From contig DASVBS010000065.1 of assembly GCA_036375715.1 (NCBI GenBank), positions 62,001 through 126,000 on the forward strand: 64,000 bases of DNA, read 5' to 3'. This DNA is from Longimicrobiaceae bacterium (GTDB lineage Bacteria; Gemmatimonadota; Gemmatimonadetes; Longimicrobiales; Longimicrobiaceae). The translations under genes and the position numbers were made by a program. Positions 1 through 64,000 of this stretch are shown here, in pieces (positions within the stretch are counted from its first letter, which is position 1; the number at the start of each line of letters is the position of its first letter). Under the pieces are notes generated by a model that was given only the letters and a program-made list of their open reading frames with translations, was not told the origin of the DNA and did not search any database.

Positions 1-482
1 GCGGCGAGTCGGTGGTCGCCGAGCGCCTCGTGTCGGGCGAGCGCGCTCTCGTAGCGATTGATCGCCTCGACCACGTCGCCCCGGATGTTCGCGAGGACGC
101 CGCGATTCTGCTCGGCCATTCCCGCGGTGCGCAGGTCGCCGACCGACTGGGCGAGCGCGCCGGCGCGCAGGTACAGATCCTCCGCTTCGTCCAGCTCTCC
201 GCGCGACTGGACGATCGAGGCGAGGCCGATCAACGCCTTGGCCACCATCGAGGGGAGCTCGTTCAGCTCGCCCACCAGCCGACTGACCTCGAAGAGATCT
301 GCGGCCACCTCGATTTCGCCGCGGGCGGCGTAGATGGACCCGACGCGTCGCAGGATGTCAGCGACATCATCGGGGCGCGCCCAGCGGCGGGCGTCGGCGA
401 GCGCCGCCTCGTAGGCGGCCAGCGCTTCGTCCCAGCGCCCGGCGCGGGTGGACTCGTGGGCCGCCTCCACCAGTTGCCTCAT
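1..482 (-). CDS. TPR-repeat protein, partial (runs off the left edge)
   Basis: The reverse strand from 482 to the window edge is open and gives about 160 residues, starting MRQLVEAAHESTRAGRWDEA. The sequence is helical, with repeated 34- to 40-residue units of tetratricopeptide type: W/Y/L-A-x-Y-E-A-A-L, then G-x-Y-A-x-R-G-E, then G-E-L-D-E-A-E-D-L-Y. Such repeats act as protein-protein scaffolds; no catalytic domain is visible in this part. The chosen ATG has a GGAG about 12 bases upstream, and an in-frame GTG lies about 36 bases further upstream. The C-terminus is outside the window, so a fused effector domain cannot be excluded. A 304-codon plus-strand reading frame across the same stretch is its antisense shadow. 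Confidence 0.75.
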   Translation of the reverse strand, partial: MRQLVEAAHESTRAGRWDEALAAYEAALADARRWARPDDVADILRRVGSIYAARGEIEVAADLFEVSRLVGELNELPSMVAKALIGLASIVQSRGELDEAEDLYLRAGALAQSVGDLRTAGMAEQNRGVLANIRGDVVEAINRYESALARHEALGDHRLA

Positions 483-916
483 CGCCGCTCTCGCTCCATC
501 ACCGGACTGCTTCACCGCAGAACCAGGGTGTCACCACATCCCCTTCCGCATACTTCGTTACGCCCCAACCGCAGAAGCCCGGGAGTCGACTCCGGCCCCC
601 GCGACCGCATCGTGCCCCTGTCTCCCCAGTATCGTCGCCCTTGGAACGTACCTTTAGGATCACTCCTGTGCGGAGTCCTTGCATTTTGTCGCCTAGGAGG
701 GGGAGCGTTCGGAAGTGCTCGCCGGTGTCTCGCGCCGAAGAGCGGAGACCCCATGACCCAAGAGAACGGCATCGACCAGCCGGCCCGCGGCCTGACGCTC
801 GGCCGGATCAGCCGACCGAAACGCGGGCGCGGTAAACCCGCGTTGATCGCGCCCGGCGGTTCTACTATCTTTTTTGAATTGCCGTACGTTGAAGAAAGCG
901 CGCCTGGTCGCGCCAC
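483..916. other. Intergenic region between the TPR gene and the tRNA
   Basis: No convincing gene is seen in these 434 bases. A short plus-strand frame from ATG 753 runs into the tRNA and ends inside it; the product has a low-complexity Arg/Gly/Pro composition and no Shine-Dalgarno sequence. A TACTAT box at 863-868 could be a -10 element for the tRNA, but its -35 partner is poor (TTGATC only 14 bases upstream). The region probably holds the promoters of both flanking genes. Confidence 0.4.
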
Positions 917-990
917 GGGCCTGTAGCTCAGTCGGTCAGAGCACGCGACTCATAATCGCTAGGTCGTGGGTTCGAGTCCCACCAGGCCCA
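917..990 (+). tRNA. tRNA with CAU anticodon, probably tRNA-Ile2 (lysidine type)
   Basis: The cloverleaf is complete at 74 nt. It has a 7-bp acceptor stem (GGGCCTG with CAGGCCC), a D-arm GCTC/GAGC, anticodon CAT at 951-953 in loop CTCATAA, a T-arm GTGGG/CCCAC and discriminator A at 990. CCA is not encoded. The anticodon arm GCGA-CTCATAA-TCGC is nearly that of E. coli tRNA-Ile2, and acceptor pairs C4-G69 and C5-G68 match known TilS recognition features, so Ile2 is favoured over elongator Met. Base pair 27-43 is a C-U mismatch. It is not initiator tRNA, because three G-C pairs below the anticodon loop are absent. Confidence 0.9.
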
Positions 991-996
991 TGTTCG

Positions 997-1030
997 CCCC
1001 CTGGCGCGCTGAGGCGCGTCAGGGGGTTTA
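997..1030 (+). terminator. Rho-independent terminator of the tRNA unit
   Basis: A hairpin begins 6 bases after the tRNA. CCCCCTG (997-1003) pairs with CAGGGGG (1020-1026), followed by a G-T wobble and CGCG/CGCG around a 6-base loop CTGAGG. TTTA follows the stem on the plus strand. The last bases overlap the stop codon of the convergent upp gene. Confidence 0.85.
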
Positions 1031-1666
1031 TCGTGTGCCGAAGAGCCGATCCCCGGCGTCGCCAAGGCCGGGGCGGATGTATCCGTTTTCATCCAGCTCG
1101 CGGTCCAGGGCAGCGGCGTACACCGGAACGTCGGGATGCTCCTCCAGCATCTTCCGCACGCCCTCCGGTGCGGCGACCAGGCACATGAACTGGACGCGGG
1201 ACGCTCCCTGCGACTTGAGAGCGGCGACGGCGGCCGCGGCGGACCCGCCGGTTGCTAGCATCGGGTCCACCACGATGAACTCGCGTGCTTCCGGGTCCCG
1301 GGGGATCTTGAAGTAGTAGTCCACCGGGAGCAGGGTGTCGTGATCGCGATAGAGCCCGATGTGGCCCACGCGGGCGGAGGGCATCAGACGCACCACCCCC
1401 TCCACCATTCCCAGCCCTGCCCTGAGTATTGGCACCACGGTCAGCTTTTTCCCCTTGAGGCGCCACTGGCGAGTCGCCTCGAGCGGGGTTTCGATCTCCA
1501 CCTCCTCGAGCGGGAGATCCTTGGTGACCTCGTAAGCCATCAACATCGCGATCTCGTCGACCATCTCCTTGAACTTCTTCTTGGAGGTACGCCGATCACG
1601 CAGCACCGTGAGCTTGTGGCGGATCAACGGATGGTCGAGGACCACCAGGTTCGGAAATTCGGTCAC
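1028..1666 (-). CDS. upp: Uracil phosphoribosyltransferase
   Basis: This cytosolic pyrimidine-salvage enzyme converts uracil and PRPP to UMP. The 212-residue product has the family landmarks: the N-terminal [17 protein letters not shown], the [13 protein letters not shown] segment, the PRPP loop [12 protein letters not shown] and the C-terminal [17 protein letters not shown] that closes over uracil. The GTG at 1666 is taken as the start because AGGGAT lies 4 bases upstream. The in-frame ATG at 1699 has no ribosome site and overlaps a TAGAAT box that looks like the promoter -10. With the ATG the protein would be 223 residues. It stands alone here, about 26 kb from the de novo pyr genes. Confidence 0.93.
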
Positions 1667-1697
1667 GGCGATCCCTGGGGAGTGGTTGGCGTGCCGC

Positions 1698-1727
1698 ATT
1701 CTAGGGGGGGACGATCGTTTCAGGCAA
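1698..1727 (-). promoter_or_regulatory. Putative sigma-70 promoter of upp
   Basis: On the minus strand TTGCCT (1727-1722) and TAGAAT (1703-1698) are separated by 18 bases. A transcript would start near 1691, downstream of the ATG at 1699, which supports the GTG start of upp. Confidence 0.5.
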
Positions 1728-1801
1728 CGCGCACGGCGACGCGCGCCATCGGTACGAAATCTGCCCCGGCGTCGGGGGTCACCTTCCACACGAGGAGGAC
1801 C

Positions 1802-2038
1802 ATGAGAACAGCTCGCCTGAACGTGGCGGGGATGAGTTGCGGGCACTGCGTCGAGACGGTAGAGAAGGCGCTCCTCAACCAGAAGGGTGTGCGGAACGCC
1901 ACCGTCCACCTCGAGTCCGGGGCGGCTGAGGTCGAGTACGAGGAGTCCGCCGTCGCCCCCGAACAACTCGTCGAGGCGGTGCGGGAGAGCGGCTACGAAG
2001 CGGAGCTTGCCGGCCAGGATGTAGCCGGCGCCCCCTGA
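1802..2038 (+). CDS. Heavy-metal-associated (HMA) domain protein, CopZ-like
   Basis: This 78-residue single-domain protein has the GMSCGHC metal-binding loop at residues 10-16 (Cys13 and Cys16) and the ferredoxin-like beta-alpha-beta pattern of copper chaperones ([16 protein letters not shown], then [12 protein letters not shown], then [11 protein letters not shown]). Family members carry Cu(I), or sometimes other soft metals, to P-type ATPases; no such ATPase is nearby, so the partner must be elsewhere. The start has an AGGAGG ribosome site 3 bases before the ATG. It is divergent from upp, with about 135 bases between the two starts that hold the upp promoter. A sigma-type promoter for this gene could not be read with confidence. 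Confidence 0.88.
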
Positions 2039-2179
2039 GCGACTCGGGTCACCTTTCGCTTCGTCCTACTTTTCCTATCTTTCCGCCGGAGCGATCACCG
2101 GCGCGGTCATCTCTCCTGTCCGCGCCGGTTTGGCTTCCCGCTCCCGTTCCTACCACGGTCACGCCGAACGTCTCGCCTG

Positions 2180-3133
2180 ATGCAGACCGCAATGCAGCTT
2201 ACAGGTCTCACGAAGAGGTACGCCGATCACCTCGCCGTAAATGACCTGAGCCTGACCGTTCCGGCCGGCACTATCTACGGCATTCTCGGTCCCAATGGCG
2301 CCGGAAAATCCACGACCATCCGGATGGCGATGGGGATCATCGCACGTGATCGGGGCCGGGCCGAGCTGCTCGGCGTCGATCCCTTCGAGGATCGGGGCAT
2401 CCTCCGCCAGGTCGGCTACCTGCCAGAGGAGCGGGGCCTCTACCGGAAGATGAGGGTGCTGGACGTGATCGTCTTCTTCGGTCGGCTGAAGGGGATGACG
2501 GCCAGCGAGGCGCGAGCGGCGGGCGATCGCTGGCTGGAGCGAATGGGCCTACAGGACTGGCGGCGCTCGCGCGTGGAGACACTCTCCAAGGGAATGCAGC
2601 AGAAGGTCCAGTTCATCTGCACCGTACTGCATTCCCCCGCCCTGCTGGTGCTGGACGAGCCCGCTTCCGGGCTCGACCCCGTGAACCAGGAGGTGCTGCG
2701 GGAGACGATGCTGGAGGCCCGGCGAAACGGACGTACCGTCATCTTCAGCACCCACAACATGGCCGAGGCCGAGCAACTCTGCGAATACGTCTGCATCATC
2801 GCGGAAGGGCGCAAGATACTGGACGGCGAGCTGCGCGAGGTTCGACGCCAGCACCAGGGTCGGCGCTGGCGGATCGAGTTCGAGTCAGTCACGGAGGAAG
2901 CCCGCGCGCTGATCGAGCGCGTCCCCTGTGATTCGATCTCTCCCACCGAGGACGGCTGGGAGCTGGAGCTTCGCCGCAACGAGGACGCTCGCGAGCTGCT
3001 GGCCGCGGTGAGCGGGCTGAAAACCCCGCTGGTGCGCTTCGAGCACGTGCAGCCATCACTGCACGAGATCTTCGTAGCCAAGGTCGGTCGCAAGGGGGTG
3101 TCGCCCCGACATGCGGAGGTGGCGCATGCGTGA
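2180..3133 (+). CDS. ABC transporter ATP-binding protein, NatA-like
   Basis: This is the nucleotide-binding subunit of an ABC-2 type exporter. In its 317 residues, Walker A GPNGAGKST is at 37-45, a YLPEERGLY Q-loop region is near 80-88, the signature LSKGMQQ is at 135-141, Walker B LLVLDEP is at 155-161 and the switch histidine is in IFSTHNM. The last 90 or so residues resemble the DUF4162 accessory domain typical of NatA and YhaQ families. The gene overlaps the permease by 8 bases, so the two are translated together. Substrate is unknown; NatAB relatives export sodium or drugs. The ATG at 2180 lacks a good ribosome site, and a second ATG lies 12 bases downstream. Confidence 0.9.
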   Translation: MQTAMQLTGLTKRYADHLAVNDLSLTVPAGTIYGILGPNGAGKSTTIRMAMGIIARDRGRAELLGVDPFEDRGILRQVGYLPEERGLYRKMRVLDVIVFFGRLKGMTASEARAAGDRWLERMGLQDWRRSRVETLSKGMQQKVQFICTVLHSPALLVLDEPASGLDPVNQEVLRETMLEARRNGRTVIFSTHNMAEAEQLCEYVCIIAEGRKILDGELREVRRQHQGRRWRIEFESVTEEARALIERVPCDSISPTEDGWELELRRNEDARELLAAVSGLKTPLVRFEHVQPSLHEIFVAKVGRKGVSPRHAEVAHA

Positions 3134-4406
3134 GCTCGCCATCGTCCTGCGTCGCGAATTCCTCGAGCGGGTCCGCTCCAGGAGCTTCCTGCTCAGCACG
3201 ATCCTCACGCCCGTCTTCTTCCTGCTCGTGCTGCTCCTGCCCGTCCTGTCGACGCGCTGGGCGGGCGGCGAGGACCGCTTCCTCGGCATTGTGGACGAAT
3301 CGAGCACCGGCTTAGGCGCGGAGCTCGCCGCCGTTCTCTCCGAATCGGCCGACGAAAACGATGATCGCGTGTACGCCAGCGTGATCACCTCACCCGCGCC
3401 GGCGACTCTGGACTCGTTGGTCCAGGCAGTGGTGACCGAGCGGCTCGACGGCTTCATCATCATCCCGGAAGACGTCGTAGAGGGCGGCGCGCTGCAGTAT
3501 CGCGCGCGGACGGTGACCGACGTGGGTTTCCAGAGGCGGGTGAGGGACGCAGCCACCGCCGCGGTTCAGGCGCGGCGGCTCGAGACAGCGGGCATCGACG
3601 CCGCGATCCTCGCCGAGGTGATGGCGCCGGTGCAGCTGAACGCGGCGCGCCTGACCAGCCAGGGGGAGACCGGCGAGGGCGCCGAAGCCGGCATGCTCTT
3701 CTCGATCATGGTGGGATTCGCGCTGTACATGCTGATCCTGCTGTACGGGGTGCAGGTACTGCAGAGCGTTCAGGAGGAGAAGACGAACCGGATCGCCGAG
3801 ATCCTGGTGTCGTCCATCAAGGCCTCCCATCTGATGCTGGGCAAGGTCCTGGGCGTCGGGCTGGCGGCGCTGCTGCAGATCGCGATCTGGATCGGGCTCG
3901 CGGTGGCGCTGGTGGGGCCGGTGCAGCCGATCCTGAGCGCCAGCGGAGCGGAGCCCGGAATGGTGTCCGGGTTGTTCTCGCGCGTCGAGCTTTCGCTGGT
4001 GGCAATGGTGATCGGCTACCTGCTGCTCGGGTTCTTCCTGTATGCGAGCCTTTTCGCCGCGGCCGGTGCCGCCGCGGCCAGCTCCGAAGACGCCCAGCGC
4101 TTCACCTTCCCGCTGATCATGCCGCTGATCATCCCCATGATGATGACGGGCGTGATCGTCTCGGCGCCGCAGAGCACGCTGGCTTTGGTGCTCAGCTGGA
4201 TACCGCTCACCATGCCGCTGGCGATGCCCATGCGTATCGGCGCCGGGGGCACCGGGTCGCTGGAGACGGCGGCCACTCTGGTGCTGCTGCTGGCCTCGGT
4301 GCTGGTGCTGGGCTCGCTCGCCGGGAAGATCTATCGCATTGGCATCCTGAGCACCGGGAAGCGTCCTTCGTTTGCGGAACTCCTGCGCTGGCTACGTACC
4401 GCCTGA
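3126..4406 (+). CDS. ABC-2 type transporter permease, NatB-like
   Basis: The 426-residue membrane subunit partners the preceding ATPase. It has one N-terminal membrane helix (about residues 20-42, SFLLSTILTPVFFLLVLLLP), a large extracytoplasmic domain of about 160 residues, then five or more C-terminal helices, which is the ABC2_membrane_3 layout. The motif SVQEEKTNRIAEILVSS before the second helix is a family hallmark. The ATG at 3126 follows GGAGGT by 5 bases and lies inside the end of the ATPase gene; an in-frame ATG 15 bases earlier is less likely. No accessory outer-membrane component is encoded nearby. Substrate cannot be inferred from sequence. Confidence 0.9.
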   Translation: MRELAIVLRREFLERVRSRSFLLSTILTPVFFLLVLLLPVLSTRWAGGEDRFLGIVDESSTGLGAELAAVLSESADENDDRVYASVITSPAPATLDSLVQAVVTERLDGFIIIPEDVVEGGALQYRARTVTDVGFQRRVRDAATAAVQARRLETAGIDAAILAEVMAPVQLNAARLTSQGETGEGAEAGMLFSIMVGFALYMLILLYGVQVLQSVQEEKTNRIAEILVSSIKASHLMLGKVLGVGLAALLQIAIWIGLAVALVGPVQPILSASGAEPGMVSGLFSRVELSLVAMVIGYLLLGFFLYASLFAAAGAAAASSEDAQRFTFPLIMPLIIPMMMTGVIVSAPQSTLALVLSWIPLTMPLAMPMRIGAGGTGSLETAATLVLLLASVLVLGSLAGKIYRIGILSTGKRPSFAELLRWLRTA

Positions 4407-4931
4407 GTGGGCGCATCTCTTGATTTTGTATCGATATCGGTCATCGGAAAGGAGCATTGACGTAGCGCGATTTTTGCATGATACTGCACCCGATCTACGG
4501 CCACCGTATCCGTGGGTGTGCTCTCCCGTTGCCGCATAGCGGCGCGGAACCCGGCACCCGCGGCGTTCCCTCCCGGCCTCCGCACATGCACTCGATCCAG
4601 GTACGTCGACCTCACCGCTCCGCGGCACCCGCGGCGGGTTCCGCGGTCATACCTTTCCAAACCGCTTAACCTGGAGGTGCGCCTGTCCTGATCCGCACGA
4701 CCGTTACCAGTATCCATACACGTAAACGCATGGCGATCTACCGACCGCAACATGGTTTACGTCGATTCTTCCACCCCCAACCTCGGCTTTCCCCCCGGGC
4801 TGAGGTCCGCGTGGCTCGGGCCCATCCTTCCACCTCAACCCGGCGGCCCCTGCGATTCGTCGCCGCCGCGAAAAAGGCCGAACGCCCGTCGGCGTTGCGG
4901 CTACCGCTCCCTTACTCCGGAGGGCATGCAC
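4407..4931. other. Long upstream region/leader of susC
   Basis: This 525-base region has no convincing gene. It holds a strong promoter-like pair near 4457-4485 and then about 440 bases to the susC start. A hairpin AACGCC-CGTC-GGCGTT (4881-4896) lies about 35 bases before the start codon. An upstream in-frame ATG at 4752 would add 60 low-complexity residues before the signal peptide and is rejected as a start. No known riboswitch fold was recognised. Confidence 0.45.
4457..4485 (+). promoter_or_regulatory. Putative sigma-70 promoter for susC-susD
   Basis: TTGACG (4457-4462), a 17-base spacer and GATACT (4480-4485), preceded by TG two bases earlier in an extended -10-like setting. Transcription would begin near 4492, leaving a leader of about 440 bases. 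Confidence 0.5.
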
Positions 4932-7900
4932 ATGTCACTCACTCGTCTCATCTTAGCGTTCCTGCTATTACTGCTCGCGGTACCGGTCTCTGGCGCCCAG
5001 GCGCAGGCCGGCTCCGTGAGCGGCACCGTCGTGGACGCTAGCTCTCAGCAGCCGCTGGCGGGTGCGAGCGTGGTGATCCTCGGAACGCAACGCGGGACCG
5101 TGACCGGGCCGGACGGGCGCTTCGAGCTGACCCAGGTTCCGGCCGGTACGCACCAGCTACAGGCATCGCTGATCGGTTACGGGACACAGCAGCAATCCGT
5201 GACGGTGACCGCCGGCGGCACCGCCACCGCCAACTTCACCCTGGAGCCTTCCGCGGTGATGCTGGAGGAGCTGGTGGCGGTGGGATACGGCACGCAGCGG
5301 CGTGAGGCGATCACAGGTTCGGTCGCCACCGTCAATGCCGACGAGGCGAACGTCGGCCAGGTGACCGCGCCGACGGAGCTGATCGAAGGGCGGGTTGCGG
5401 GTGTGCAGATCGTCCAGAACGACGGCGGCCCCGGGGCCGGTGTCAACGTTCGCATCCGCGGCGGCACCTCGATCAGCGCCAGCAACGAGCCGCTGTACGT
5501 GATCGACGGTGTGCCGATCAACAACACCGAGGTCGAGCCGGGAAGCCTGGGTCAGAACAACTCGCTCCCGCGCAACCCCCTCAGCATGCTCAACCCGAAT
5601 GACATCGAATCGATCACCGTACTGAAGGACGCCTCGGCAACCGCCATCTACGGCAGCCGTGGTGCAAACGGCGTCATCCTCATCACCACCAAGCGTGGCA
5701 CAGAGGGACAGACGCAGCTCGTCTACGACACCTACATCGCCTCCTCGAGCCCCTCGCGGAAGCTGGACGTGCTCACGGGTGACGAGTACCGCGAGTTCGT
5801 ACAGGAGCAGGTCGCGGCCGGCCAGCTCGATCCCGCACGGCTCGACAACCTCGGCACGGCGAATACCGACTGGGAGGACGAGCTGCTGCGCAGTGCAATC
5901 ACGCACAGCCACAATCTCTCCTTCTCCGGCGGGTCGGGCGGGACTCGTTACCGCGGTTCGCTGAACTACCTGAACCAGGAGGGCGTGGTCCGCAGCAGCG
6001 GCCTGGAGCGCCTGTCCGGACGTGTCAGTGCCGACCAGGAGGCCTTCAACGGCCGTCTGCGCCTGGGCCTGAACCTGAATGCTACGCAGGTCAAGAACGA
6101 CTACGTTCCGTACGAGAACACGGCTGGGTTCACCGGGACCGCGTTCACCAACATGCTGATCATGAACCCGACCCACCCGGTGACGGTCGTCGACCCCGAG
6201 ACCGGCGTGGAGCAGTTCTTCGAGATCGGCCCCGGCGCGGTGACCATCCGCAACCCGGTCGCCATTGCCGAGCAGATCAAGGACGACGGGACCTCGCGTC
6301 GCATCCTCGGTAACGTCACCGCCGACTTCGACCTGCTGCCGAACCTGACGCTGCAGCTCAACCTCGGCACCGACCGGAGCGACGGCGTACGCAGCGCCTA
6401 CTATCCCAAGAACAACCCGCTGGGGGCGACCACCAACGGTCAGGCGCTCATCGCCACCCGGGCGAACACCACTAACACGTTCCAGTCGTACCTCACGTAC
6501 AATCTGAGCGGAGGCCCTCACACCTTCGACCTGCTCGGCGGATACGAGTTCAACGACTACTCGACCGTCACCGCGAATACCGAGGCGCAGGACTTCATCA
6601 CCGACGCCTTTGGCTACTACAACCTGGGAGCGGGCGGTGTGCAGCAGCCCTCCGGGTCGGGGCGCACCGACAGCCGCCTGGTCTCCTTCTTCACGCGCGC
6701 CAACTACAGCTATGACGGCCGCTTCTTCCTGACCGGCGTGCTCCGGCGGGATGGCTCCTCGCGGTTCGGCGCCGGGAACAAGTGGGCGGTCTTCCCCGCG
6801 GTCTCCGGTGCGTGGTCGCTGGCCCAGGAGAGCTTCATGCAGGGGAGCCCCTTCTCGGAGCTGCGGATCAAGGCCGGCTGGGGCCTGCAGGGGAGCCAGG
6901 AGATCGACCCGTACTCGTCGCTGATCACGCTGACTCCGGGTTCACGCGCCGCCTTCGGGGAGCAGGTGGTGATCGGCGTCGCCCCCAACCGGAACCCCAA
7001 CCCGAACCTCCGCTGGGAGGAGACGGAGCAGTGGAACGTGGGGATCGACTACGGGCTGCTGGACAACCTGGTCTTCGGGTCGATCGAGTACTACCAGAAG
7101 AACACCTACGACCTGCTCCTCACCGTGCCGGTCCCGCAGCCGGCCGTGCAGTCCAATCGGCTGGAGAACGTCGGTGAGGTCGAGAACCGCGGCGTGGAGT
7201 TCGCGCTCGACGCCAACGCCATCCGGCGGGAAAACCTGTCGCTCACGCTCGGCATCGTGGGGTCGGTCGAGCGCAACGAGGTCGTCAGCTTGGGTGAGGC
7301 GGCCTTCATCACCACCGGCAACGTGAGCGGCCAGGGCCAGAGCGGCCAGGTGTCTCAGCGCATCATGCCGGGACATCCGCTGGGAACCTTCTTCGGCCCC
7401 GAGTTCGTGGGCGTCAACTCGGCTGGTCAGCAGCTGTTCAACGACTACGAGGTGACCCTCGACGAAGAAGGCAACGAGGTGAGCCGCAGGCTCGTCGGGG
7501 AGACCACCAGCCCCGGCGCCGACGACTACCGCGTGCTCGGCGACGCCAACCCGGACTTCTCGCTGAGCGGTCGCGGACAGCTCGTGGCCGGACGCTTCGA
7601 CATGAGCTTCCTCGTCCGCGGCGTCTTTGGCCAGGACATTCTCAACAACACCGCCCTGGTCTACTCGACCAAGGGCAACGCCCTGCAGGATAAGAACTTC
7701 CTGAAGTCCGCCCTGAACGATCCGACCGGCATCCGCGAGCCTGCGATCTTCTCCTCGCGGTGGATCGAGGACGGTTCCTTCATCCGCATGCAGAACATCA
7801 CCCTCGGGTATCGCGTTCCGCTCACGCGGCTGATTCCGCAAGCGAATGACACGCGGGTGTATCTCTCCGCGGATAACCTGTTCCTGATCACCGACTACAG

Positions 7901-8012
7901 CGGCTACGATCCGGAAGCGCACACCGCCGCAGGCCTGGCTTCGCGCGGCATCGATTACCTGAACTACCCGAATCCGCGCACTTTCACGCTGGGCGTCAGC
8001 CTTGGTTTCTAG
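4932..8012 (+). CDS. SusC/RagA-family TonB-dependent outer-membrane receptor
   Basis: This 1026-residue outer-membrane transporter imports a ligand captured by the SusD lipoprotein next door, using TonB energy. It has a signal peptide (residues 1 to about 25, ending GAQAQA), a carboxypeptidase-regulatory-like beta domain (VSGTVVDASSQQPLAGASV), then the plug with the SusC hallmarks LEELVAVGYGTQRR, GRVAGVQI, IRGGTSI and YGSRGANGVILITTKRG, then a long beta-barrel ending in the aromatic RTFTLGVSLGF. The second of two close ATGs (4932) is chosen because GGAGGG lies 7 bases upstream and the signal peptide starts there. susD follows after 42 bases. The ligand is not known; no glycoside hydrolase is linked. 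Confidence 0.95.
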   Translation: MSLTRLILAFLLLLLAVPVSGAQAQAGSVSGTVVDASSQQPLAGASVVILGTQRGTVTGPDGRFELTQVPAGTHQLQASLIGYGTQQQSVTVTAGGTATANFTLEPSAVMLEELVAVGYGTQRREAITGSVATVNADEANVGQVTAPTELIEGRVAGVQIVQNDGGPGAGVNVRIRGGTSISASNEPLYVIDGVPINNTEVEPGSLGQNNSLPRNPLSMLNPNDIESITVLKDASATAIYGSRGANGVILITTKRGTEGQTQLVYDTYIASSSPSRKLDVLTGDEYREFVQEQVAAGQLDPARLDNLGTANTDWEDELLRSAITHSHNLSFSGGSGGTRYRGSLNYLNQEGVVRSSGLERLSGRVSADQEAFNGRLRLGLNLNATQVKNDYVPYENTAGFTGTAFTNMLIMNPTHPVTVVDPETGVEQFFEIGPGAVTIRNPVAIAEQIKDDGTSRRILGNVTADFDLLPNLTLQLNLGTDRSDGVRSAYYPKNNPLGATTNGQALIATRANTTNTFQSYLTYNLSGGPHTFDLLGGYEFNDYSTVTANTEAQDFITDAFGYYNLGAGGVQQPSGSGRTDSRLVSFFTRANYSYDGRFFLTGVLRRDGSSRFGAGNKWAVFPAVSGAWSLAQESFMQGSPFSELRIKAGWGLQGSQEIDPYSSLITLTPGSRAAFGEQVVIGVAPNRNPNPNLRWEETEQWNVGIDYGLLDNLVFGSIEYYQKNTYDLLLTVPVPQPAVQSNRLENVGEVENRGVEFALDANAIRRENLSLTLGIVGSVERNEVVSLGEAAFITTGNVSGQGQSGQVSQRIMPGHPLGTFFGPEFVGVNSAGQQLFNDYEVTLDEEGNEVSRRLVGETTSPGADDYRVLGDANPDFSLSGRGQLVAGRFDMSFLVRGVFGQDILNNTALVYSTKGNALQDKNFLKSALNDPTGIREPAIFSSRWIEDGSFIRMQNITLGYRVPLTRLIPQANDTRVYLSADNLFLITDYSGYDPEAHTAAGLASRGIDYLNYPNPRTFTLGVSLGF

Positions 8013-8054
8013 GGACAGACCGGGACGAGATCATTCCTACAGAGGCGAACGCAG

Positions 8055-9611
8055 ATGATGACCATACGAAAGCAGGGTTGGTCCGGCGGAGGCGCGCGGG
8101 CGGCGGCCACTGGCCTGCTGGCGGGGCTCGCGCTGCTGGTGAGCTGCACCGACCTCGATGAGGAACCGTTCAGCGCCATCACCCCGAACAGCTTCTACAA
8201 CAACGAAGAGGAGGTTCGGGCAGGGGTGGCGGCGGTCTACAACTCTTTGAACTCGGTCGCGACGGGGAACTACCACTACGTCAACACGATCAGCTCCGAC
8301 GAGCAGGTGATTCCCACCCGCGGCCAGGACTGGTACGACAACGGGACCCACCTGGAAGCGCAGCGCCAGGCGTGGACGCCGAACAGCCCCTCCGGATTGG
8401 GCACGGTAAACGGCGCCTGGAACCAGGCCTTCCAGGGAATCGCCCGCGCCAACGTCCTGCTCGAGGCCATCGAGCCGCTGCCGATTGCGGACAAGGACGT
8501 GATCGTCGCGGAGACCCGGGCGTTGAGAGCCTGGTTCTACTACGTGTTGATGGACCTGTTCGGCGGGGTGCCGATCGTCACGGAGACCGAGATCGCCCCG
8601 CGGGAGCGGGCGAGCCGGGCGGAAGTGTTCAACTTCGTGGAGCAGGAGCTCCTCGCGGTGCGTGACGTTCTCCCGGTCTCGTGGCCGTCCACGGACTACG
8701 GGCGCGTGACGCGCGGCGCGGTGGACGCGATGCTGGCATCGCTCTACCTGAACGCCGAGGTGTTCACGGGTGAGGTGACCGAGGCCGGGCTGCAGCGCGG
8801 GACCGCCCGCTGGCAGGATGCCTACGACGCAGCCGATCGTGTCATCAACGGCCCCTACGCCCTGGAAGAGGACTGGTTCGCCAACTTCCGGGCGGACAAC
8901 TTCAACTCGTCGGAGATCGTCTTCGTCTCGGCGAGGGCGCCGCTGACCGGGGTCGGAATCGACTTCATCAGCGACCGGATGCACTACAACATGTACGACC
9001 CGTCGCCGTTCAACGGACGGGCCGTGGAGCCGCCGACCTACGAGAAGTTCGACGACGACGACCTACGGAAGAGCATCTTCCTGGTCGGACCGCAGGTGCA
9101 CCTCGTGACGGGTGCGCCCGTCAACGACCGCTCGGGGGCGCGGCTGGTGTTCACCGTCGACTTCAGGGACATCACCCAGGCTACGGAGGGTGAGGGAGCC
9201 CGCGTCTACAAGTGGCCGGTCGACCCGAACGCCGAGCTGCGCAACCACGGCAACGACTTCCCGATCTTCCGCCTGGCGGAGATGTACCTGATCAAGGCGG
9301 AAGCCGCGAATGAGCTGGGTCGCACCGCGGAAGCGATCGACCTGATCAACCAGGTGCGAGCCCGGGCGTTCGACCCGGACAAGCCGCTGCCCGCCGGCCT
9401 GTCGCAGGCGCAGGTCCGGGACGCCATCCTGGATGAGCGCCTCTTCGAGCTGATGGACGAGGCGAAGCGGCGGACGGACCTCATCCGCCACGGAAAGTGG
9501 ACCGACCCGTGGTTCGAGAAGCCTCAGACCGAACCTTTCCGGGTGCTGATGCCGATCCCGCAGACGCAGCTGGACGCGAATCCGCTGCTCACGCAGAACC
9601 CGGGTTACTGA
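8055..9611 (+). CDS. SusD/RagB-family outer-membrane lipoprotein
   Basis: This 518-residue surface lipoprotein forms the lid over the SusC barrel and binds the ligand. Its signal peptide ends in the lipobox LVSC with Cys31. The SusD N-terminal domain is visible (NSFYNNEEEVRAGVAAVYNS), as are TPR-like helices (LRAWFYYVLMDLFGGVPIV) and the C-terminal RagB/SusD region (FRLAEMYLIKAEAANELG, DERLFELMDEAKRR, LMPIPQTQLDANPLLTQNPGY). The ATG at 8055 is followed by another ATG, and AGAGG lies about 9 bases upstream. It is the second gene of the susC-susD unit; two tandem GC-rich hairpins follow it before the next gene, so expression may fall off there. Confidence 0.95.
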   Translation: MMTIRKQGWSGGGARAAATGLLAGLALLVSCTDLDEEPFSAITPNSFYNNEEEVRAGVAAVYNSLNSVATGNYHYVNTISSDEQVIPTRGQDWYDNGTHLEAQRQAWTPNSPSGLGTVNGAWNQAFQGIARANVLLEAIEPLPIADKDVIVAETRALRAWFYYVLMDLFGGVPIVTETEIAPRERASRAEVFNFVEQELLAVRDVLPVSWPSTDYGRVTRGAVDAMLASLYLNAEVFTGEVTEAGLQRGTARWQDAYDAADRVINGPYALEEDWFANFRADNFNSSEIVFVSARAPLTGVGIDFISDRMHYNMYDPSPFNGRAVEPPTYEKFDDDDLRKSIFLVGPQVHLVTGAPVNDRSGARLVFTVDFRDITQATEGEGARVYKWPVDPNAELRNHGNDFPIFRLAEMYLIKAEAANELGRTAEAIDLINQVRARAFDPDKPLPAGLSQAQVRDAILDERLFELMDEAKRRTDLIRHGKWTDPWFEKPQTEPFRVLMPIPQTQLDANPLLTQNPGY

Positions 9612-9631
9612 CGTTCCACCTTCAACCGGTC

Positions 9632-9691
9632 GGGTCCGGCCCGCGATGGCCGGACCCGCTGGCGCCCCGCCCCGGCTCGCCGGGCGGGGCG
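9632..9691 (+). terminator. Two tandem GC-rich hairpins after susD
   Basis: Hairpin 1 is a perfect 10-bp stem (GGGTCCGGCC 9632-9641 with GGCCGGACCC 9648-9657) around a 6-base loop. Hairpin 2 is a 10-bp stem within 9663-9691 (CGCCCCGCCC with GGGCGGGGCG). No T-run follows either. They may be a partial terminator or an mRNA stability element between susD and the VCBS gene. The remainder of the 302-base gap (9612-9913) shows nothing else that can be named. Confidence 0.55.
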
Positions 9692-9913
9692 TCATGTTGA
9701 TAGAGCCCTCCCGCTTCAGAACAGCCCGGCGGCAGCTGGACCAAAGCACGATCCCGGACAACCGACGACTGACATTTCCCTCCACGCCCATCCGGCTCTT
9801 AAATTTGCCGAGCGCACTCAGGTCCGAGCGCGACGGCGGCGCGAAATCGCCGCGCCGAGTGCCACATGCGCGCTCCCGGCGCTCCCCTTCCCCCGAGCTC
9901 TCGACCAGCGACG

Positions 9914-12900
9914 ATGGTGATACCTCGCCCCGGACCGATCGGTACGCTTCTGCTTCTTTGCTCCTGGCTGTGGATGGGCTGCTCGCGGGACGCGCCGGAC
10001 GAGGCGCTCTTCGAGCTGCTGCCACCTGAGCAGACCGGGGTCACCTTCCGCAACGATCTCCCGGTCGATCCGGAGCTGAACATCCTCAACTACCTGTATT
10101 ACTACAATGGCGGGGGCGTGGCCGTGGGAGACGTGGATGGGAATGGGTACCCCGACCTGTTCTTCACCGCCAACCTCGGTCCCGATCGGCTCTATCTCAA
10201 TCACGGGAACTACCGCTTCGAGGACGTCACCGAGCGGGCGGGCGTGGCCGGTCCGGACAGCTGGACGAGCGGGGCCACCATGGCCGACGTGAACGGCGAC
10301 GGGGCGCTCGACATCTACGTGTCGGGCGTGGACTATCTCTCCTCCCGGGGAGGGAACATCCTGTACGTCAACAACGGCGACGGAACCTTCACCGATCGCA
10401 CCACGGAGTACGGCCTCGAATACGCGGGATACTCCACCCAGGCTCTCTTCGTCGATTACGACGCGGATGGGGACCTCGACCTGTACCTCCTCAACCACTC
10501 GACACACGACGAGCGCGGCACCCCACGTAACCTGACGCCCCACCCCACCGCCGGCGACCGCCTCTTCCGCAACGACGGCAACCACTTCGTGGACGTGACC
10601 CGGGCCGCCGGTATCCTGTCGAACGCAGAGGGTTACGGCCTGGGGGTCGTGGCCAGCGACCTGAACGGCGACGGTTGCATCGACATCTACGTCGCGAACG
10701 ACTTCGAGGGGGACGACCTCTACTACCGGAACAACTGCGACGGCACCTTCACGGAGTCACTGCGCGAGGCGATGGGCCACACGAGCCGCTTCTCGATGGG
10801 GGTCGATGCGGCCGATTTCAACAACGACCTCCGGCCGGACGTCTACGTCGCGGACATGCTGCCCACCCGCGAGGAGATTCTCAAGACCTCCGCCAACGCG
10901 GAGAGCTTCCGGACCTTCCAGCTGCGCCAGCAACTCGGCTACCATCCCCAGTACGCCCGGAACACCCTGCAGCTGAACCGCGGCGACGGAAGCTTCAGCG
11001 AGATCGGCTACTTCGCGGGCGTACACGCCACCGATTGGAGCTGGGCGACGCTGTTCGCCGACCTCGACAACGACGGCCTGAAGGACCTCTTCGTCACCAA
11101 CGGCATCTTCAGACGGCCCAACGACCTCGACTACATCCAGTTCGTCGGCCAGGCGTCGGTGCAGCGCTCGCTTGCGGCCGGAATCACCAGGGAGAACCTC
11201 GCGGTACGCGACCATATGCCGCAGGTGGCGATCCCGAATTTCGCCTTCCACAACAACGGCGACCTCACCTTCACGGACATGGCCGAGGCGTGGGGGCTGG
11301 GCCAAGCCGGCTTCTCCAACGGCGCCGCCTACGTGGACCTGAACAACAGCGGCGCGCTGGACCTCGTCGTCAACAATATCGGGGCGCCGGCCTCCATCTA
11401 CCGGAATCGGGCGCGCGAGATTGGCGGCAACCACTACCTGAAGGTGAGCCTGCGCGGCAGCGAGAGGAACACCGCCGGGATCGGAGCGAAGGTGATCGTC
11501 CGGCACGGGGATGTCACCCAGATGGCGGAGCAGGTGCCCACGCGGGGATTCCAGTCGTCCGTGGATCCTCGCGTGCATTTCGGACTTGGCGCTGCCGAGC
11601 GGGTCGACTCCCTGGTGGTCATCTGGCCGGATCGACGCTTCCAGGTGCTCACCGCGGTGCCGGCAGATACCACGCTGACCCTCTCGCAGGAGGACGCGGC
11701 GGGCGACTACTTCGACGCGGTAGGTGGAGAGCTAGGCTTAGCAGGAGATGAAGGGATGTCTGGAGACGCGCAGCCGGTCATCCAGGAGGTGCCCCTGCCC
11801 CAAGGCCTCGCCTACGCGCACGAGGAGAACGAGTACTTCGACTTCAACCGCGAGCCGCTCATGCCGCACATGGTCTCGCGGGAAGGGCCGGCGCTGGCAG
11901 TGGGGGATGTCAACGGAGATGGTCTGGACGACGTGTTTCTCGGGGGAGCGAAGTGGCAGCCGAGCAGGCTGCTCGCGCAGCGCCCGGATGGAAGCTTTCT
12001 GCCCATTTCGGAAGCAACGTTTCGCGCGGATAGCCTGCACGAGGACGTCGATGCGGCCTTCTTCGACGCCAACGGAGATGCGGCGCTCGACCTCTACGTG
12101 GTGAGTGGAGGAAACGAGTTCTGGGGCAACTCGGAGGCGCTGCTCGACCGCCTGTACCTGAACGATGGACAGGGCGAGTTCACCCGAGTTGCGGAGGCTC
12201 TCCCACCGATGTTCGAGAACGGCTCCGTCGTGGCGCCCGGCGACTTTGATGGCGACGGCGACACCGACCTGTTCGTCGGCGGGCGGGTCGTGGCGCGCGC
12301 CTACGGACAGATCCCTCGCAGTTACCTACTCCGCAACGATGGCGGACGGTTCACCGACGTCACTGACGAACTCGCCCCCGAGTTGCGGCAGGTGGGCATG
12401 GTCACCTCGGCGACGTGGCTGCAATCGGGGCAGAATGGACCGCGGGAGCTGGTGGTGGTGGGCGAGTGGATGCCGGTTCGCCTTTTCCGGGTGGAAGGGG
12501 GTAGGCTGGTCGAGCGGACCGAGGAGGTGGGGCTGGCGGGCACGGAGGGATGGTGGAACCACGCGCAGGCAGCCGACCTGGATGGAGACGGGCGTGAAGA
12601 CCTGGTGCTCGGCAACCTGGGCCTGAACTCGTACATCCGCGGATCGGCCGAACAGCCGGTGCGGATGTTCGTCGGAGACTTCGCGCGGACCGGGCAGTTG
12701 CAGCAGATCATCACCCTCTTCCACGGGCAGGAGAGCTATCCGCTGCTGGGGCGCGACGAGCTGCTCGAGGCGATCCCGCCGCTGCGCGAGCGCTTCCCGA
12801 CCTATGCGTCCTTCGGGGCCAGTCAGCTCGACGAGATCCTCACCCCCGATCAGATCGAGAGCGCAGAGGCCTTCGAGGCGCGGCAGTTCGCGAGCTCGGT

Positions 12901-13258
12901 TGCCCTGCGCGACGAGAACGGGCGCTTCCACCTGCAGACGCTGCCGGCGGAAGCTCAGTTCGCACCGATCTACGCGTCGTTGGCGACGGATCTCACCGGC
13001 GACGGAGTGGTGGACCTCCTGCTGGGGGGTAACTTCAGCGGCGTCACACCCCTGCGGGGCGCATACGACGCGACCTATGGGGTGCTGCTCCTCGGCCTGG
13101 GAGGCGGACGATTCGAGGCGGTGGATCCAGCGGAAAGCGGGCTCTCGGTGGAGGGGGAGGTGCGCGGAATGGGCGTGGTCCGGCGACCGGACGGCGAAAG
13201 CCATATTCTCATTGCCCGGAACAACGACGTGCCCGTGCTGCTGAGCGCGGCACGCTGA
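9914..13258 (+). CDS. VCBS/FG-GAP repeat lipoprotein with ASPIC/UnbV domain
   Basis: The 1114-residue exported protein starts with a lipoprotein signal (lipobox WMGC, Cys23). Two beta-propeller-like regions of FG-GAP/VCBS repeats carry calcium-binding loops such as DVDGNGYPD, DVNGDGALD, DYDADGDLD and DLNGDGCID. Between them is an ASPIC/UnbV domain (GNHYLKVSLRGSERNTAGIGA to VHFGLGAAERVDSLVVIWPD). Proteins of this length and architecture are common next to SusC/SusD pairs in Bacteroidota and Gemmatimonadota; their function is not established, but binding or processing of the imported substrate at the cell surface is plausible. The start at 9914 is preferred over ATG 9866 because the signal peptide begins directly there; neither has a strong ribosome site. 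Confidence 0.88.
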   Translation: MVIPRPGPIGTLLLLCSWLWMGCSRDAPDEALFELLPPEQTGVTFRNDLPVDPELNILNYLYYYNGGGVAVGDVDGNGYPDLFFTANLGPDRLYLNHGNYRFEDVTERAGVAGPDSWTSGATMADVNGDGALDIYVSGVDYLSSRGGNILYVNNGDGTFTDRTTEYGLEYAGYSTQALFVDYDADGDLDLYLLNHSTHDERGTPRNLTPHPTAGDRLFRNDGNHFVDVTRAAGILSNAEGYGLGVVASDLNGDGCIDIYVANDFEGDDLYYRNNCDGTFTESLREAMGHTSRFSMGVDAADFNNDLRPDVYVADMLPTREEILKTSANAESFRTFQLRQQLGYHPQYARNTLQLNRGDGSFSEIGYFAGVHATDWSWATLFADLDNDGLKDLFVTNGIFRRPNDLDYIQFVGQASVQRSLAAGITRENLAVRDHMPQVAIPNFAFHNNGDLTFTDMAEAWGLGQAGFSNGAAYVDLNNSGALDLVVNNIGAPASIYRNRAREIGGNHYLKVSLRGSERNTAGIGAKVIVRHGDVTQMAEQVPTRGFQSSVDPRVHFGLGAAERVDSLVVIWPDRRFQVLTAVPADTTLTLSQEDAAGDYFDAVGGELGLAGDEGMSGDAQPVIQEVPLPQGLAYAHEENEYFDFNREPLMPHMVSREGPALAVGDVNGDGLDDVFLGGAKWQPSRLLAQRPDGSFLPISEATFRADSLHEDVDAAFFDANGDAALDLYVVSGGNEFWGNSEALLDRLYLNDGQGEFTRVAEALPPMFENGSVVAPGDFDGDGDTDLFVGGRVVARAYGQIPRSYLLRNDGGRFTDVTDELAPELRQVGMVTSATWLQSGQNGPRELVVVGEWMPVRLFRVEGGRLVERTEEVGLAGTEGWWNHAQAADLDGDGREDLVLGNLGLNSYIRGSAEQPVRMFVGDFARTGQLQQIITLFHGQESYPLLGRDELLEAIPPLRERFPTYASFGASQLDEILTPDQIESAEAFEARQFASSVALRDENGRFHLQTLPAEAQFAPIYASLATDLTGDGVVDLLLGGNFSGVTPLRGAYDATYGVLLLGLGGGRFEAVDPAESGLSVEGEVRGMGVVRRPDGESHILIARNNDVPVLLSAAR

Positions 13259-13320
13259 GCAACCGCCGACCGCGCAGCATGCGCCCCGCGCGGACAATCG
13301 CAGAGCTGGTGTCGACTCGC

Positions 13321-15078
13321 TCAGTGCGCTATTCCTCCGCGCGGCTGCGGCTTCTCCAGCGTCTCCCGCTGGACCCCCACCTCGCGATTCGCGGCCTGCT
13401 GGAGTAGTTCCTCGGCCTCCTTGCGGCTCATACTGGGGCGATCCAGTCCACCAGACCCGGCTTGAGGTAGTGGATCCTGCGTGCCGGCACCGCCGCCCCC
13501 TCGGCCGCCATCACCAGTGGCTCCGCCGCCTCCTCCACCACCTCCACCGCCGGCGCCAGGCCCTTCCGGCTCGGGGGGATCGGGCGGCTCGGGCTCGGGT
13601 GGCCGCGTCCGCTCATCCCGCATGAGGCGCAGCGCCAGCTCGAGGTTCCACTTCGCGTCCACGTCGTCCGCATCCAGCCGGAGGGCCTGTCGGTAGTCTT
13701 CGATCGCGTCGCGCAGAAGTCGAAGGCGCTCCTCGCGATCCCGCGGAGCGGCGCCTCCCGGGGTGAAGAAGGGCTCGAGCCGGGTGTTCCCCAGGTTGTA
13801 GCGTGCGCGCTGACGAAGCTCCGGCTCTGCAGCCCGGGTGGCCGCCTCGAGCGGGGGTCGGGCCTCCTCGAAGCGCTGCCGTTGCAGGAGGACGGTTCCG
13901 AGGTTGTAAAGCGGCACCGACTCACCGGGCTGCGCGGCGGCGACTCGGCGGTACATCGCAACCGAATCGACCGGCTGATCCGCCGCTTCCGGGGACGGAG
14001 CCCGGGGATCGGCGCAGCCCGCCGAGAGGGCCAGCAGCAGGGCCGCGACGCCGCCGCCCAGGTTCCTCCTGACCAACCGGCCTCTAAGGCCACGGGCGAG
14101 AAGAGCCTCCAACGCCAGCAGAAGCAGGGCGAGCACTGCGAGCCAGGCAAAGCGTGGCGGCCCCGACACCTCCTGCCCGGCTCCCCAGCCCGCCACCCCC
14201 CTCACCAGCCGGGCCAGGCGCTCCGCGGACGCTTCACCCATCGGGAGGTATTCGCCGCCCGTCCCGGAAGCAATGGCCCGCAACAGGCCTTCGTGGAGTT
14301 GCGACTGCACCAGCCGGCCGACCGCGTCCTGCTTGTATCCAATTCGCTCGCCCGTCGCCGGGTCGAGATCGGGCACGGGCCCCCCTTCGACCGAACCCAC
14401 CCCGACGGTGACGATCGGAATGCGGGCCCGGCGCGCGAGGCTGATCGCCTCTTCCAGATCGTCGCGTTCCTCCATGGTGTTCCCGTCGGAGATCACCACC
14501 AGGCTGCCTCCCTCCCCTCCCCCGGCCAGCAGCAGCCCCACGCCCTGCCGGATCGCCCCGGCCAGGGCCGACCCCGTCTGCGTGATCATGCGCGTGTCGA
14601 GCGCGTCGAGATACAGGTCGATGGCGCCCGCATCGCGGGTGGGAGGGGCGAGTGCGTAGGCCCGACCCGCAAAGACCACGATCCCCACCGGCACCCCTGC
14701 AAGCTCTGAAACGAGCCCCGCCGCTGTCGTCCGCGCCGCGGCGAGTCGGGTCGGCGTCCCGTCCTCGACCAGCATCGAGCTGGACACGTCGATCACCAGC
14801 ACGACCGGTCCACCCCGCACCGAGCTATCCGCCTCCCCGATTCCCCACCGCGGATCGGCGAGGGCACCCGCCAGCGCCATCGCCGCGCCGATCACCAGCA
14901 ACACCCTCGACCAGGGAACGCGCCGCAGGTCGACCCCGACGAGGCGAGTTAGCAGCATAGGATCGCCGAAGGCCTCCGCGACCCGACGACGCCGACGCAG
15001 GTGCAGGAAGAGGCCGCCCGCCACCAGCAGCAGGATCGCGGCTCCGAACGCCAGGCCAACGGTGGGATGCCAGGTCAT
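13321..15078 (-). CDS. BatB-BatC fusion: VWA-domain membrane protein with C-terminal TPR region
   Basis: This is the last gene of the moxR/bat operon. The 585-residue product begins with two membrane helices, then a von Willebrand A domain with metal site DVSSS, then a third helix (FAWLAVLALLLLALEALLA), which is a complete BatB. It continues in frame into VAALLLALSAGCADP, which resembles a lipoprotein signal peptide with Cys355, and then TPR repeats (SVPLYNLGTVLLQRQRFEEA, RARYNLGN, DAIEDYRQALRLDADDVDAK) like BatC. A glycine/proline-rich tail follows. The ATG at 15078 overlaps the batA stop codon (ATGA). BatB and BatC are usually separate genes, so this looks like a fusion. In other bacteria the operon supports aerotolerance or envelope stress resistance. 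Confidence 0.85.
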   Translation of the reverse strand: MTWHPTVGLAFGAAILLLVAGGLFLHLRRRRRVAEAFGDPMLLTRLVGVDLRRVPWSRVLLVIGAAMALAGALADPRWGIGEADSSVRGGPVVLVIDVSSSMLVEDGTPTRLAAARTTAAGLVSELAGVPVGIVVFAGRAYALAPPTRDAGAIDLYLDALDTRMITQTGSALAGAIRQGVGLLLAGGGEGGSLVVISDGNTMEERDDLEEAISLARRARIPIVTVGVGSVEGGPVPDLDPATGERIGYKQDAVGRLVQSQLHEGLLRAIASGTGGEYLPMGEASAERLARLVRGVAGWGAGQEVSGPPRFAWLAVLALLLLALEALLARGLRGRLVRRNLGGGVAALLLALSAGCADPRAPSPEAADQPVDSVAMYRRVAAAQPGESVPLYNLGTVLLQRQRFEEARPPLEAATRAAEPELRQRARYNLGNTRLEPFFTPGGAAPRDREERLRLLRDAIEDYRQALRLDADDVDAKWNLELALRLMRDERTRPPEPEPPDPPEPEGPGAGGGGGGGGGGATGDGGRGGGGAGTQDPLPQAGSGGLDRPSMSRKEAEELLQQAANREVGVQRETLEKPQPRGGIAH

Positions 15079-16061
15079 CCGGGTACCACCCCCCAACGCG
15101 AGCCACGGAGCAGCCATTCCATCGCCAGCACCAGGCCGGCCGCCAGCAGAACCGGTAGATACCACTCTTCGTACAGGACCCGTCGACGCTCCTCCAGCGG
15201 CGTCGCGACCATGCGATCGATCTCCTCGTAGATCGCGCGCAGCGCAGCCGGATTGGTGGCGCGGAAGTACAGACCACCCGTCATCTCGGCGATCTGCCTC
15301 AGGAGGGCCTCGTCAATCCCCACCGGTTGCTCCGCGTAGACGAGGTCTCCCCCTACCCGCTCCACCGGCACGCGCGCCACTCCCTGAGATCCCACACCGA
15401 TGGTGAAGACCCTCACCCCCAGCGCGGCTGCGGCCGCCGCCGCGTCCAGCGGCGCGATGGCGCCGCGGTTGTTCTCGCCGTCGCTCATCAACACCACCAC
15501 GCGCTCACGCCCCGGCAGCATTCGGAGCCGGTTCACCGCGATCGCGAGTCCGTCACCGATGGCGGTGCCGTCATCGAGCAGTCCCACGGTCAACCCACGC
15601 AGGGCATTGAGCAGCACGGGGCGGTAGGTGGTCACCGGGGAGACGGTGATGGCCTCCCCGGCGAAGGCGACCAGACCGATCGGATCCCTCGTGCGTCCCT
15701 CGATGAAGGAAGCGACGGTCTCCCTGGCGACGGTGAGGCGATTGCGAGGCTGGAAATCCTCCGCGAGCATGGAGGAGGAGAGGTCGATCGCGACTACGAC
15801 CGGGACGCCGAGGCTGGCGTCCTCGACGATGCGCCCAGGGGTGCGCGGCCGCGCCAGCGCCACCAGCAGCAAGGCGAGAACCAGCCCGCGCAGCAGGAGT
15901 GGAAGCAGGACGAGCCACCGCGCCGTCGTCGAGGCTGCGCCGAGCTCTGCCGCGGACGGAAGTGGCAGATACGCGCGCCGGCCCCGCAGCAGCCACCACA
16001 GATACGGTGGGATCAGCACCAGCCCGGCCAACCAGAGGGGTTCGCCCCAGCCGAGGCTCAT
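15075..16061 (-). CDS. batA: BatA-like VWA-domain membrane protein
   Basis: The 328-residue protein has two N-terminal membrane helices (about 8-26 and 49-70), a VWA domain with a complete MIDAS (DLSSS at 93-97, a threonine in DDGTAIGDG, and MSDGENN) and one C-terminal helix (WYLPVLLAAGLVLAMEWLL). This is the BatA layout, with the metal-binding domain on one side of the inner membrane. It overlaps its neighbours by 4 bases on both sides, so translation is coupled through batD-like, batA and batB-batC. Ligand and partners are unknown, but MoxR ATPases typically act on VWA proteins as chaperones. Confidence 0.9.
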   Translation of the reverse strand: MSLGWGEPLWLAGLVLIPPYLWWLLRGRRAYLPLPSAAELGAASTTARWLVLLPLLLRGLVLALLLVALARPRTPGRIVEDASLGVPVVVAIDLSSSMLAEDFQPRNRLTVARETVASFIEGRTRDPIGLVAFAGEAITVSPVTTYRPVLLNALRGLTVGLLDDGTAIGDGLAIAVNRLRMLPGRERVVVLMSDGENNRGAIAPLDAAAAAAALGVRVFTIGVGSQGVARVPVERVGGDLVYAEQPVGIDEALLRQIAEMTGGLYFRATNPAALRAIYEEIDRMVATPLEERRRVLYEEWYLPVLLAAGLVLAMEWLLRGSRWGVVPG

Positions 16062-17065
16062 GCGGCCTCCTTACGCCCCGGATGCGCGTCCGCCGGTGCT
16101 GGCGGCCAGGCCGAAACCCATCTGCGCATCTGCTCTTCATACATCCGGATCTCCGCCAGCTCGGAATCCGTGACGCGGCCGGAAAACTTGACCTGGTCGG
16201 CGCGGTAGAGCAGGCTCGCCAGGGCGGCCACCTGCGCCCCGTCGTGGCCAGTGCGCTCCAGAAGGTCGATCAATTCGGTAGTGGTGAGGTCCTCTCCCAC
16301 ACCGGCCGCCTCGCGGATGTACCGGCGCAGCACCCGCGAGGTACGCACGTGGTACTCCTCGATCAGCCCTCGCTCCGGCAGACGCTCGCGCGCGATGGCA
16401 TCCAGTGAGGCAAGTGCGGCGGCGCGCGGGTCGACCTCCCTGTGTCCGGCCCTGGAGCGCCCGCGCAGAAGGAGCCACGCAACTCCGGCAACCAGCACCA
16501 GCAGCAACACGACGGGGACGACCCAGCCACGCCCCACCGGGACGGGCTGCGCCATCGGGAGCACTGCCTTGGCGGGACGAGGGACGTGTAGCGAAGTGTC
16601 CGCGGGGAGGACAGAGCGAACGATCGGTAGGCGGAGCCGCACGCGCCGGTCACTGACTACACCGTCGGCCCCGCGAACCCGAATGGGGAAGGATCCGACC
16701 AGCGAGTCACTAGGGGTCCAGGCGACGAGGGTGTACGTGGCGATCCAGTGGCCCGCGGAATCGCGCGCGACCCGCAGGGAGTCGGCCGCTTCCACCGGCT
16801 CGATCAGGCGGAAAGGCGGGAATTCCACCGTCGCACCCTCGGGTGCGGCGACCTGCAGGCGCACCCGGAAGTGATCGCCCACGGTGACCGTATCGGGGGC
16901 GATTCCGGCACTTGCGGTCAGCGGGAAGGTGGAAGGCTGGGACGGTGGGACAGCGGCCCTGCCCACGGCGGCCGAATCGCCGTCCGCCGGGTCCTGGACG
17001 TTCGGAGGTGCCTGGAGCAATGTCGCCAACGCGATGGCCCACGCGAGCAATCCCGCCGCGTTCAT
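16058..17065 (-). CDS. BatD-like exported membrane protein
   Basis: The 335-residue product has an N-terminal signal sequence, a beta-rich extracytoplasmic domain (VTVGDHFRVRLQVAAPEGATVEFP, then YTLVAWTPSDSLVGSFPIRVRGADG), one membrane helix (GWVVPVVLLLVLVAGVAWLLLRG) and a cytoplasmic helical domain with DEFRRSxL-like features (YHVRTSRVLRRYIREAAGVG, TTTELIDLL). Its position between DUF58 and batA and its topology match BatD or DUF4381-type proteins. It overlaps both neighbours by 4 bases. Sequence identity to characterised BatD is not obvious, so the name is positional as well as structural. Confidence 0.7.
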   Translation of the reverse strand: MNAAGLLAWAIALATLLQAPPNVQDPADGDSAAVGRAAVPPSQPSTFPLTASAGIAPDTVTVGDHFRVRLQVAAPEGATVEFPPFRLIEPVEAADSLRVARDSAGHWIATYTLVAWTPSDSLVGSFPIRVRGADGVVSDRRVRLRLPIVRSVLPADTSLHVPRPAKAVLPMAQPVPVGRGWVVPVVLLLVLVAGVAWLLLRGRSRAGHREVDPRAAALASLDAIARERLPERGLIEEYHVRTSRVLRRYIREAAGVGEDLTTTELIDLLERTGHDGAQVAALASLLYRADQVKFSGRVTDSELAEIRMYEEQMRRWVSAWPPAPADAHPGRKEAA

Positions 17066-18000
17066 CGCCGTCGACGTCGCTCCCGACGCTGGAAGAAGGC
17101 GAGCAGCTCGCGGCCGAACGGGGCGTCGGTCCGCAAGCGAATCTCGTCCACGCGTCGCCGGCGGAACAGGCGCCGGGCCTCCTCGGCATCGCGCGATACT
17201 GCCTTCGCGAATGCCTCCTGAGCCTGACGGGAGGAGGTGTCGAGGGGGGTCACCTGGCCCGTCTCCGGGTCGCGCACTTCGATGAGACCGACCGCGGGCA
17301 GGGCTTCGTCGAGCCGATCCGCCAGGTGCACGGCCACGACGTCGTGGCGGGCCGCCGCCGCGGTCAGCGTGCTGCCGAACTCGTCCCAGCCGTCACCCAG
17401 CCGGAAATCCGAGAAGAGGAAGATGATGGAGCGGCTGGGGGCGAGCCGGAGTGCGTAATCCAACCCCGCCGAGAGGTTGGTGCCGCGATCCCGGGGTTCG
17501 AATGCCAGTAGGTCGCGCACCAGCCGCAGGACGTGCCGGCGCCCTTTGCGAGGAGGTACGAACCACTCCACGGCGCTGGTGGTGACCAGCAGCCCCACGC
17601 GGTCGTTGTTGCGAATGGCGGACATGGCGAGGGTCGCTGCCACCTCCACTACCACCTCCGACTTCAGCCGGCCGCGCGAGGCCCAGCGCTGCGAGCCGGA
17701 GAAGTCCACCACGAGCAGCACGGTGAGCTCCCGTTCCTCGTGGTAGCGCTTGAGGTAGGGCTCGCCCAGGCGTGCGGTGACGTTCCAGTCGATGGAACGG
17801 ACGTCGTCGCCAGGAAGGTATTGGCGGACCTCGGCGAACTCGATCCCCTGCCCCTTGAAGACCGACTGGTACTCGCCGGAAAAGCGCGAGTTGACGAGCC
17901 CTCGGGTGCGCAGATCGATGCGGCGGACCTGCCGCAGGACCTCGCGCGAGGCGGGGATCGGATCACGGCGGAGCGGCTCGGGCGTGGGTCGACGGAGCAT
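17062..18000 (-). CDS. DUF58 domain protein (MoxR-associated, VWA-like)
   Basis: This 312-residue soluble protein has the DUF58 hallmark YQSVFKGQGIEFAEVRQYLPGDDVRSIDWN followed by ARLGEPYLKRYHEERELTVLLVVDFSGS, where DFSGS is the degenerate VWA metal site. DUF58 proteins nearly always sit directly after moxR, as here (2 bases separate the moxR stop and this ATG), and are thought to be substrates or partners of the MoxR ATPase. The ATG at 18000 is used; the frame stays open upstream inside moxR but carries no homologous residues. The C-terminus is rich in arginine. It overlaps the batD-like gene by 4 bases. Confidence 0.92.
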   Translation of the reverse strand: MLRRPTPEPLRRDPIPASREVLRQVRRIDLRTRGLVNSRFSGEYQSVFKGQGIEFAEVRQYLPGDDVRSIDWNVTARLGEPYLKRYHEERELTVLLVVDFSGSQRWASRGRLKSEVVVEVAATLAMSAIRNNDRVGLLVTTSAVEWFVPPRKGRRHVLRLVRDLLAFEPRDRGTNLSAGLDYALRLAPSRSIIFLFSDFRLGDGWDEFGSTLTAAAARHDVVAVHLADRLDEALPAVGLIEVRDPETGQVTPLDTSSRQAQEAFAKAVSRDAEEARRLFRRRRVDEIRLRTDAPFGRELLAFFQRRERRRRR

Positions 18001-18002
18001 GC

Positions 18003-18995
18003 TCAGGGAGTCCGAGCCGCCGCCAGCACGCGCCGCACGATGTCGTCGGAGGTAATCTCCTCGGCCTCCGCCTCGTAGGTCACGATCACCCGGTGGCGCA
18101 GCACGTCGGGAGCAACCGCCTTCACGTCTTCCGGGATCACGTAGCTTCGCCCGCGCAGAAAGGCGTGAGCTCGTGCGCACATGGCCAGCGCAATCGTTGC
18201 CCGGGGCGAGGCCCCGAACTCGATCAGCGGCACCAGGTCCTTGAGGCCGAGCGACGCGGGGTCGCGCGTGGCGGCGACCAGGTCGATGATGTAGTCGCTG
18301 ATCTTGTCGTCCAGGTAGAGCTGGGCGATCGCGCGCCGGGCTTTCAGTATCTCGGCGGGCGTGGCCACGACCTCCACCGGGATCGGCACACCGCCGGACA
18401 TCCGGCGGAGGATCTCCTTCTCTTCCTCCCGTGAGGGATACCCGACCACCACCTTCAGCATGAAGCGGTCGACCTGCGCCTCCGGTAGCGGGTAGGTCCC
18501 CTCCTGCTCGATCGGGTTCTGGGTGGCGAGCACGAGGAAGGGCTCCGGCAGCGCGAAGGTGTCGCCGCCTACCGTGACCTGCCGCTCCTGCATCGCCTCC
18601 AGGAGTGCCGCCTGGACCTTCGCCGGCGCCCGGTTGATCTCGTCGGCCAGGACGATGTTGGCGAAGATTGGTCCGCGGTGCGGGACGAACTCGCCGGTCC
18701 GCACATTGTAGACAACCGTGCCGATCACGTCGGCCGGCAGCAGGTCCGGAGTGAACTGGATGCGGGAGAAGGTTGCGTCGATCGTCTCGGAGAGGGTCTT
18801 GACGGTGAGCGTCTTCGCCAGCCCCGGCACTCCCTCGAACAGCACGTGCCCACCGGTCAGGAGGCCGATCAGCAGCCGCTCGATCATGTACTCCTGACCG
18901 ACCACCCGCTTGTGCACCTCCCCCACGATCCGCCGGGTCAGGGTATCGCCGGCAGGGGCAGACGGGACTTCGCGGTCAGCAGCAGTGCGTTCCAT
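18003..18995 (-). CDS. MoxR-family AAA+ ATPase
   Basis: The 330-residue ATPase is first in the operon. Walker A GVPGLAKT is at 55-62, Walker B is in IVLADEINRAPAKVQ, sensor 1 is in LVLATQNPIEQEGTYPLPEAQ and the lid domain ends the protein. MoxR ATPases work as chaperones that load metals or fold VWA-domain partners; the DUF58, BatA and BatB proteins encoded next are the likely clients. The start follows a 130-base gap with no readable promoter. All five genes of the set lie on the minus strand with gaps or overlaps of 4 bases or less. Confidence 0.95.
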   Translation of the reverse strand: MERTAADREVPSAPAGDTLTRRIVGEVHKRVVGQEYMIERLLIGLLTGGHVLFEGVPGLAKTLTVKTLSETIDATFSRIQFTPDLLPADVIGTVVYNVRTGEFVPHRGPIFANIVLADEINRAPAKVQAALLEAMQERQVTVGGDTFALPEPFLVLATQNPIEQEGTYPLPEAQVDRFMLKVVVGYPSREEEKEILRRMSGGVPIPVEVVATPAEILKARRAIAQLYLDDKISDYIIDLVAATRDPASLGLKDLVPLIEFGASPRATIALAMCARAHAFLRGRSYVIPEDVKAVAPDVLRHRVIVTYEAEAEEITSDDIVRRVLAAARTP

Positions 18996-19128
18996 GGGTC
19001 CAGTGCTGGTGTAGCCTGACGCACTTCAGCGCGTGCGCCGGCAGCTTCTCGACAGCGACGTGCTCGCGGCGACGACACGGAGGACAGGATATCTCGGCGC
19101 GGAGGCGAGGCCTTACCTCGCACCGACC

Positions 19129-20007
19129 TCACCGATTCCCGCGCCTGCCACGACCCCTCGGCGGGGAGTCTGTCCGGGGCGCCTGGGTCTCCGTCGCCAC
19201 CGGCTTCTGCTTCGGCCGCCCCCGGCGTGCGCCGCCCCGAGATTCGCGAGGTCCGCGAGGCCCGCGGGGCGGCGCTACCGGACGCTCGTCCTTGCTGCCG
19301 AGGGCCGCCATCTCCTCTGCCGTCAGGTAGCGCCACTTGCCCGGCGCCAGGCGGCCAATCTCGACCGGCCCGAAGCGCCGGCGGAAGAGCCGACGCACAG
19401 GATGCCCGACGGCCTCGAGCATCCTGCGCACCTCCCGTCGCTTCCCCTCCCGCATGACGACGGCCAGGCGGATCACCCCCGGCCGGACCTCGCTCCGCAC
19501 CTCCACCGACTCGGCCCTGGCCGTACCGTCCTCCAACTCCACACCGGTAACCAGCTGCCGTAGTGCGGAGTCGGTGGGCAGCCCCTCGACGTCGGCCCAG
19601 TACTCCTTGGTGGTGCCGTACCGCGGGTGCAACAGGCGATTGGCCGCTATCCCGTCGTTGGTGAGCAGGAGGAGGCCCGAGCTGTCACGGTCGAGGCGCC
19701 CTACGTGGAAGAGGTGCCGGAGGTGTTCGGGGAGCAGGTCGTACACCGTCTTTCTCCCCTCCGGGTCCTCACGCGTGGTCACGTACCCCTTGGGCTTGTG
19801 GATCGCTACCCACTGCGTGCGCTGGGGCGCGACGACCTGCCCCTCGACCTCGACCACGTCGGCCGCGGGATCCACGCTCATCCCCAGCTCGGCGACCGCG
19901 CCATTCACCCGCACCTTGCCTGCGCGGATGAGCTCCTCGCTAGCTCTACGGGAGGCGACACCGGCGCGGGAGAGGTAAGCCTGTAGCCGGACCGTCTTAC
20001 TGTCCAT
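19129..20007 (-). CDS. rluB: 23S rRNA pseudouridine synthase, RluB/RsuA family
   Basis: The 292-residue enzyme isomerises a specific uridine in rRNA. It has an N-terminal S4 RNA-binding domain (LQAYLSRAGVASRRASEELI), the catalytic motif GRLDRDSSGLLLLTNDG with the active-site aspartate, and the family end REGKRREVRRMLEAVGHPV and RRRFGPVEIGRLAPGKWRYL. After the fold ends it carries a tail of about 50 residues rich in Arg, Gly and Pro, probably disordered and RNA-binding. The ATG at 20007 lies within the last codons of scpB (11-base overlap). RluB versus RluE/RsuA specificity is inferred from the scpAB linkage, which is common for rluB. Confidence 0.92.
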   Translation of the reverse strand: MDSKTVRLQAYLSRAGVASRRASEELIRAGKVRVNGAVAELGMSVDPAADVVEVEGQVVAPQRTQWVAIHKPKGYVTTREDPEGRKTVYDLLPEHLRHLFHVGRLDRDSSGLLLLTNDGIAANRLLHPRYGTTKEYWADVEGLPTDSALRQLVTGVELEDGTARAESVEVRSEVRPGVIRLAVVMREGKRREVRRMLEAVGHPVRRLFRRRFGPVEIGRLAPGKWRYLTAEEMAALGSKDERPVAPPRGPRGPRESRGGARRGRPKQKPVATETQAPRTDSPPRGRGRRGNR

Positions 20008-20539
20008 CCCCGTTGGCCCTCGCAAGAACGACGGGAAGATCCTCCGGACGCGGCAGATCGGCCAGCGACCGGAAGCCGAAGTGTGCGAGGAACGCGGGGG
20101 TCGTGCCATAAAGGAGCGGCCGCCCGAGCGTTTCCGCGCGGCCGACCACGTCGATGATCCCTCTCTCCTGCAGCGTGCGTAGTACCCCTCCGGATCCCAC
20201 GCCCCGGATTTCCTCGATCTCCGCCCGCCCGACGGGCTGCCGATAAGCGATGATCGCCAGCGTTTCGAGGGCCGGCGTCGACAGCTTGGGCGACACGGGA
20301 ACCGAATGGAACCGATCGAGGATGGACGCGAACTCGGGTCGGGTGAGCAGCTGGTAGCCTCCGGCGATCTCGTAGATGTCGAAGGCTCGCCCCTCGCGCT
20401 CGTACTCGGCCCGCAGCTCGGCGATGAGGCGCTCCACTACCTCCTCGTCGAACGCCGGGTCCGCACGGGCCAGTTCTTCAGCGCTCAGGGGCGCCTCGCT
20501 GGCAAACAGAACCGCTTCGATGATCCGGCTAGGCCGCAT
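19997..20539 (-). CDS. scpB: Segregation and condensation protein B
   Basis: The 180-residue protein is the winged-helix kleisin partner of the SMC-ScpAB condensin complex, which compacts and segregates the chromosome. Family landmarks are RIIEAVLFASEAPLSAEEL at the start, RPEFASILDRF, LETLAIIAYRQPVGRAEIEEIRGV and GRPLLYGTTPAFLAHFGFRSLADLP. The start overlaps the scpA end by 11 bases, and the end overlaps rluB. SMC itself is not in the window. Confidence 0.96.
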   Translation of the reverse strand: MRPSRIIEAVLFASEAPLSAEELARADPAFDEEVVERLIAELRAEYEREGRAFDIYEIAGGYQLLTRPEFASILDRFHSVPVSPKLSTPALETLAIIAYRQPVGRAEIEEIRGVGSGGVLRTLQERGIIDVVGRAETLGRPLLYGTTPAFLAHFGFRSLADLPRPEDLPVVLARANGDGQ

Positions 20540-21287
20540 CGTCCGTAACCTTCGCTCGATACACCCAGAGCGCCTCGAAAGGAGCGCTCTGTCGTAGCCG
20601 CAGCAGACTGCGTCGACTCAGCTCCAGGCAGGCGAGCAGCGAGGCGACCGCATGCATGCGCGTACCCCAGGGCGCCACGAGGGTGGCGAATTCGATGCGC
20701 TCGCGCCGCCGCAGCGCGGCCAGGACGTGCTCCATCTTCTCCTCGATCCGTACCGGCCTCGCAGCGAAGGTGTAGCCGGGCTCCGGCTCCGCAAGCCTCT
20801 CCACCAGCGCGAGCACCGCTGCCCATACTTCGTCCCAGGTGACCTCGAGTGGCGCTTCGGCCAGCGAAGGTACTGCACGGGGCTCGGTGAACCCGCGAGG
20901 GAAGTGGCGCGCGCGCTCCCGCTCCGCCTGTTCAAGTCGATCCGCCGCCTCGCGGAAGTGCTCGTACTCCAGCAGCCGCCTCACCAGGTCGGCCCGTGGA
21001 TCCTCCGCGTCTTCTTCCTCGTGACGCGGGAAGAGCATCTGCGCCTTGATCCGCACCAGGGTCGCCGCCATCTCCACGAACTCGCCCGCGCGGTCGAGCT
21101 CCAACCGATCCACCTCCCGGATGGCGGCGAGGAACTGGGCCGTGATGCGAGCGATGGGGATGTCGAAGATGTCGATGTCCTGCTTGCGGATGAGGTGCAG
21201 CAGGAGGTCCAGCGGCCCCTGGAAGCGGTCAAGGCCTACGACGAAGGGATCGACTTCGAGCTGTGCGGCGGCGGCAGCGGACGTCAC
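20529..21287 (-). CDS. scpA: Segregation and condensation protein A
   Basis: This 252-residue kleisin of the SMC complex has the N-terminal FVVGLDRFQGPLDLLLHLI and KQDIDIFDIPIARITAQFL, a charged middle (EEEDAEDPRADLVRRLLEY) and a C-terminal winged helix (RRERIEFATLVAPWG). The start is GTG at 21287, which forms a GTGA overlap with the stop of the M50 protease gene and has AAGGGA about 8 bases upstream. A longer open frame reaches to 21590, but its first 100 residues are the antisense reading of the protease gene. Confidence 0.93.
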   Translation of the reverse strand: MTSAAAAAQLEVDPFVVGLDRFQGPLDLLLHLIRKQDIDIFDIPIARITAQFLAAIREVDRLELDRAGEFVEMAATLVRIKAQMLFPRHEEEDAEDPRADLVRRLLEYEHFREAADRLEQAERERARHFPRGFTEPRAVPSLAEAPLEVTWDEVWAAVLALVERLAEPEPGYTFAARPVRIEEKMEHVLAALRRRERIEFATLVAPWGTRMHAVASLLACLELSRRSLLRLRQSAPFEALWVYRAKVTDDAA

Positions 21288-21934
21288 ACCAGCATTCCCT
21301 TGAACACCATCGCCGCACCGTACAGCCAGTTGAGGGGGACGAGCAGGAAGGTGAAGCCGGTCACCCAGAGCAGGAGCAGCACGATGACCGTCCCCCCCAT
21401 GCCGATCTGCCGGTAGCGGTAGGCGAGACGCGTAGGCAGCAGGTAGGCGAAGACGTGCGAGCCGTCGAGCGGCGGGATCGGGACCAGGTTGAAGAGCATC
21501 AACACGAAGTTGATGTAGACCCCGTACTGCGCCATGGTCCGCAGGATCAGCCAGGTGGTCGTCAGGTCCGGCACCAGGCGCAGCAGCCACTCGCTCAGCG
21601 CCATCACCACCGTGAAGGCGATCGCCAGCAGGAAGTTCGACGCCACCCCGGCGAGCGACACGAGGATGTCTCCTCGCTTGTAATTGCGGAAGTTGCGCGG
21701 GTTGACCGGAACCGGTTTCGCCCAGCCGAAGATCAGCCCTCCCGGGGCCAGGGCGAGCAACACGGGGACCAGGATGCTTCCGATCGGGTCGATATGCGGG
21801 ATCGGGTTCAGGGTGATCCGCCCCAGCATGTATGCCGTGGGGTCACCCTGCTGCCGCGCCACCCACCCGTGGGCCACCTCGTGGACCACGATCGAGAAAA
21901 TCAGGACAGGTAGGAGAATGATCAGGTCTTGCAT
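21284..21934 (-). CDS. Site-2 protease (M50 family), YwhC-like membrane metalloprotease
   Basis: The 216-residue integral membrane protease has the zinc motif HEVAH in VVHEVAHGWVARQQG within the first helix and the second metal ligand in PIPPLDGSHV near residue 155. Five or six hydrophobic segments are visible and no PDZ domain, which places it with the short S2P group rather than RseP. Its substrate is unknown. It heads the unit with scpA, scpB and rluB. The promoter-like boxes upstream place the predicted transcript start on the A of the ATG, so the mRNA may be leaderless, consistent with the lack of a ribosome site. Confidence 0.92.
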   Translation of the reverse strand: MQDLIILLPVLIFSIVVHEVAHGWVARQQGDPTAYMLGRITLNPIPHIDPIGSILVPVLLALAPGGLIFGWAKPVPVNPRNFRNYKRGDILVSLAGVASNFLLAIAFTVVMALSEWLLRLVPDLTTTWLILRTMAQYGVYINFVLMLFNLVPIPPLDGSHVFAYLLPTRLAYRYRQIGMGGTVIVLLLLWVTGFTFLLVPLNWLYGAAMVFKGMLV

Positions 21935-21940
21935 GGCGAG

Positions 21941-21969
21941 AAGCTAGCGCGGGCACGAAGGCATGTCAA
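21941..21969 (-). promoter_or_regulatory. Sigma-70 promoter of the M50-scpA-scpB-rluB unit
   Basis: On the minus strand TTGACA (21969-21964), a 17-base spacer and TAGCTT (21946-21941). Only 6 bases separate the -10 box from the ATG at 21934, so the transcript should begin at or next to the start codon. Confidence 0.7.
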
Positions 21970-22036
21970 AGCCGCCCTTCCGGGAAATCGTCACCCTCCC
22001 CGACTGCGCGCGTGCACGCCCGAAGGCGGCAATGCG

Positions 22037-22065
22037 TTGACATCTCTCCGCTCTACGTCTATTCT
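22037..22065 (+). promoter_or_regulatory. Sigma-70 promoter of rpsT
   Basis: Consensus TTGACA (22037-22042), a 17-base spacer and TATTCT (22060-22065), giving a predicted leader of about 50 bases before the rpsT start. Confidence 0.8.
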
Positions 22066-22120
22066 TAACGCTTGTGTCAGAAGATTGACGATTACCCTTT
22101 CGTTCCACCGGAGGCCTGTT

Positions 22121-22381
22121 TTGCCGAACGTCAAGTCCGCTGAGAAGCGGATGCGGACCAACAAGATCCGTGAGCAGCGGAACAAGGCAGCCCGCTCCCG
22201 GCTCCGCACCGCGATCAAGAAGGCCCGCCTGGCAGAGGGTGAGGGGGCCGAAGCCGCGTTCCTGCAGGCTAAGTCCCTGCTCGACCGCGCTGCCCGCAAG
22301 CGGCTCATTCACCCCAACAAGGCCGCGCGCCTCAAGTCGAAGCTCTCCCGCGTGGCGAGAGAGCGCGGCGTCAGCGTCTGA
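22121..22381 (+). CDS. rpsT: 30S ribosomal protein S20
   Basis: The 86-residue basic protein binds 16S rRNA early in small-subunit assembly. It matches the S20 family: PNVKSAEKRMRTNKIREQRN at the start, SRLRTAIKKAR, then LDRAARKRLIHPNKAARLKSKLS near the end. The start codon is TTG at 22121, chosen because GGAGG lies 6 bases upstream and the product then begins exactly where S20 proteins do. The gene stands alone, with its own consensus promoter and intrinsic terminator. In other bacteria a TTG or UUG start is part of S20 autogenous control; that is a plausible but untested parallel. Confidence 0.96.
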   Translation: MPNVKSAEKRMRTNKIREQRNKAARSRLRTAIKKARLAEGEGAEAAFLQAKSLLDRAARKRLIHPNKAARLKSKLSRVARERGVSV

Positions 22382-22402
22382 ATCGACGCCGTTCAGCGGA
22401 CG

Positions 22403-22438
22403 AAGCGCCCCGCCGGATCCCTCCGGCGGGGCGCTTTT
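22403..22438 (+). terminator. Rho-independent terminator of rpsT
   Basis: A perfect 14-bp stem (22403-22416 with 22423-22436) around a 6-base loop ATCCCT, ending in TTTT at 22435-22438. It lies 21 bases after the rpsT stop codon. Confidence 0.92.
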
Positions 22439-22470
22439 CCTTGTTCACGATAGGCGCCTCGAGGGCGGGA

Positions 22471-23451
22471 TCATCCCAGATCCACGCCGCACACGCCGCA
22501 GTACCAGGCGGCCGGATCGTTGGAGTAGCCGCACTCCGGGCACTTCAATCCGGGCTGCGGGCGGGTCTCGGCAGACGGCACGTCCTCCTCGGCGGGAGCG
22601 CGCGGCGCCGTGGCGGCGATCGCCCGATCGAGCTCCTGGAGGAATGCGTAGTCGTCGTCGCGATGCTCCGGGTCGAGCTCGTTGGCGAGCGCCTCCGCCT
22701 CCGCGGCAAAGGCCGTGATCTCCACCAGCTCATCGTCCGGCGCGGCGACGCCGCCGAAGGAGGCCTGGGGCGGATGCGCAGATCCCTCCCGGGATCCCTC
22801 CCCTCCCTCCGCCGAGTCCTCCTGCGGCGCGGGTACGACTACCTCTTCCAGGAGCGGCAGATCGGGATCCCACTCGGCCGCGGCGTCGGCAAACGAGGTA
22901 GGTTGCGGCGCCTCGGAGACCGGAGCATCCGCGTCCCACGCCGGCCCGTCCGCAGGCGTCGCCGCCGCAGGACCACCGTCCTCAACTGTAGCCTCGTCAT
23001 CATGAGTGCCTACCGCGACCTGGCGGAGGAGGTCGTCCAGCGCGGCCATCTCGCGCTCCGTCTTCGCGCGCTCCTCGGCCGCGGCGGCAACTTCCGCTTC
23101 CAACCCCGGACGGCGCTCCTCCCAGTGCTCGTCGGAGAGCTCGCCGATCCTGTGCCGCAGACGCGCCTCCTCCAGCGCTTCGATCGCGGCATCATGTCGC
23201 TCGGCCGCAGCAAGGAGCCGTTCCTCGAGGCGCTCGCGATCGCTGGCCAGCGCCTCCGAGTGCGCGGCCAGCTCGGCCATCACCGCCGCCAGCCGCTGTT
23301 CGTAGTCCTCGCGGACGCGCCGGGCCACCTGGGCGGGAATATCACTGCCCACCTCGTCCAGTCGGGCAAGCCATTCCTGGAGTTGGGTCCGCCGCGCCAA
23401 TAGCTCGGCCGTGGTCTCCGTTCCCGTCTGCTGCTGTTCGGAAGGAGTCAT
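22471..23451 (-). CDS. Coiled-coil protein with C-terminal zinc ribbon, unknown function
   Basis: The 326-residue protein has three parts. Residues 1 to about 145 are a charged coiled coil (heptads rich in Ala, Glu, Arg and Leu, such as ELAAHSEALASDRERLEERL). A low-complexity acidic linker covers about 150-290. The last 25 residues form a four-cysteine zinc ribbon, CPECGYSNDP then WYCGVCG. No catalytic motif is seen. Such layouts suggest a soluble adaptor that uses the ribbon to contact nucleic acid or protein, but function is not known. It is convergent with rpsT and shares its terminator region, and lies 22 bases after the YhaM-like gene in the same direction. Confidence 0.75.
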   Translation of the reverse strand: MTPSEQQQTGTETTAELLARRTQLQEWLARLDEVGSDIPAQVARRVREDYEQRLAAVMAELAAHSEALASDRERLEERLLAAAERHDAAIEALEEARLRHRIGELSDEHWEERRPGLEAEVAAAAEERAKTEREMAALDDLLRQVAVGTHDDEATVEDGGPAAATPADGPAWDADAPVSEAPQPTSFADAAAEWDPDLPLLEEVVVPAPQEDSAEGGEGSREGSAHPPQASFGGVAAPDDELVEITAFAAEAEALANELDPEHRDDDYAFLQELDRAIAATAPRAPAEEDVPSAETRPQPGLKCPECGYSNDPAAWYCGVCGVDLG

Positions 23452-23473
23452 GCTCGTAAAAGGGAAAAGGCAA

Positions 23474-24592
23474 TCAGGATGCGCCCTGCTCCCCGGCGAA
23501 GAGGTCGAAGCCGAGCTCCGGCGTTCGTGGCTCCTGCTCGGTGGCCGGCTCGGGCGGCGTCGCCGACTCGGGCCTGAAGAACGCCCTCCCGAAGGACCGG
23601 TCGTAAGCCGACCAATCGCCTTCCTCCACGCCAGAAAGGAGCTGACGGGCTGCGTTCAGCTTGGCATCGAGGTCGTCGGCGTAATGCAGCACCAGCGCTT
23701 CCAGCATCTGCGGGGTACGCGGGCTGTCCCACTCCGGTCGGCCCTGGTGGCTCGCGATGAGGTGCTGGAGAAGGAGCAACCGGTCGCGCGGGAGGTCACT
23801 TATAGTCTCGGCCTCGCGAGCGACCATTTGAATCCCGATCACGATGTGACCGAGCAGCCGTCCCTCGGTGGTGTACCCCGAAAGCGGCGGAGGTTTCAAC
23901 TCCCGAACCTTGCCGATGTCGTGGAGCAACGCAGCCGTGACCAGCAGGTCACGGTCGAGCTCTACCCCCTGCTCGCGATAATGCTCGACCAGCTGCTCGC
24001 ACGAGCCCGCGACGGACAGGGAATGTTCGAGCAGTCCCGCCAGGTAGCCGTGGTGATTCCGCTGCGCGGCGGGGTGTACCCGGAAGGCGCGGCCCAATTC
24101 GGTCCCGCGACCCACACAGCGGTACAGGAGCTTTCGCAGGCCTCGGTCGCGCACCGAGGCGATGCGCGCATCGAGCTCGGCCTCCATCCGGGCCCTGGGC
24201 CGCGGCGAGGTGGGCAGCAACAGCTCGAAGTCGGAGGGCTCAGCCTCGAGCTCGTCGACAGAAAGCACCTTCAGCTGCAGCCGGTCCTGGAAGCTCCCTA
24301 CCCTGCCACGGATGCCGACCACGTTGCCGGCCACGCAGGCGGCCTCCCATCGCTCGATCTCGTCCCAGACGAATGCGTCGATGGTGCCGGTGGCGTCGCC
24401 CAGCACGAGCCGCAGGTAAGGCTTGTTCGCACGCGACTCCGCCCGCCGGGCCTCGTGGACGATGAAGATGCCGACCACCTCGTCGCCGTCGCGAAGGTCG
24501 GCCACCCGCGTCCGGGGATGACCATCGCAGAACTCCCGCGGAGTGAGGCGCCTGGGGATCGGCACGCCCGCCTGCGCGGCGTCGCCGCTCAT
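23474..24592 (-). CDS. OB-fold plus HD-domain 3'-5' exoribonuclease, YhaM-like
   Basis: The 372-residue protein joins an N-terminal OB-fold nucleic-acid-binding domain (VADLRDGDEVVGIFIVHEARR, LRLVLGDATGTIDAFVWDE) to an HD metal-dependent phosphohydrolase domain (H in HHGYLAGLLEHSLSVA, HD in LLHDIGKVRELK, H in GHIVIG, plus HLIASHQGRPEW). This is the architecture of YhaM/CBF1, which degrades RNA or DNA from the 3' end. The start at 24592 overlaps the pyrC stop as ATGA. Co-translation with the pyrimidine genes is unexplained. The C-terminal 40 residues are a low-complexity Pro/Glu tail. Confidence 0.87.
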   Translation of the reverse strand: MSGDAAQAGVPIPRRLTPREFCDGHPRTRVADLRDGDEVVGIFIVHEARRAESRANKPYLRLVLGDATGTIDAFVWDEIERWEAACVAGNVVGIRGRVGSFQDRLQLKVLSVDELEAEPSDFELLLPTSPRPRARMEAELDARIASVRDRGLRKLLYRCVGRGTELGRAFRVHPAAQRNHHGYLAGLLEHSLSVAGSCEQLVEHYREQGVELDRDLLVTAALLHDIGKVRELKPPPLSGYTTEGRLLGHIVIGIQMVAREAETISDLPRDRLLLLQHLIASHQGRPEWDSPRTPQMLEALVLHYADDLDAKLNAARQLLSGVEEGDWSAYDRSFGRAFFRPESATPPEPATEQEPRTPELGFDLFAGEQGAS

Positions 24593-25878
24593 CGAGAAGG
24601 AAGGGTCCAGACCGTGACTCCGCCCACCAGCGTCCGCACCGCCCGCCCCCGCACGCGGCGGCCCGCGAAGGGGGTATTCCGGCTCAACGAGAGGAACTGC
24701 TCCGGGTCGATCGTCCACTCGAGGTCGGGGTCGATCAGGGTCACGTCGGCTGGAGACCCCGGCCGCAGGGTTCCCCCCGGCAGAGAGAAGGCACGGGCCG
24801 GCGCGCAGCTCATCCGCTCGACCAACGTCGGGAGGTCGATGAGGCGCGTGTGCACCAGCTCGGACATCGAGAGCCCCACCGCGGTCTCCAGCCCCACGAT
24901 CCCGTTCGGCGCGTCCTCGAACGCCTGCTCCTTCTCGTCGTAGTGATGGGGGGCGTGGTCCGTGGCGATCACATCCAGCGTTCCATCCGCCACGCCTTGC
25001 CGCACCGCGTCACGATCCTCCGCCGAGCGAAGCGGCGGGTTCATCTTGGCGTTTGTGCGGTAGGATTCGATCGCCTCGTCCGTGAGGGTGAAGTGGTGCG
25101 GCGTAGCCTCCGCGGTCACCCGGACGCCTCGGGCGCGGGCTTCACGGATCATCCGCACTCCCTCGCGCGTCGAAACGTGCTGGATGTGCAGGCGCCCGCC
25201 CGTCAGCTCCGCCAGAAAGAGATCACGGGCGATCATGACGTCCTCAGCGGCGTTCGGGATGCCGGTCAGTCCCAGACGGGTAGCGATGATCCCCTCGTTC
25301 ATCGAGCCGCCGTAGGAGAGATTCAGATCCTCCTCGTGCACGGAGACCGGCAGATCGAAGGACAGCGCGTACTCGAGGGCGAGGCGCATCACCCCGGCGT
25401 TCATCACCGGCCGGCCGTCGTCGGTGACGGTGACGGCGCCGGCCTCCTGCAGCTCGCCGAACTCGGCGAGCTGCTCGCCTTTCTGGCCCACGGTGATGGT
25501 CCCCGCCGGATAGACGCGGGCGCCGCCGGAACGCATCCCCGCCGCACGAACGAACCCCACAGCCGCCGGGTTGTCGATGGGAGGGCTGGTATTGGGCATG
25601 GCCACCACGGCGGTGAAACCGCCCGCCGCCGCCGCGCGCGCCCCGCTTCTGATCGTCTCCTTATGCTCGCCACCCGGCTCGCGCAGGTGTACGTGCACGT
25701 CGATGAGCCCGGGCGTGACCACGAGGCCGCGCGCGTCGATCCGCTCCGTGCCCTCCGGGGCGGTGAGATTTTCCCCGAGCTCGGCTACCTGGCCGTCGAC
25801 CAGGAGCAGGTCCAACACCTGGTCGAGTCCCTGGGACGGGTCGACGACCCGACCACCGGTGATCAGGACCCGGCTCAC
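24589..25878 (-). CDS. pyrC: Dihydroorotase
   Basis: This is the third step of UMP synthesis, cyclising carbamoyl aspartate to dihydroorotate. The 429-residue protein is of the longer type I (AllB/CAD-like) class. The metal-binding [10 protein letters not shown] follows the N-terminal beta sandwich at about residue 59. Other active-site segments are [29 protein letters not shown] and [12 protein letters not shown], which holds the catalytic aspartate. It overlaps pyrB upstream and the YhaM-like gene downstream by 4 bases each, so pyrR-pyrB-pyrC-exonuclease is one translational unit. pyrA/carAB, pyrD, pyrE and pyrF are not in the window. Confidence 0.96.
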
Positions 25879-26849
25879 AGCGCCACCTCGGTTTTCGCCG
25901 CCTCCGCCGCCTCGGGCTTTCCGCCGGCCAGCAGGTAGAGTACCGCCATGCGCACAGCCACTCCGTTGGTCACCTGTTGCAGGATCACCGAATGGGGCCC
26001 GTCGGCCACGGCCGAGTCGATCTCTACCCCGCGGTTCATCGGGCCGGGATGGAGGATCAGCAGCTGCCGCGGCGCGCGGGCGAGCCGCTCCTCGGTGATG
26101 CCGAACACCCGGTTGTACTCACGTAGCGAAGGGACGAATCCTGCCTGCATCCGTTCCAGCTGCAGCCGCAGCACGTTGAGCACGTCCGCCCACTCGATCG
26201 CCTCCTCCACCCGGCGGAACACGGTCACTCCCAGCTCCTCGATCCTGGCCGGCATCAGGGTGGCCGGACCGCAGACCGCCACCTCAGCGCCCACTGTACG
26301 CAGGCCGATGATGTTGGAGCGTGCCACGCGCGAGTGCAGGATGTCGCCGACGATGCACACCTTCACCCCCTCGAGCCGCCCGAGGTGGTCGCGGATGGTG
26401 AGCATGTCCAGCAGCGCCTGGGTGGGGTGCTCGTGCTTTCCGTCTCCGGCGTTCACCACGTTGGAGGCGATGCGCTCGCCCAGGAAGCGCGCCGCGCCCG
26501 AGGAGCTGTGGCGAATCACCACCATATCGATCCGCATCGCCTCGAGGTTGCGCGCGGTGTCCACCAGCGTCTCCCCTTTGGCCACCGAGGAGCCTCCGGC
26601 GGAGAAGTTCACCGTGTCCGCGGAGAGCCGCTTCTCGGCGAACTCGAAGGAGATGCGCGTGCGCGTCGAGTTCTCGAAGAAGGCGTTGACGATGGTCTTC
26701 CCACGCAGAACAGGGACCTTCTTGATCGGCCGCTCGGAGATCTCCTTGAACGGCTCCGCGGTGTCCAGGATCCCGATGATCTGCTCGCGGGTGAGCCCCT
26801 CCAGCCCTACGAGGTCCTTTCCGAGTGGGGGAAAGAGCGCCTGAGCCAC
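25875..26849 (-). CDS. pyrB: Aspartate carbamoyltransferase catalytic subunit
   Basis: The 324-residue enzyme makes carbamoyl aspartate from carbamoyl phosphate and aspartate, the committed step of pyrimidine synthesis. The carbamoyl phosphate loop FFENSTRTR (Ser61 to Arg65), the [10 protein letters not shown] motif and the aspartate-binding VLRLQLER and HPGPMNRG are intact. Translation starts at GTG 26849, immediately after the pyrR stop codon with no gap. No pyrI regulatory subunit gene is present, as expected for the PyrR-linked class of ATCase, which works with dihydroorotase or alone. Confidence 0.96.
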
Positions 26850-27401
26850 CTAACTCCCTCCCTTCACCAGTTCAACACCCATCCGTCCGTCGACCTCCTT
26901 GACCAGCACTTCGACCCGGTCGCGCCCCTCGACCGTGTACCGCTTTCCAACGATGTCCGCATGAATCGGCAGCTCCCGTCCGCCGCGGTCGATCAGGACG
27001 CAAAGGAGGGTTCGGCGGGGTCGCCCGAAGTCGGCCAGCTCGTCGAGGGCGGCGCGCACGGTGCGACCGGTATAGAGTACGTCGTCGACGATGACGACGA
27101 TCTTGTTGTCGATCCCTCCATCCGGGAGGCGCGTCTCCCCGACCACCGGCCGCGGCCCGATCGCCATGAGATCGTCGCGGTAGAGGGTGATGTCCAGACT
27201 GCCCGTGGCGATGGGAATGCCCTCCGTCCGTGCAATGTCGGCGGCGATCCACCGGGCGAGCTCCACGCCGCGGCGATGGATCCCCATCAGGACCAGGGAA
27301 TCGAGATCGGCAACCTTCTCCACGACCTCGCGCGCCATGCGCGCGAGCACGCGCTCCAGGCTGCGCTCGTCGAGCAGGACCTGGCGTTCTTGTTCGCTCA
27401 T
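26850..27401 (-). CDS. pyrR: PyrR bifunctional pyrimidine regulator / uracil phosphoribosyltransferase
   Basis: The 183-residue protein belongs to the type I phosphoribosyltransferase family. The PRPP loop IVVIVDDVLYTGRT is at 101-114, with upstream LVLMGIHRRGVELA and TLYRDDL, a PyrR signature. In Bacillus it binds pyr mRNA with UMP and promotes attenuation, and it also has weak Upp activity. It heads the pyrR-pyrB-pyrC unit here, so a regulatory role is likely. I could not see a clear terminator/antiterminator pair in the 89 bases upstream, so its RNA target may lie elsewhere, or control may act at translation as in mycobacteria. Confidence 0.95.
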   Translation of the reverse strand: MSEQERQVLLDERSLERVLARMAREVVEKVADLDSLVLMGIHRRGVELARWIAADIARTEGIPIATGSLDITLYRDDLMAIGPRPVVGETRLPDGGIDNKIVVIVDDVLYTGRTVRAALDELADFGRPRRTLLCVLIDRGGRELPIHADIVGKRYTVEGRDRVEVLVKEVDGRMGVELVKGGS

Positions 27402-27490
27402 GCCTTCCGCGGGTGGGGTGTCCGGTCAGCTCCGGTGCCGGAAGATAGGGGTTCGTAGCGGCTGCCGGGAGGGTCGACCTGCGCACTCGA

Positions 27491-28042
27491 TCACTGTGTC
27501 GCTCCGCCGCGCCTTCGCGCCCGGAAGAATCGCCTCAGCTCCTCGCCGCATTCGGTCGCCAGCACGCCGCCGAGCAGCTCTACCCGGTGGTTCAGGCGCG
27601 GGTCCTGGACGATGTTCTCGAGCGATCCGCACATTCCCGCCTTGGGGTCGTAAGCACCGAAGACCACGCGTCGCAGGCGTGCGAGCACGATCGCTCCGGC
27701 GCACATTGCGCACGGCTCCAGGGTCACGTACAGGGTGAGCTCGCGCAGGCGGGCATCGCCCACCGCAGCCGCGGCGGCGCGGAGGGCGACCATCTCCGCG
27801 TGCCCCGTGGGATCGTGCGCCGCACGGATCCGGTTCCGGCTGCGCGTGACCTCGCCCTCCGGCCCCACCACGACAGCCCCCACAGGGACCTCGTCGTCGA
27901 GGGCGGCGGCGCGAGCCTCGGCCAGGGCTTCGCGCATCCAGCGGACGTCCTCCTCCGCGAAGGGGGACGAAGAAAAGGACCCCGGCTGCGCCGCCGGGGT
28001 CCCGACCGTGCCCTGATCGACCGGCTTCACCCCTTTACGCAC
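27491..28042 (-). CDS. tadA: tRNA-specific adenosine deaminase
   Basis: This zinc enzyme converts A34 to inosine in tRNA-Arg(ACG), allowing it to read three codons. In the 183 residues the deaminase motif HAE (His81, Glu83) and PCAMC (Cys111, Cys114) are intact, with NRIRAAHDPTGHAE and LEPCAMCAGAIVLARL as family context. The start is the GTG at 28042, which overlaps the end of lexA by 8 bases; this gives about 30 extra residues before the usual TadA start around RWMREALAEA, so an internal start is possible. It is co-transcribed with lexA. Confidence 0.93.
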   Translation of the reverse strand: MRKGVKPVDQGTVGTPAAQPGSFSSSPFAEEDVRWMREALAEARAAALDDEVPVGAVVVGPEGEVTRSRNRIRAAHDPTGHAEMVALRAAAAAVGDARLRELTLYVTLEPCAMCAGAIVLARLRRVVFGAYDPKAGMCGSLENIVQDPRLNHRVELLGGVLATECGEELRRFFRARRRGGATQ

Positions 28043-28685
28043 CGATCGCCTGCGTGTGCTGGGCAGTGAAGCGCCGGAAGAGACCGACCACCCTGCCGAG
28101 GACCGCGAAGTCCTCGTACTCCTTCACCAGGATGGGGGCGTAGTCCGGGTTGGCGGGCTCGAGAACGACGTCCATGTTGCGGCGGAAGTAGCGCTTGACG
28201 GTGGCTTCCCCACCCAGGCGAGCGGCGATGATCTCGCCGTTCTGGACCTCGCCCTCCCGCACCGGCTCCACCAGCACCAGGTCTCCTTCGAGGATCCCCA
28301 GGCCCTCCATGCTGTCGCCGTGCACCTCCAGGAAGAACGCCTCGGCGGTGCCGGCGAGCTTCGGGTCCAGTGAGAACTCCGCGTCCACGTGGTCGCGCTG
28401 CAGGGCGGGTTGACCCGCCGCAATCTTTCCGTAGTAGGGGATGGTGATGGTGTCGGGTCGCTGCAGCTCCAGACCGACGATACGAACGCCCCGCGACCGC
28501 GAGGCTTCCCGCTCGATGTACCCCTTGTCCGCCAGAGACTGCAGATACTCCGAGACGGTCTTGGTGGACTTGATGCCGAAGCGCTTGCCGATTTCCCGGA
28601 TGCTGGGCTGGTAGGTGTTCCGCTTCAGGTAGTCGATGAGGTAGTCGAGGATACGGCGCTCCATCTTGGACAGTGGCTCCGGCAT
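28035..28685 (-). CDS. lexA: LexA repressor
   Basis: This SOS-response repressor cleaves itself when RecA filaments form. The 216-residue protein has an N-terminal winged helix (RILDYLIDYLKRNTYQPSIR, FGIKSTKTVSEYLQSL), an Ala90-Gly91 cleavage site in IAAGQPA, the catalytic Ser125 in HGDSMEG and Lys164 in ATVKRYF. The ATG at 28685 has GGAGGGGG just upstream; an upstream in-frame ATG at 28748 would add 21 residues not typical of the family. A consensus promoter lies 70-98 bases upstream. No dyad resembling the E. coli or Bacillus LexA box was found in the leader, so its operator may be lineage-specific. tadA follows with an 8-base overlap. Confidence 0.95.
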   Translation of the reverse strand: MPEPLSKMERRILDYLIDYLKRNTYQPSIREIGKRFGIKSTKTVSEYLQSLADKGYIEREASRSRGVRIVGLELQRPDTITIPYYGKIAAGQPALQRDHVDAEFSLDPKLAGTAEAFFLEVHGDSMEGLGILEGDLVLVEPVREGEVQNGEIIAARLGGEATVKRYFRRNMDVVLEPANPDYAPILVKEYEDFAVLGRVVGLFRRFTAQHTQAIGA

Positions 28686-28754
28686 ATCCCCCTCCGATGA
28701 AGAAGAACCTGTGCGGAAAGGCGGGAAACCGCCGACGCCGGCCCCCATCCGTCG

Positions 28755-28783
28755 AAGTTAGACGGGGCATTCTGGGGTGTCAA
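28755..28783 (-). promoter_or_regulatory. Sigma-70 promoter of lexA-tadA
   Basis: On the minus strand TTGACA (28783-28778), a 17-base spacer and TAACTT (28760-28755). The predicted transcript starts near 28748 with a leader of about 60 bases. Confidence 0.78.
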
Positions 28784-28837
28784 CGTTCTCCCTGACCAGG
28801 CACAGAGAGGGGTTTGCCGGGCCGATCTTCGGAAGTC

Positions 28838-30274
28838 TCAGCGGTCTCTCAGAGTCTCGATCGCGGCCTGGATACGGCGCTGCACCAGCTCCCGCCCCAT
28901 CTGCACGATCACCGCGTCGATGCCGGGGCTGACGGCCGCGCCGGTCAATGCCAACCGCAGGGGGTGCACGATCTTGCCGAAACCCTCGCCGAGCCCCTCC
29001 GCGGCCTCCCGTAGCGCCTGCTCCACCGCCGCCGGTTCCCACGGCTCGACCTCGTTGAGGGCCGTGCGCGCCGCCTCCAGGCGCCGGATCGTGGGCTCCG
29101 GCTCCTTCCAGTGCTTCGCCACCGCCGCTTCTTCGTACTCGATCACCGGGGCCAGGTAGGCACGGGCCTGCGGCGCGAACCCGTCGAGCGTCCTCGCACG
29201 CGGCTTCAGCAGGTCGAGGAGCTCGGCGAACCACGTGCGCCGCTGGGCGATCTCCTCCTCGGTCGTGAGGCCGGCCTTCACCAGGCGCGGCGCCACCAGC
29301 GGCAGCAGCTCCTCACCCGAGAGACGGGAGATGTGCTGGCCGTTCATCCATTCGAGCTTCTCGGGGTCGAAGACCGCGCTCTTCTTGTTGACGCGCTCGA
29401 GGCTGAATCGCTGAACCAGCTCGTCCACCGTCATGATTTCCTGCTCGTCCCCTGGGTTCCAGCCGAGGAGAGCGAGGAAGTTGACCAGCGCCTGCGGCAG
29501 GAACCCGCGCTCCCGGTACTCCCCGACGGACGTCGCGCCGTGCCGCTTCGAGAGGCGCTTTCCATCCGGCCCCAGGATCATCGGCAGGTGCGCGAACCGC
29601 GGCACCGGCGCCGCCAGCGCCCGGTAGAGGAGGATCTGCTTCGGCGTGTTGGAGAGGTGGTCGTCGCCGCGGATCACGTGCGAGATCCGCATGGCGATAT
29701 CGTCGGATACGACCGCGAGATTGTAGATCGGCGTGCCGTCGGTGCGCAGGATCACGAAGTCCTCGATGTCTTCATTGCGCCAGCGGGTGGGCCCGTGCAC
29801 GAGGTCGTCCCACTCGGTCGACCCCTCGGGCACGCGGAAACGGACCGCGAACGGCTCTCCGGCGGCCATCCGCCGCTCGGACTCTTCGGGCGGCACCGCG
29901 AGGCAGGTACGCTCGTAGCGGTACTCCTCCCCGAGCGCCTCGCGCCGTGCTTGCAGCTGCTCGGGCGTGCAGAAACACCGATAGGCGTGACCCAACTCGA
30001 GCAGGCGATCCACTTCCCGCCGGTGTCGCTCGAATCCGTCCGCCTGGTGAAAGGGGCCCTCGTCCCAATCGAGGCCCAGCCATCGCATGCCGTCGAGGAT
30101 GGCCTCGGTCATCTCGTCGCTGGATCGCTCCCGGTCTGTATCCTCGATCCGCAGAACGAAGACACCCCCGAGCTGGCGCGCCAGCAGCCAGTTGAACAGC
30201 GCCGTGCGCGCACCTCCGACGTGCAGATATCCGGTGGGGCTCGGGGCGAACCGAAACCTCGGGCGATCCGTCAT
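28838..30274 (-). CDS. gltX: Glutamyl-tRNA synthetase
   Basis: The 478-residue class I synthetase charges tRNA-Glu. The HIGH-type motif is in RFAPSPTGYLHVGGART, the KMSKS-type motif is KRLSKRHG, and the anticodon-binding helical domain fills the C-terminal third. The ATG at 30274 has AAGGAG directly upstream and gives the usual short N-terminus; the open frame continues 57 bases further. Because the window also encodes GlnRS, this GltX may be discriminating rather than charging tRNA-Gln, though that cannot be decided from sequence by eye. A plus-strand frame of 501 codons over the gene is an antisense shadow. Confidence 0.96.
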   Translation of the reverse strand: MTDRPRFRFAPSPTGYLHVGGARTALFNWLLARQLGGVFVLRIEDTDRERSSDEMTEAILDGMRWLGLDWDEGPFHQADGFERHRREVDRLLELGHAYRCFCTPEQLQARREALGEEYRYERTCLAVPPEESERRMAAGEPFAVRFRVPEGSTEWDDLVHGPTRWRNEDIEDFVILRTDGTPIYNLAVVSDDIAMRISHVIRGDDHLSNTPKQILLYRALAAPVPRFAHLPMILGPDGKRLSKRHGATSVGEYRERGFLPQALVNFLALLGWNPGDEQEIMTVDELVQRFSLERVNKKSAVFDPEKLEWMNGQHISRLSGEELLPLVAPRLVKAGLTTEEEIAQRRTWFAELLDLLKPRARTLDGFAPQARAYLAPVIEYEEAAVAKHWKEPEPTIRRLEAARTALNEVEPWEPAAVEQALREAAEGLGEGFGKIVHPLRLALTGAAVSPGIDAVIVQMGRELVQRRIQAAIETLRDR

Positions 30275-30358
30275 GCTCCTTCTCTCCAGACTCCTCTTCA
30301 ACCCATCCAGCGGCGGCGATATCCCGCACAAGCGGTGGGCGCGGGAAAGCTCACGATC

Positions 30359-31228
30359 TTATCGGCCCGCCGCGGCGGGCGCCAGCGCCGCGCTCGCCAG
30401 GGCGGCCGCCTCGCTGAGCGAGCGGGGGCGATGCGAGAGCACAGCATCGGCCCGGCGGGTCAGCAGGCGAATGTCGCGCGGTCGCGCAGTATCTTGATCG
30501 CGCGGGCTGCGTGCTGCGCGCAGCCGCTGCGTGGACAGGCCATACGCGCTCGCGACGAGCGCTCCGATGGCATAGCGGCTGAGCGACTCCGGCCCGGCCA
30601 GGTGCCAGACGCCTGAGCGGTCCAGGGCCGGCAACTGGCAGATCTCGACGATCTGCGTCGCGAGGTCTTCCCGCAAAATCGGCGTACGGATCTCGTCCAC
30701 GAAGAGGGTTACCGCGGTCTCCCCTCTCAGGCCCGCGGCCACCCAGGCGGTGCGGGGGTCGGGCGGGTCGAACGAGGTGATGAGCGAGGCCCTCACCACC
30801 GCGGCGGTCGGCGCCCGCTGGCGCACGTAGCGCTCGGCCTGTGTCTTCCAGCGGCCGTACTCGTGCACCGGGGAGGGCTCCGCGTCCTCGCCATACGGGC
30901 CGCTCTCCCCGTCGAACACCAGATCGGTGCTCATGTGCAGGAGGTCGGCGCCGACCGCAATCGTGGCGTCGACGACGTTGCGGGTGGCGAGCCAGATGTC
31001 GCGCTCTCCGTCCTCCGTGCCGTAGGCGGTGTGGATCACCAGGTCCGGGTGGAGCTGCGACCAGAGGGCTGCGACTCCTTCGGCATCGGCGAGATCACAG
31101 GGATGGCGGATTCCGCGCGGCGCGGGCGTCCTTCGCTCCGTGACGTGGCATTCCCAGTCATCCGGGGCAGCGGCCACTACTGCCTGGCCCAGGTAACCCG
31201 CCCCACCCGTCACGATCACTCGGCGCAT
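30359..31228 (-). CDS. NAD-dependent sugar reductase/epimerase, RmlD-like SDR
   Basis: The 289-residue extended short-chain dehydrogenase has the Rossmann motif VTGGAGYLGQ at the N-terminus, LHMSTDLVFDG and an active-site YGRWKTQAE (Tyr-x-x-x-Lys), then LRGETAVTLFVDEIRTPI and GVWHLAGPESLSRY, both typical of RmlD (dTDP-4-dehydrorhamnose reductase) relatives. No other dTDP-rhamnose genes are adjacent, though a sugar nucleotidyltransferase lies about 10 kb away. The ATG at 31228 begins the Rossmann strand directly. Substrate is not certain. The gene is divergent from glnS. Confidence 0.85.
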   Translation of the reverse strand: MRRVIVTGGAGYLGQAVVAAAPDDWECHVTERRTPAPRGIRHPCDLADAEGVAALWSQLHPDLVIHTAYGTEDGERDIWLATRNVVDATIAVGADLLHMSTDLVFDGESGPYGEDAEPSPVHEYGRWKTQAERYVRQRAPTAAVVRASLITSFDPPDPRTAWVAAGLRGETAVTLFVDEIRTPILREDLATQIVEICQLPALDRSGVWHLAGPESLSRYAIGALVASAYGLSTQRLRAARSPRDQDTARPRDIRLLTRRADAVLSHRPRSLSEAAALASAALAPAAAGR

Positions 31229-31263
31229 ACCCTTTTTCGTGGGTGTTTCGGGCCTGCGCGTGG

Positions 31264-31292
31264 TTGTTGTCGCGCCCGCCAAAGAGTAAAAT
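31264..31292 (+). promoter_or_regulatory. Putative sigma-70 promoter of glnS
   Basis: TTGTTG (31264-31269), a 17-base spacer and TAAAAT (31287-31292). Transcription would begin near 31299, about 100 bases before the chosen glnS start. Confidence 0.6.
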
Positions 31293-31397
31293 TCAAGGTT
31301 TCTTTCCGCGATCGTGCGATCTCGCGTGACGCGGGGTCAAACGCACCATCGACACGAGCAACGGCGGATCGTGGACAGCACGCACGCGAAAGCCGAC

Positions 31398-33803
31398 ATG
31401 GTACGCACGCCCGAGGCCCCTACCGGCGGCCCGGGGCAGGATTTTCTCCGCAACATCGTGGCGGAGGACCTCCGGAGCGGCAAGCACGACTTCATCGTGA
31501 CCCGCTTTCCCCCGGAACCGAACGGGTACCTGCACATCGGTCACGCCACGTCGATCGTGCTGAACTTTGGCATCGCGGCGGAGACCGGCGGCCGCTGCCA
31601 CCTCCGCTTCGACGATACCAACCCGGAAACCGAGGACATGATCTACGTCGAGTCAGCGATCGACCTGATCCGCTGGCTCGGCTACGACTGGGGAGAGCAC
31701 CTCTATTTCGCCTCGGACTACTTCGAGCGGATGTACGCCTTCGCCGAGCATCTCATTCGCGAGGGCAAGGCGTACGTCGACTCGCTATCCGAAGAGGAGA
31801 TCCGCGAGTACCGGGGAACCGTGACGGAGCCCGGACGGCCCAGCCCGTACCGCGATCGGACCGTCGAGGAGAACCTCGACCTCTTCCGCCGGATGCGGGA
31901 TGGCGAGTTCCCGGATGGAGCGCACGTGCTGCGGGCGCGCCTGGACATGAGCTCCCCCAACATGCTGCTCCGCGATCCCATCCTTTATCGCATCCGCCAC
32001 GCGGCGCATTACCGGACGGGCGACCGGTGGTGCGTGTACCCGATGTACGACTTCGCCCACCCCATCGAGGACGCCATCGAGTCGATCACCCATTCTTTTT
32101 GCACGCTCGAGTTCGAGAACAACCGTCCGCTGTACGACTGGGTGGTAGACAACATCCCCCGCGGTGGGCCGGTTGGAATCCCGGAGAACTCCCGCCCCCG
32201 GCAGTACGAGTTCGCGCGGCGGAATTTCGAGTACACCATCACCAGCAAGCGCAAGCTGCTGCAGCTCGTGCGGGAGGGGAAGGTGAGCGGATGGGACGAT
32301 CCGCGCATGCCCACCCTCGCCGGGCTGCGGCGGAGGGGGTTCACCCCCGAGTCGATCCGCAACTTCTGCGAGACGATCGGAGTGGCGCGGACTGCCAACC
32401 GGGTGGATATCGGCAAGCTGGAGTTCGCCATCCGCGACGACCTGAACACCAAGGCACCGCGTGTGCTCTGCGTGCTGGACCCGCTGCGGGTGGTACTCAC
32501 CAACTTCCCGGAGGGTGAAGTGGAGCATCTGGACGCTCCCTACTTCCCCCACGACGTCGGTCGCGAAGGGTCCCGGAAGCTTCCCTTCTCCCGAGTCCTC
32601 TACATCGACCGCGAGGATTTCCGGGAAGATCCTCCGAAGGGTTACTACCGTCTCTCCCCGGGCGCCGAGGTGCGGCTGCGCTACGCCTATATCATTCGCT
32701 GCGACGAGGTGGTGCACGACGAGAGCGGGAGGGTCGTGGAGCTCCGCTGCTCCTATGATCCGCAGACGCGCGGAGGGAAGGCCCGGGAAGGAAAGACGGT
32801 CAAGGGGACGATCCAGTGGGTCTCCGCGGAGCACGCCCTCCCCTGCGAGGTGCGCCTCTACGATCGTCTCTTCACCATTCCCGATCCGGACGAAGCGGAG
32901 GGCGACTTCACCGACTATCTCAATCCCAACTCGCTGGTCGTGGTGGACCGGGCGATGATCGAGCCGAGTGTGCGCGATGATCCTCCCGGTTCACACTACC
33001 AGTTCGAGCGGCTCGGCTACTTCTGCAGCGACCTGCACGATAGCGCGCCCGACCACCTCGTCTTCAATCGCACGGTGACGCTACGCGACACCTGGGCGAA
33101 GGCGCGCGCGGAGCACGAGCGGGCGGCAGCAGCGGCGGAGACCACGCCGGCGACGACGAGGCCTCGGCGGAAGGAAGAGAAGACCAGAGAGGGAAAGGCC
33201 AAGACGGCCGAGAAGGCCCCCGCCCGGACCCAGCCGCGGGCCGGCAGCGCCGAGCCAGCACGCGACCCGCGCCTGGTAGAGCGCAGGAAGCAGTACCGGG
33301 AGGACTACGGCCTGTCCGCGGAGGACGCGGAGATCCTGACGCGCGACGGAGCCACGGCGGCGCTCTTCGACGAGGCGATCGCGACCGGCGTGGACGCGCG
33401 GGCGGTGGCCAACTGGATCATTCACGAGTTGCCGCGGGAGGCGCAGGGGAGGGCCGTTGCGGAGCTACCCATCACCGGCGAGAGCCTGGCCGAGCTGGTG
33501 GAGCTGGTGGAGACGGGCACGATCTCCAGCAGCGGAGGCCGGGAAGTGCTCGCTCGGCTGGTGCATGGCGAGGGTTCCGCATCCGCCATCGTGGACGAAC
33601 TGGGCCTGCGGCAGATCAGCGACCGCGGTCAGCTCGAGCCGCTGGTGATCGCCGTCCTTGCGGAGTTCCCTGACAAGGTAGAGGAGTATCGCGCGGGCAA
33701 GACGGGTCTGATGGGGTTCTTCATCGGCCAGGTCATGCGGCGCTCCGGCGGCCGGGCGAATCCGGAGGTGGTGAGAGAGGTGGTAGCGGAGAAGACTGGG
33801 TGA
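31398..33803 (+). CDS. glnS: Glutaminyl-tRNA synthetase with C-terminal YqeY/GatB-like domain
   Basis: The 801-residue protein charges tRNA-Gln directly. The catalytic core has FPPEPNGYLHIGHATS (HIGH) and ITSKRKL (KMSKS position), FRFDDTNPE and GFTPESIRNFCE, and the two beta-barrel anticodon domains follow. After a lysine/alanine/proline linker (about residues 590-640) comes a helical domain of about 150 residues (YGLSAEDAEILTRDGATAALF, ANWIIHELPREAQG, KVEEYRAGKTGLMGFFIGQVM) matching the GatB C-terminal/YqeY fold. Deinococcus GlnRS has the same appended domain, where it strengthens tRNA binding. ATG 31398 is chosen; in-frame GTGs at 31314 and 31371 are alternatives, none with a good ribosome site. 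Confidence 0.94.
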   Translation: MVRTPEAPTGGPGQDFLRNIVAEDLRSGKHDFIVTRFPPEPNGYLHIGHATSIVLNFGIAAETGGRCHLRFDDTNPETEDMIYVESAIDLIRWLGYDWGEHLYFASDYFERMYAFAEHLIREGKAYVDSLSEEEIREYRGTVTEPGRPSPYRDRTVEENLDLFRRMRDGEFPDGAHVLRARLDMSSPNMLLRDPILYRIRHAAHYRTGDRWCVYPMYDFAHPIEDAIESITHSFCTLEFENNRPLYDWVVDNIPRGGPVGIPENSRPRQYEFARRNFEYTITSKRKLLQLVREGKVSGWDDPRMPTLAGLRRRGFTPESIRNFCETIGVARTANRVDIGKLEFAIRDDLNTKAPRVLCVLDPLRVVLTNFPEGEVEHLDAPYFPHDVGREGSRKLPFSRVLYIDREDFREDPPKGYYRLSPGAEVRLRYAYIIRCDEVVHDESGRVVELRCSYDPQTRGGKAREGKTVKGTIQWVSAEHALPCEVRLYDRLFTIPDPDEAEGDFTDYLNPNSLVVVDRAMIEPSVRDDPPGSHYQFERLGYFCSDLHDSAPDHLVFNRTVTLRDTWAKARAEHERAAAAAETTPATTRPRRKEEKTREGKAKTAEKAPARTQPRAGSAEPARDPRLVERRKQYREDYGLSAEDAEILTRDGATAALFDEAIATGVDARAVANWIIHELPREAQGRAVAELPITGESLAELVELVETGTISSSGGREVLARLVHGEGSASAIVDELGLRQISDRGQLEPLVIAVLAEFPDKVEEYRAGKTGLMGFFIGQVMRRSGGRANPEVVREVVAEKTG

Positions 33804-33820
33804 GTGGTTGGCGCTTTGGG

Positions 33821-33883
33821 TTATCCGTTATCCGTTATCCGGTATCCGTTGTCCGTTGACCGCTATCAGCTTTCAGCTATAGG
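33821..33883 (+). repeat. Degenerate heptanucleotide tandem array (9 units)
   Basis: Reading in 7-base steps from 33821: TTATCCG three times, then GTATCCG, TTGTCCG, TTGACCG, CTATCAG, CTTTCAG and CTATAGG. It starts 17 bases after the glnS stop and ends about 80 bases before the stop of the convergent POTRA/HEAT gene. Two more arrays of the same heptamer lie at 35038-35093 and, inverted, at 35165-35230. Confidence 0.85.
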
Positions 33884-33964
33884 TCGGGCCCGAGGGGCCG
33901 GCTCCGAGATCGGGGCCTGGCCCTTCGCACCTTAGCCAACCGGCTGAGCACCGTGAGTACGCGG

Positions 33965-35026
33965 TCACGGCTCGCCATCCGTGATTTCTTCCGCCGCCGC
34001 GAGAATCGCCTCCCGATTTCCAGCGGCGAGCGCTGCGGAAATTTCGGCTTCCGGCAGTCCGGCGATCCTCCCCAGGATGGTGAGAGCGGGGCCGGCGTGG
34101 CCAAGGTGGTTCCAGCGCGCCATCTCCAGGAGCGCGGGGAGGGAGCGCTGGCGGAGTATCGAGATCAGCTCCGGATCGCGGTTCGTGGTGAGCTGCGCCA
34201 GGGCGAAGGACGCCTTGTTGCGATCCGTCCAGACGGGGGATTGCAGCATAGCGAGGAAGGCTTCGTACGGCACCTCGATGCCCAGCTCGGGGCGTCGCTG
34301 CGCGAGCAGCGCAATGAGCGCGAGCACCCTCGCCGCATTGTTCCGCACGGTTTCATCCTGATCGTGCAGCGCGTCGCTGAGGTCGGAAACGACTGCAGCC
34401 TTGTCCGGTGCATAACCGAGAACCTGGGCGGCGAGGGCGCGCTGCTCGGGATGGGCGGAGTTGTGCAGCACGTTTCGTAGCTCGCTGGCGAACTCCGCGG
34501 CGAGATCGACGAAGCGGCGCTGCACCGCCCCGGCAGCCGGCCAGTGCATGATCGCGTGACCCGCGGTGTCGGTTTCGGCGAAGTCGCCGTGAGCGACGGC
34601 ATCCGCGAAGGCGACTGCGAACGCCTCCCCCGCAGCCACCACCTCGTCCGGCAGGCGAATGTCACTCGTCGGCGCCGGCGCGAAGCGAAACGTGGGCGCG
34701 CCCTCCTCCTCGATTCCTACATAGACCAGCAAGCCTCGGGAATCGGCACAACAGACCGCATTGAAGCGCGCGCTCCGCACCCCCGCAATGCTCTCGACCC
34801 GCGCGATCGCCGCAGCTCTGGCTGCGGAATCAGGAATCGGAGCACCCGGAGCGATCGCCAGCGCCCGCCGGACAACGACCTCCGAAACCGTACTCAGGCC
34901 GTACAGATCCACCACCGCCACCGGGATGGTGTCGAGTCGCACGTCCTGCGCGTGCAGAGCGGGGCAAACTCCCCAGAGCAGGGCGAGCAGGGCGGCGGTG
35001 GTGGAGAGATGGTGGCGGGGGGCCAT
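33965..35026 (-). CDS. Exported protein with POTRA-like and HEAT-like repeats
   Basis: The 353-residue product has a signal peptide (cleavage probably after ALHA, about residue 26). Residues 30-105 resemble a POTRA unit (VDLYGLSTVSEVVVRRALAI, then SIAGVRSARFNAVCCADSRG, then LLVYVGIEE), as found in BamA and similar outer-membrane assembly proteins. The rest, from about 165, is alpha-helical with HEAT-like repeats (PEQRALAAQVLGYAPDKAA, DETVRNNAARVLALIALL, WTDRNKASFALAQL). No barrel follows, so it is probably a soluble periplasmic adaptor. The gene is bracketed by heptamer arrays on both sides. Function is unknown. Confidence 0.7.
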   Translation of the reverse strand: MAPRHHLSTTAALLALLWGVCPALHAQDVRLDTIPVAVVDLYGLSTVSEVVVRRALAIAPGAPIPDSAARAAAIARVESIAGVRSARFNAVCCADSRGLLVYVGIEEEGAPTFRFAPAPTSDIRLPDEVVAAGEAFAVAFADAVAHGDFAETDTAGHAIMHWPAAGAVQRRFVDLAAEFASELRNVLHNSAHPEQRALAAQVLGYAPDKAAVVSDLSDALHDQDETVRNNAARVLALIALLAQRRPELGIEVPYEAFLAMLQSPVWTDRNKASFALAQLTTNRDPELISILRQRSLPALLEMARWNHLGHAGPALTILGRIAGLPEAEISAALAAGNREAILAAAEEITDGEP

Positions 35027-35037
35027 GATTGTTGGGG

Positions 35038-35093
35038 GTTATCCGTTATCCGCTATCCGTTATCCGTTGTACGGTGTCCGTCATCCGTCGGGA
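35038..35093 (+). repeat. Degenerate heptanucleotide tandem array (8 units)
   Basis: Units in 7-base steps are GTTATCC, GTTATCC, GCTATCC, GTTATCC, GTTGTAC, GGTGTCC, GTCATCC and GTCGGGA; further imperfect units continue to about 35110. It begins 11 bases upstream of the POTRA/HEAT start codon. Bases 35044-35064 form a perfect 21-bp inverted repeat with 35197-35217. Confidence 0.85.
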
Positions 35094-35164
35094 CGAGTCA
35101 TCCGTTATGCAGCCTCACCGCCAGGGGATCTGCTTGGCTGGAGGCCGGGGAACCGCCAGGTGCT

Positions 35165-35230
35165 AACTGATAACTGCAACTGAATAGCGGATCGCTGATA
35201 ACGGATAGCGGATAACGTCCAACGGATAAC
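35165..35230 (-). repeat. Degenerate heptanucleotide tandem array, inverted orientation
   Basis: Read on the minus strand this stretch gives GTTATCC, GTTGGAC, GTTATCC, GCTATCC, GTTATCA, GCGATCC, GCTATTC, AGTTGCA and GTTATCA, the same heptamer as the other two arrays but in opposite orientation. It ends 7 bases before the stop codon of the HD-domain gene. Confidence 0.82.
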
Positions 35231-35236
35231 CGCCGT

Positions 35237-36073
35237 TCACAGCCTGTACGACTCCACCAGCCTCTTCTCCGCCTCGCCCACCAGATTCACCTCCAGATCG
35301 ATGTACCCCTCCAGACCGCTGCCGGCGAGCTTCTCCCGGAAGAGCTGATCGAGCTGGAAGATTCCAGCGGAGTTGGAAAGGTCGATACGCACCAGCACGG
35401 GGCGGTCGGAGCCGTTCTCGATGTGCACCGCCTCGATGGCGGCGGCGGAAATCGAGTGAATGCTCATCGAGCCGGCCGTAAAGGGAATTCGGGAGCGGCC
35501 TTTGGCCATGTCCAGCGCGTCCGCCACGCGCACAATGCCGGCTTCGAGGGTGAGCGGCCTCCCGCCGGAGCGGTGGGCGATGATCGCGTGCAGCACTTCG
35601 CTGCGGATGATCGTGGCGGTCGGCCCGTCGTAGAGATCCGCCAGGAGCTCCCGCACCTTCGGCTCCGCAATGAACAGGGAGAAGGCCTCGTGATCGCTGC
35701 GGTGGACCGACATTCCCACATCATGCAGCAGGGCGGCCAGCACTACCACCACTTCCGCGTCGTCGCGCGACAGACCGTAGTTGCGGATCACCCCTGCCTC
35801 CACTCCGTGATCGGCGAGGAGGCGGTAGAGCTTGTCCGCGATGTTCATCACGATCTTCACATGGACCGGACCGTGGTCCGTCATTCCCAACCGTTCGACC
35901 GCGTTGACGTTCGCCGCCAGCCATAGGGCATAGAGGTCGTCGTCGCTGTTCACCCGCTCGATGATATGCCGCAACTTCGGGTTCCCGCGCCCTGGCACGT
36001 TGAAGACGACCCGCTGCGCGAACCGCCCCTCCACAGTGCGGTCAAAGCCCGCATCCCCTCTATCTTCACTCAT
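35237..36073 (-). CDS. HD-domain phosphohydrolase of unknown substrate
   Basis: The 278-residue soluble protein has a metal-dependent HD fold: His in DHGPVHVKIVMNIA, the HD pair in LLHDVGMSVHRSDHEAF, and a further His in EVLHAIIAHRSGG with Asp in RVADALDMAKG. These match the HD superfamily that cleaves phosphomonoesters, nucleotides or signalling nucleotides, but no accompanying GGDEF, RelA or nuclease domain is present to fix the substrate. The C-terminal 90 residues form a beta-rich segment. The ATG at 36073 is used. It lies 26 bases after the RMD1 gene and is the last gene of an MFS-RMD1-HD set. Confidence 0.8.
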   Translation of the reverse strand: MSEDRGDAGFDRTVEGRFAQRVVFNVPGRGNPKLRHIIERVNSDDDLYALWLAANVNAVERLGMTDHGPVHVKIVMNIADKLYRLLADHGVEAGVIRNYGLSRDDAEVVVVLAALLHDVGMSVHRSDHEAFSLFIAEPKVRELLADLYDGPTATIIRSEVLHAIIAHRSGGRPLTLEAGIVRVADALDMAKGRSRIPFTAGSMSIHSISAAAIEAVHIENGSDRPVLVRIDLSNSAGIFQLDQLFREKLAGSGLEGYIDLEVNLVGEAEKRLVESYRL

Positions 36074-36099
36074 CGCTTTGCTCGGTCTGTTGAACGAAA

Positions 36100-37227
36100 T
36101 CAGGTAAAGACGAACGCCATTACGATTTCGAGGACGATCAGGAAAACAATAGCCGCTTCCAGCCACTCGGCCCGGGTCGCCATCGCCTCGTCATACAGGG
36201 CGGTGTAGGTGTCGCGGATCAGGGCCAGCTTGCGATCGATCGACTCCGCCCAGTAGCGCACGCGGAAGAGCTCGAGGGCACTCGAGTAGACTCTCGCCAG
36301 ATAGACGTCCTCGGTGACCTTCAAGGCGTTGTCGACCTTTTCGGTGATCTCGGTCACCTCAGCCACCAGCGCACGCATCTGGTTTGCCGCGCGGGAATAA
36401 CGGCGGCTGAACAGCGCGTTGGCAGTCCGCACTTCGGCGGCCTGGCGGTAGGTATCCGGCAGCTCGGAGTCGAGCAGCGCGTCGTAATAGCGAAGCTCCA
36501 GAAGCTGAGCGTTGGCCACTTCGAGCAGGTCGGCAATGTCGTCGTCCTCCGACGGTTCGAGGACGAACGCCCGATCCCACGTCAGGATCACCAGGTCGTC
36601 GCGGTAATAGGAGTGCGTGTAGCGGAACACGTCGCGCCTGGCCGCCGGCCCCAGCGGTTTGGGTTCCTGCGTCAGCAGCGGGATCAGATCGACACGCTGC
36701 ATCAGCTCCTCGGCGGTAGTCGCCGGCTCCAGCGAGCGCACGGTCACGACGCAGTAGTCCTCCTCCATGTAGCTGCTGAGCGGCGACTCGAGAGCCGGCG
36801 CGAGCACCGTGAGCAGGCGCTCCAGGCCCGTGCGCCAGAAGGGAAGGAGCGCGGCCTCCCGCTCGGCCTCGCGCGCAAAACGCTCGAACCCTGGCCACTC
36901 CATCGCGCCCGGCATCACCACCTCCAGCGAGAGTGAGATCGCGCCGAAGCCGTAGATGCGGGCCGACGCCCGCGTGAGCGCGCGTACCCCTCCCACATCC
37001 AGCGGAGGAGCAACCAGATCCGTCACCACCGGTGGATCACCGAAGGCTATGGATTTCGGCGCCACACGTTGTAGCCGGATCCGGGCCACCGGCTGCTGCT
37101 GAACCAGCAGCGACTCGACCGCGACCAGGTCGATCTCCTCCGCCACGTCGTAGATGCGGAAGACCTCCACGGTGGCCCGACCCACGGTGAGCGCGCTCCC
37201 GTCGGTCACCGACCCGCTGAACGTCAT
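36100..37227 (-). CDS. RMD1/DUF155-family membrane-anchored protein
   Basis: The 375-residue protein has a mixed alpha/beta N-terminal domain with the DUF155 signatures YGFGAISLSLEV and DLVILTWDRAFVLEPSEDDDI, a coiled-coil middle (AEVTEITEKVDNALKVTEDVYLARVY, FRVRYWAESIDRKLALIRDTY) and a single C-terminal membrane helix (AAIVFLIVLEIVMAFVF). Eukaryotic members (Rmd1, Rmd8, RMND1) act in mitochondrial translation or nuclear division; bacterial functions are not known. The start overlaps the stop of the MFS gene by 4 bases, and the HD gene follows, so the three are probably co-expressed. Confidence 0.85.
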   Translation of the reverse strand: MTFSGSVTDGSALTVGRATVEVFRIYDVAEEIDLVAVESLLVQQQPVARIRLQRVAPKSIAFGDPPVVTDLVAPPLDVGGVRALTRASARIYGFGAISLSLEVVMPGAMEWPGFERFAREAEREAALLPFWRTGLERLLTVLAPALESPLSSYMEEDYCVVTVRSLEPATTAEELMQRVDLIPLLTQEPKPLGPAARRDVFRYTHSYYRDDLVILTWDRAFVLEPSEDDDIADLLEVANAQLLELRYYDALLDSELPDTYRQAAEVRTANALFSRRYSRAANQMRALVAEVTEITEKVDNALKVTEDVYLARVYSSALELFRVRYWAESIDRKLALIRDTYTALYDEAMATRAEWLEAAIVFLIVLEIVMAFVFT

Positions 37228-38585
37228 GCCGCGCCTACCTCACGCACACCCAGTTCCGCCTCCTGCGCCACCCTCCGCCCCTCCTGTACGTCCACCAGGG
37301 CCAACAGCAAGCCACCCACCACGAAAAAGAGGATCACGGAGAGGATCGCATTGCGGCTCGACCCGGTGACGGCCAGGCTCACCGCGAAGAAGAGGGGTCC
37401 GAAGATGCCCGCGAACTTCTCGAACACGCTGAAGAACCCGAAGAACTCACCCGACCGGTGCGGCGGTACCATGCTGGCGAAGAGCGAGCGGCTGAGGGCC
37501 TGAGTTCCTCCCTGCACCATACCGACCAGTCCTGCCAGCACGAAGAAGTGCAGCGCGTTGGTCATGAAATAGCCGAGGATGCTGATCGCCGTGTAGGCTG
37601 CGAGACCCGTGAAGATGGCCGGCTTGGTGCCGATGCGACCGGCGAGCATGCCGAAGAGAAAGGCAAAGGGGATTCCAACGAACTGCACGATCAGGATGGC
37701 CGCGATCAGAGCGTTCTGACCGATCCCCAGGTCGGTCCCGTAAGCGGTGGCCATCTTGATGATGGTCTGAATCCCGTCGTTGTAGACCAGAAAGGCCAGC
37801 AGCATCAGGAAGGCCTGTCGATAGCCTCGTAGTGCCCGCAGTGTCTCCCAGAGGCGTATGAAGGCGCCCCGCACCGGCTGCGTGCGCGGCGTCTCGTCGG
37901 GCTCGAGGGTTCGCGGGGGATTGGCCACCCGCCGAAAGAGTGGGACGGAGAAGAGCACCCACCACGCCGCCACCGAGAGCAGGGCCAGCCGCGTCGGCAG
38001 GGTCGAGTCCGCGGAGCTCAGCCCGAAGGCTCCCGGGAACAGGATCCAGGCCAGGTTGAGCGCCAGCAGGGTTCCGCCTCCAGCGTACCCCAGCCCGTAG
38101 CCCGCAGTGGAGACGCGGTCGATCTCGTTTTCGGAGGCGACGTGGGGAAGTAGCGACTCGTAGAAGACCATGCTCCCCGCGGCGCCAACGAGGGCGGCCA
38201 CGAAGAGCCAGAAGCCCAGCCAGACGTGGCCCTGGCGAAGGAAGAACATGGCAGCCACCGCCGAGGCCCCCAGACCCATGAAGAGACCCAGCAGTCGCTT
38301 GTGCGCGGCCGTGTAGTCGGCGAGGGCACCCAACACGGGAGAGAGCACGGCGATCAGCCCCATGGCGACACTGTTCGCCGCCGCGATGTAGCCGGTGGAC
38401 ACCTCGTCGGGAAGGTCACGCGCCACCACGAGCTTGTAGAAGATCGGGAAGACGGCGACCATGATGGTCGTCTGCACGGACGAGACTGCCCAATCGTACA
38501 TTGCCCAGGCGCGCAGCTCCGGCCGGTCGAGCCCGAGGCGGGCGAGGACGGCGCGAGGCTTCGCGGGCTGCGGGTCGTCGATCAT
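37224..38585 (-). CDS. MFS transporter, UMF1 (Atg22-like) family
   Basis: The 453-residue protein has about 12 membrane helices. The first (RAWAMYDWAVSSVQTTIMVAVFPIFY) and the motif VFYESLLPHVASENEIDRVSTAGYGLGYAGGG are the recognised features of UMF1/Atg22-type permeases, followed by QTIIKMATAYG and GGTQALSRSLFASMVPPHRSGEFFGF. Atg22 exports amino acids from the yeast vacuole; bacterial substrates are not established. The ATG at 38585 follows an open stretch with no homology. A TATATT box lies upstream on the minus strand, but no good -35 partner was found. Confidence 0.88.
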   Translation of the reverse strand: MIDDPQPAKPRAVLARLGLDRPELRAWAMYDWAVSSVQTTIMVAVFPIFYKLVVARDLPDEVSTGYIAAANSVAMGLIAVLSPVLGALADYTAAHKRLLGLFMGLGASAVAAMFFLRQGHVWLGFWLFVAALVGAAGSMVFYESLLPHVASENEIDRVSTAGYGLGYAGGGTLLALNLAWILFPGAFGLSSADSTLPTRLALLSVAAWWVLFSVPLFRRVANPPRTLEPDETPRTQPVRGAFIRLWETLRALRGYRQAFLMLLAFLVYNDGIQTIIKMATAYGTDLGIGQNALIAAILIVQFVGIPFAFLFGMLAGRIGTKPAIFTGLAAYTAISILGYFMTNALHFFVLAGLVGMVQGGTQALSRSLFASMVPPHRSGEFFGFFSVFEKFAGIFGPLFFAVSLAVTGSSRNAILSVILFFVVGGLLLALVDVQEGRRVAQEAELGVREVGAA

Positions 38586-38736
38586 CGAGCGGATACGAGT
38601 GGAGGGAGGTGGTCTGTCAGAAGGCGTGGAATATACTTGCGGTGTGCGGTGCAGCCAGATCGCAGGGCGTTGCCCCGCCCAGCCGCCGGTGGTATGGTCA
38701 TCCGCTGAACCCTGCAACCACTATCGATCCCCGACC

Positions 38737-39150
38737 ATGACTGCCCTGTATCACGCGCATTCGGGAGTTCGCTACCTCGTGCTGTTGATGGCCCTCGTGG
38801 TGATCGTGCTCGCTGCGCACGGGCTCGCTACCCGGCGCGCTGCCACCAGGGCTGACCGAATCACGATGTCCGTCTTCACAGGCGTGCTCGATTTGCAGGT
38901 CCTGCTGGGGCTCGGCCTCATCGTTGCCGGGATCTTTTATGGGGCGCTGATGGGTCACCTGATGATGATGATCCTCGCCGTCGTGGCCGCCCACGCCGCC
39001 GGTTCTATGGCTCGTAAGACGACTGAACACCGCCGCGCCCACCTCCTGCGACTCGCGGGCGTGGGGCTGGCGATCCTGCTGATCATCGGTGGGGTGATGG
39101 CCATCGGCCGGTCCCCCCTGGAGTCGAACATCCCGGCCAGCACGCAGTGA
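38737..39150 (+). CDS. Small four-helix membrane protein, cytochrome-b-like family
   Basis: The 137-residue protein has four hydrophobic segments. The N-terminal YHAHSGVRYLVLLMALVVIV and the middle DRITMSVFTGVLDLQVLLGLGL resemble small Bacteroidota proteins often annotated as cytochrome B, with a conserved histidine near residue 8 and another in MGHLMMMILAVVAAH that could bind heme. A heme role is inference; the CXXCH motif is absent. The ATG at 38737 is the first that excludes upstream low-complexity sequence. It is divergent from the MFS operon and convergent with the next gene, with 6 bases between stops. Confidence 0.6.
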   Translation: MTALYHAHSGVRYLVLLMALVVIVLAAHGLATRRAATRADRITMSVFTGVLDLQVLLGLGLIVAGIFYGALMGHLMMMILAVVAAHAAGSMARKTTEHRRAHLLRLAGVGLAILLIIGGVMAIGRSPLESNIPASTQ

Positions 39151-39156
39151 TCGGGA

Positions 39157-39561
39157 TCAGGCTCGGCCGAAGGCCCGGCGGACCGAAGGGCTGGCCAGGT
39201 ATCCCAGCGTGGCCAGCTCGATCAGGATCTCGAAGATCGGAACGGTGGGGATCTCGGGTGTGATCCAGGCGCGCGCACATGAGGAGATCAACAACAGCAC
39301 GAGCAGGACGATCATCGTCGACCAGGTCCAGGCGGCCAGGCTCACCAGTCGTACGGCGACGTAGAGGGAAAGCGGACCGATAGCCAGCACGCCGAGCCAC
39401 ACGCGCCAGCCGATATCTGGACGGGCGAGCGCGAGATAGATCCCGCCGAGCAGGGATCCGGCCCCCAGCAGACCGAGGATGGTGCCGAGAACGACGACGC
39501 CCAGCGGGGCACGCCGCAGGGCCTGCTCCCACGCGGCGATTCTTCCTCTCCAGCGTTTCAC
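39157..39561 (-). CDS. Hypothetical membrane protein
   Basis: The predicted protein has 134 residues and four hydrophobic stretches (LGVVVLGTILGLLGAGSLLGG, VWLGVLAIGPLSLYVAVRLV, TWSTMIVLLVLLLIS, IFEILIELATLGYLASP). The pattern of two long helix pairs with a basic N-terminus suggests an inner-membrane protein, but no family could be named. The start is uncertain: GTG 39561 is used, and a GTG at 39633 would add 24 residues. Neither has a strong ribosome site. Confidence 0.6.
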   Translation of the reverse strand: MKRWRGRIAAWEQALRRAPLGVVVLGTILGLLGAGSLLGGIYLALARPDIGWRVWLGVLAIGPLSLYVAVRLVSLAAWTWSTMIVLLVLLLISSCARAWITPEIPTVPIFEILIELATLGYLASPSVRRAFGRA

Positions 39562-39740
39562 GGCCGTTCCGGTTCGAGGCTGGTGGGCACGAGGGGGGCG
39601 ATCATGAGCGCTTCTCGCCACGGGCGTCCGCACCAGCCGTGCCGTCGGCGGACCGACCGCGGATCACCGTGCTGCGCGAGTTGACGGACATTCCTGCCGC
39701 GAGCCACAATGGGCGGGATCGCCCTCCCGCATCCGAGCCG

Positions 39741-40940
39741 ATGAACCTGAACGATCTGCTGACGCGACCCGCGGCCAGGCGCGCGCGAGCGCTCATTCGT
39801 CAACTCGAAGAGGAGACCTTCGCGGAGCAGCTCCGGATCGTCACGATCCCGGCTCCCTCGCTCCACGAAGGCCAGCGGGCCGAGTTCGTCCGTAAGCGCT
39901 TTGATGCGTTACGCCTGTGCCGCCCGCACGTCGACGAGGTCGGTAACGTCCTCGCCGGGTTGCCGGGAGCGAGCCAACCGGAACTGGCTCCGGTGGTCCT
40001 GTCGGCGCATCTCGACACCGTCTTCGGACCCGAGACTTACCTGATCCCCCGCCACGTTGGAAACCGGGTCTATGCTCCCGGCGTGACGGACAACGCGCGC
40101 GGGGTGGCGGCGCTCCTCACCGTGGCGCGCGTCCTGGTGGAGAGCGGGATGCGGACGCGGGCTCCGATCTGGTTCGCGGGGACGGTCGGGGAGGAGGGGA
40201 TCGGCGATCTGCGCGGCGCGAAGCACCTCTTCCGGCCCGGTGGAAACCTGGCCCGCCCCTCCGCGTTCATCGCGTTGGACGGATCGGGGATCCGCCGCAT
40301 CGTGCACCGGGCCATCGGGGCGCGGCGGCTGAGGGTGGAGATCACCGGCCCGGGCGGCCATTCCTGGTCCGACTGGGGCGCACCGAATCCCCTGCACGCC
40401 CTCGGCCGCGGAATCGATCGGATCCTGCGCCTGCACGGCCCCGCGCGATCAAAGGTGACGCTGACCGTCGCGCGGGCTGGCGGGGGCACCACCGTCAACG
40501 CGATTCCGGCGACCGCCTGGCTCGAGCTGGATCTCCGTGGGGAGGCCAGTGAGGCCGTCGCCGAGCTCGAGAAGGCGTGTCGCCGGACTTTCCAGGAAGT
40601 GGTCGATGGGGAGAACCGCGAGCGGCGGGCCGGATCGGAGGCCTTGAAGCTGACTGTCCGCGTGATCGGAGATCGCCCTTCCGGTCAGATCCCCGAGACG
40701 GCGCCGCTGGTGAGCGCCGCGGTGGCGGCAACCCGCATGGTGGGTGCCCGACCGGAGCTGGTGGCCTCCTCGACCGACGCGAACGTGCCGCTGTCTCTGG
40801 GAATCCCCGCCGTGGCCCTGGGCGCGGGGGGAGAGTCCGGCGGCATCCACACCACCGAGGAGTGGTTCTGCAACCGGGAGGGTGTGCTCGGACTGGAGAG
40901 GGCCCTGCTGACCGTGCTCTGCGCAGCGGGAGTGGAGTGA
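39741..40940 (+). CDS. M20-family metallopeptidase-like hydrolase
   Basis: The 399-residue protein has the di-zinc ligands of the M20 clan: His in LSAHLDTVFG, bridging Asp in GVTDNARGVA, the Glu pair in TVGEEGIGDL, Asp in FIALDGSG and His in GGIHTTEEW. The insertion between ligands (RLRVEITGPGGHSWSDWGAPNPLHALGRGI) is the dimerisation or lid domain of M20 enzymes, here with the typical PGGHS. It probably hydrolyses a small peptide or acyl amino acid in the cytoplasm. ATG 39741 is preferred; an upstream in-frame ATG at 39639 adds 34 residues without homology. A hairpin follows the stop. Confidence 0.87.
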   Translation: MNLNDLLTRPAARRARALIRQLEEETFAEQLRIVTIPAPSLHEGQRAEFVRKRFDALRLCRPHVDEVGNVLAGLPGASQPELAPVVLSAHLDTVFGPETYLIPRHVGNRVYAPGVTDNARGVAALLTVARVLVESGMRTRAPIWFAGTVGEEGIGDLRGAKHLFRPGGNLARPSAFIALDGSGIRRIVHRAIGARRLRVEITGPGGHSWSDWGAPNPLHALGRGIDRILRLHGPARSKVTLTVARAGGGTTVNAIPATAWLELDLRGEASEAVAELEKACRRTFQEVVDGENRERRAGSEALKLTVRVIGDRPSGQIPETAPLVSAAVAATRMVGARPELVASSTDANVPLSLGIPAVALGAGGESGGIHTTEEWFCNREGVLGLERALLTVLCAAGVE

Positions 40941-40964
40941 GCCGGCGCCAGGGTCGGCGCCGGC
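40941..40964. terminator. Hairpin between two convergent genes
   Basis: A 9-bp stem (GCCGGCGCC 40941-40949 with GGCGCCGGC 40956-40964) around AGGGTC, directly after the peptidase stop codon and 7 bases before the end of the convergent nucleotidyltransferase gene. Only TT follows on the plus strand, so it is a weak intrinsic terminator at best. Confidence 0.6.
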
Positions 40965-40971
40965 TTCCCGA

Positions 40972-41967
40972 TCATGCCTCGAGCTTGACGATCGAGTGAT
41001 CCCCGACGTCCACCCGCCCCTTCACCCCCACCAGCTCGACCTCGTTGCCCACGAGGGAATCGTGCAGGTTGCAGTCGACGAGACGGGAGTTCTTGCCGAT
41101 GATGGTGTCACGCAGGCGGGAGCCTCGCAGCCGACTCCCCTTCCCCACCGTCACGTTGGGCCCGATCTCCACATCGTCCAGCTCCACCCCGTCAGCGACG
41201 TAGACCGGGTCGTGGACGACCACGCCCGGCCGCTCCGGCGGTCGCGCCGCGCGACGCGTCGACAGGACGTGGCGATTGGTCTCCAGCAGCGTTTCCGGTT
41301 TCCCGGCATCGTACCACCCCTCCACGGGGATCGTGCGGATCTTGGCCCCGCGGTCGATCATGTACTGGAAAGCATCGGTCAGGTAGTACTCACCGCTCGG
41401 CCCCGGGGGAGAATTCAGGGTGTGGTCGATCCCCTCGAAGAGCAGCTTCCAGTCGCGGATGTAGTAGAGGCCGATATTGGCGAGACGGGAGATCGGCTCC
41501 GACGGCTTCTCGATGATCTGCCGCATGTTGCCTTCCTCGTCCGTCACCACCACGCCAAACCGCTGGTAGTCCTCCACCTCCTTCACCCAGATCACGCCCG
41601 CCACGTCGTCCGGCAGGCGCTTGACGACGCTGAGATCCGCATCGAAAAGCGTGTCGACGAAGATGATCAGCAGATCCTCGTCGATGTACGGCCGGGCGAG
41701 CTGCACCGCGCCGGCAGTTCCATTCTGCACAGGCTGCTCGACGTAGTGCACCCGGAAGTCAGGGTACTCCTCGGCCATGTACTCCTCGACCCGCTCCTTG
41801 AGGTGGCCGGTGATGAACACCGCCTCGTGGACGCCGAGCTCCCGCAGGTCGTCGAGGATGTAGCTCATGACGGGCTTGTCCGCGACGCGAAGCAGCGGTT
41901 TGGGCGTCACGTGCGTGTGCGGCCGTAGCCTCGTTCCCTTCCCCGCCAGAGGAATGACGACTTTCAC
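40972..41967 (-). CDS. Sugar-1-phosphate nucleotidyltransferase
   Basis: The 331-residue enzyme joins a sugar-1-phosphate to an NTP. The nucleotide loop is VVIPLAGKGTRLRPHTHVTPKPLL, the metal aspartate is in IIFVDTLFD, and the sugar-binding FGVVVTDEEGNMRQIIEKP and EYYLTDAFQYMIDRG follow. A left-handed beta-helix tail starts near residue 250 (DPVYVADGVELDDVEIGPNV). This resembles glucose-1-phosphate thymidylyltransferase or UTP-dependent enzymes; the exact NTP and sugar cannot be decided. The GTG at 41967 is chosen because AAGGAG lies 5 bases upstream; the 13 residues further upstream in frame lack support. Confidence 0.88.
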   Translation of the reverse strand: MKVVIPLAGKGTRLRPHTHVTPKPLLRVADKPVMSYILDDLRELGVHEAVFITGHLKERVEEYMAEEYPDFRVHYVEQPVQNGTAGAVQLARPYIDEDLLIIFVDTLFDADLSVVKRLPDDVAGVIWVKEVEDYQRFGVVVTDEEGNMRQIIEKPSEPISRLANIGLYYIRDWKLLFEGIDHTLNSPPGPSGEYYLTDAFQYMIDRGAKIRTIPVEGWYDAGKPETLLETNRHVLSTRRAARPPERPGVVVHDPVYVADGVELDDVEIGPNVTVGKGSRLRGSRLRDTIIGKNSRLVDCNLHDSLVGNEVELVGVKGRVDVGDHSIVKLEA

Positions 41968-42067
41968 GGTCTCTCCTTGCCTCTCGATGCCAACGGTTGG
42001 GTCCAAGCGGGCTCGGGGCTCGGTCCACCCCGGCGCGCGCGGAAGATAGGCTTGCCTGGTTTTGGCG

Positions 42068-43129
42068 TCAAAGCAGGTCCCGGGCCGCGGAGACAGGACC
42101 CGACCTTAGACCACCGAGGAGCGCAGAAGGGAGAATCGACGGCCGCGCCTGAATCCGGAAGAAGCCGCGCTTTGCAGTTGCCGCCGCCCGCAGCGGCTCG
42201 AGCGCCTCACCCGCCTCGACGGCCAGATCGGCTTCGACAATCTGCGCCCCCGAGGCGATGGCACGCCGGTAGCCGGCGACAAAGCCGTCACGATCGATCT
42301 TCCCCGCCAGGTACGCACGGTCGACCGTGCGTGAGGTGCCGAGCACGCCGAGCGCGCCTCTGGCCGCAAGCCGCTGGAAGATATCGGGCTCGGACGGCTC
42401 GGTATGCGTCACGAAGCCCACCACGTTCCGCCACGGCACCCCGGTGGCCTCGAACCGTTCGACCGCTGCTGCGTCCGGCAGGAAGACCTGCATCAGGATG
42501 TCGGGGTCAAACTCGTACAGGCGCCGAGCGTCGTCGAAACTGTAGGCCATGACGATCGCCCACGCGTGCGCCTGCTGGCGCTGCACGGCGCGGGCACGCT
42601 CGAGGATGTCGACGCCCTTGTCGTCGAGCAGCAGCACGGTCCGCCCCTTCGCCCACGCGAGCGCCTCATCGAGCGTGGGAATGTGGTACGGCGTGACGGT
42701 GCCATCAGGATCCTTGAGCCGTAGTTGCTGGAGCTCCGCCCACGTGTGGTCAGCCACGCGGCCGTGCCCCGTACTCGTGCGCTCGAGCGTCGGATCGTGA
42801 AAGAGCACGAGCACGCCGTCACGCGTCCACCGCGGATCGACCTCTAGCGCCGCCCACGTGTGTCTGAGCGTATTCTCGAACGTTTCCAGCGCGTTCTCCG
42901 GAAAGCCCGGCCGAGCACCGCCGCGATGTGCGTGCAGCAGCGGTGGACCGTCGGGCTGGTAGCGATACAGCGCCCGCAGGTCGTCGACGGTTTCAAGCGC
43001 GAAAACGTGTAGATCGACCGCACGCACCTGCGCGGTCCTGGGGTGAGCCGCCGTCAGCGCCGCCGCGAGGACGGCCAGGGCCGCGGCCGCTGCCGCGGCG
43101 GACAGGACGACGAACGTCGTGCGCCTCAT
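42068..43129 (-). CDS. Exported glycerophosphodiester phosphodiesterase
   Basis: The 353-residue enzyme hydrolyses glycerophosphodiesters to an alcohol and glycerol-3-phosphate. An N-terminal hydrophobic segment (FVVLSAAAAAAALAVLAAALTAA) is a signal peptide or anchor. The catalytic and metal-binding motifs of the GDPD TIM barrel are present: HAHRGGARPGFPENALETF and LEVDPRWTRDGVLVLFHDPTL, the usual E-x-D...HD set, then LLLDDKG. It lies 11 bases after the sulfatase gene in the same direction, so both may serve scavenging of phosphate and sulfate esters in the periplasm. No phosphate transporter is nearby. Confidence 0.9.
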   Translation of the reverse strand: MRRTTFVVLSAAAAAAALAVLAAALTAAHPRTAQVRAVDLHVFALETVDDLRALYRYQPDGPPLLHAHRGGARPGFPENALETFENTLRHTWAALEVDPRWTRDGVLVLFHDPTLERTSTGHGRVADHTWAELQQLRLKDPDGTVTPYHIPTLDEALAWAKGRTVLLLDDKGVDILERARAVQRQQAHAWAIVMAYSFDDARRLYEFDPDILMQVFLPDAAAVERFEATGVPWRNVVGFVTHTEPSEPDIFQRLAARGALGVLGTSRTVDRAYLAGKIDRDGFVAGYRRAIASGAQIVEADLAVEAGEALEPLRAAATAKRGFFRIQARPSILPSALLGGLRSGPVSAARDLL

Positions 43130-43139
43130 GGCCGTCCCC

Positions 43140-44648
43140 TCAGCGGTACATACGCCCTTCGAGCCGGGGCGGTTCGTCCTGCGGAGGTGGCTCGACGTGT
43201 GCCTCGCGCATCCACGCCTCGATCTGCGCGACGACGTCCGGATGATCGGCGGCCACGTCGGTCGTTTCGCCTGGATCGCGTTCGATATCGTAGAGCTGCA
43301 GTGGCGCGCCGGGCCCCGGCCGGATCGCTTTCCATGGTCCGCTCCTCACGGCCTGCCGCAGCGTGGTTTCGGCAAGATACCGGACGCTGGTCCAGTCGAT
43401 ATCCGCGTCTTCCCAGTAGAGGTAGTCATGCGATTCGGGCGCGCGTCCGGCGGCTTCGGCACCAACTAGCACCGGAACGAGCGACAGCCCGTCAATGTTC
43501 GCCGGCACGTGTTCCGATGCGCCGGTAAGCTCGGCGATCGTCGGTAGCAGGTCCGGAAAATACGTCAGATGATCCGTCGTCGCGGGCTTGATCCGCCCCG
43601 GCCAGCGCACGATGAACGGCACGCGCAGGCCGCCCTCCCACAGCGTCGTCTTGCCGCCACGCAGGATCCCGTTCGTTTGCAGCGGCTCACGGTTGAGCGT
43701 CGTCAGGCCGCCGTTGTCGGAGGCAAACAGGATAATCGTGCGATCGGCAATGCCGAGCTCGTCGACGAGCGCCACGATCTCGCCGACGTGCCGGTCGACG
43801 ATCGACGTGAACGCCGCGGCGGCCTTCGCCTCGAGCGGCCAGGGGCGATCGACGTAAAGCTGCCAGGCCGGATCGTCTTCCGGCACCTCCCACCGCGAGT
43901 GCGGCGGTGTCCATGCGCCGTAGGCGAAGAACGGCCGGTCGCGGTGCGCGCGAATGAACTCCTTCATGCGCTCGACGATGAGCGCGTGGGCGAACTGATA
44001 GCGCTCCCCGGACGGCGACTGCGGCGGTATCGGGCCGACGCCACGCCCTTCGCCGAAGGAACCGTCGTAGAAGCCACGATTGGCCGGCAGCTCGACACGC
44101 TCACTGTTCCGGTACAGGAAGGCGGGGAAGTGCTCGTGCGCGTGAATCTGGTGGTAGAAGCCGAAAAACTCGTCGAATCCCTGCCGCTCGGGCACCCCCG
44201 GCGTACCGATCTCACCCAGGCCCCACTTTCCGAAACCTCCGGTGGCATAGCCTGCTGCCTTGAGAACCTCGGCCAGCGTGACATCCTCGTCGCGCAGCGA
44301 GACACCGCCCGTATTCGACCGCACCGGCGTGTGGCCCATGTGCAGGCCGGTCATCAGCGTGCTGCGCGACGGCCCGCAAACCGTGTTGCCGGCATACGCA
44401 CGGGTGAACCGCAGGCCTTCGGCCGCAAGCTGATCGAGCGACGGCGTCGAGATGGCGGTGCCCCCATACGCACCGAGATCGGCCGAACCGAGATCGTCGG
44501 CCAGGATGAGAATGATGTTGGGCGGCAGCGCTGCCTGGCGCAGCGCCTCCGGACGCGACTCCGACGAAAATCCGGAGCAGGCCGTAGTCGCCCCGGCGGT
44601 CAGGACCGCGGTAACGACGGACGCGAACAAGCGGCAGAATCGGGTCAC
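43140..44648 (-). CDS. Sulfatase (formylglycine type), lipoprotein
   Basis: The 502-residue enzyme hydrolyses a sulfate ester. The metal pair is in NIILILADDLGSADLG (Asp51, Asp52), the formylglycine motif CGPSR is at 91-95 (Cys91 oxidised by FGE or an anaerobic SME), and family features KWGLG and SDNGG follow. The N-terminus is a lipoprotein signal (MTRFCRLFASVV, lipobox TTAC, Cys24). Start is GTG 44648 with GGAGG 5 bases upstream; the longer open frame to 45191 is antisense to lon. The sulfated substrate is unknown. No formylglycine-generating enzyme gene is in the window. Confidence 0.93.
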   Translation of the reverse strand: MTRFCRLFASVVTAVLTAGATTACSGFSSESRPEALRQAALPPNIILILADDLGSADLGAYGGTAISTPSLDQLAAEGLRFTRAYAGNTVCGPSRSTLMTGLHMGHTPVRSNTGGVSLRDEDVTLAEVLKAAGYATGGFGKWGLGEIGTPGVPERQGFDEFFGFYHQIHAHEHFPAFLYRNSERVELPANRGFYDGSFGEGRGVGPIPPQSPSGERYQFAHALIVERMKEFIRAHRDRPFFAYGAWTPPHSRWEVPEDDPAWQLYVDRPWPLEAKAAAAFTSIVDRHVGEIVALVDELGIADRTIILFASDNGGLTTLNREPLQTNGILRGGKTTLWEGGLRVPFIVRWPGRIKPATTDHLTYFPDLLPTIAELTGASEHVPANIDGLSLVPVLVGAEAAGRAPESHDYLYWEDADIDWTSVRYLAETTLRQAVRSGPWKAIRPGPGAPLQLYDIERDPGETTDVAADHPDVVAQIEAWMREAHVEPPPQDEPPRLEGRMYR

Positions 44649-44871
44649 GGTCGCCTCCAAGGAACGCCTGGCGCGCGTCAGCCCCGAACGATCGGCACGA
44701 ACTGCACCGGGATCGACAGCGGCTGATCTGTGAAGGCCAGCTGGCGCGCCGCCTCGCGTACGGTGCACCAAAGCAACAATCCCGGCAAGTACTGCGGGCG
44801 GATTGTATCTTGCGGCGCGGCTCGCTCGGTCGGAGAAGCACAACGCGAACGAATCTCCCGCGCCCGCACCG

Positions 44872-47385
44872 ATGCCGAAGAGCAAGAGGATCCATTTCGA
44901 CCCGATCGAATCCCTCCGATCCGCACTGCCGGACCGGATCCCAGTCATGCCGATCACCAGCACCGTGATCTTTCCTACCGGGGCGACCGGGCTGCAGGTC
45001 GGCTTCCCGCCGAACGTCGAAGTCCTCGGCCTCCACCCGGGCAAGTCGCTGGTCGTGGCGCTGGTCGTCACCGAGGAAGAGGAGGACGAGATCCCACCAG
45101 CCTCGCTGGAGAAGGTGGGGGTCATTGCCCGCGTGCTGAACCGCCTGAACCTGCCGGGCAACCTGGTCCAGGCGACACTCCAGGGCATCATTCGCGTCCA
45201 CCTGGAGAACGTGCGCTTCGAGAACGGCTACTACACGGCTTTTCCGCGGCTGGTGGAGGAAACGAGCATCCCCGAGGAGGAGGCGAAGAAGCGGATCGAG
45301 CGGATCCTCACCACGCTGGGCGGTATTGGCGCACGGGTGGAGCGACTTGCCGAAGTCCCCCGCATCCTGCGGCGCAACGCCAGCGACCCCGGCCGCTTCG
45401 CCGACCTGGTCGCGACCCTGGCGCACTTCAGCGTGGCCGACAAAGACCAGGTCCTCCAGCGGCTGGATGTGCGGGAGAGGCTGGACTACGTGGGAGAGGT
45501 GCTGGACCGCGAGTGGATGAAGGTCCAGAGTCGCGCCGAGAGCGCTGCGAAAGTCGACGGGGCAGAGACCGCAATGCCCCCGGGGAAGGGCCGCCCGGGT
45601 CCGCGCATGGCGGAGATCCGCAAGCAGATCTCCGCGCTTCAGGCAGAGCTCGGCGAGATCGATCCAGCCGAGAAGGACTCAGTCGAGCTCCTGCGCCGCA
45701 TCGACCGGGCGGGCCTCCCCTCCAACATCGCCTCCGTCGCTCGTCGAGAGGCCGAGCGGCTGCGCAATATCGCGCCGGGCTCCAGTGAGGCGATGGAGAT
45801 CCGAAACTATGTCGATGTGGTGCTGGACATTCCCTGGGAGCGACTGAGCGACCACGCCGAGATCGACCTGGAGGCCGTCCGCGAGGCGCTGGACGAGCGC
45901 CACCTGGGGCTCGAAGACGTGAAGCGTCGGATCCTGGAGGTGCTCTCGGTGGCGACCCTGCGCGGCAGCGTAGCCGGGCTGGTCCCCTGCATCGTCGGGC
46001 CGTACGGCGTGGGCAAGCGCACGCTGGCGGAGGCGGTGGCGCGCGGACTCAATCGACCTCTGGTCCGGGTTGATCTCGGCGGACGCGGCGAGAGTCAGTT
46101 GATCGGGATCCGCCGCTCACGCAGCGGCGCCCAACCCGGCAAGCTGATCTCGGCTTTTCGCGAGGCGGGCGTGGCCGATCCGGTCTACCTGCTCGAGGAG
46201 ATGGACGAGGTCGGGCTGGGAAACGTGGAGGGGGATCCGGTGGAGGCGTTGGAAGAGTTCCTCGATCCCGCCAATCGGGAAGGGTTCTTCGATCGCTACC
46301 TGGACCTCCCTTTCGACCTGACCAACACGATCTTCATCGCAACGGCCATCGATTTCTACCGGGTGCCCCGCAGCCTGCGCGACCACCTGATCGAGATCCG
46401 TATCGCCGGCTACACCCCCGAGGAGAAGGTCGAGATCGCCCGCAAGTGCCTCCTCCCCGCGCTCGTGGAAGAGCACGGCCTCACCGGCGAGCAGATCGAG
46501 GTGGATGAAGACACCCTGGTCTTCCTCACCCGCGGGTACGCGCGGGATGCCGGGCTCGGAAACCTTCGGCGCTCGCTCTCCGCGGTGCTCCGCTTCATCG
46601 CCCACCAGAAGGCGACCGGTGAGGCGACCCGCTGGACGCTCTCGCGCGACATGATCGAGGAGGTGCTGGGGCTTCCCCGCTATCTCCCGACCGAAGCCGA
46701 AAGCCGGCCAGAAATCGGCGTGGTGACCGGCCTCGCGTGGACCGCGGCGGGCGGTGAGCTGATGTTCATCGAGGCCCTGCGGATGCCCGGCACCGGCCGC
46801 CTCATCATCACCGGGCTGATCGGCGAGGTGATGCGGGAATCGGTAAACGCCGCCTATTCATACGTTCGCTCGCGGGCCGACCGGCTAGGAATCGCGCATT
46901 CGCTCTTTGGGGAGACCGACCTCCACATTCACTTTCCGGTGGGTGCCACCCCGAAGGACGGCCCGAGCGCGGGCGTCGCGGTCACCCTCGCCATCGCGTC
47001 GTCGCTGTCGGAGCGGCCTGTACGGCACGACATCGCGGTAACCGGAGAGGTCACCCTGCGCGGAAGGATCCTGGAGATCGGCGGGGTGAAGGAGAAGACG
47101 CTGGCCGCTCACCGGGCCGGCATCTACGACGTCGTGCTCCCGGCAGGCAACGAGCGGGACCTGCGGGACGTGCCGGAGGACGTGCGCGAGTCCATGCACT
47201 TCCACATGGTGGAGCACATGGACGAGGTCTTCGACCTGGCGCTCACCGCGAAAGAGCGCACACGGAGGCAGCGCCGGCGGACCCCTGCCAGCAGCGGCGG
47301 CCGCCGGGCCCGCGCGGCCGCCCGGGGGCGCGAGGAGGAGGAAGAGGACTCGAAGAGCTCCGAATCCCCGAACGACGACGCGTAA
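44872..47385 (+). CDS. Lon-family protease with degenerate ATPase module
   Basis: The 837-residue protein has the full Lon layout: an N-terminal LON substrate domain (residues 20-210), an AAA+ region (about 330-600) and a C-terminal Ser-Lys protease with Ser699 in KDGPSAGV and Lys740 in EIGGVKEKTL. The AAA+ core departs from every functional motif. Walker A reads GPYGVGKRT (376-384), with Arg for the Mg-binding Thr/Ser. Walker B is LLEEMDE (440-446) instead of LLDEID. The aromatic pore loop is replaced by RSRSG (415-419), sensor 1 Asn by Ile493, and the sensor 2 Arg by Gly. The protease site and oligomer frame look intact, so it may be an ATP-independent or regulated Lon paralogue. Start ATG 44872 is inferred; a TTG at 44803 is possible. 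Confidence 0.9.
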   Translation: MPKSKRIHFDPIESLRSALPDRIPVMPITSTVIFPTGATGLQVGFPPNVEVLGLHPGKSLVVALVVTEEEEDEIPPASLEKVGVIARVLNRLNLPGNLVQATLQGIIRVHLENVRFENGYYTAFPRLVEETSIPEEEAKKRIERILTTLGGIGARVERLAEVPRILRRNASDPGRFADLVATLAHFSVADKDQVLQRLDVRERLDYVGEVLDREWMKVQSRAESAAKVDGAETAMPPGKGRPGPRMAEIRKQISALQAELGEIDPAEKDSVELLRRIDRAGLPSNIASVARREAERLRNIAPGSSEAMEIRNYVDVVLDIPWERLSDHAEIDLEAVREALDERHLGLEDVKRRILEVLSVATLRGSVAGLVPCIVGPYGVGKRTLAEAVARGLNRPLVRVDLGGRGESQLIGIRRSRSGAQPGKLISAFREAGVADPVYLLEEMDEVGLGNVEGDPVEALEEFLDPANREGFFDRYLDLPFDLTNTIFIATAIDFYRVPRSLRDHLIEIRIAGYTPEEKVEIARKCLLPALVEEHGLTGEQIEVDEDTLVFLTRGYARDAGLGNLRRSLSAVLRFIAHQKATGEATRWTLSRDMIEEVLGLPRYLPTEAESRPEIGVVTGLAWTAAGGELMFIEALRMPGTGRLIITGLIGEVMRESVNAAYSYVRSRADRLGIAHSLFGETDLHIHFPVGATPKDGPSAGVAVTLAIASSLSERPVRHDIAVTGEVTLRGRILEIGGVKEKTLAAHRAGIYDVVLPAGNERDLRDVPEDVRESMHFHMVEHMDEVFDLALTAKERTRRQRRRTPASSGGRRARAAARGREEEEEDSKSSESPNDDA

Positions 47386-47388
47386 GCG

Positions 47389-47412
47389 GGCCGACGCCGA
47401 CGACCGTCGGCC
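47389..47412 (+). terminator. Hairpin after lon paralogue
   Basis: An 8-bp stem GGCCGACG (47389-47396) with CGTCGGCC (47405-47412), directly after the lon stop. No T-run follows, so termination here is uncertain; the next gene is convergent. Confidence 0.4.
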
Positions 47413-47469
47413 ATCGCGACGAGGCCGCGGGACTGCGTCACCCCGCTGTTCTTCGGAATTCCCCGCGTC

Positions 47470-48822
47470 TCAGCCGTCCGTCTCGCGTGCGGCATCGGCC
47501 GGCTCGATGCCGGCTGGCGGGCCCAGCTCGATCTCGTGCTCGACCCGCCTCGGACTCAGCGGCTCGCCTTCCGAGCGGGCGACGATGAGCGCGGCACTCA
47601 GATCGCCGGTGACGTTGGTGACGGTGCGGAGCATGTCCAGGATTCGGTCGACGCCGAGTATGAGCGCGATGCCCGCGGCGGCCTGCCCTCCCAGCCCAAC
47701 CGATTGCAGCACCAGAATCAGCATCACGATGCCGGCGCTCGGAACCCCTGCGGTTCCGATCGAGGCCAGCGTCGCGGTGAGGACGATCGTCAGCAATTCG
47801 GAAAGGTGAAGATCGACACCGTACACCTGCGCGATAAACACCGTCGCGACGCCCTGATAGAGCGCCGTGCCGTCCATGTTGATGGTCGCCCCGAGGGGAA
47901 GGACGAAAGAGGAGATTCCCTTCGAGATCCCCAGCTCCTCCTCCGCCGTCTCCATGGTGACGGGGAGGGTGGCGTTGGACGACGAGGTGGAGAACGCGAT
48001 CAGGGGCACTCCCCGGATGCGCCGGAAGAACTCCAGGGGGTTCATCCGGCCGAGCACACCCACCATCAGGCTGTAGGTGCCCAGCATGTGCAGCAGAAGT
48101 CCCCCGACCACCACTGCGGCGTAGATCGCCAGGCTCTGCAGCACGTCCAGCCCGAACCGGCTGACCACCGCGGAGATCAACGCAAACACGGCATACGGGG
48201 CGAGCCGCATGATCCAGTCGATGATGATCATCGAGGCGTCGTTTACCGCGGCGAAGAAGGTCACCACGGCGTCACGACGCTCCGGGATCAGCAGCGAGAC
48301 GGCCGCTCCGAAGATCAGCACGAAGATAATCAGGGGGAGCATGTTGCCCTCGGCCGCCGCCTGCACCGGGTTGCTCGGGATCATGTTGAGCAACACGTCG
48401 AGCGTTCCTGGCTTCGCCGCCGCCACCTGGACGGTTCCTTCAGCCTGCCCGATGAACTCCCGGCTGAGCTCGTCTCGCGATACGGGATCGATGCGACTAC
48501 CGGGGCGAACCGCGAGGGCCAGCAGCAAGCCGACGGTGATCGCAATCGCCGTCGTTGCCATGTAGTAGGTGACGGTCTTCCCGCCGATCCTCCCGAGCTT
48601 GCGAATGTCTCCGAGGGAGGCGACCCCCATCAGCAGCGACGCCACCACCAGCGGCACCACGATCATGGTAATGCCGCGGATGAAGGCGTTACCGACAAAG
48701 GTGAGCAGGGGCAGCGCGTTGGCCACCCAGAACGGGGTCTCGGCGAATCCCGTCAGGTTGACGGCAATGCCGACAGCGGCCCCGAGCCCGAGCCCGATCG
48801 TGATCTTCGTGTAGAGCTGCAT
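47470..48822 (-). CDS. Dicarboxylate/amino acid:cation symporter (DAACS/GltP family)
   Basis: The 450-residue inner-membrane symporter imports glutamate, aspartate or C4-dicarboxylates with Na+ or H+. The family signatures are visible: serine-rich re-entrant loop FSTSSSNATLPVTM, the transport motif LPLGATINMDGTALYQGVA, IGTAGVPSAGIVMLILVLQSVGL and the final helix LGVDRILDMLRTVTNVTGD. About eight helices are recognisable. The C-terminal 40 residues are charged and variable. Substrate (Asp/Glu versus dicarboxylate) cannot be settled by eye. It is divergent from the following lipoprotein gene, with about 57 bases between starts. Confidence 0.95.
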   Translation of the reverse strand: MQLYTKITIGLGLGAAVGIAVNLTGFAETPFWVANALPLLTFVGNAFIRGITMIVVPLVVASLLMGVASLGDIRKLGRIGGKTVTYYMATTAIAITVGLLLALAVRPGSRIDPVSRDELSREFIGQAEGTVQVAAAKPGTLDVLLNMIPSNPVQAAAEGNMLPLIIFVLIFGAAVSLLIPERRDAVVTFFAAVNDASMIIIDWIMRLAPYAVFALISAVVSRFGLDVLQSLAIYAAVVVGGLLLHMLGTYSLMVGVLGRMNPLEFFRRIRGVPLIAFSTSSSNATLPVTMETAEEELGISKGISSFVLPLGATINMDGTALYQGVATVFIAQVYGVDLHLSELLTIVLTATLASIGTAGVPSAGIVMLILVLQSVGLGGQAAAGIALILGVDRILDMLRTVTNVTGDLSAALIVARSEGEPLSPRRVEHEIELGPPAGIEPADAARETDG

Positions 48823-48879
48823 CCTGAGAGCGATTCGGTGGACGGGCAGAGAAATGCCGCGAAACTAGAGCCGCGCGCG

Positions 48880-49884
48880 GTGTCGGAGCAAGCTGGATTG
48901 GGCGACCCCTCCCGCGCTGGGCGGAGCAGGAAATGGCCAGTCCGCGCTCTGCGGCACGCGTGGGCGGCCGCGGCTTTCCTGCACCTGGCGGCCTGCGCCC
49001 CGGATGGTGGCGTCGACCCATCTGCCACGGCCACCGACTCCGCCGCGGTCCCTCCGAGGCACACACGCGAGCTCATCTTCGCCGGCCAGCGCGGTGCCGA
49101 GCCGCTGGTGTCGGTGCTAGCCTTTAGCACCACGGACGACGCCGGCAACCGCTCGCGAGAGGTGCGCGGGTGGCTGGGCCACGGCGCCCAGTGGGATACC
49201 TTCCTGAACGAGCAGTGGACCACGGGGGCGCACGGAAGCCCCTGGGCCGTCGTGCCGCACGGCCCCCTGCGCATCGCTGCCGGCGACGCGGCGGAAGTCG
49301 AGGCCCTCTGGTTCCGCCGCGGAGGGAAAAGCCTGGCGTTGCAATTAGGCCCGAATCTCGGCCAGTGGAGCCGGGGGCCCGCCTCGCACGTGCAGCTTGC
49401 CCGCGGGACGCTGCGCGTCGGGGGCGAGACTTCGGCGGGCGCCGTGCTGGAGCTGGTCTACCTGCGCCGACCGGGCGCCGATCCACCCGGCGTCAGCGAG
49501 CAACTGCTACTCGTTGGCGGAGACTCGCTCGTGCTCCTGTTGGGCAGTGCGGCTCCGGCGGATCGGCCAGGGACCGAGGCCCCCGCTTTCGCCCTGCTGC
49601 GTACTGCTGATAGCACCCGTGAATGGAGCGGCGTTCAGCTCACCCACCGCGGCGGCCGACCGGTTCTGGAAGCTCGCCGGGAGATTCCCGCTGGATGGGA
49701 CCTGATGGTCCCGGCCGCCGGCATTCGCGGCCGGATCGAGGCGCACGAGTTCACGGCCGAAACCGGTCAGGTAGAGCGCACCGGCAGGCGCGGGGTCGAA
49801 GCCCATTACACGGTCAGCGGGTGGGTGGAGATCGAGGGCGAGCGTGTGGACGTGGTGGGCATGGCGCGTCACGTGGTCAGGTAG
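48880..49884 (+). CDS. Lipoprotein with possible lipocalin/AttH-like fold
   Basis: The predicted 334-residue protein has a hydrophobic leader ending in a lipobox-like LAAC (AAAAFLHLAACAPDGG). The body is beta-rich (LRVGGETSAGAVLELVYLRR, then AHYTVSGWVEIEGERVDVVGMARHVV). The ending, a VEIEGERVxVxGxxxHV pattern, is reminiscent of AttH/carotenoid 1,2-hydratase-like lipocalins, but similarity is weak. The start is unsure: GTG 48880 opens the frame; an AGGA box near 48930 sits too close to any in-frame start. It is isolated from the DAACS gene by divergent orientation. Function is unknown. Confidence 0.55.
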   Translation: MSEQAGLGDPSRAGRSRKWPVRALRHAWAAAAFLHLAACAPDGGVDPSATATDSAAVPPRHTRELIFAGQRGAEPLVSVLAFSTTDDAGNRSREVRGWLGHGAQWDTFLNEQWTTGAHGSPWAVVPHGPLRIAAGDAAEVEALWFRRGGKSLALQLGPNLGQWSRGPASHVQLARGTLRVGGETSAGAVLELVYLRRPGADPPGVSEQLLLVGGDSLVLLLGSAAPADRPGTEAPAFALLRTADSTREWSGVQLTHRGGRPVLEARREIPAGWDLMVPAAGIRGRIEAHEFTAETGQVERTGRRGVEAHYTVSGWVEIEGERVDVVGMARHVVR

Positions 49885-49911
49885 CTTGCGTCGATCGCGA
49901 TTGACCGCTGC

Positions 49912-50106
49912 TCAATCCGATCCGCTTCGTCGCCCGATCAGCCCGAGGACCAACCCCAGGAAGAGCACGGCGATCGCCACTCCGGTAAACTCGGGGCGCC
50001 CCGTGATCAGCGCCCCGATCCAGATCCCAGCGCCCAGAAAGAAGAGACCCACCCGCCAGTTCACGAAGCGGGGGTTGCCGGGCTCGCGACTGGGGCGGAA
50101 CAACAC
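49912..50106 (-). CDS. Small two-helix membrane protein
   Basis: The 64-residue product has two hydrophobic helices (VNWRVGLFFLGAGIWIGALI and TGVAIAVLFLGLVLGLIG) separated by a short polar turn, with a basic start and end. The start is GTG 50106, with GGAGG 5 bases upstream and inside the end of the enoyl-CoA hydratase gene; translation would follow directly after that stop codon. A longer ATG frame from 50151 is less supported. It is downstream of echA and the AtuA-like gene in one unit. Function is unknown. Confidence 0.65.
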   Translation of the reverse strand: MLFRPSREPGNPRFVNWRVGLFFLGAGIWIGALITGRPEFTGVAIAVLFLGLVLGLIGRRSGSD

Positions 50107-50107
50107 C

Positions 50108-50890
50108 TCAGCCTCCGCCGCGCTGCGATAGGAAGGCGGCGATCCCGGCACGGGCGTCGGCGGTGAGGCGGGCGATGACGTTGATCTCGGCGCCGGCCCG
50201 GATCCCGGCGTCGAAGCTCATGCCCTCCTGATCGTACAGCAGGCGCTTGGACAGCGCGACCGCGGTCGCGCTTCGGCCGGCAAGCGTCCGCAGCAGCTCC
50301 GCGGCACCCGCCTCCAGCTCCTGATCCTCGAACAGGCGATTCACCAGGCCGATCCGTTCGGCCTCAGCCGCGTCGATCGTCTCGCCCAGCGCCACCAGCT
50401 CGAATGCCCTCTTCTCGCCGACGTTGCGACGCAGGATCGCCATGACCATGGCCGGAACGAAGCCGATCCCCACTTCGGGGTAGCCGAACCTCGCCGATCG
50501 CTCCGCGAGAACCAGGTCACAGGCACTCGCCAGCCCGCACCCACCCGCCAGAGCCCTCCCGCGTACGATCGCGACGCTCGGCTTGGGTGACTTCCGGAGC
50601 TGGATGAACAGGTCGCCGAGCACTGCCGCGTGGGCGAGGTTCTCCGTCACCGGGCCATCCGCTGCACGCTGGATCTCGCGCAGGTCCGCCCCCGCACAGA
50701 AGTCCTTCCCCGCCCCCTGGAGGGCCAGGACCCTCACCGCGTCGTCGTTTTCCAGCTCCGGGATCGCCTCCCGGAGGCGGCCGACCAGCACCGCATTGAG
50801 GGCGTTCCTCTTCTCCGGGCGGTTCAGGGTGAGAAACGCCACTCCCTCCTCGACTTCCACCAGCAGCGGATCCGCCCGGTCAGAGCTCAT
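50108..50890 (-). CDS. Enoyl-CoA hydratase/isomerase (crotonase fold)
   Basis: The 260-residue crotonase hydrates or isomerises an acyl-CoA. Motifs are FLTLNRPEKRNALNAVLV, the oxyanion-hole CAGADLREI (Gly and Ala near 67-68), RGRALAGGCGLASACDLVLA for the second oxyanion-hole glycine, and GYPEVGIGFVPAM, in which the glutamate matches a catalytic position. It overlaps the AtuA-like gene by 4 bases. Similar pairs occur in leucine or isoprenoid acid degradation clusters, where the crotonase is often a methylglutaconyl-CoA hydratase; no acyl-CoA carboxylase is adjacent to confirm that. Confidence 0.9.
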   Translation of the reverse strand: MSSDRADPLLVEVEEGVAFLTLNRPEKRNALNAVLVGRLREAIPELENDDAVRVLALQGAGKDFCAGADLREIQRAADGPVTENLAHAAVLGDLFIQLRKSPKPSVAIVRGRALAGGCGLASACDLVLAERSARFGYPEVGIGFVPAMVMAILRRNVGEKRAFELVALGETIDAAEAERIGLVNRLFEDQELEAGAAELLRTLAGRSATAVALSKRLLYDQEGMSFDAGIRAGAEINVIARLTADARAGIAAFLSQRGGG

Positions 50891-51240
50891 TTCGGCGCCA
50901 CCCTCCTGGCGATCTCCTCGGGGACGTCGATCTCCATCCGGAGCATTGCGGTAGAAAGGGTCTTCCCCTGAGCGTCCGTCTTGAGGGATACCGTACCGCC
51001 ACCTCCCAGCGCCTGGTGGAGCAGGAAGTTCAGAGCGTGCAGGTTCGGCAGCTCGAAGCGCTCCACCCCACCGTGGGCGATGCCCGCAAAGTGCTCCGCT
51101 ACCCGCTTCACGGTGAGCGCCTCGACGAGGATCGGGTAGTAATCGGGGTGGAGGGCGATCACGCCCACGTTCGCCGTGTCGCCTTTGTCGCCCGAGCGGG
51201 CGTGGGCGAGGTAGCGGAGCTGGACTCTGGGCATCGGCAA
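50887..51240 (-). CDS. AtuA-related small protein
   Basis: The 117-residue protein contains the signature RSGDKGDTANVGVIAL, found in the C-terminal part of the acyclic terpene utilisation protein AtuA and in free-standing relatives. The rest, such as RFELPNLHALNFLLHQALGGGGTVSLKTDAQGKTL, matches that family's core. Its catalytic role is unknown. It lies upstream of the crotonase with an ATGA overlap, a pairing typical of short-chain acyl-CoA degradation clusters. guaB precedes it by 13 bases, so the three genes may be co-transcribed. The start could be the first or third codon (both Met). Confidence 0.82.
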   Translation of the reverse strand: MPMPRVQLRYLAHARSGDKGDTANVGVIALHPDYYPILVEALTVKRVAEHFAGIAHGGVERFELPNLHALNFLLHQALGGGGTVSLKTDAQGKTLSTAMLRMEIDVPEEIARRVAPK

Positions 51241-51253
51241 CGCCTCCGTCCCC

Positions 51254-53369
<2,116 letters not shown>

Positions 53370-53392
53370 GGCTATTGTGCGTCAGAGGCTGA

Positions 53393-53797
53393 TCACTCGT
53401 CGATCCGGATGTCGTTCCGGCGCGGCTGCACCGAAGTACGATCAGGGCTGGAAGACGAGGAAGGCTTCGCCGGAGTGGTCGGCTTCTGCACCGGACCGAG
53501 AACGCTGCCGCCCACCTCGCGGATCAGCGTGCGCCCCGCTTCCGTGAGTCCGGACACCATCCGATCCGCCGTGTTGACCACGCCCAGCGTGCTGCGAATC
53601 GCGTCCAGGCCGACTCGGTTGCCTCGAAGCCGATCCTCGAGCTTCTCCCCGAATCGCTGGAACGGCGAGCCGGGACGCACCGGCTCACGAGCGTATTTCG
53701 AGTTCAGGAACTCGATGTAATCGAGCACCTGGTAGACCTTCTCCTCCGGCAGGGCCTCGAGGTTCCGCCAGATGCGATCGCGCAGAATGTCGTGCAT
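53393..53797 (-). CDS. Small protein with DUF2281-like N-terminus
   Basis: The 134-residue soluble protein starts with MHDILRDRIWRNLEALPEEKV and continues QVLDYIEFLNSKY, a pattern shared with DUF2281/YozE-like proteins often tied to small DNA-binding or toxin-associated proteins. The second half is helical, then a disordered Pro/Ser-rich tail. Function is not known and no partner gene is evident. The ATG has no strong ribosome site. It is divergent from the acyltransferase with a promoter-like pair between. Confidence 0.6.
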   Translation of the reverse strand: MHDILRDRIWRNLEALPEEKVYQVLDYIEFLNSKYAREPVRPGSPFQRFGEKLEDRLRGNRVGLDAIRSTLGVVNTADRMVSGLTEAGRTLIREVGGSVLGPVQKPTTPAKPSSSSSPDRTSVQPRRNDIRIDE

Positions 53798-53923
53798 GCG
53801 ATGCTCCCTTCATCGGTGCGGCACCGGGGCCGCGGGAACGGGGATGAACTCGATCGGCCTTTCCCGCCGGGCTTCAATCTGTGCCGACCGCGGCAGAGGG
53901 GCAACGGACGACACGGCTTGCGA

Positions 53924-53953
53924 TTGACGCCGGCTCTGCCGGCGGTCTAGTTT
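53924..53953 (+). promoter_or_regulatory. Putative promoter of the acyltransferase gene
   Basis: TTGACG (53924-53929), an 18-base spacer and TAGTTT (53948-53953). The spacer holds a small inverted repeat CCGGC-TCT-GCCGG that could be an operator. The gene starts 39 bases downstream. Confidence 0.5.
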
Positions 53954-53992
53954 CTCCGAGCGGTTCCGACCTACACCAGATTCGAGGATACC

Positions 53993-54820
53993 ATGGTCCT
54001 GCGACCTCTCCGCCAGCTCGTCCCGTCGGACGAATCGGTGGAGCTATATGACGAGTGGCTGGGCGAGCTCGAGACCGCCCTCGCCCGAGGGGACGACCGT
54101 TGGGAGCTCTGCCGCCGAACCCTCACGCAGCTCTTCTACCCGGGGCTCGCGGGCGTAGATCCGGCCACGTTGCCGCTGACGACCCGCGTCGCCCTGGCGC
54201 ATATGGACGCCCGCAACATCACCCTCGAGCCCGAATACTACGCGGAAGTCGACGTCGAACGTTTCAACGAGCGCAAACCGCTCATCTGGATGTGGCAGAT
54301 GTTCGACCGTACGCCGCTCGGCTCGAACATCCACATCGGAACGCGTTTTCGTCGCATCCTGGCACCGCACATTTTCAAGCGGGTCGGGCGGAACTTCAAG
54401 TGCTTCCACTACGTCGAGTTCTCCTTCGGCTACAACCTCGAGATCGGCGACGACGTGGTGGTGCACCGTAACGTCCTGCTCGACGACCGCGGCGGGATCG
54501 TGATCGGCAACCGGGTCTCCATCTCGGACTACGCGAACATCTATTCGCACACCCATTCGATCGTCGACCAGGTGGACGTGACCAACGCGAAGACCGTGAT
54601 CGGCGATGGGGTCCGCATCACCTACCACGCGACCGTGCTGGCCGGGACGCAGGTGGGAGAGAACTCGATGATCGGTGCTCTGGCGGTGGCCACCCGCGAC
54701 GTCCGGCCGTGGCACGTGAACGTCGGGATCCCGGCGAAATCGGTGCGGGTAAAGCCGAATGCCCCACCTGAAGCATACAAGAACATCGTGCGCGCGTCGC
54801 GCGCCGAGCCCGAGCAATGA
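53993..54820 (+). CDS. Hexapeptide-repeat acyltransferase (LbH fold)
   Basis: The 275-residue protein has an N-terminal helical region (residues 1-110) and a left-handed beta-helix of hexapeptide repeats from about 140 (YNLEIGDDVVVHRNVLLDDRGG, IVIGNRVSISDYANIYSHTHS, KTVIGDGVRITYHATVLAGTQVGENSMIGALAVATRDVRPWHVNVGIPAKSV), ending in the usual GxPAK. The catalytic histidine candidate is in SHTHS. It probably transfers an acetyl group to a sugar, but no donor or acceptor can be deduced. It is followed after 40 bases by the AhbA/AhbB-like gene in the same direction. Confidence 0.85.
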   Translation: MVLRPLRQLVPSDESVELYDEWLGELETALARGDDRWELCRRTLTQLFYPGLAGVDPATLPLTTRVALAHMDARNITLEPEYYAEVDVERFNERKPLIWMWQMFDRTPLGSNIHIGTRFRRILAPHIFKRVGRNFKCFHYVEFSFGYNLEIGDDVVVHRNVLLDDRGGIVIGNRVSISDYANIYSHTHSIVDQVDVTNAKTVIGDGVRITYHATVLAGTQVGENSMIGALAVATRDVRPWHVNVGIPAKSVRVKPNAPPEAYKNIVRASRAEPEQ

Positions 54821-54860
54821 GCGCTTCCAACCAGCGCTTTCCCGTACCCGAACGCAGTAC

Positions 54861-56006
54861 ATGATGCAGGAAATCATCGACCCGGCCATACCGGTTGCCT
54901 TCGACGACCCGCTCAACGCACGCATCCTCGCGGTCTCGGAGGACCGGGTGCAGGGTTTTCATCCCGAGCCGTTCCGGGAGATCAGCCGCCTCTCGGGCGT
55001 GGAGCTCTCCGATGTGCTGGAAAGAATCCGCGCCATGCTGGCGGCGGGAACGATCCGGCGGGTGCGGCAAACGCTGATGGCCACCAACCTCGCTCCGGGC
55101 GCGCTGGTGGCTTGGCAGGTTCCACAGGACAGGCTCGACGAGGCCTTCGACTACCTCTTCAAGGAAGACCCCTTCTCCGGCCACGTCGTCATTCGCTCCA
55201 CCGATCGGGAGACCACCGGCTCCGGCTACCGGCTGTGGACCACGCTGAAGGTGCCGCAGGGCTTCTCGATGAAGAAGCACTGTGACTACCTGGCGAGTCG
55301 CATCGGGGCCGAGGCGTACCGGATAATGCCGGCGCGTCGACTATTCGCGCTGGGGGTGGGCCACGTGCGGCGCCGGAACATGGAACCTGGCGCCCGCTCG
55401 CCGGAGCCCGGCGCGGTGATCGACACGCAGGTCGTGCAGCTCTCGGATCGGGAATGGCAGGTACTGGAGGCCCTCAAGCGCGAGCTGGTAGTTGACGAGA
55501 TCCGGGAGCGACCCTGGGAGGGCCGGGCGGCGGAGGCCGGCGTTCCCTTGGAGGAGTTCTACGAGGTCGCCCGCACGCTCGACGAGCGAGGGGTGATCGG
55601 GCGCTTCTCCACCTTCCTCGAACACTACAAGCCCACCGCGGAGGGCAAGAGGGTCACGCGCTACAACGCGCTCTTCCACTGGCAGGTCCCGCCGGGCAGG
55701 GAGATCGAGGCCGGCCGAGAGGTCGGGCGGCACTATATTCTCACCCACGCCTACTGGCGCGAGGGCGGTCCGGAATTCGGGAACGTGAACATCATGGCCG
55801 TCGCGCATGGCACCGATAAGCAGCGCGTGCTGGCGCACAAGGCGGCGATCGACAAGCATCTCGAAGAGGCGGGGATCCCCATCGGCTACACCAACGTGTT
55901 CTGGGGAGGGAGGAGCGAGATCAAGCCCTCGGAGATCTCGCCGCTGGCGTACGTCGAGTGGTGCAGGTCCGTGGGCATCGACCCGGAGACGATGCGGCCG
56001 GATTGA
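54861..56006 (+). CDS. Tandem Lrp/AsnC-like protein resembling AhbA-AhbB siroheme decarboxylase
   Basis: The 381-residue protein contains two similar halves, each a winged-helix-like N-part plus an AsnC-type ligand domain. Half 1 has YRLWTTLKVPQ and RRLFALGVGHVR; half 2 (from about 205) has RYNALFHWQVP, THAYWREGGPEFGNVNIMAVAHG and TNVFWGGRSEIKP. These match the pattern of AhbA/AhbB (or NirDL/NirGH) siroheme decarboxylases, where YN-L/A-W/F and H-Y-R motifs line the substrate site, normally as two separate chains. No other alternative-heme genes are seen nearby, so it could instead be a regulator. Start ATG 54861 or 54864; ribosome site weak. Confidence 0.65.
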   Translation: MMQEIIDPAIPVAFDDPLNARILAVSEDRVQGFHPEPFREISRLSGVELSDVLERIRAMLAAGTIRRVRQTLMATNLAPGALVAWQVPQDRLDEAFDYLFKEDPFSGHVVIRSTDRETTGSGYRLWTTLKVPQGFSMKKHCDYLASRIGAEAYRIMPARRLFALGVGHVRRRNMEPGARSPEPGAVIDTQVVQLSDREWQVLEALKRELVVDEIRERPWEGRAAEAGVPLEEFYEVARTLDERGVIGRFSTFLEHYKPTAEGKRVTRYNALFHWQVPPGREIEAGREVGRHYILTHAYWREGGPEFGNVNIMAVAHGTDKQRVLAHKAAIDKHLEEAGIPIGYTNVFWGGRSEIKPSEISPLAYVEWCRSVGIDPETMRPD

Positions 56007-56230
56007 GGGGGTTTCACCCTCGCGTCCAACAGTGTTGGCCGGACGGTAGGGGGCTGAACCGACGGCCCTTCCACGACACACCTCGTGTGGACCCGCGCTG
56101 GGACCCCCTTCGAGAGGATGCCGGGTTCGGGCGTCTCGTACAGCGTCCCCCCCGCAGATGAGCTCGATCGACGCGCCGAGTTACTCGCGGCAGGTCCTCA
56201 CGAGTCCTCGAGGTAGGTAGTGACCGGGCT

Positions 56231-56298
56231 CCTCGAAGCCGGCTACCGGAACCCTCGAAGCCGGCTACCGGAATCCTCGCGATACGTCGCTACCGGAA
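56231..56298 (+). repeat. Tandem 22-bp repeat overlapping the end of the 16-residue repeat gene
   Basis: Two units of CCTCGAAGCCGGCTACCGGA (56231 and 56253, each followed by A and C or T) lie head to tail with one difference in 22 bases. A third partial unit (56275-56298) starts CCTCG, diverges and ends CTACCGGAA. The third copy includes the stop codon of the minus-strand repeat protein (stop at 56290-56292). A further distant copy may lie at about 56205-56230. Confidence 0.7.
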
Positions 56299-57513
56299 GG
56301 AATGGTTGAACAACGGAAGCAGGCGTAGCCCGTCGGGGTTGTCACGCACGTAGTTGAGCAAACCGATCTGCACCCCCGGCGAGGAGCGAGCGTAGTTGTA
56401 GATGGCGATGCTCAGGCCGCGATTCACCCCGCGGAGATCGTTGTAGCTGGCGAGGGCCAACCCTGTCTGATCCGGCGTGGCGATCTTCCCCAGGCTGACG
56501 GACGCTCCTACCAAGCGCTCTGCCACCACTCCAAGCCCACCGATATTCAGCCACCGGGCTGTCCCCTGCGATACCACCGCCAGCCCTCCCAGGTTGATCC
56601 CGGTCTGGTCTCCCTGAGAAACGGCGGCGATCCCCGCCGCGTTGAGACCCATCATCTCTCCCTCGGAGACCGTCGCCAGACCGGAGAAGTTGATCCCGCG
56701 CAGATCGCCCTGCGACACCGTTGCCAGGCCAGACACAGTGAGGCCAGTGAGATCATCCTGGCTGACGACCACCAGCCCGGCACTCTGCACACCGGTCATT
56801 GGTCCCTCGGACACGATCGCGAGCCCCGAGGCGTGGGCGCCCCGGAGCCCACCCTGGGACACCACCGCGAGCAGCGACCCCTGCGCCCCGAACATCTCTC
56901 CTTCCGAGACGACGGCCAGTCCGCCGAGCTGCAACCCGCGCATCGCGCCTTGGGAGATCACGGCCAGGCCCCCCAGCCCGATCCCTTCCAGGTTCCTCTC
57001 GGCCACCAGAGCGAGCCCTCCGACCCCGGCCCCCTGGACGTCCCCTTGGGAGACCAGCGCAAGTCCTCCCGCGCCGATCCCCTGCATATTCCCCTCGCTG
57101 ACCAGCGCCAGCCCGCCTGCCCCGATGCCCCGCATCCGACCTCCCGAGACCACTGCCAGCCCGCCGAGCCCGATGCCGTCGATAAAGCTTCCCGAGACGA
57201 CCGCGAGCCCCCCCACACCTAACCCGCGCAGCCGATCCATCTGCGGCGACACGAGCCCGAGGGCGAGCCCGTTCATCTCGAAGTCGGGGTTCTCCCTCGG
57301 GCGCCACAGGGTCAGATTGATCCCGTTCACCCGCTCGACCCCTTTGTCGACCGCGTTGATGCGCAGTCCGGTGAGGCGGGCTACGTTGCCAATGCCGAGC
57401 CCGACTTCGCCCACCCCCAGAACCACTCCGTTCTGTGCCGCTGCGCTGGTGGTATGCAGCACGCACAGGAACAGCACGGTTAGCGTCCCCAGAGCCCCAA
57501 GAAGTACTTTCAT
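56290..57513 (-). CDS. Exported repeat protein with fifteen 16-residue repeats (LA_2272-like)
   Basis: The 407-residue protein has a signal peptide (ending SAAAQ, about residue 27) and, from residue 97 to about 336, 15 consecutive 16-residue repeats of the form G-I/L-x-x-G-G-L-A-x-V-S-x-G-x-x-x, for example GIGLGGLAVVSGGRMR and GINFSGLATVSEGEMM. Flanking regions carry related GLxLGL patterns (ALGLVSP; LSIAIYNYARSSPGVQIGLL). The regular glycine and hydrophobic pattern suggests a beta-solenoid. The repeats recall LA_2272-type surface proteins. No enzyme motif is present. It stands alone between a tandem DNA repeat and the M20 peptidase. Confidence 0.82.
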   Translation of the reverse strand: MKVLLGALGTLTVLFLCVLHTTSAAAQNGVVLGVGEVGLGIGNVARLTGLRINAVDKGVERVNGINLTLWRPRENPDFEMNGLALGLVSPQMDRLRGLGVGGLAVVSGSFIDGIGLGGLAVVSGGRMRGIGAGGLALVSEGNMQGIGAGGLALVSQGDVQGAGVGGLALVAERNLEGIGLGGLAVISQGAMRGLQLGGLAVVSEGEMFGAQGSLLAVVSQGGLRGAHASGLAIVSEGPMTGVQSAGLVVVSQDDLTGLTVSGLATVSQGDLRGINFSGLATVSEGEMMGLNAAGIAAVSQGDQTGINLGGLAVVSQGTARWLNIGGLGVVAERLVGASVSLGKIATPDQTGLALASYNDLRGVNRGLSIAIYNYARSSPGVQIGLLNYVRDNPDGLRLLPLFNHSFR

Positions 57514-57614
57514 GAGCAGTTTGATGCGGTAAGATGCTGGTCCTGCGGCAGCAGGTCCCTACGCATCCGCTGCCCTCGGGTTTCAGCCGTACACTGGCGC
57601 GGTCCGTGCGCGCC

Positions 57615-57646
57615 CCGTTCACCCGTTCACCCGTTCACCCGTCTAC
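57615..57646 (+). repeat. Octanucleotide tandem repeat before the M20 peptidase start
   Basis: CCGTTCAC occurs three times in a row (57615-57638) followed by the variant CCGTCTAC. The ATG of the peptidase is 7 bases downstream, so the array occupies the ribosome-binding region, which has no Shine-Dalgarno sequence. Confidence 0.85.
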
Positions 57647-57652
57647 CGACCG

Positions 57653-59038
57653 ATGCCCGATATCGCCGCGTATCTCGCCGTCCACCGCTCGCGCCACCGG
57701 TCCGAGCTCGCGGACTTTCTGCGTATTCCCAGCATCAGCGCGAAATCCGAGCACCGCGAGGACATGGAGCGGGCGGCGACCTGGCTGGTCGATCGGATGC
57801 TCGAGGCCGGGCTGCAGAAAGCCGAGACCATGCCGACCGGGGGGCACCCGGCCGTAGTCGGCGAATGGAGGGGGGCGCCCGATGCCCCCACGCTCCTCAT
57901 CTACGGCCACTACGACGTGCAGCCCCCCGAACCCCTGGACGAATGGGTCAGCCCGCCGTTCGAGCCGACGGAGCGCGACGGGAAGCTCTACGCTCGCGGG
58001 TCGGTGGATGACAAGGGGCAGCTCTACCTGCACCTGAAAGCGGTGGAGGCATATCTCGCCGAGTACGGCGCGCTGCCGGTGAACGTAGTCTTCCTGATCG
58101 AAGGCGAGGAAGAGATCGGCTCCGACCACCTGGAGGGCTTCCTGGTCGAGAACCGCGAGCTCCTCGCCTGCGACGCCGTGCTCATCTCCGACACCACGAT
58201 GTTTGCGCCCGGCCTGCCGTCGATCACCACCGGCCTGCGCGGCCTCGCCTACATGGAGGTGACGGTGCGCGGCCCGCGGACGGATCTACACTCCGGATCG
58301 TACGGCGGGGCGGTGGTGAACGCGGCGAACGCGCTCGCCCGCATCATCGCGGGCCTCCACGATGAGAACGGAAGGGTTACGATCCCCGGCTTCTACGATG
58401 ACGTCCGCGCGCTGAGCGACGTGGAGCGCGCCTCACTGGGGCGGCTCCCCTTCACCGAGGAGGGACTGCGGGAAGAGGTGGGCGCCTCCGAGCTGGGCGG
58501 TGAAGCAGGATTCGGCGCGCTCGAGCGGATCTGGGCGCGCCCGACGCTAGACGTGAACGGGCTTCTCTCCGGGTACACCGGCGAAGGGGCGAAGACGGTT
58601 CTGCCGGCACGGGCGATGGCGAAGATCTCCATGCGCCTCGTGCCCGATCAGGACTTCCGGGTGATTCAGCGCGCCTTTGCCGAGCACGTGCGGTCGCTCG
58701 CCCCGAAGGGGGTGACGGTGGAGGTCAGCGCCCTGCACGGCGGGCAGCCATGGGCGGCGGAGCCCAACGCCCCGATCTTTGCCGCTGCGGAGCGCGCACT
58801 GGCCCGTGCTTTCGGTCGGGAACCGGTCTACATTCGTGAAGGTGGCTCGATTCCCATCGTGCAGGCATTCCAGACGACCTTCGACGCGCCGGTGGTGCTC
58901 ATCGGCTTCGGCCTTCCCGGAGAGAACGCCCACGCCCCCAACGAGTGGCTGTCGCTCGAGAACTTCGAAAAGGGGACGTACGCAATCGCCCTCCTCTACG
59001 AGGAGCTGGCCACCTCTTCCTCGCCGGAAGCGCCCTGA
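57653..59038 (+). CDS. M20-family dipeptidase
   Basis: The 461-residue cytosolic metallopeptidase has the full M20 ligand set: His in YGHYDVQPPEP, bridging Asp in RGSVDDKGQL, the catalytic Glu pair in EGEEEIGSDH, Asp in ISDTTMF and His in ENAHAPNEW. The lid domain (EVTVRGPRTDLHSGSYGG) has the family histidine. It resembles CNDP/ArgE-DapE-like dipeptidases. The start ATG follows an octamer array, and no ribosome site is seen. It is convergent with psd: the coding ends overlap by 43 bases. Confidence 0.93.
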   Translation: MPDIAAYLAVHRSRHRSELADFLRIPSISAKSEHREDMERAATWLVDRMLEAGLQKAETMPTGGHPAVVGEWRGAPDAPTLLIYGHYDVQPPEPLDEWVSPPFEPTERDGKLYARGSVDDKGQLYLHLKAVEAYLAEYGALPVNVVFLIEGEEEIGSDHLEGFLVENRELLACDAVLISDTTMFAPGLPSITTGLRGLAYMEVTVRGPRTDLHSGSYGGAVVNAANALARIIAGLHDENGRVTIPGFYDDVRALSDVERASLGRLPFTEEGLREEVGASELGGEAGFGALERIWARPTLDVNGLLSGYTGEGAKTVLPARAMAKISMRLVPDQDFRVIQRAFAEHVRSLAPKGVTVEVSALHGGQPWAAEPNAPIFAAAERALARAFGREPVYIREGGSIPIVQAFQTTFDAPVVLIGFGLPGENAHAPNEWLSLENFEKGTYAIALLYEELATSSSPEAP

Positions 59039-59946
59039 ATCCGCCGCCCGAGCGTCATACCCAGCCGGACCGGACGACCGGCGGCCAGGGTGGGGTCCAG
59101 CTCGCATCGTCCCGGCTCGAGCAGGAGCACCACCGTCGAGCCGAGATGGAAGGCCATCAGCTCTTCCCCCCGTTCGATCGAAATCGGAGGAGAGTAATCA
59201 TGGCGTGCGGGCTCCCCTCCCCCGCGGTTCGTCACCCAGCGCGTCTCCCCCTCCCCGGCGTGCCAGTCCTGGTCGAAAGCGGCGGAGATCCTCCCCACGT
59301 TGTACGCGCCGACAGCCACCACCGTCACCCGGCCCAGCCGCCCGTCGATGGCGCACAGTAGCCGCTCGTTCCGGGGAAATAGATGGGGCACGTGCGCCAC
59401 CGCCGCGGCATTCACGGGCAGTAGCGCCCCGGGTATGTGCCGGGCATACGGGATCGTGCCGCCGATGGGGGCATGGATGCGGTGATAGTCCCGCGGGCTG
59501 AGATACAGGGTCACGAAGGACCCACCTTCGTACCGCTCCGCCTCGACATCATCCCCGATCAGATCCGCGACCGAGTACCAGCGGCCCTTCGCCTGCAGCA
59601 CCCTGCCACGGGTGATCCGTCCAGTCTGCCCGATCGCCCCGTCGACGGGTGAGGCTAGCGTATCCGCCGGTTGCGGCCAGGTGCGTACGCCCGGCCGCAA
59701 CCGCCGGACGAAGAATTCGTTCAGGGTGCGGTAGCTCTCCAGCGGTAGCTCGACCTCGGTGAGGTCCACCCCTACCAGTCGGGAGAAGCTCTGGAGTACG
59801 GGCCGGCGCAACGGCCGCGGTAGGGGCAGATCGGCAAAGCGGCCGAATCCGCGGCTGAGGCTGCCTTGCGGAAGGCGGGCGAGTACCGCCAGCGCCATCC
59901 GCCAGCCGCGGGAGGGCAGTTCCGGAAGGTCAGACGGCTCGGACAT
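58996..59946 (-). CDS. psd: Phosphatidylserine decarboxylase proenzyme
   Basis: The 316-residue proenzyme makes phosphatidylethanolamine from phosphatidylserine. It cleaves itself at LGST (Gly269-Ser270 in FHLGSTVVLL), turning Ser270 into the pyruvoyl group. Other landmarks are LNEFFVRRLRPG, LASPVDGAIG, YLSPRDYHRIHAPIGG with the His charge-relay residue and LFPRNERL. Its 316 residues match the longer PSD-B type. It overlaps the end of the dipeptidase gene. pssA is not in the window. The ATG lacks a strong ribosome site. Confidence 0.96.
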   Translation of the reverse strand: MSEPSDLPELPSRGWRMALAVLARLPQGSLSRGFGRFADLPLPRPLRRPVLQSFSRLVGVDLTEVELPLESYRTLNEFFVRRLRPGVRTWPQPADTLASPVDGAIGQTGRITRGRVLQAKGRWYSVADLIGDDVEAERYEGGSFVTLYLSPRDYHRIHAPIGGTIPYARHIPGALLPVNAAAVAHVPHLFPRNERLLCAIDGRLGRVTVVAVGAYNVGRISAAFDQDWHAGEGETRWVTNRGGGEPARHDYSPPISIERGEELMAFHLGSTVVLLLEPGRCELDPTLAAGRPVRLGMTLGRRIQGASGEEEVASSS

Positions 59947-60069
59947 GCCAGGCGCCGAGTGCAGGGATCACACCTACCGGCGAGCGCGGGCGAAGGGTGT
60001 TAGATTCCGCCGCCCACGGAGCTCGAGGCATCCGCGTTCGCGAGAGGAGCATTGGACGAAGACAGGGAG

Positions 60070-61383
60070 ATGGGGATCGATAGACGTCTGTCGCCGCTGC
60101 GAATATCGCAGCGCAGTCGGCAACTCGACAACGGGATGCGGGTGGTGGTGCACGAGGATCGATCCTCGCCCATCGTCGCCGTCCACGTGATGTACCACGT
60201 CGGCTCGCGGCACGAATCCCCCGGGCGGACGGGGCTGGCGCACCTACTGGAGCACCTTCTCTTCGAGGGCTCGGAGAACTGCCCGAAGGGGGAGTTCGAC
60301 CGCCTGCTCGACCAGGTTGGAGGCGTTAACAACGGCTCAACCTGGCTCGACCGGACCAACTACTACGAGATCGTCCCCAGCCACGCAGTGGAGCTCGCAT
60401 TGTGGCTGGAGCGCGAGCGGATGGCCCACTTCCTCCCCGTGCTGGATGAAACGATGCTGGAGGTGCAGCGCGGGGTGGTGATCAACGAGCGTCGACAGAG
60501 CTGCGACAACCGGCCGTACGGTATGGCCGACGAGCGCCTGCACGAGCTGCTCTTCCCCGAGGACCATCCGTACTTCTGGCCGACCATCGGATACCTCCGT
60601 GATCTCGAGCAGACGCGCCTGGAGGATGCCCGCGCCTTCTTCGAGACTTACTACGTCCCGCGTAACTCCGTCCTGGTCCTGGCGGGCGACGTCTCGCCCG
60701 ATGAGGGATTTCGATTGGCCGAAGCCTACTTCGGGGACCTTCCCCCGGGGCCCGAGCACGGGAAGGGGGTGTTACCGAGACTCGGCCAGGACCCCGGTCC
60801 GCGGCGCACCGAGGAGATGGAGGATCGGGTCACCCTGCCCCGTCTCTACCTGGGCCACGTGGTGCCTCCATATGGCACCTCCGAATGGATCGCGCTGGAC
60901 GTGTTGACCTACCTGCTCTCGGATGGGGAGAGCTCGCGCTTGCAGCGCCGGCTGGTGCGCGACGAGCAGGTCGCCCTGGACGTGGACGCCTATCTCTACC
61001 CGACCGAGCTGAACGGCGTGCTCGGCGTGGTGGCCACCGCGCGCGCTGGCATTGCCCGCGAGAAGCTCGCGACGGCGGTGGATGAGGTGATCGAGGAGAT
61101 CGCCGCGGGCGAGTTGGACGAGGGCGAGGTCGCCGGCGCGGTGATGCGGGCGCGGCGCGACCAGCTCTCGTCGATCGCGAATCTGGAGGAGCGGGCGGAG
61201 GAGCTTGCCTACGCCACCACGGTTCTCGGAAATCCCGAGGCGCTGGAAGAGACCCTGGAGGCGTATGCCTCCGTCGGCCCCGAAGCGGTGCGGGACGCCG
61301 CGCGCGGGTATCTCGGCCGTAGCAGAGGCGCCGCGGTGATGGTGATCCCTCGGGCTGGTGAGGAAGCGGGAGTCGAGTCGTGA
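60070..61383 (+). CDS. M16-family zinc peptidase, catalytic subunit
   Basis: The 437-residue peptidase has the inverted zinc motif HLLEH (His58, Glu61, His62) in GLAHLLEHLLFEG and the distal Glu140 in VVINERRQ, with the usual spacing of about 77 residues. The second M16 half (DRVTLPRLYLGHVVPPYGT, LLSDGESSRLQRRLVRDEQ) is also present. With the next gene it probably forms a two-subunit processing or degrading peptidase. ATG 60070 is used; TTG 60052 is possible, with AGGAG only 2 bases before it. GTGA overlap joins it to the second subunit. Confidence 0.92.
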   Translation: MGIDRRLSPLRISQRSRQLDNGMRVVVHEDRSSPIVAVHVMYHVGSRHESPGRTGLAHLLEHLLFEGSENCPKGEFDRLLDQVGGVNNGSTWLDRTNYYEIVPSHAVELALWLERERMAHFLPVLDETMLEVQRGVVINERRQSCDNRPYGMADERLHELLFPEDHPYFWPTIGYLRDLEQTRLEDARAFFETYYVPRNSVLVLAGDVSPDEGFRLAEAYFGDLPPGPEHGKGVLPRLGQDPGPRRTEEMEDRVTLPRLYLGHVVPPYGTSEWIALDVLTYLLSDGESSRLQRRLVRDEQVALDVDAYLYPTELNGVLGVVATARAGIAREKLATAVDEVIEEIAAGELDEGEVAGAVMRARRDQLSSIANLEERAEELAYATTVLGNPEALEETLEAYASVGPEAVRDAARGYLGRSRGAAVMVIPRAGEEAGVES

Positions 61384-62690
61384 GTGCTCCAATGCGTAGG
61401 GCGGTGCTCCCGCGGCCTGTCCCGGGCCGGCCCCCGCGACCGCGTCCGCCCGCGGCAGAGCGCCAGACGCTCGACAACGGCCTGCGCGTGGTGACCGTGA
61501 CCCGCGCAACGGTTCCGCAGATCGCCATCCGGCTCGTGCTGCCGGCCGGGTCGGCGGCTGACCCGCAGGGGCACGAGGGGCTGGCCTCTCTGACCGGTGG
61601 GCTGCTGCTGGAAGGCACGGAGGCCCTCTCTGCCTACGAGCTCCACCGCCGCCTGGATTGGCTGGGCGCGTCCCTGACCGTGCAGGTCGGGCACGACTTC
61701 GCCGAGGTGGACCTGCTGCTGCTCAAAGAAACGCTTCCCGAGGGGATCGATCTCCTGGCCGACATCCTGGTGCACGCGGCCTTCCCGGAAAGGGAGCTGT
61801 CGCGGCTACGGGGCGAAACGGTCGAGCTGCTGGAGGCCCGGCGGGACGAACCGGCCAACGTAGCGGACGACGCGCTGGCCGAAGCCCTCTTCGGGGGCGC
61901 ACATCCCTATGGCCTGCTGCCCCAGGGAACGATCGAATCGGTGAGCGGTCTCGAGCGCGACCTGGTGGTCGACTTCCATCGGCGCCATTACCGACCCCAG
62001 GGTGCAGTGCTTATCGCCGCGGGGGACCTCGAGTCGGCAGACTTCGTCCGGCTGCTCGACGTCCGGCTGGGGGGCTGGAACGGGGGCACGGCCCACCCGG
62101 AGTACCCGGCGGCCCCGGAGCGCCCGGCTTCTGGCGAGAGCCGGATCTCCATTCCCTGGGAGGACGCCACCCAGTCAGAGATCCGGGTCGGCGGGATCGG
62201 GCTGCCCCGCAACTCGAGCGACTGGGTGACGGCCGCGCTGGGCAACTATCTGCTCGGCGGCAGCACCATCACCGGACGCCTCGGCGCCAACCTGCGGGAG
62301 GACAAGGGCTGGACGTACGGGGTTCGCTCGGGATTCTCCGCTTCCGTGCAACCGGGAGCCTGGGTCATCGAAACCGCCGTGGACGACGACGTCACTGACG
62401 CGGCCATCGACGAGATCGCCGCCGAGTTGACCCGATTCCTCGAGGAGCCGGTGCCGGAGGAGGAGCTCCGCCGCGGTAAGGACGCCCTGATTCTCTCCCT
62501 TCCACGTGCCTTCGAAACGCCCGGTCGCATCGTCGCGCGCCTCGCCACCGTAGAGGCCTTCGGGCTTCCCGAAGACTACTGGTCCACCTTCCCTGAGCGC
62601 GTGGAGGCGGTCACGCCGGAAGAGCTGAGGCGCGTCGCGCGCACGCTCTTCGACCCTGCACGGCTGGTGACTGTGTCGGTGGGAGGCTGA
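61380..62690 (+). CDS. M16-family peptidase, non-catalytic subunit
   Basis: The 436-residue protein aligns with M16 but lacks the zinc motif: where HxxEH should be it reads GLASLTGGLLLEG. The arginine-tyrosine substrate-binding pair of the non-catalytic half is retained in GWTYGVRSGFSA. This is the usual layout of an M16 heterodimer, with a catalytic and a structural subunit. The start is GTG 61380, overlapping the previous stop as GTGA. The N-terminal 30 residues are proline/arginine-rich and hydrophilic, without an obvious signal peptide. Confidence 0.92.
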   Translation: MSAPMRRAVLPRPVPGRPPRPRPPAAERQTLDNGLRVVTVTRATVPQIAIRLVLPAGSAADPQGHEGLASLTGGLLLEGTEALSAYELHRRLDWLGASLTVQVGHDFAEVDLLLLKETLPEGIDLLADILVHAAFPERELSRLRGETVELLEARRDEPANVADDALAEALFGGAHPYGLLPQGTIESVSGLERDLVVDFHRRHYRPQGAVLIAAGDLESADFVRLLDVRLGGWNGGTAHPEYPAAPERPASGESRISIPWEDATQSEIRVGGIGLPRNSSDWVTAALGNYLLGGSTITGRLGANLREDKGWTYGVRSGFSASVQPGAWVIETAVDDDVTDAAIDEIAAELTRFLEEPVPEEELRRGKDALILSLPRAFETPGRIVARLATVEAFGLPEDYWSTFPERVEAVTPEELRRVARTLFDPARLVTVSVGG

Positions 62691-62770
62691 ACCGATCGGT
62701 CGCAGGGTGGTAGGAATGGGCAGCCCGACTCGGGCGGCGATTCGACCTGAACTCTTTGTGGTACGCGCAG

Positions 62771-64000
62771 ATGGCCTTCAGCGGAGCCCCGAACACCGAG
62801 CACCTGATCCTGGTCCGTCTCTCGGCGGAGCTGACGACCAAGGCGCGTGGAACCCGCCGCCGATTCACGCGCAAGCTCGTCGAGAACGTGCGCGATGCGC
62901 TGCGCGAATCAGGATCGCCGTTCCACGTCGAGTCGCAATGGACCCGTCTGTACGTGCGCTCCGAGGCGCCCGACGCCCTGCAACGGCTTCAGCGTGTGCC
63001 CGGTCTCTCCTCGATGTCGCGAGTGGAGGGGAGCTGCGCGGCGGATCTCGAGGAGATCGTGCGGGTGGGTCAGCAGATCTACGGCGAGCGGGTAAAGGGT
63101 CGAACCTACGCGGTTCGCGCCAAGCGCACCGGCACGCACCCGTTCTCCTCGCACGACGTGCAGCAGCAGCTCGGCGCCGCGCTGAATCCCGGCGCCAAGG
63201 TGAACCTCGACAATCCGGAGATCGAGGTCGAGGTCGAGATCCGCGACCGGGTGGCACTGTTCTTCTCGCATCGCACGCCGGGGCTGGGTGGACTTCCCCT
63301 GGGCGTAGAAGGTAAAGCGGTTTGCCTGCTCAGTGGTGGGTTCGATTCGGCCGTGGCCGCATGGCTCATGCTGAAGCGCGGCGTGGAGCAGGACTACGTT
63401 TTCTGCAATCTGGCGGGTGAGTCGTACGAGCGGTCGGTCGTGCAGGTGGCCAAGGTGCTGGCGGACAACTGGAGCTACGGGACGCGTCCGCGGCTGCACG
63501 TGGTCGACTTCGGGCCCGTGCTCGACGCGCTCCGCGCCGGTTCCCAGCCCAAGTACTGGCAGGTCGTGCTGAAGCGGCTGATGTATCGGGCTGCCGACCA
63601 CATCGCCCGGGAGGTCGGGGCGGGGGCGCTGGTCACCGGCGAGGCCCTGGGTCAGGTCTCCTCGCAGACCCTGGCCAACCTGGCGGCGATCGACGGAGCC
63701 AGCCGGACGGTGGTCTTCCGCCCACTGCTGGGGTTCGACAAAGCGGAGATCGTGGATCGCGCCCGCCGCATCGGCACCTTCGAGATCTCGGCGCGGGTGA
63801 AGGAGTACTGTGCCATCGCTCCGGGCAATCCGGTCACCCACGCCAGCGCCGAGGCGGCCGCCAGCGAAGAAGCCACCGTCGACCCGACCCCCCTCGCGCG
63901 CGCCGTTTCCGAGCGGAAGGTGATCGACCTGCAGACGCTGAATACTGCGGACCTGGTGGATGCCTACCTCTACACCGACGAGCTTCCCGAGGACGCGGTG
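62771..64000 (+). CDS. thiI: tRNA 4-thiouridine sulfurtransferase ThiI, partial
   Basis: The 410 codons in the window run off the right edge. The N-terminal ferredoxin-like and THUMP RNA-binding domains (residues 1-170, RLSAELTTKARGTRRRF, DLEEIVRVGQQIYGE) are followed by the PP-loop SGGFDSAV at about 188-195 of the adenylation domain. EYCAIAPGNPVTH contains Cys347, equivalent in context to the E. coli active-site Cys344. The enzyme thiolates U8 of tRNA and can feed sulfur to thiamine synthesis. A rhodanese domain at the C-terminus cannot be judged. Start ATG 62771 is the first in the frame. Confidence 0.93.
   Translation, partial: MAFSGAPNTEHLILVRLSAELTTKARGTRRRFTRKLVENVRDALRESGSPFHVESQWTRLYVRSEAPDALQRLQRVPGLSSMSRVEGSCAADLEEIVRVGQQIYGERVKGRTYAVRAKRTGTHPFSSHDVQQQLGAALNPGAKVNLDNPEIEVEVEIRDRVALFFSHRTPGLGGLPLGVEGKAVCLLSGGFDSAVAAWLMLKRGVEQDYVFCNLAGESYERSVVQVAKVLADNWSYGTRPRLHVVDFGPVLDALRAGSQPKYWQVVLKRLMYRAADHIAREVGAGALVTGEALGQVSSQTLANLAAIDGASRTVVFRPLLGFDKAEIVDRARRIGTFEISARVKEYCAIAPGNPVTHASAEAAASEEATVDPTPLARAVSERKVIDLQTLNTADLVDAYLYTDELPEDAV

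Follow-up and report, generated by a model that had tools for sequence, protein, structure and literature searches.

A full-length LonA-type protease lineage of Gemmatimonadota with a decayed ATPase and a conserved protease site

What remains of a Lon protease when the residues of its ATP-driven motor are gone? The gene P0001, located in the 64,000-nucleotide stretch of Longimicrobiaceae DNA analyzed here (the window), raises this question. Its reading frame starts with an ATG at position 44872, in register with the N-terminus of the family, and its stop codon ends at 47385. Orthologs are found in two Longimicrobium-type families of Gemmatimonadota, soil-type bacteria: that of the window (f1) and a sister family of the same order (f2). 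By Pfam, the encoded protein has the domain order of a full-length LonA (N-domain, AAA+, lid, protease), laid out as follows:

44872..47385, + strand: P0001, Lon paralog with a decayed ATPase, 837 aa (open frame, TIGR00763 match, orthologs in f1 and f2)
44938..45510, + strand: N-terminal substrate-binding domain, residues 23-213 (PF02190, LON_substr_bdg, E 3.7e-21; AlphaFold2 pLDDT ~90)
45511..45861, + strand: helical linker, residues 214-330 (helices in the AlphaFold2 model; the fastest-evolving part, with a decayed/canonical divergence ratio of 2.02)
45862..46641, + strand: degenerate AAA+ module, large domain 331-512 and lid 513-590 (PF00004, PF22667)
46642..47247, + strand: Lon protease domain, residues 591-792 (PF05362, Lon_C, E 8.6e-83)
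47257..47382, + strand: C-terminal tail, residues 796-837, basic then acidic, probably disordered (pLDDT <50)

With N-domain, AAA+ module and protease in a single chain, P0001 is a LonA by domain content. The Pfam boundaries of the AAA domain and Lon_lid are 373-504 and 533-584 (PF00004 and PF22667, which like PF02190 and PF05362 score above their cut-offs). A PDB sequence search identifies LonA enzymes as the nearest solved structures (E. coli 6u5z, 6e-154) and ranks LonA far above LonB and LonC. P0001 also passes TIGR00763 ("lon", the NCBI endopeptidase La equivalog), narrowly, with 615.6 bits against a cut-off of 608.05, and annotation pipelines will therefore label it an ATP-dependent Lon. 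An AlphaFold2 model from a 39-sequence alignment has a mean pLDDT of 85.3 and a pTM of 0.65; an earlier model was set aside for its poor protease domain, due to a shallow alignment. The AAA+ and protease regions of the model superpose with Z 34.5 on E. coli LonA (526 residues, 3.1 A) and with Z 35.2 on a chain of hexameric LonA (524 residues, 2.6 A), while the rmsd of full-length chains is large because the N-domain is freely placed. In the predicted structure, the LonA AAA+ fold is retained.

We compared the ATPase motifs of 24 decayed orthologs with those of 64 intact LonAs, using E. coli Lon as the numbering reference, where sensor 1 is N473, sensor 2 is R542 and the arginine finger is R484 (PMC9569914). 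The motifs of P0001 are:

45997..46020, + strand: Walker A GPYGVGKR, Lys382 kept, E. coli T363 replaced by Arg383
46105..46131, + strand: pore loop 1 GIRRSRSGA, E. coli Tyr398 replaced by Arg417
46183..46206, + strand: Walker B VYLLEEMD, E. coli Asp423 replaced by Glu442, catalytic Glu443 kept
46348..46350, + strand: sensor 1, Asn473 replaced by Ile493 (Asn kept in 2/24 orthologs)
46384..46386, + strand: arginine finger, Arg484 replaced by His505 (Arg in 0/24 orthologs)
46558..46560, + strand: sensor 2, Arg542 replaced by Gly563 (Arg in 0/24, Gly in 21/24 orthologs)

A preliminary description of this DNA had reported replacements in Walker A, Walker B, the pore loop, sensor 1 and sensor 2; alignment with E. 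coli Lon and more than 60 LonAs confirms all five and shows that the arginine finger is gone as well (R484 to H505), a change that had been overlooked. Judged on its residues, P0001 thus lacks the functional Walker A and B, sensors 1 and 2, arginine finger and aromatic pore loop 1 of a LonA. The Walker B Asp is absent from all 24 decayed orthologs and the catalytic Glu443 is present in 22 of them. In pore loop 1, 23 of the 24 carry Arg and none carries Tyr, compared to Tyr in 64/64 intact LonAs. Every decayed ortholog retains the Gly-Lys of Walker A. The following residue (T363) is Arg, Lys or Ala in 15/16 f1 sequences, and Ser/Thr in 6/8 f2 sequences and one f1 sequence; because Ser/Thr persists in these sequences when the other motor residues are gone, it was probably the last of the motor residues to go. 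Taken at the level of function, ATP-driven translocation has almost certainly been lost in the decayed Lon.

The protease active site is located at two positions:

46966..46968, + strand: catalytic Ser699 (PKDGPSAG), present in 23/23 orthologs
47095..47097, + strand: catalytic Lys742 (GGVKEK), aligned with E. coli K722, present in 23/23 orthologs

The separation of the dyad Ser699 and Lys742 (42 residues) is that of LonA, and Pro698 precedes the serine, also the LonA state; LonB and LonC have Asp instead of Pro at this position (PMC9569914). It had been claimed beforehand that the dyad and the Lon layout are retained, and the orthologs and Pfam domains agree. The dyad had been given as Ser699 and Lys740, of which the serine stands and the lysine does not: the KEK motif opens with Lys740, two residues ahead of the catalytic lysine, and intact LonAs can carry Arg or Asn at this position, whereas K742 is invariant.

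To compare constraint across domains, we defined invariant positions as those conserved in at least 95% of 65 intact LonAs. The decayed clade has lost 0/51 such positions in the protease and 17/92 in the AAA+ and lid (Fisher p = 0.0006), and 49 of the 51 protease positions are kept in at least 90% of decayed orthologs. The divergence of decayed relative to canonical Lon from the same genomes is 0.81 for the protease, 1.39 for the AAA+, 1.6 for the lid and 2.02 for the linker. Similarly, the decayed Lons of f1 have a higher mean pairwise identity in the protease (0.82) than in the AAA+ (0.70), and this order is reversed in every intact group (protease/AAA+ of 0.78/0.85 in f5, another family of the class, 0.70/0.81 for the second LonA of f3, the third family of the order, and 0.72/0.76 for canonical Lon). 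We consider it very likely that the decayed Lon is an active protease. The AAA+ region is not free to drift. dN/dS is below 1 for all domains in all pairs tested, and for the AAA+ it is 0.04-0.45 across seven decayed pairs (approximate values from a simple counting method); this region is therefore still constrained and the gene is no pseudogene. In addition, several positions are fixed or nearly fixed for a new residue (E. coli numbering): Y398 to R in 23/24, L441 to E in 23/24, N449 to R in 24/24 and E538 to D in 24/24. AAA+ changes fixed to a single new residue would suggest a new structural role, beyond mere neglect.

The origin of the lineage can be traced within the phylum. Among ~300 phylum genomes, the nearest relative outside the decayed clade is the third LonA of f5, which is ~47% identical and has the same pore loop 2 length, including a one-residue insertion common to the decayed clade. 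It differs in that all of its ATPase motifs are canonical (for example, L089-L093) and in its chromosomal place, beside apparent ffh, rpsP and rimM genes (identified by eye). In our trees, the decayed Lons (22 rows) are monophyletic, with the f5 group (11 rows) as sister and two intact proteins of family f6 next, and these groups together stand apart from canonical Lons and other LonA copies. The decayed clade has an SH-aLRT value of 100 in the larger tree, and in the smaller one its bootstrap and SH-aLRT values are both 100 (100/100); its grouping with the intact LonAs of f5 and f6 has support of 99-100 among tree rows without LonB and LonC. Because the sister clade f5, and then f6, keeps all motifs, we read the intact state as ancestral and the decay as derived, with the motor residues lost after the split from the f5 LonA. 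This decay probably occurred once. As a separate observation, LonA has expanded within Gemmatimonadota: many f5 genomes (for example, G122 and G123) contain three genes of the LonA type, and two are common in f3 genomes, with motifs intact where checked.

We find the decayed Lon in 17/21 genomes of f1, where 16 sequences span the whole AAA+ region and the 17th is a fragment at a contig end, and in 9/12 genomes of f2, two of them in pieces. Family f3 has solely intact Lons among the sequences checked. Four f1 and f2 genomes (G003, G023, G025, G035) seem to be without the gene; three of these are >90% complete and may represent losses. We scanned 84,980 named species genomes for two short clade-specific peptides, an approach that would miss distant look-alikes in other phyla, and identified 14 loci, labeled Gemmatimonadetes, Gemmatimonadota, Gemmatimonas or Longimicrobium with the exception of one metagenome-assembled genome (MAG) labeled Proteobacteria. 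The Lon of this MAG (L081; QGUN01000106.1) nests in the f2 group, and the MAG is probably mislabeled or mixed. A canonical Lon is also present in every genome of f1 and f2 with a decayed Lon, except one fragmented genome. In the genome of the window, a 4.37 Mb draft of 87 contigs, the canonical Lon (L033) has all motifs and is on another contig (C81). The canonical Lons of the order (L033, L034-L052, L071, L072) carry an acidic, often Ala/Glu-rich insert directly before Walker A; it is very variable, from ~15 to 120 residues, and there is none in E. coli Lon.

A motor-less Lon has a precedent in LonC. MtaLonC from Meiothermus taiwanensis has the Walker A sequence GPPSLGKHE, has lost its sensors and arginine finger, and shows no ATPase activity; it forms its hexamer in the absence of nucleotide and, with no need for ATP, breaks down unfolded substrates while leaving folded ones uncut (PMC3391209). 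Like P0001, LonC proteins (MtaLonC, Thermus TTC1975) have a degenerate AAA+ with Walker A altered after the Lys and the sensors and arginine finger lost, and are encoded in genomes that also have LonA (PMC3391209). They differ from P0001 in the Asp that precedes their catalytic Ser, in a helical hairpin extension, in the absence of a LonA N-domain and in two protease-domain inserts. One insert follows the helix of the catalytic Lys and the other is located in helix alpha5 (PMC3391209), and P0001 aligns with E. coli LonA without gaps across both places. LonC entries match P0001 over the protease domain only, with E of ~1e-6 to 1e-7 compared to 6e-154 for E. coli Lon. Degenerate AAA+ motifs are found in P0001 as in LonC, but we rejected LonC membership on three defining features: Pro698 rather than Asp, no inserts, and an N-domain (PF02190, 23-213). 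LonA itself (MEROPS S16 subfamily A; E. coli Lon, Bacillus LonA) shares with P0001 the domain order, PKDGPSAG, Ser-Lys spacing and fold, and differs in its intact motor residues and pore-loop Tyr, whereas the P0001 clade has lost 17 invariant AAA+/lid positions. LonBA (Bacillus subtilis LonB) and archaeal LonB share the protease fold but are membrane-linked, without the LonA N-domain, and have canonical ATPase motifs (PMC9569914). The preliminary description had suggested a Lon branch different from LonC that keeps the N-domain and works as a paralog alongside a canonical Lon; the features above, the single clade (100/100) and the genome search that identified L033, and its counterpart in nearly all carrier genomes, agree on each point. 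Searches of open-licence papers for a degenerate-ATPase LonA or for Lon in Gemmatimonadota returned nothing relevant except LonC, a weak sign of absence given this coverage. The motor-less LonA lineage is real and conserved, of an origin independent of LonC, and apparently undescribed.

Given the MtaLonC precedent and comparable losses in what is otherwise a LonA, we propose that the P0001 lineage is a passive, arginine-lined ring protease. Reading from sequence and from the analogy to LonC, we regard it as reasonably probable that these proteins are ATP-independent compartment proteases for unfolded proteins, LonC-like but reached independently from LonA. Since its split from the intact third LonA, the lineage has lost the pore-loop Tyr, which pulls substrate, and the residues that hydrolyze ATP and couple this hydrolysis: the Walker B Asp, the arginine finger, sensor 2 and, in nearly all members, sensor 1. 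It has retained the dyad, the protease invariants, the N-domain and the AAA+ fold. The AAA+ layer would then persist as a static ring, keeping the six protease domains assembled and providing a gated entry. Charged residues that are newly fixed, namely Arg417 at the pore and, within the AAA+ core, Glu446, Glu461, Arg469 and Arg475 (P0001 numbering), may replace the motor by a passive pore of positive charge and fixed subunit contacts. The N-domain could serve as a receptor that delivers unfolded or damaged chains, which would diffuse in and be cut without ATP or unfolding power, while the cell's canonical Lon would carry on the energy-driven work. With the same measure of confidence, we suggest that a LonA lineage was converted a single time to a fuel-free, N-domain-bearing protease in which a ring of pore arginines takes the place of the pulling Tyr, making it a second, independent ATP-independent Lon.

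The main uncertainty in this proposal is whether nucleotide still gates the decayed Lon, given the ATP need of LonA for peptide cleavage. Canonical LonA activity requires ATP and Mg, and E. coli LonA without ATP left the beta20 peptide uncleaved (PMC3391209). Because P0001 keeps a LonA-type active-site loop, it might be inactive without ligand. Some nucleotide binding may also persist, since the Walker A Gly-Lys is universal in the clade, Ser/Thr is present in most f2 sequences and the catalytic Glu is kept in 22/24. A protease that binds ATP or ADP through Lys382 to switch ring assembly or proteolysis, with no turnover, would fit these residues, and each MtaLonC hexamer binds six ATPgammaS molecules that it does not hydrolyze (PMC3391209). 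However, nearly all f1 sequences (15/16) have Arg, Lys or Ala at the Mg-binding Ser/Thr position, the nucleotide-reading sensor 1, sensor 2 and arginine finger are lost, and the peptidase rates of MtaLonC are similar with and without nucleotides (PMC3391209), so that we hold nucleotide gating to be rather unlikely.

The near-constant company of a canonical Lon, together with the retained AAA+ fold and its constraint, would also suit a regulatory subunit that joins the canonical Lon ring and tunes or poisons its motor. We find this improbable, as the arginine finger that serves the neighboring subunit is lost in 24/24, the linker and AAA+ diverge faster than those of the canonical copy, the two Lons are only ~36% identical, and a mere regulator would not need a strictly conserved protease site. 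Even less credible is a slow ATPase that uses unconventional residues: the Lys of Walker A and the catalytic Glu of Walker B are largely retained, but the Walker B Asp, arginine finger, sensor 2 and pore Tyr are absent in 24/24 and the sensor 1 Asn in 22/24. Finally, the draft state of the source assembly (87 contigs) might suggest a sequencing error, misassembly or decaying pseudogene, but there is practically no chance of this, given long open frames in ~20 other genomes and dN/dS below 1 throughout; losses common to 24 separately assembled orthologous sequences exclude chance or a sequencing error, and the orthologs exclude a single-genome artifact.

If the proposal of a passive ring protease is correct, the lineage would be a convergent second motor-less Lon, now with the LonA N-domain, in which the roles of the N-domain and the ring could be probed without ATP. 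The intact sister, the half-decayed f2 and the fully decayed f1 proteins would form a natural series of AAA+ motor loss with the protease under strong selection, where f5 displays the ancestral state and f2 includes members with an almost intact Walker A. The lineage is also an annotation trap, as standard models call it ATP-dependent.

The gene neighborhood gave no convincing functional partner, and none of the conserved neighbors accounts for the protease. A nucleotidyltransferase gene is divergent upstream of the decayed lon in 13/14 loci compared, with an M20 peptidase gene farther upstream in 11, and f1 loci have guaB and an enoyl-CoA hydratase gene downstream. A DUF1499 gene is close to the decayed lon in most f1 and some f2 genomes, lying upstream on the same strand in ten loci (L110-L118, L127); none was found in the window. 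The partly shared gene order across f1 and f2 supports vertical inheritance. A promoter scan upstream of P0001 returned no sigma-70-like site, a result of little weight at such G+C content. In the window P0001 stands alone, with a sulfatase and a GDPD-type gene divergent upstream and a dicarboxylate symporter gene convergent downstream. The sulfatase (43143-44645, - strand) has an apparent lipoprotein signal, TTACSG (identified by eye), and adjoins the GDPD-type phosphodiesterase gene (42071-43129).
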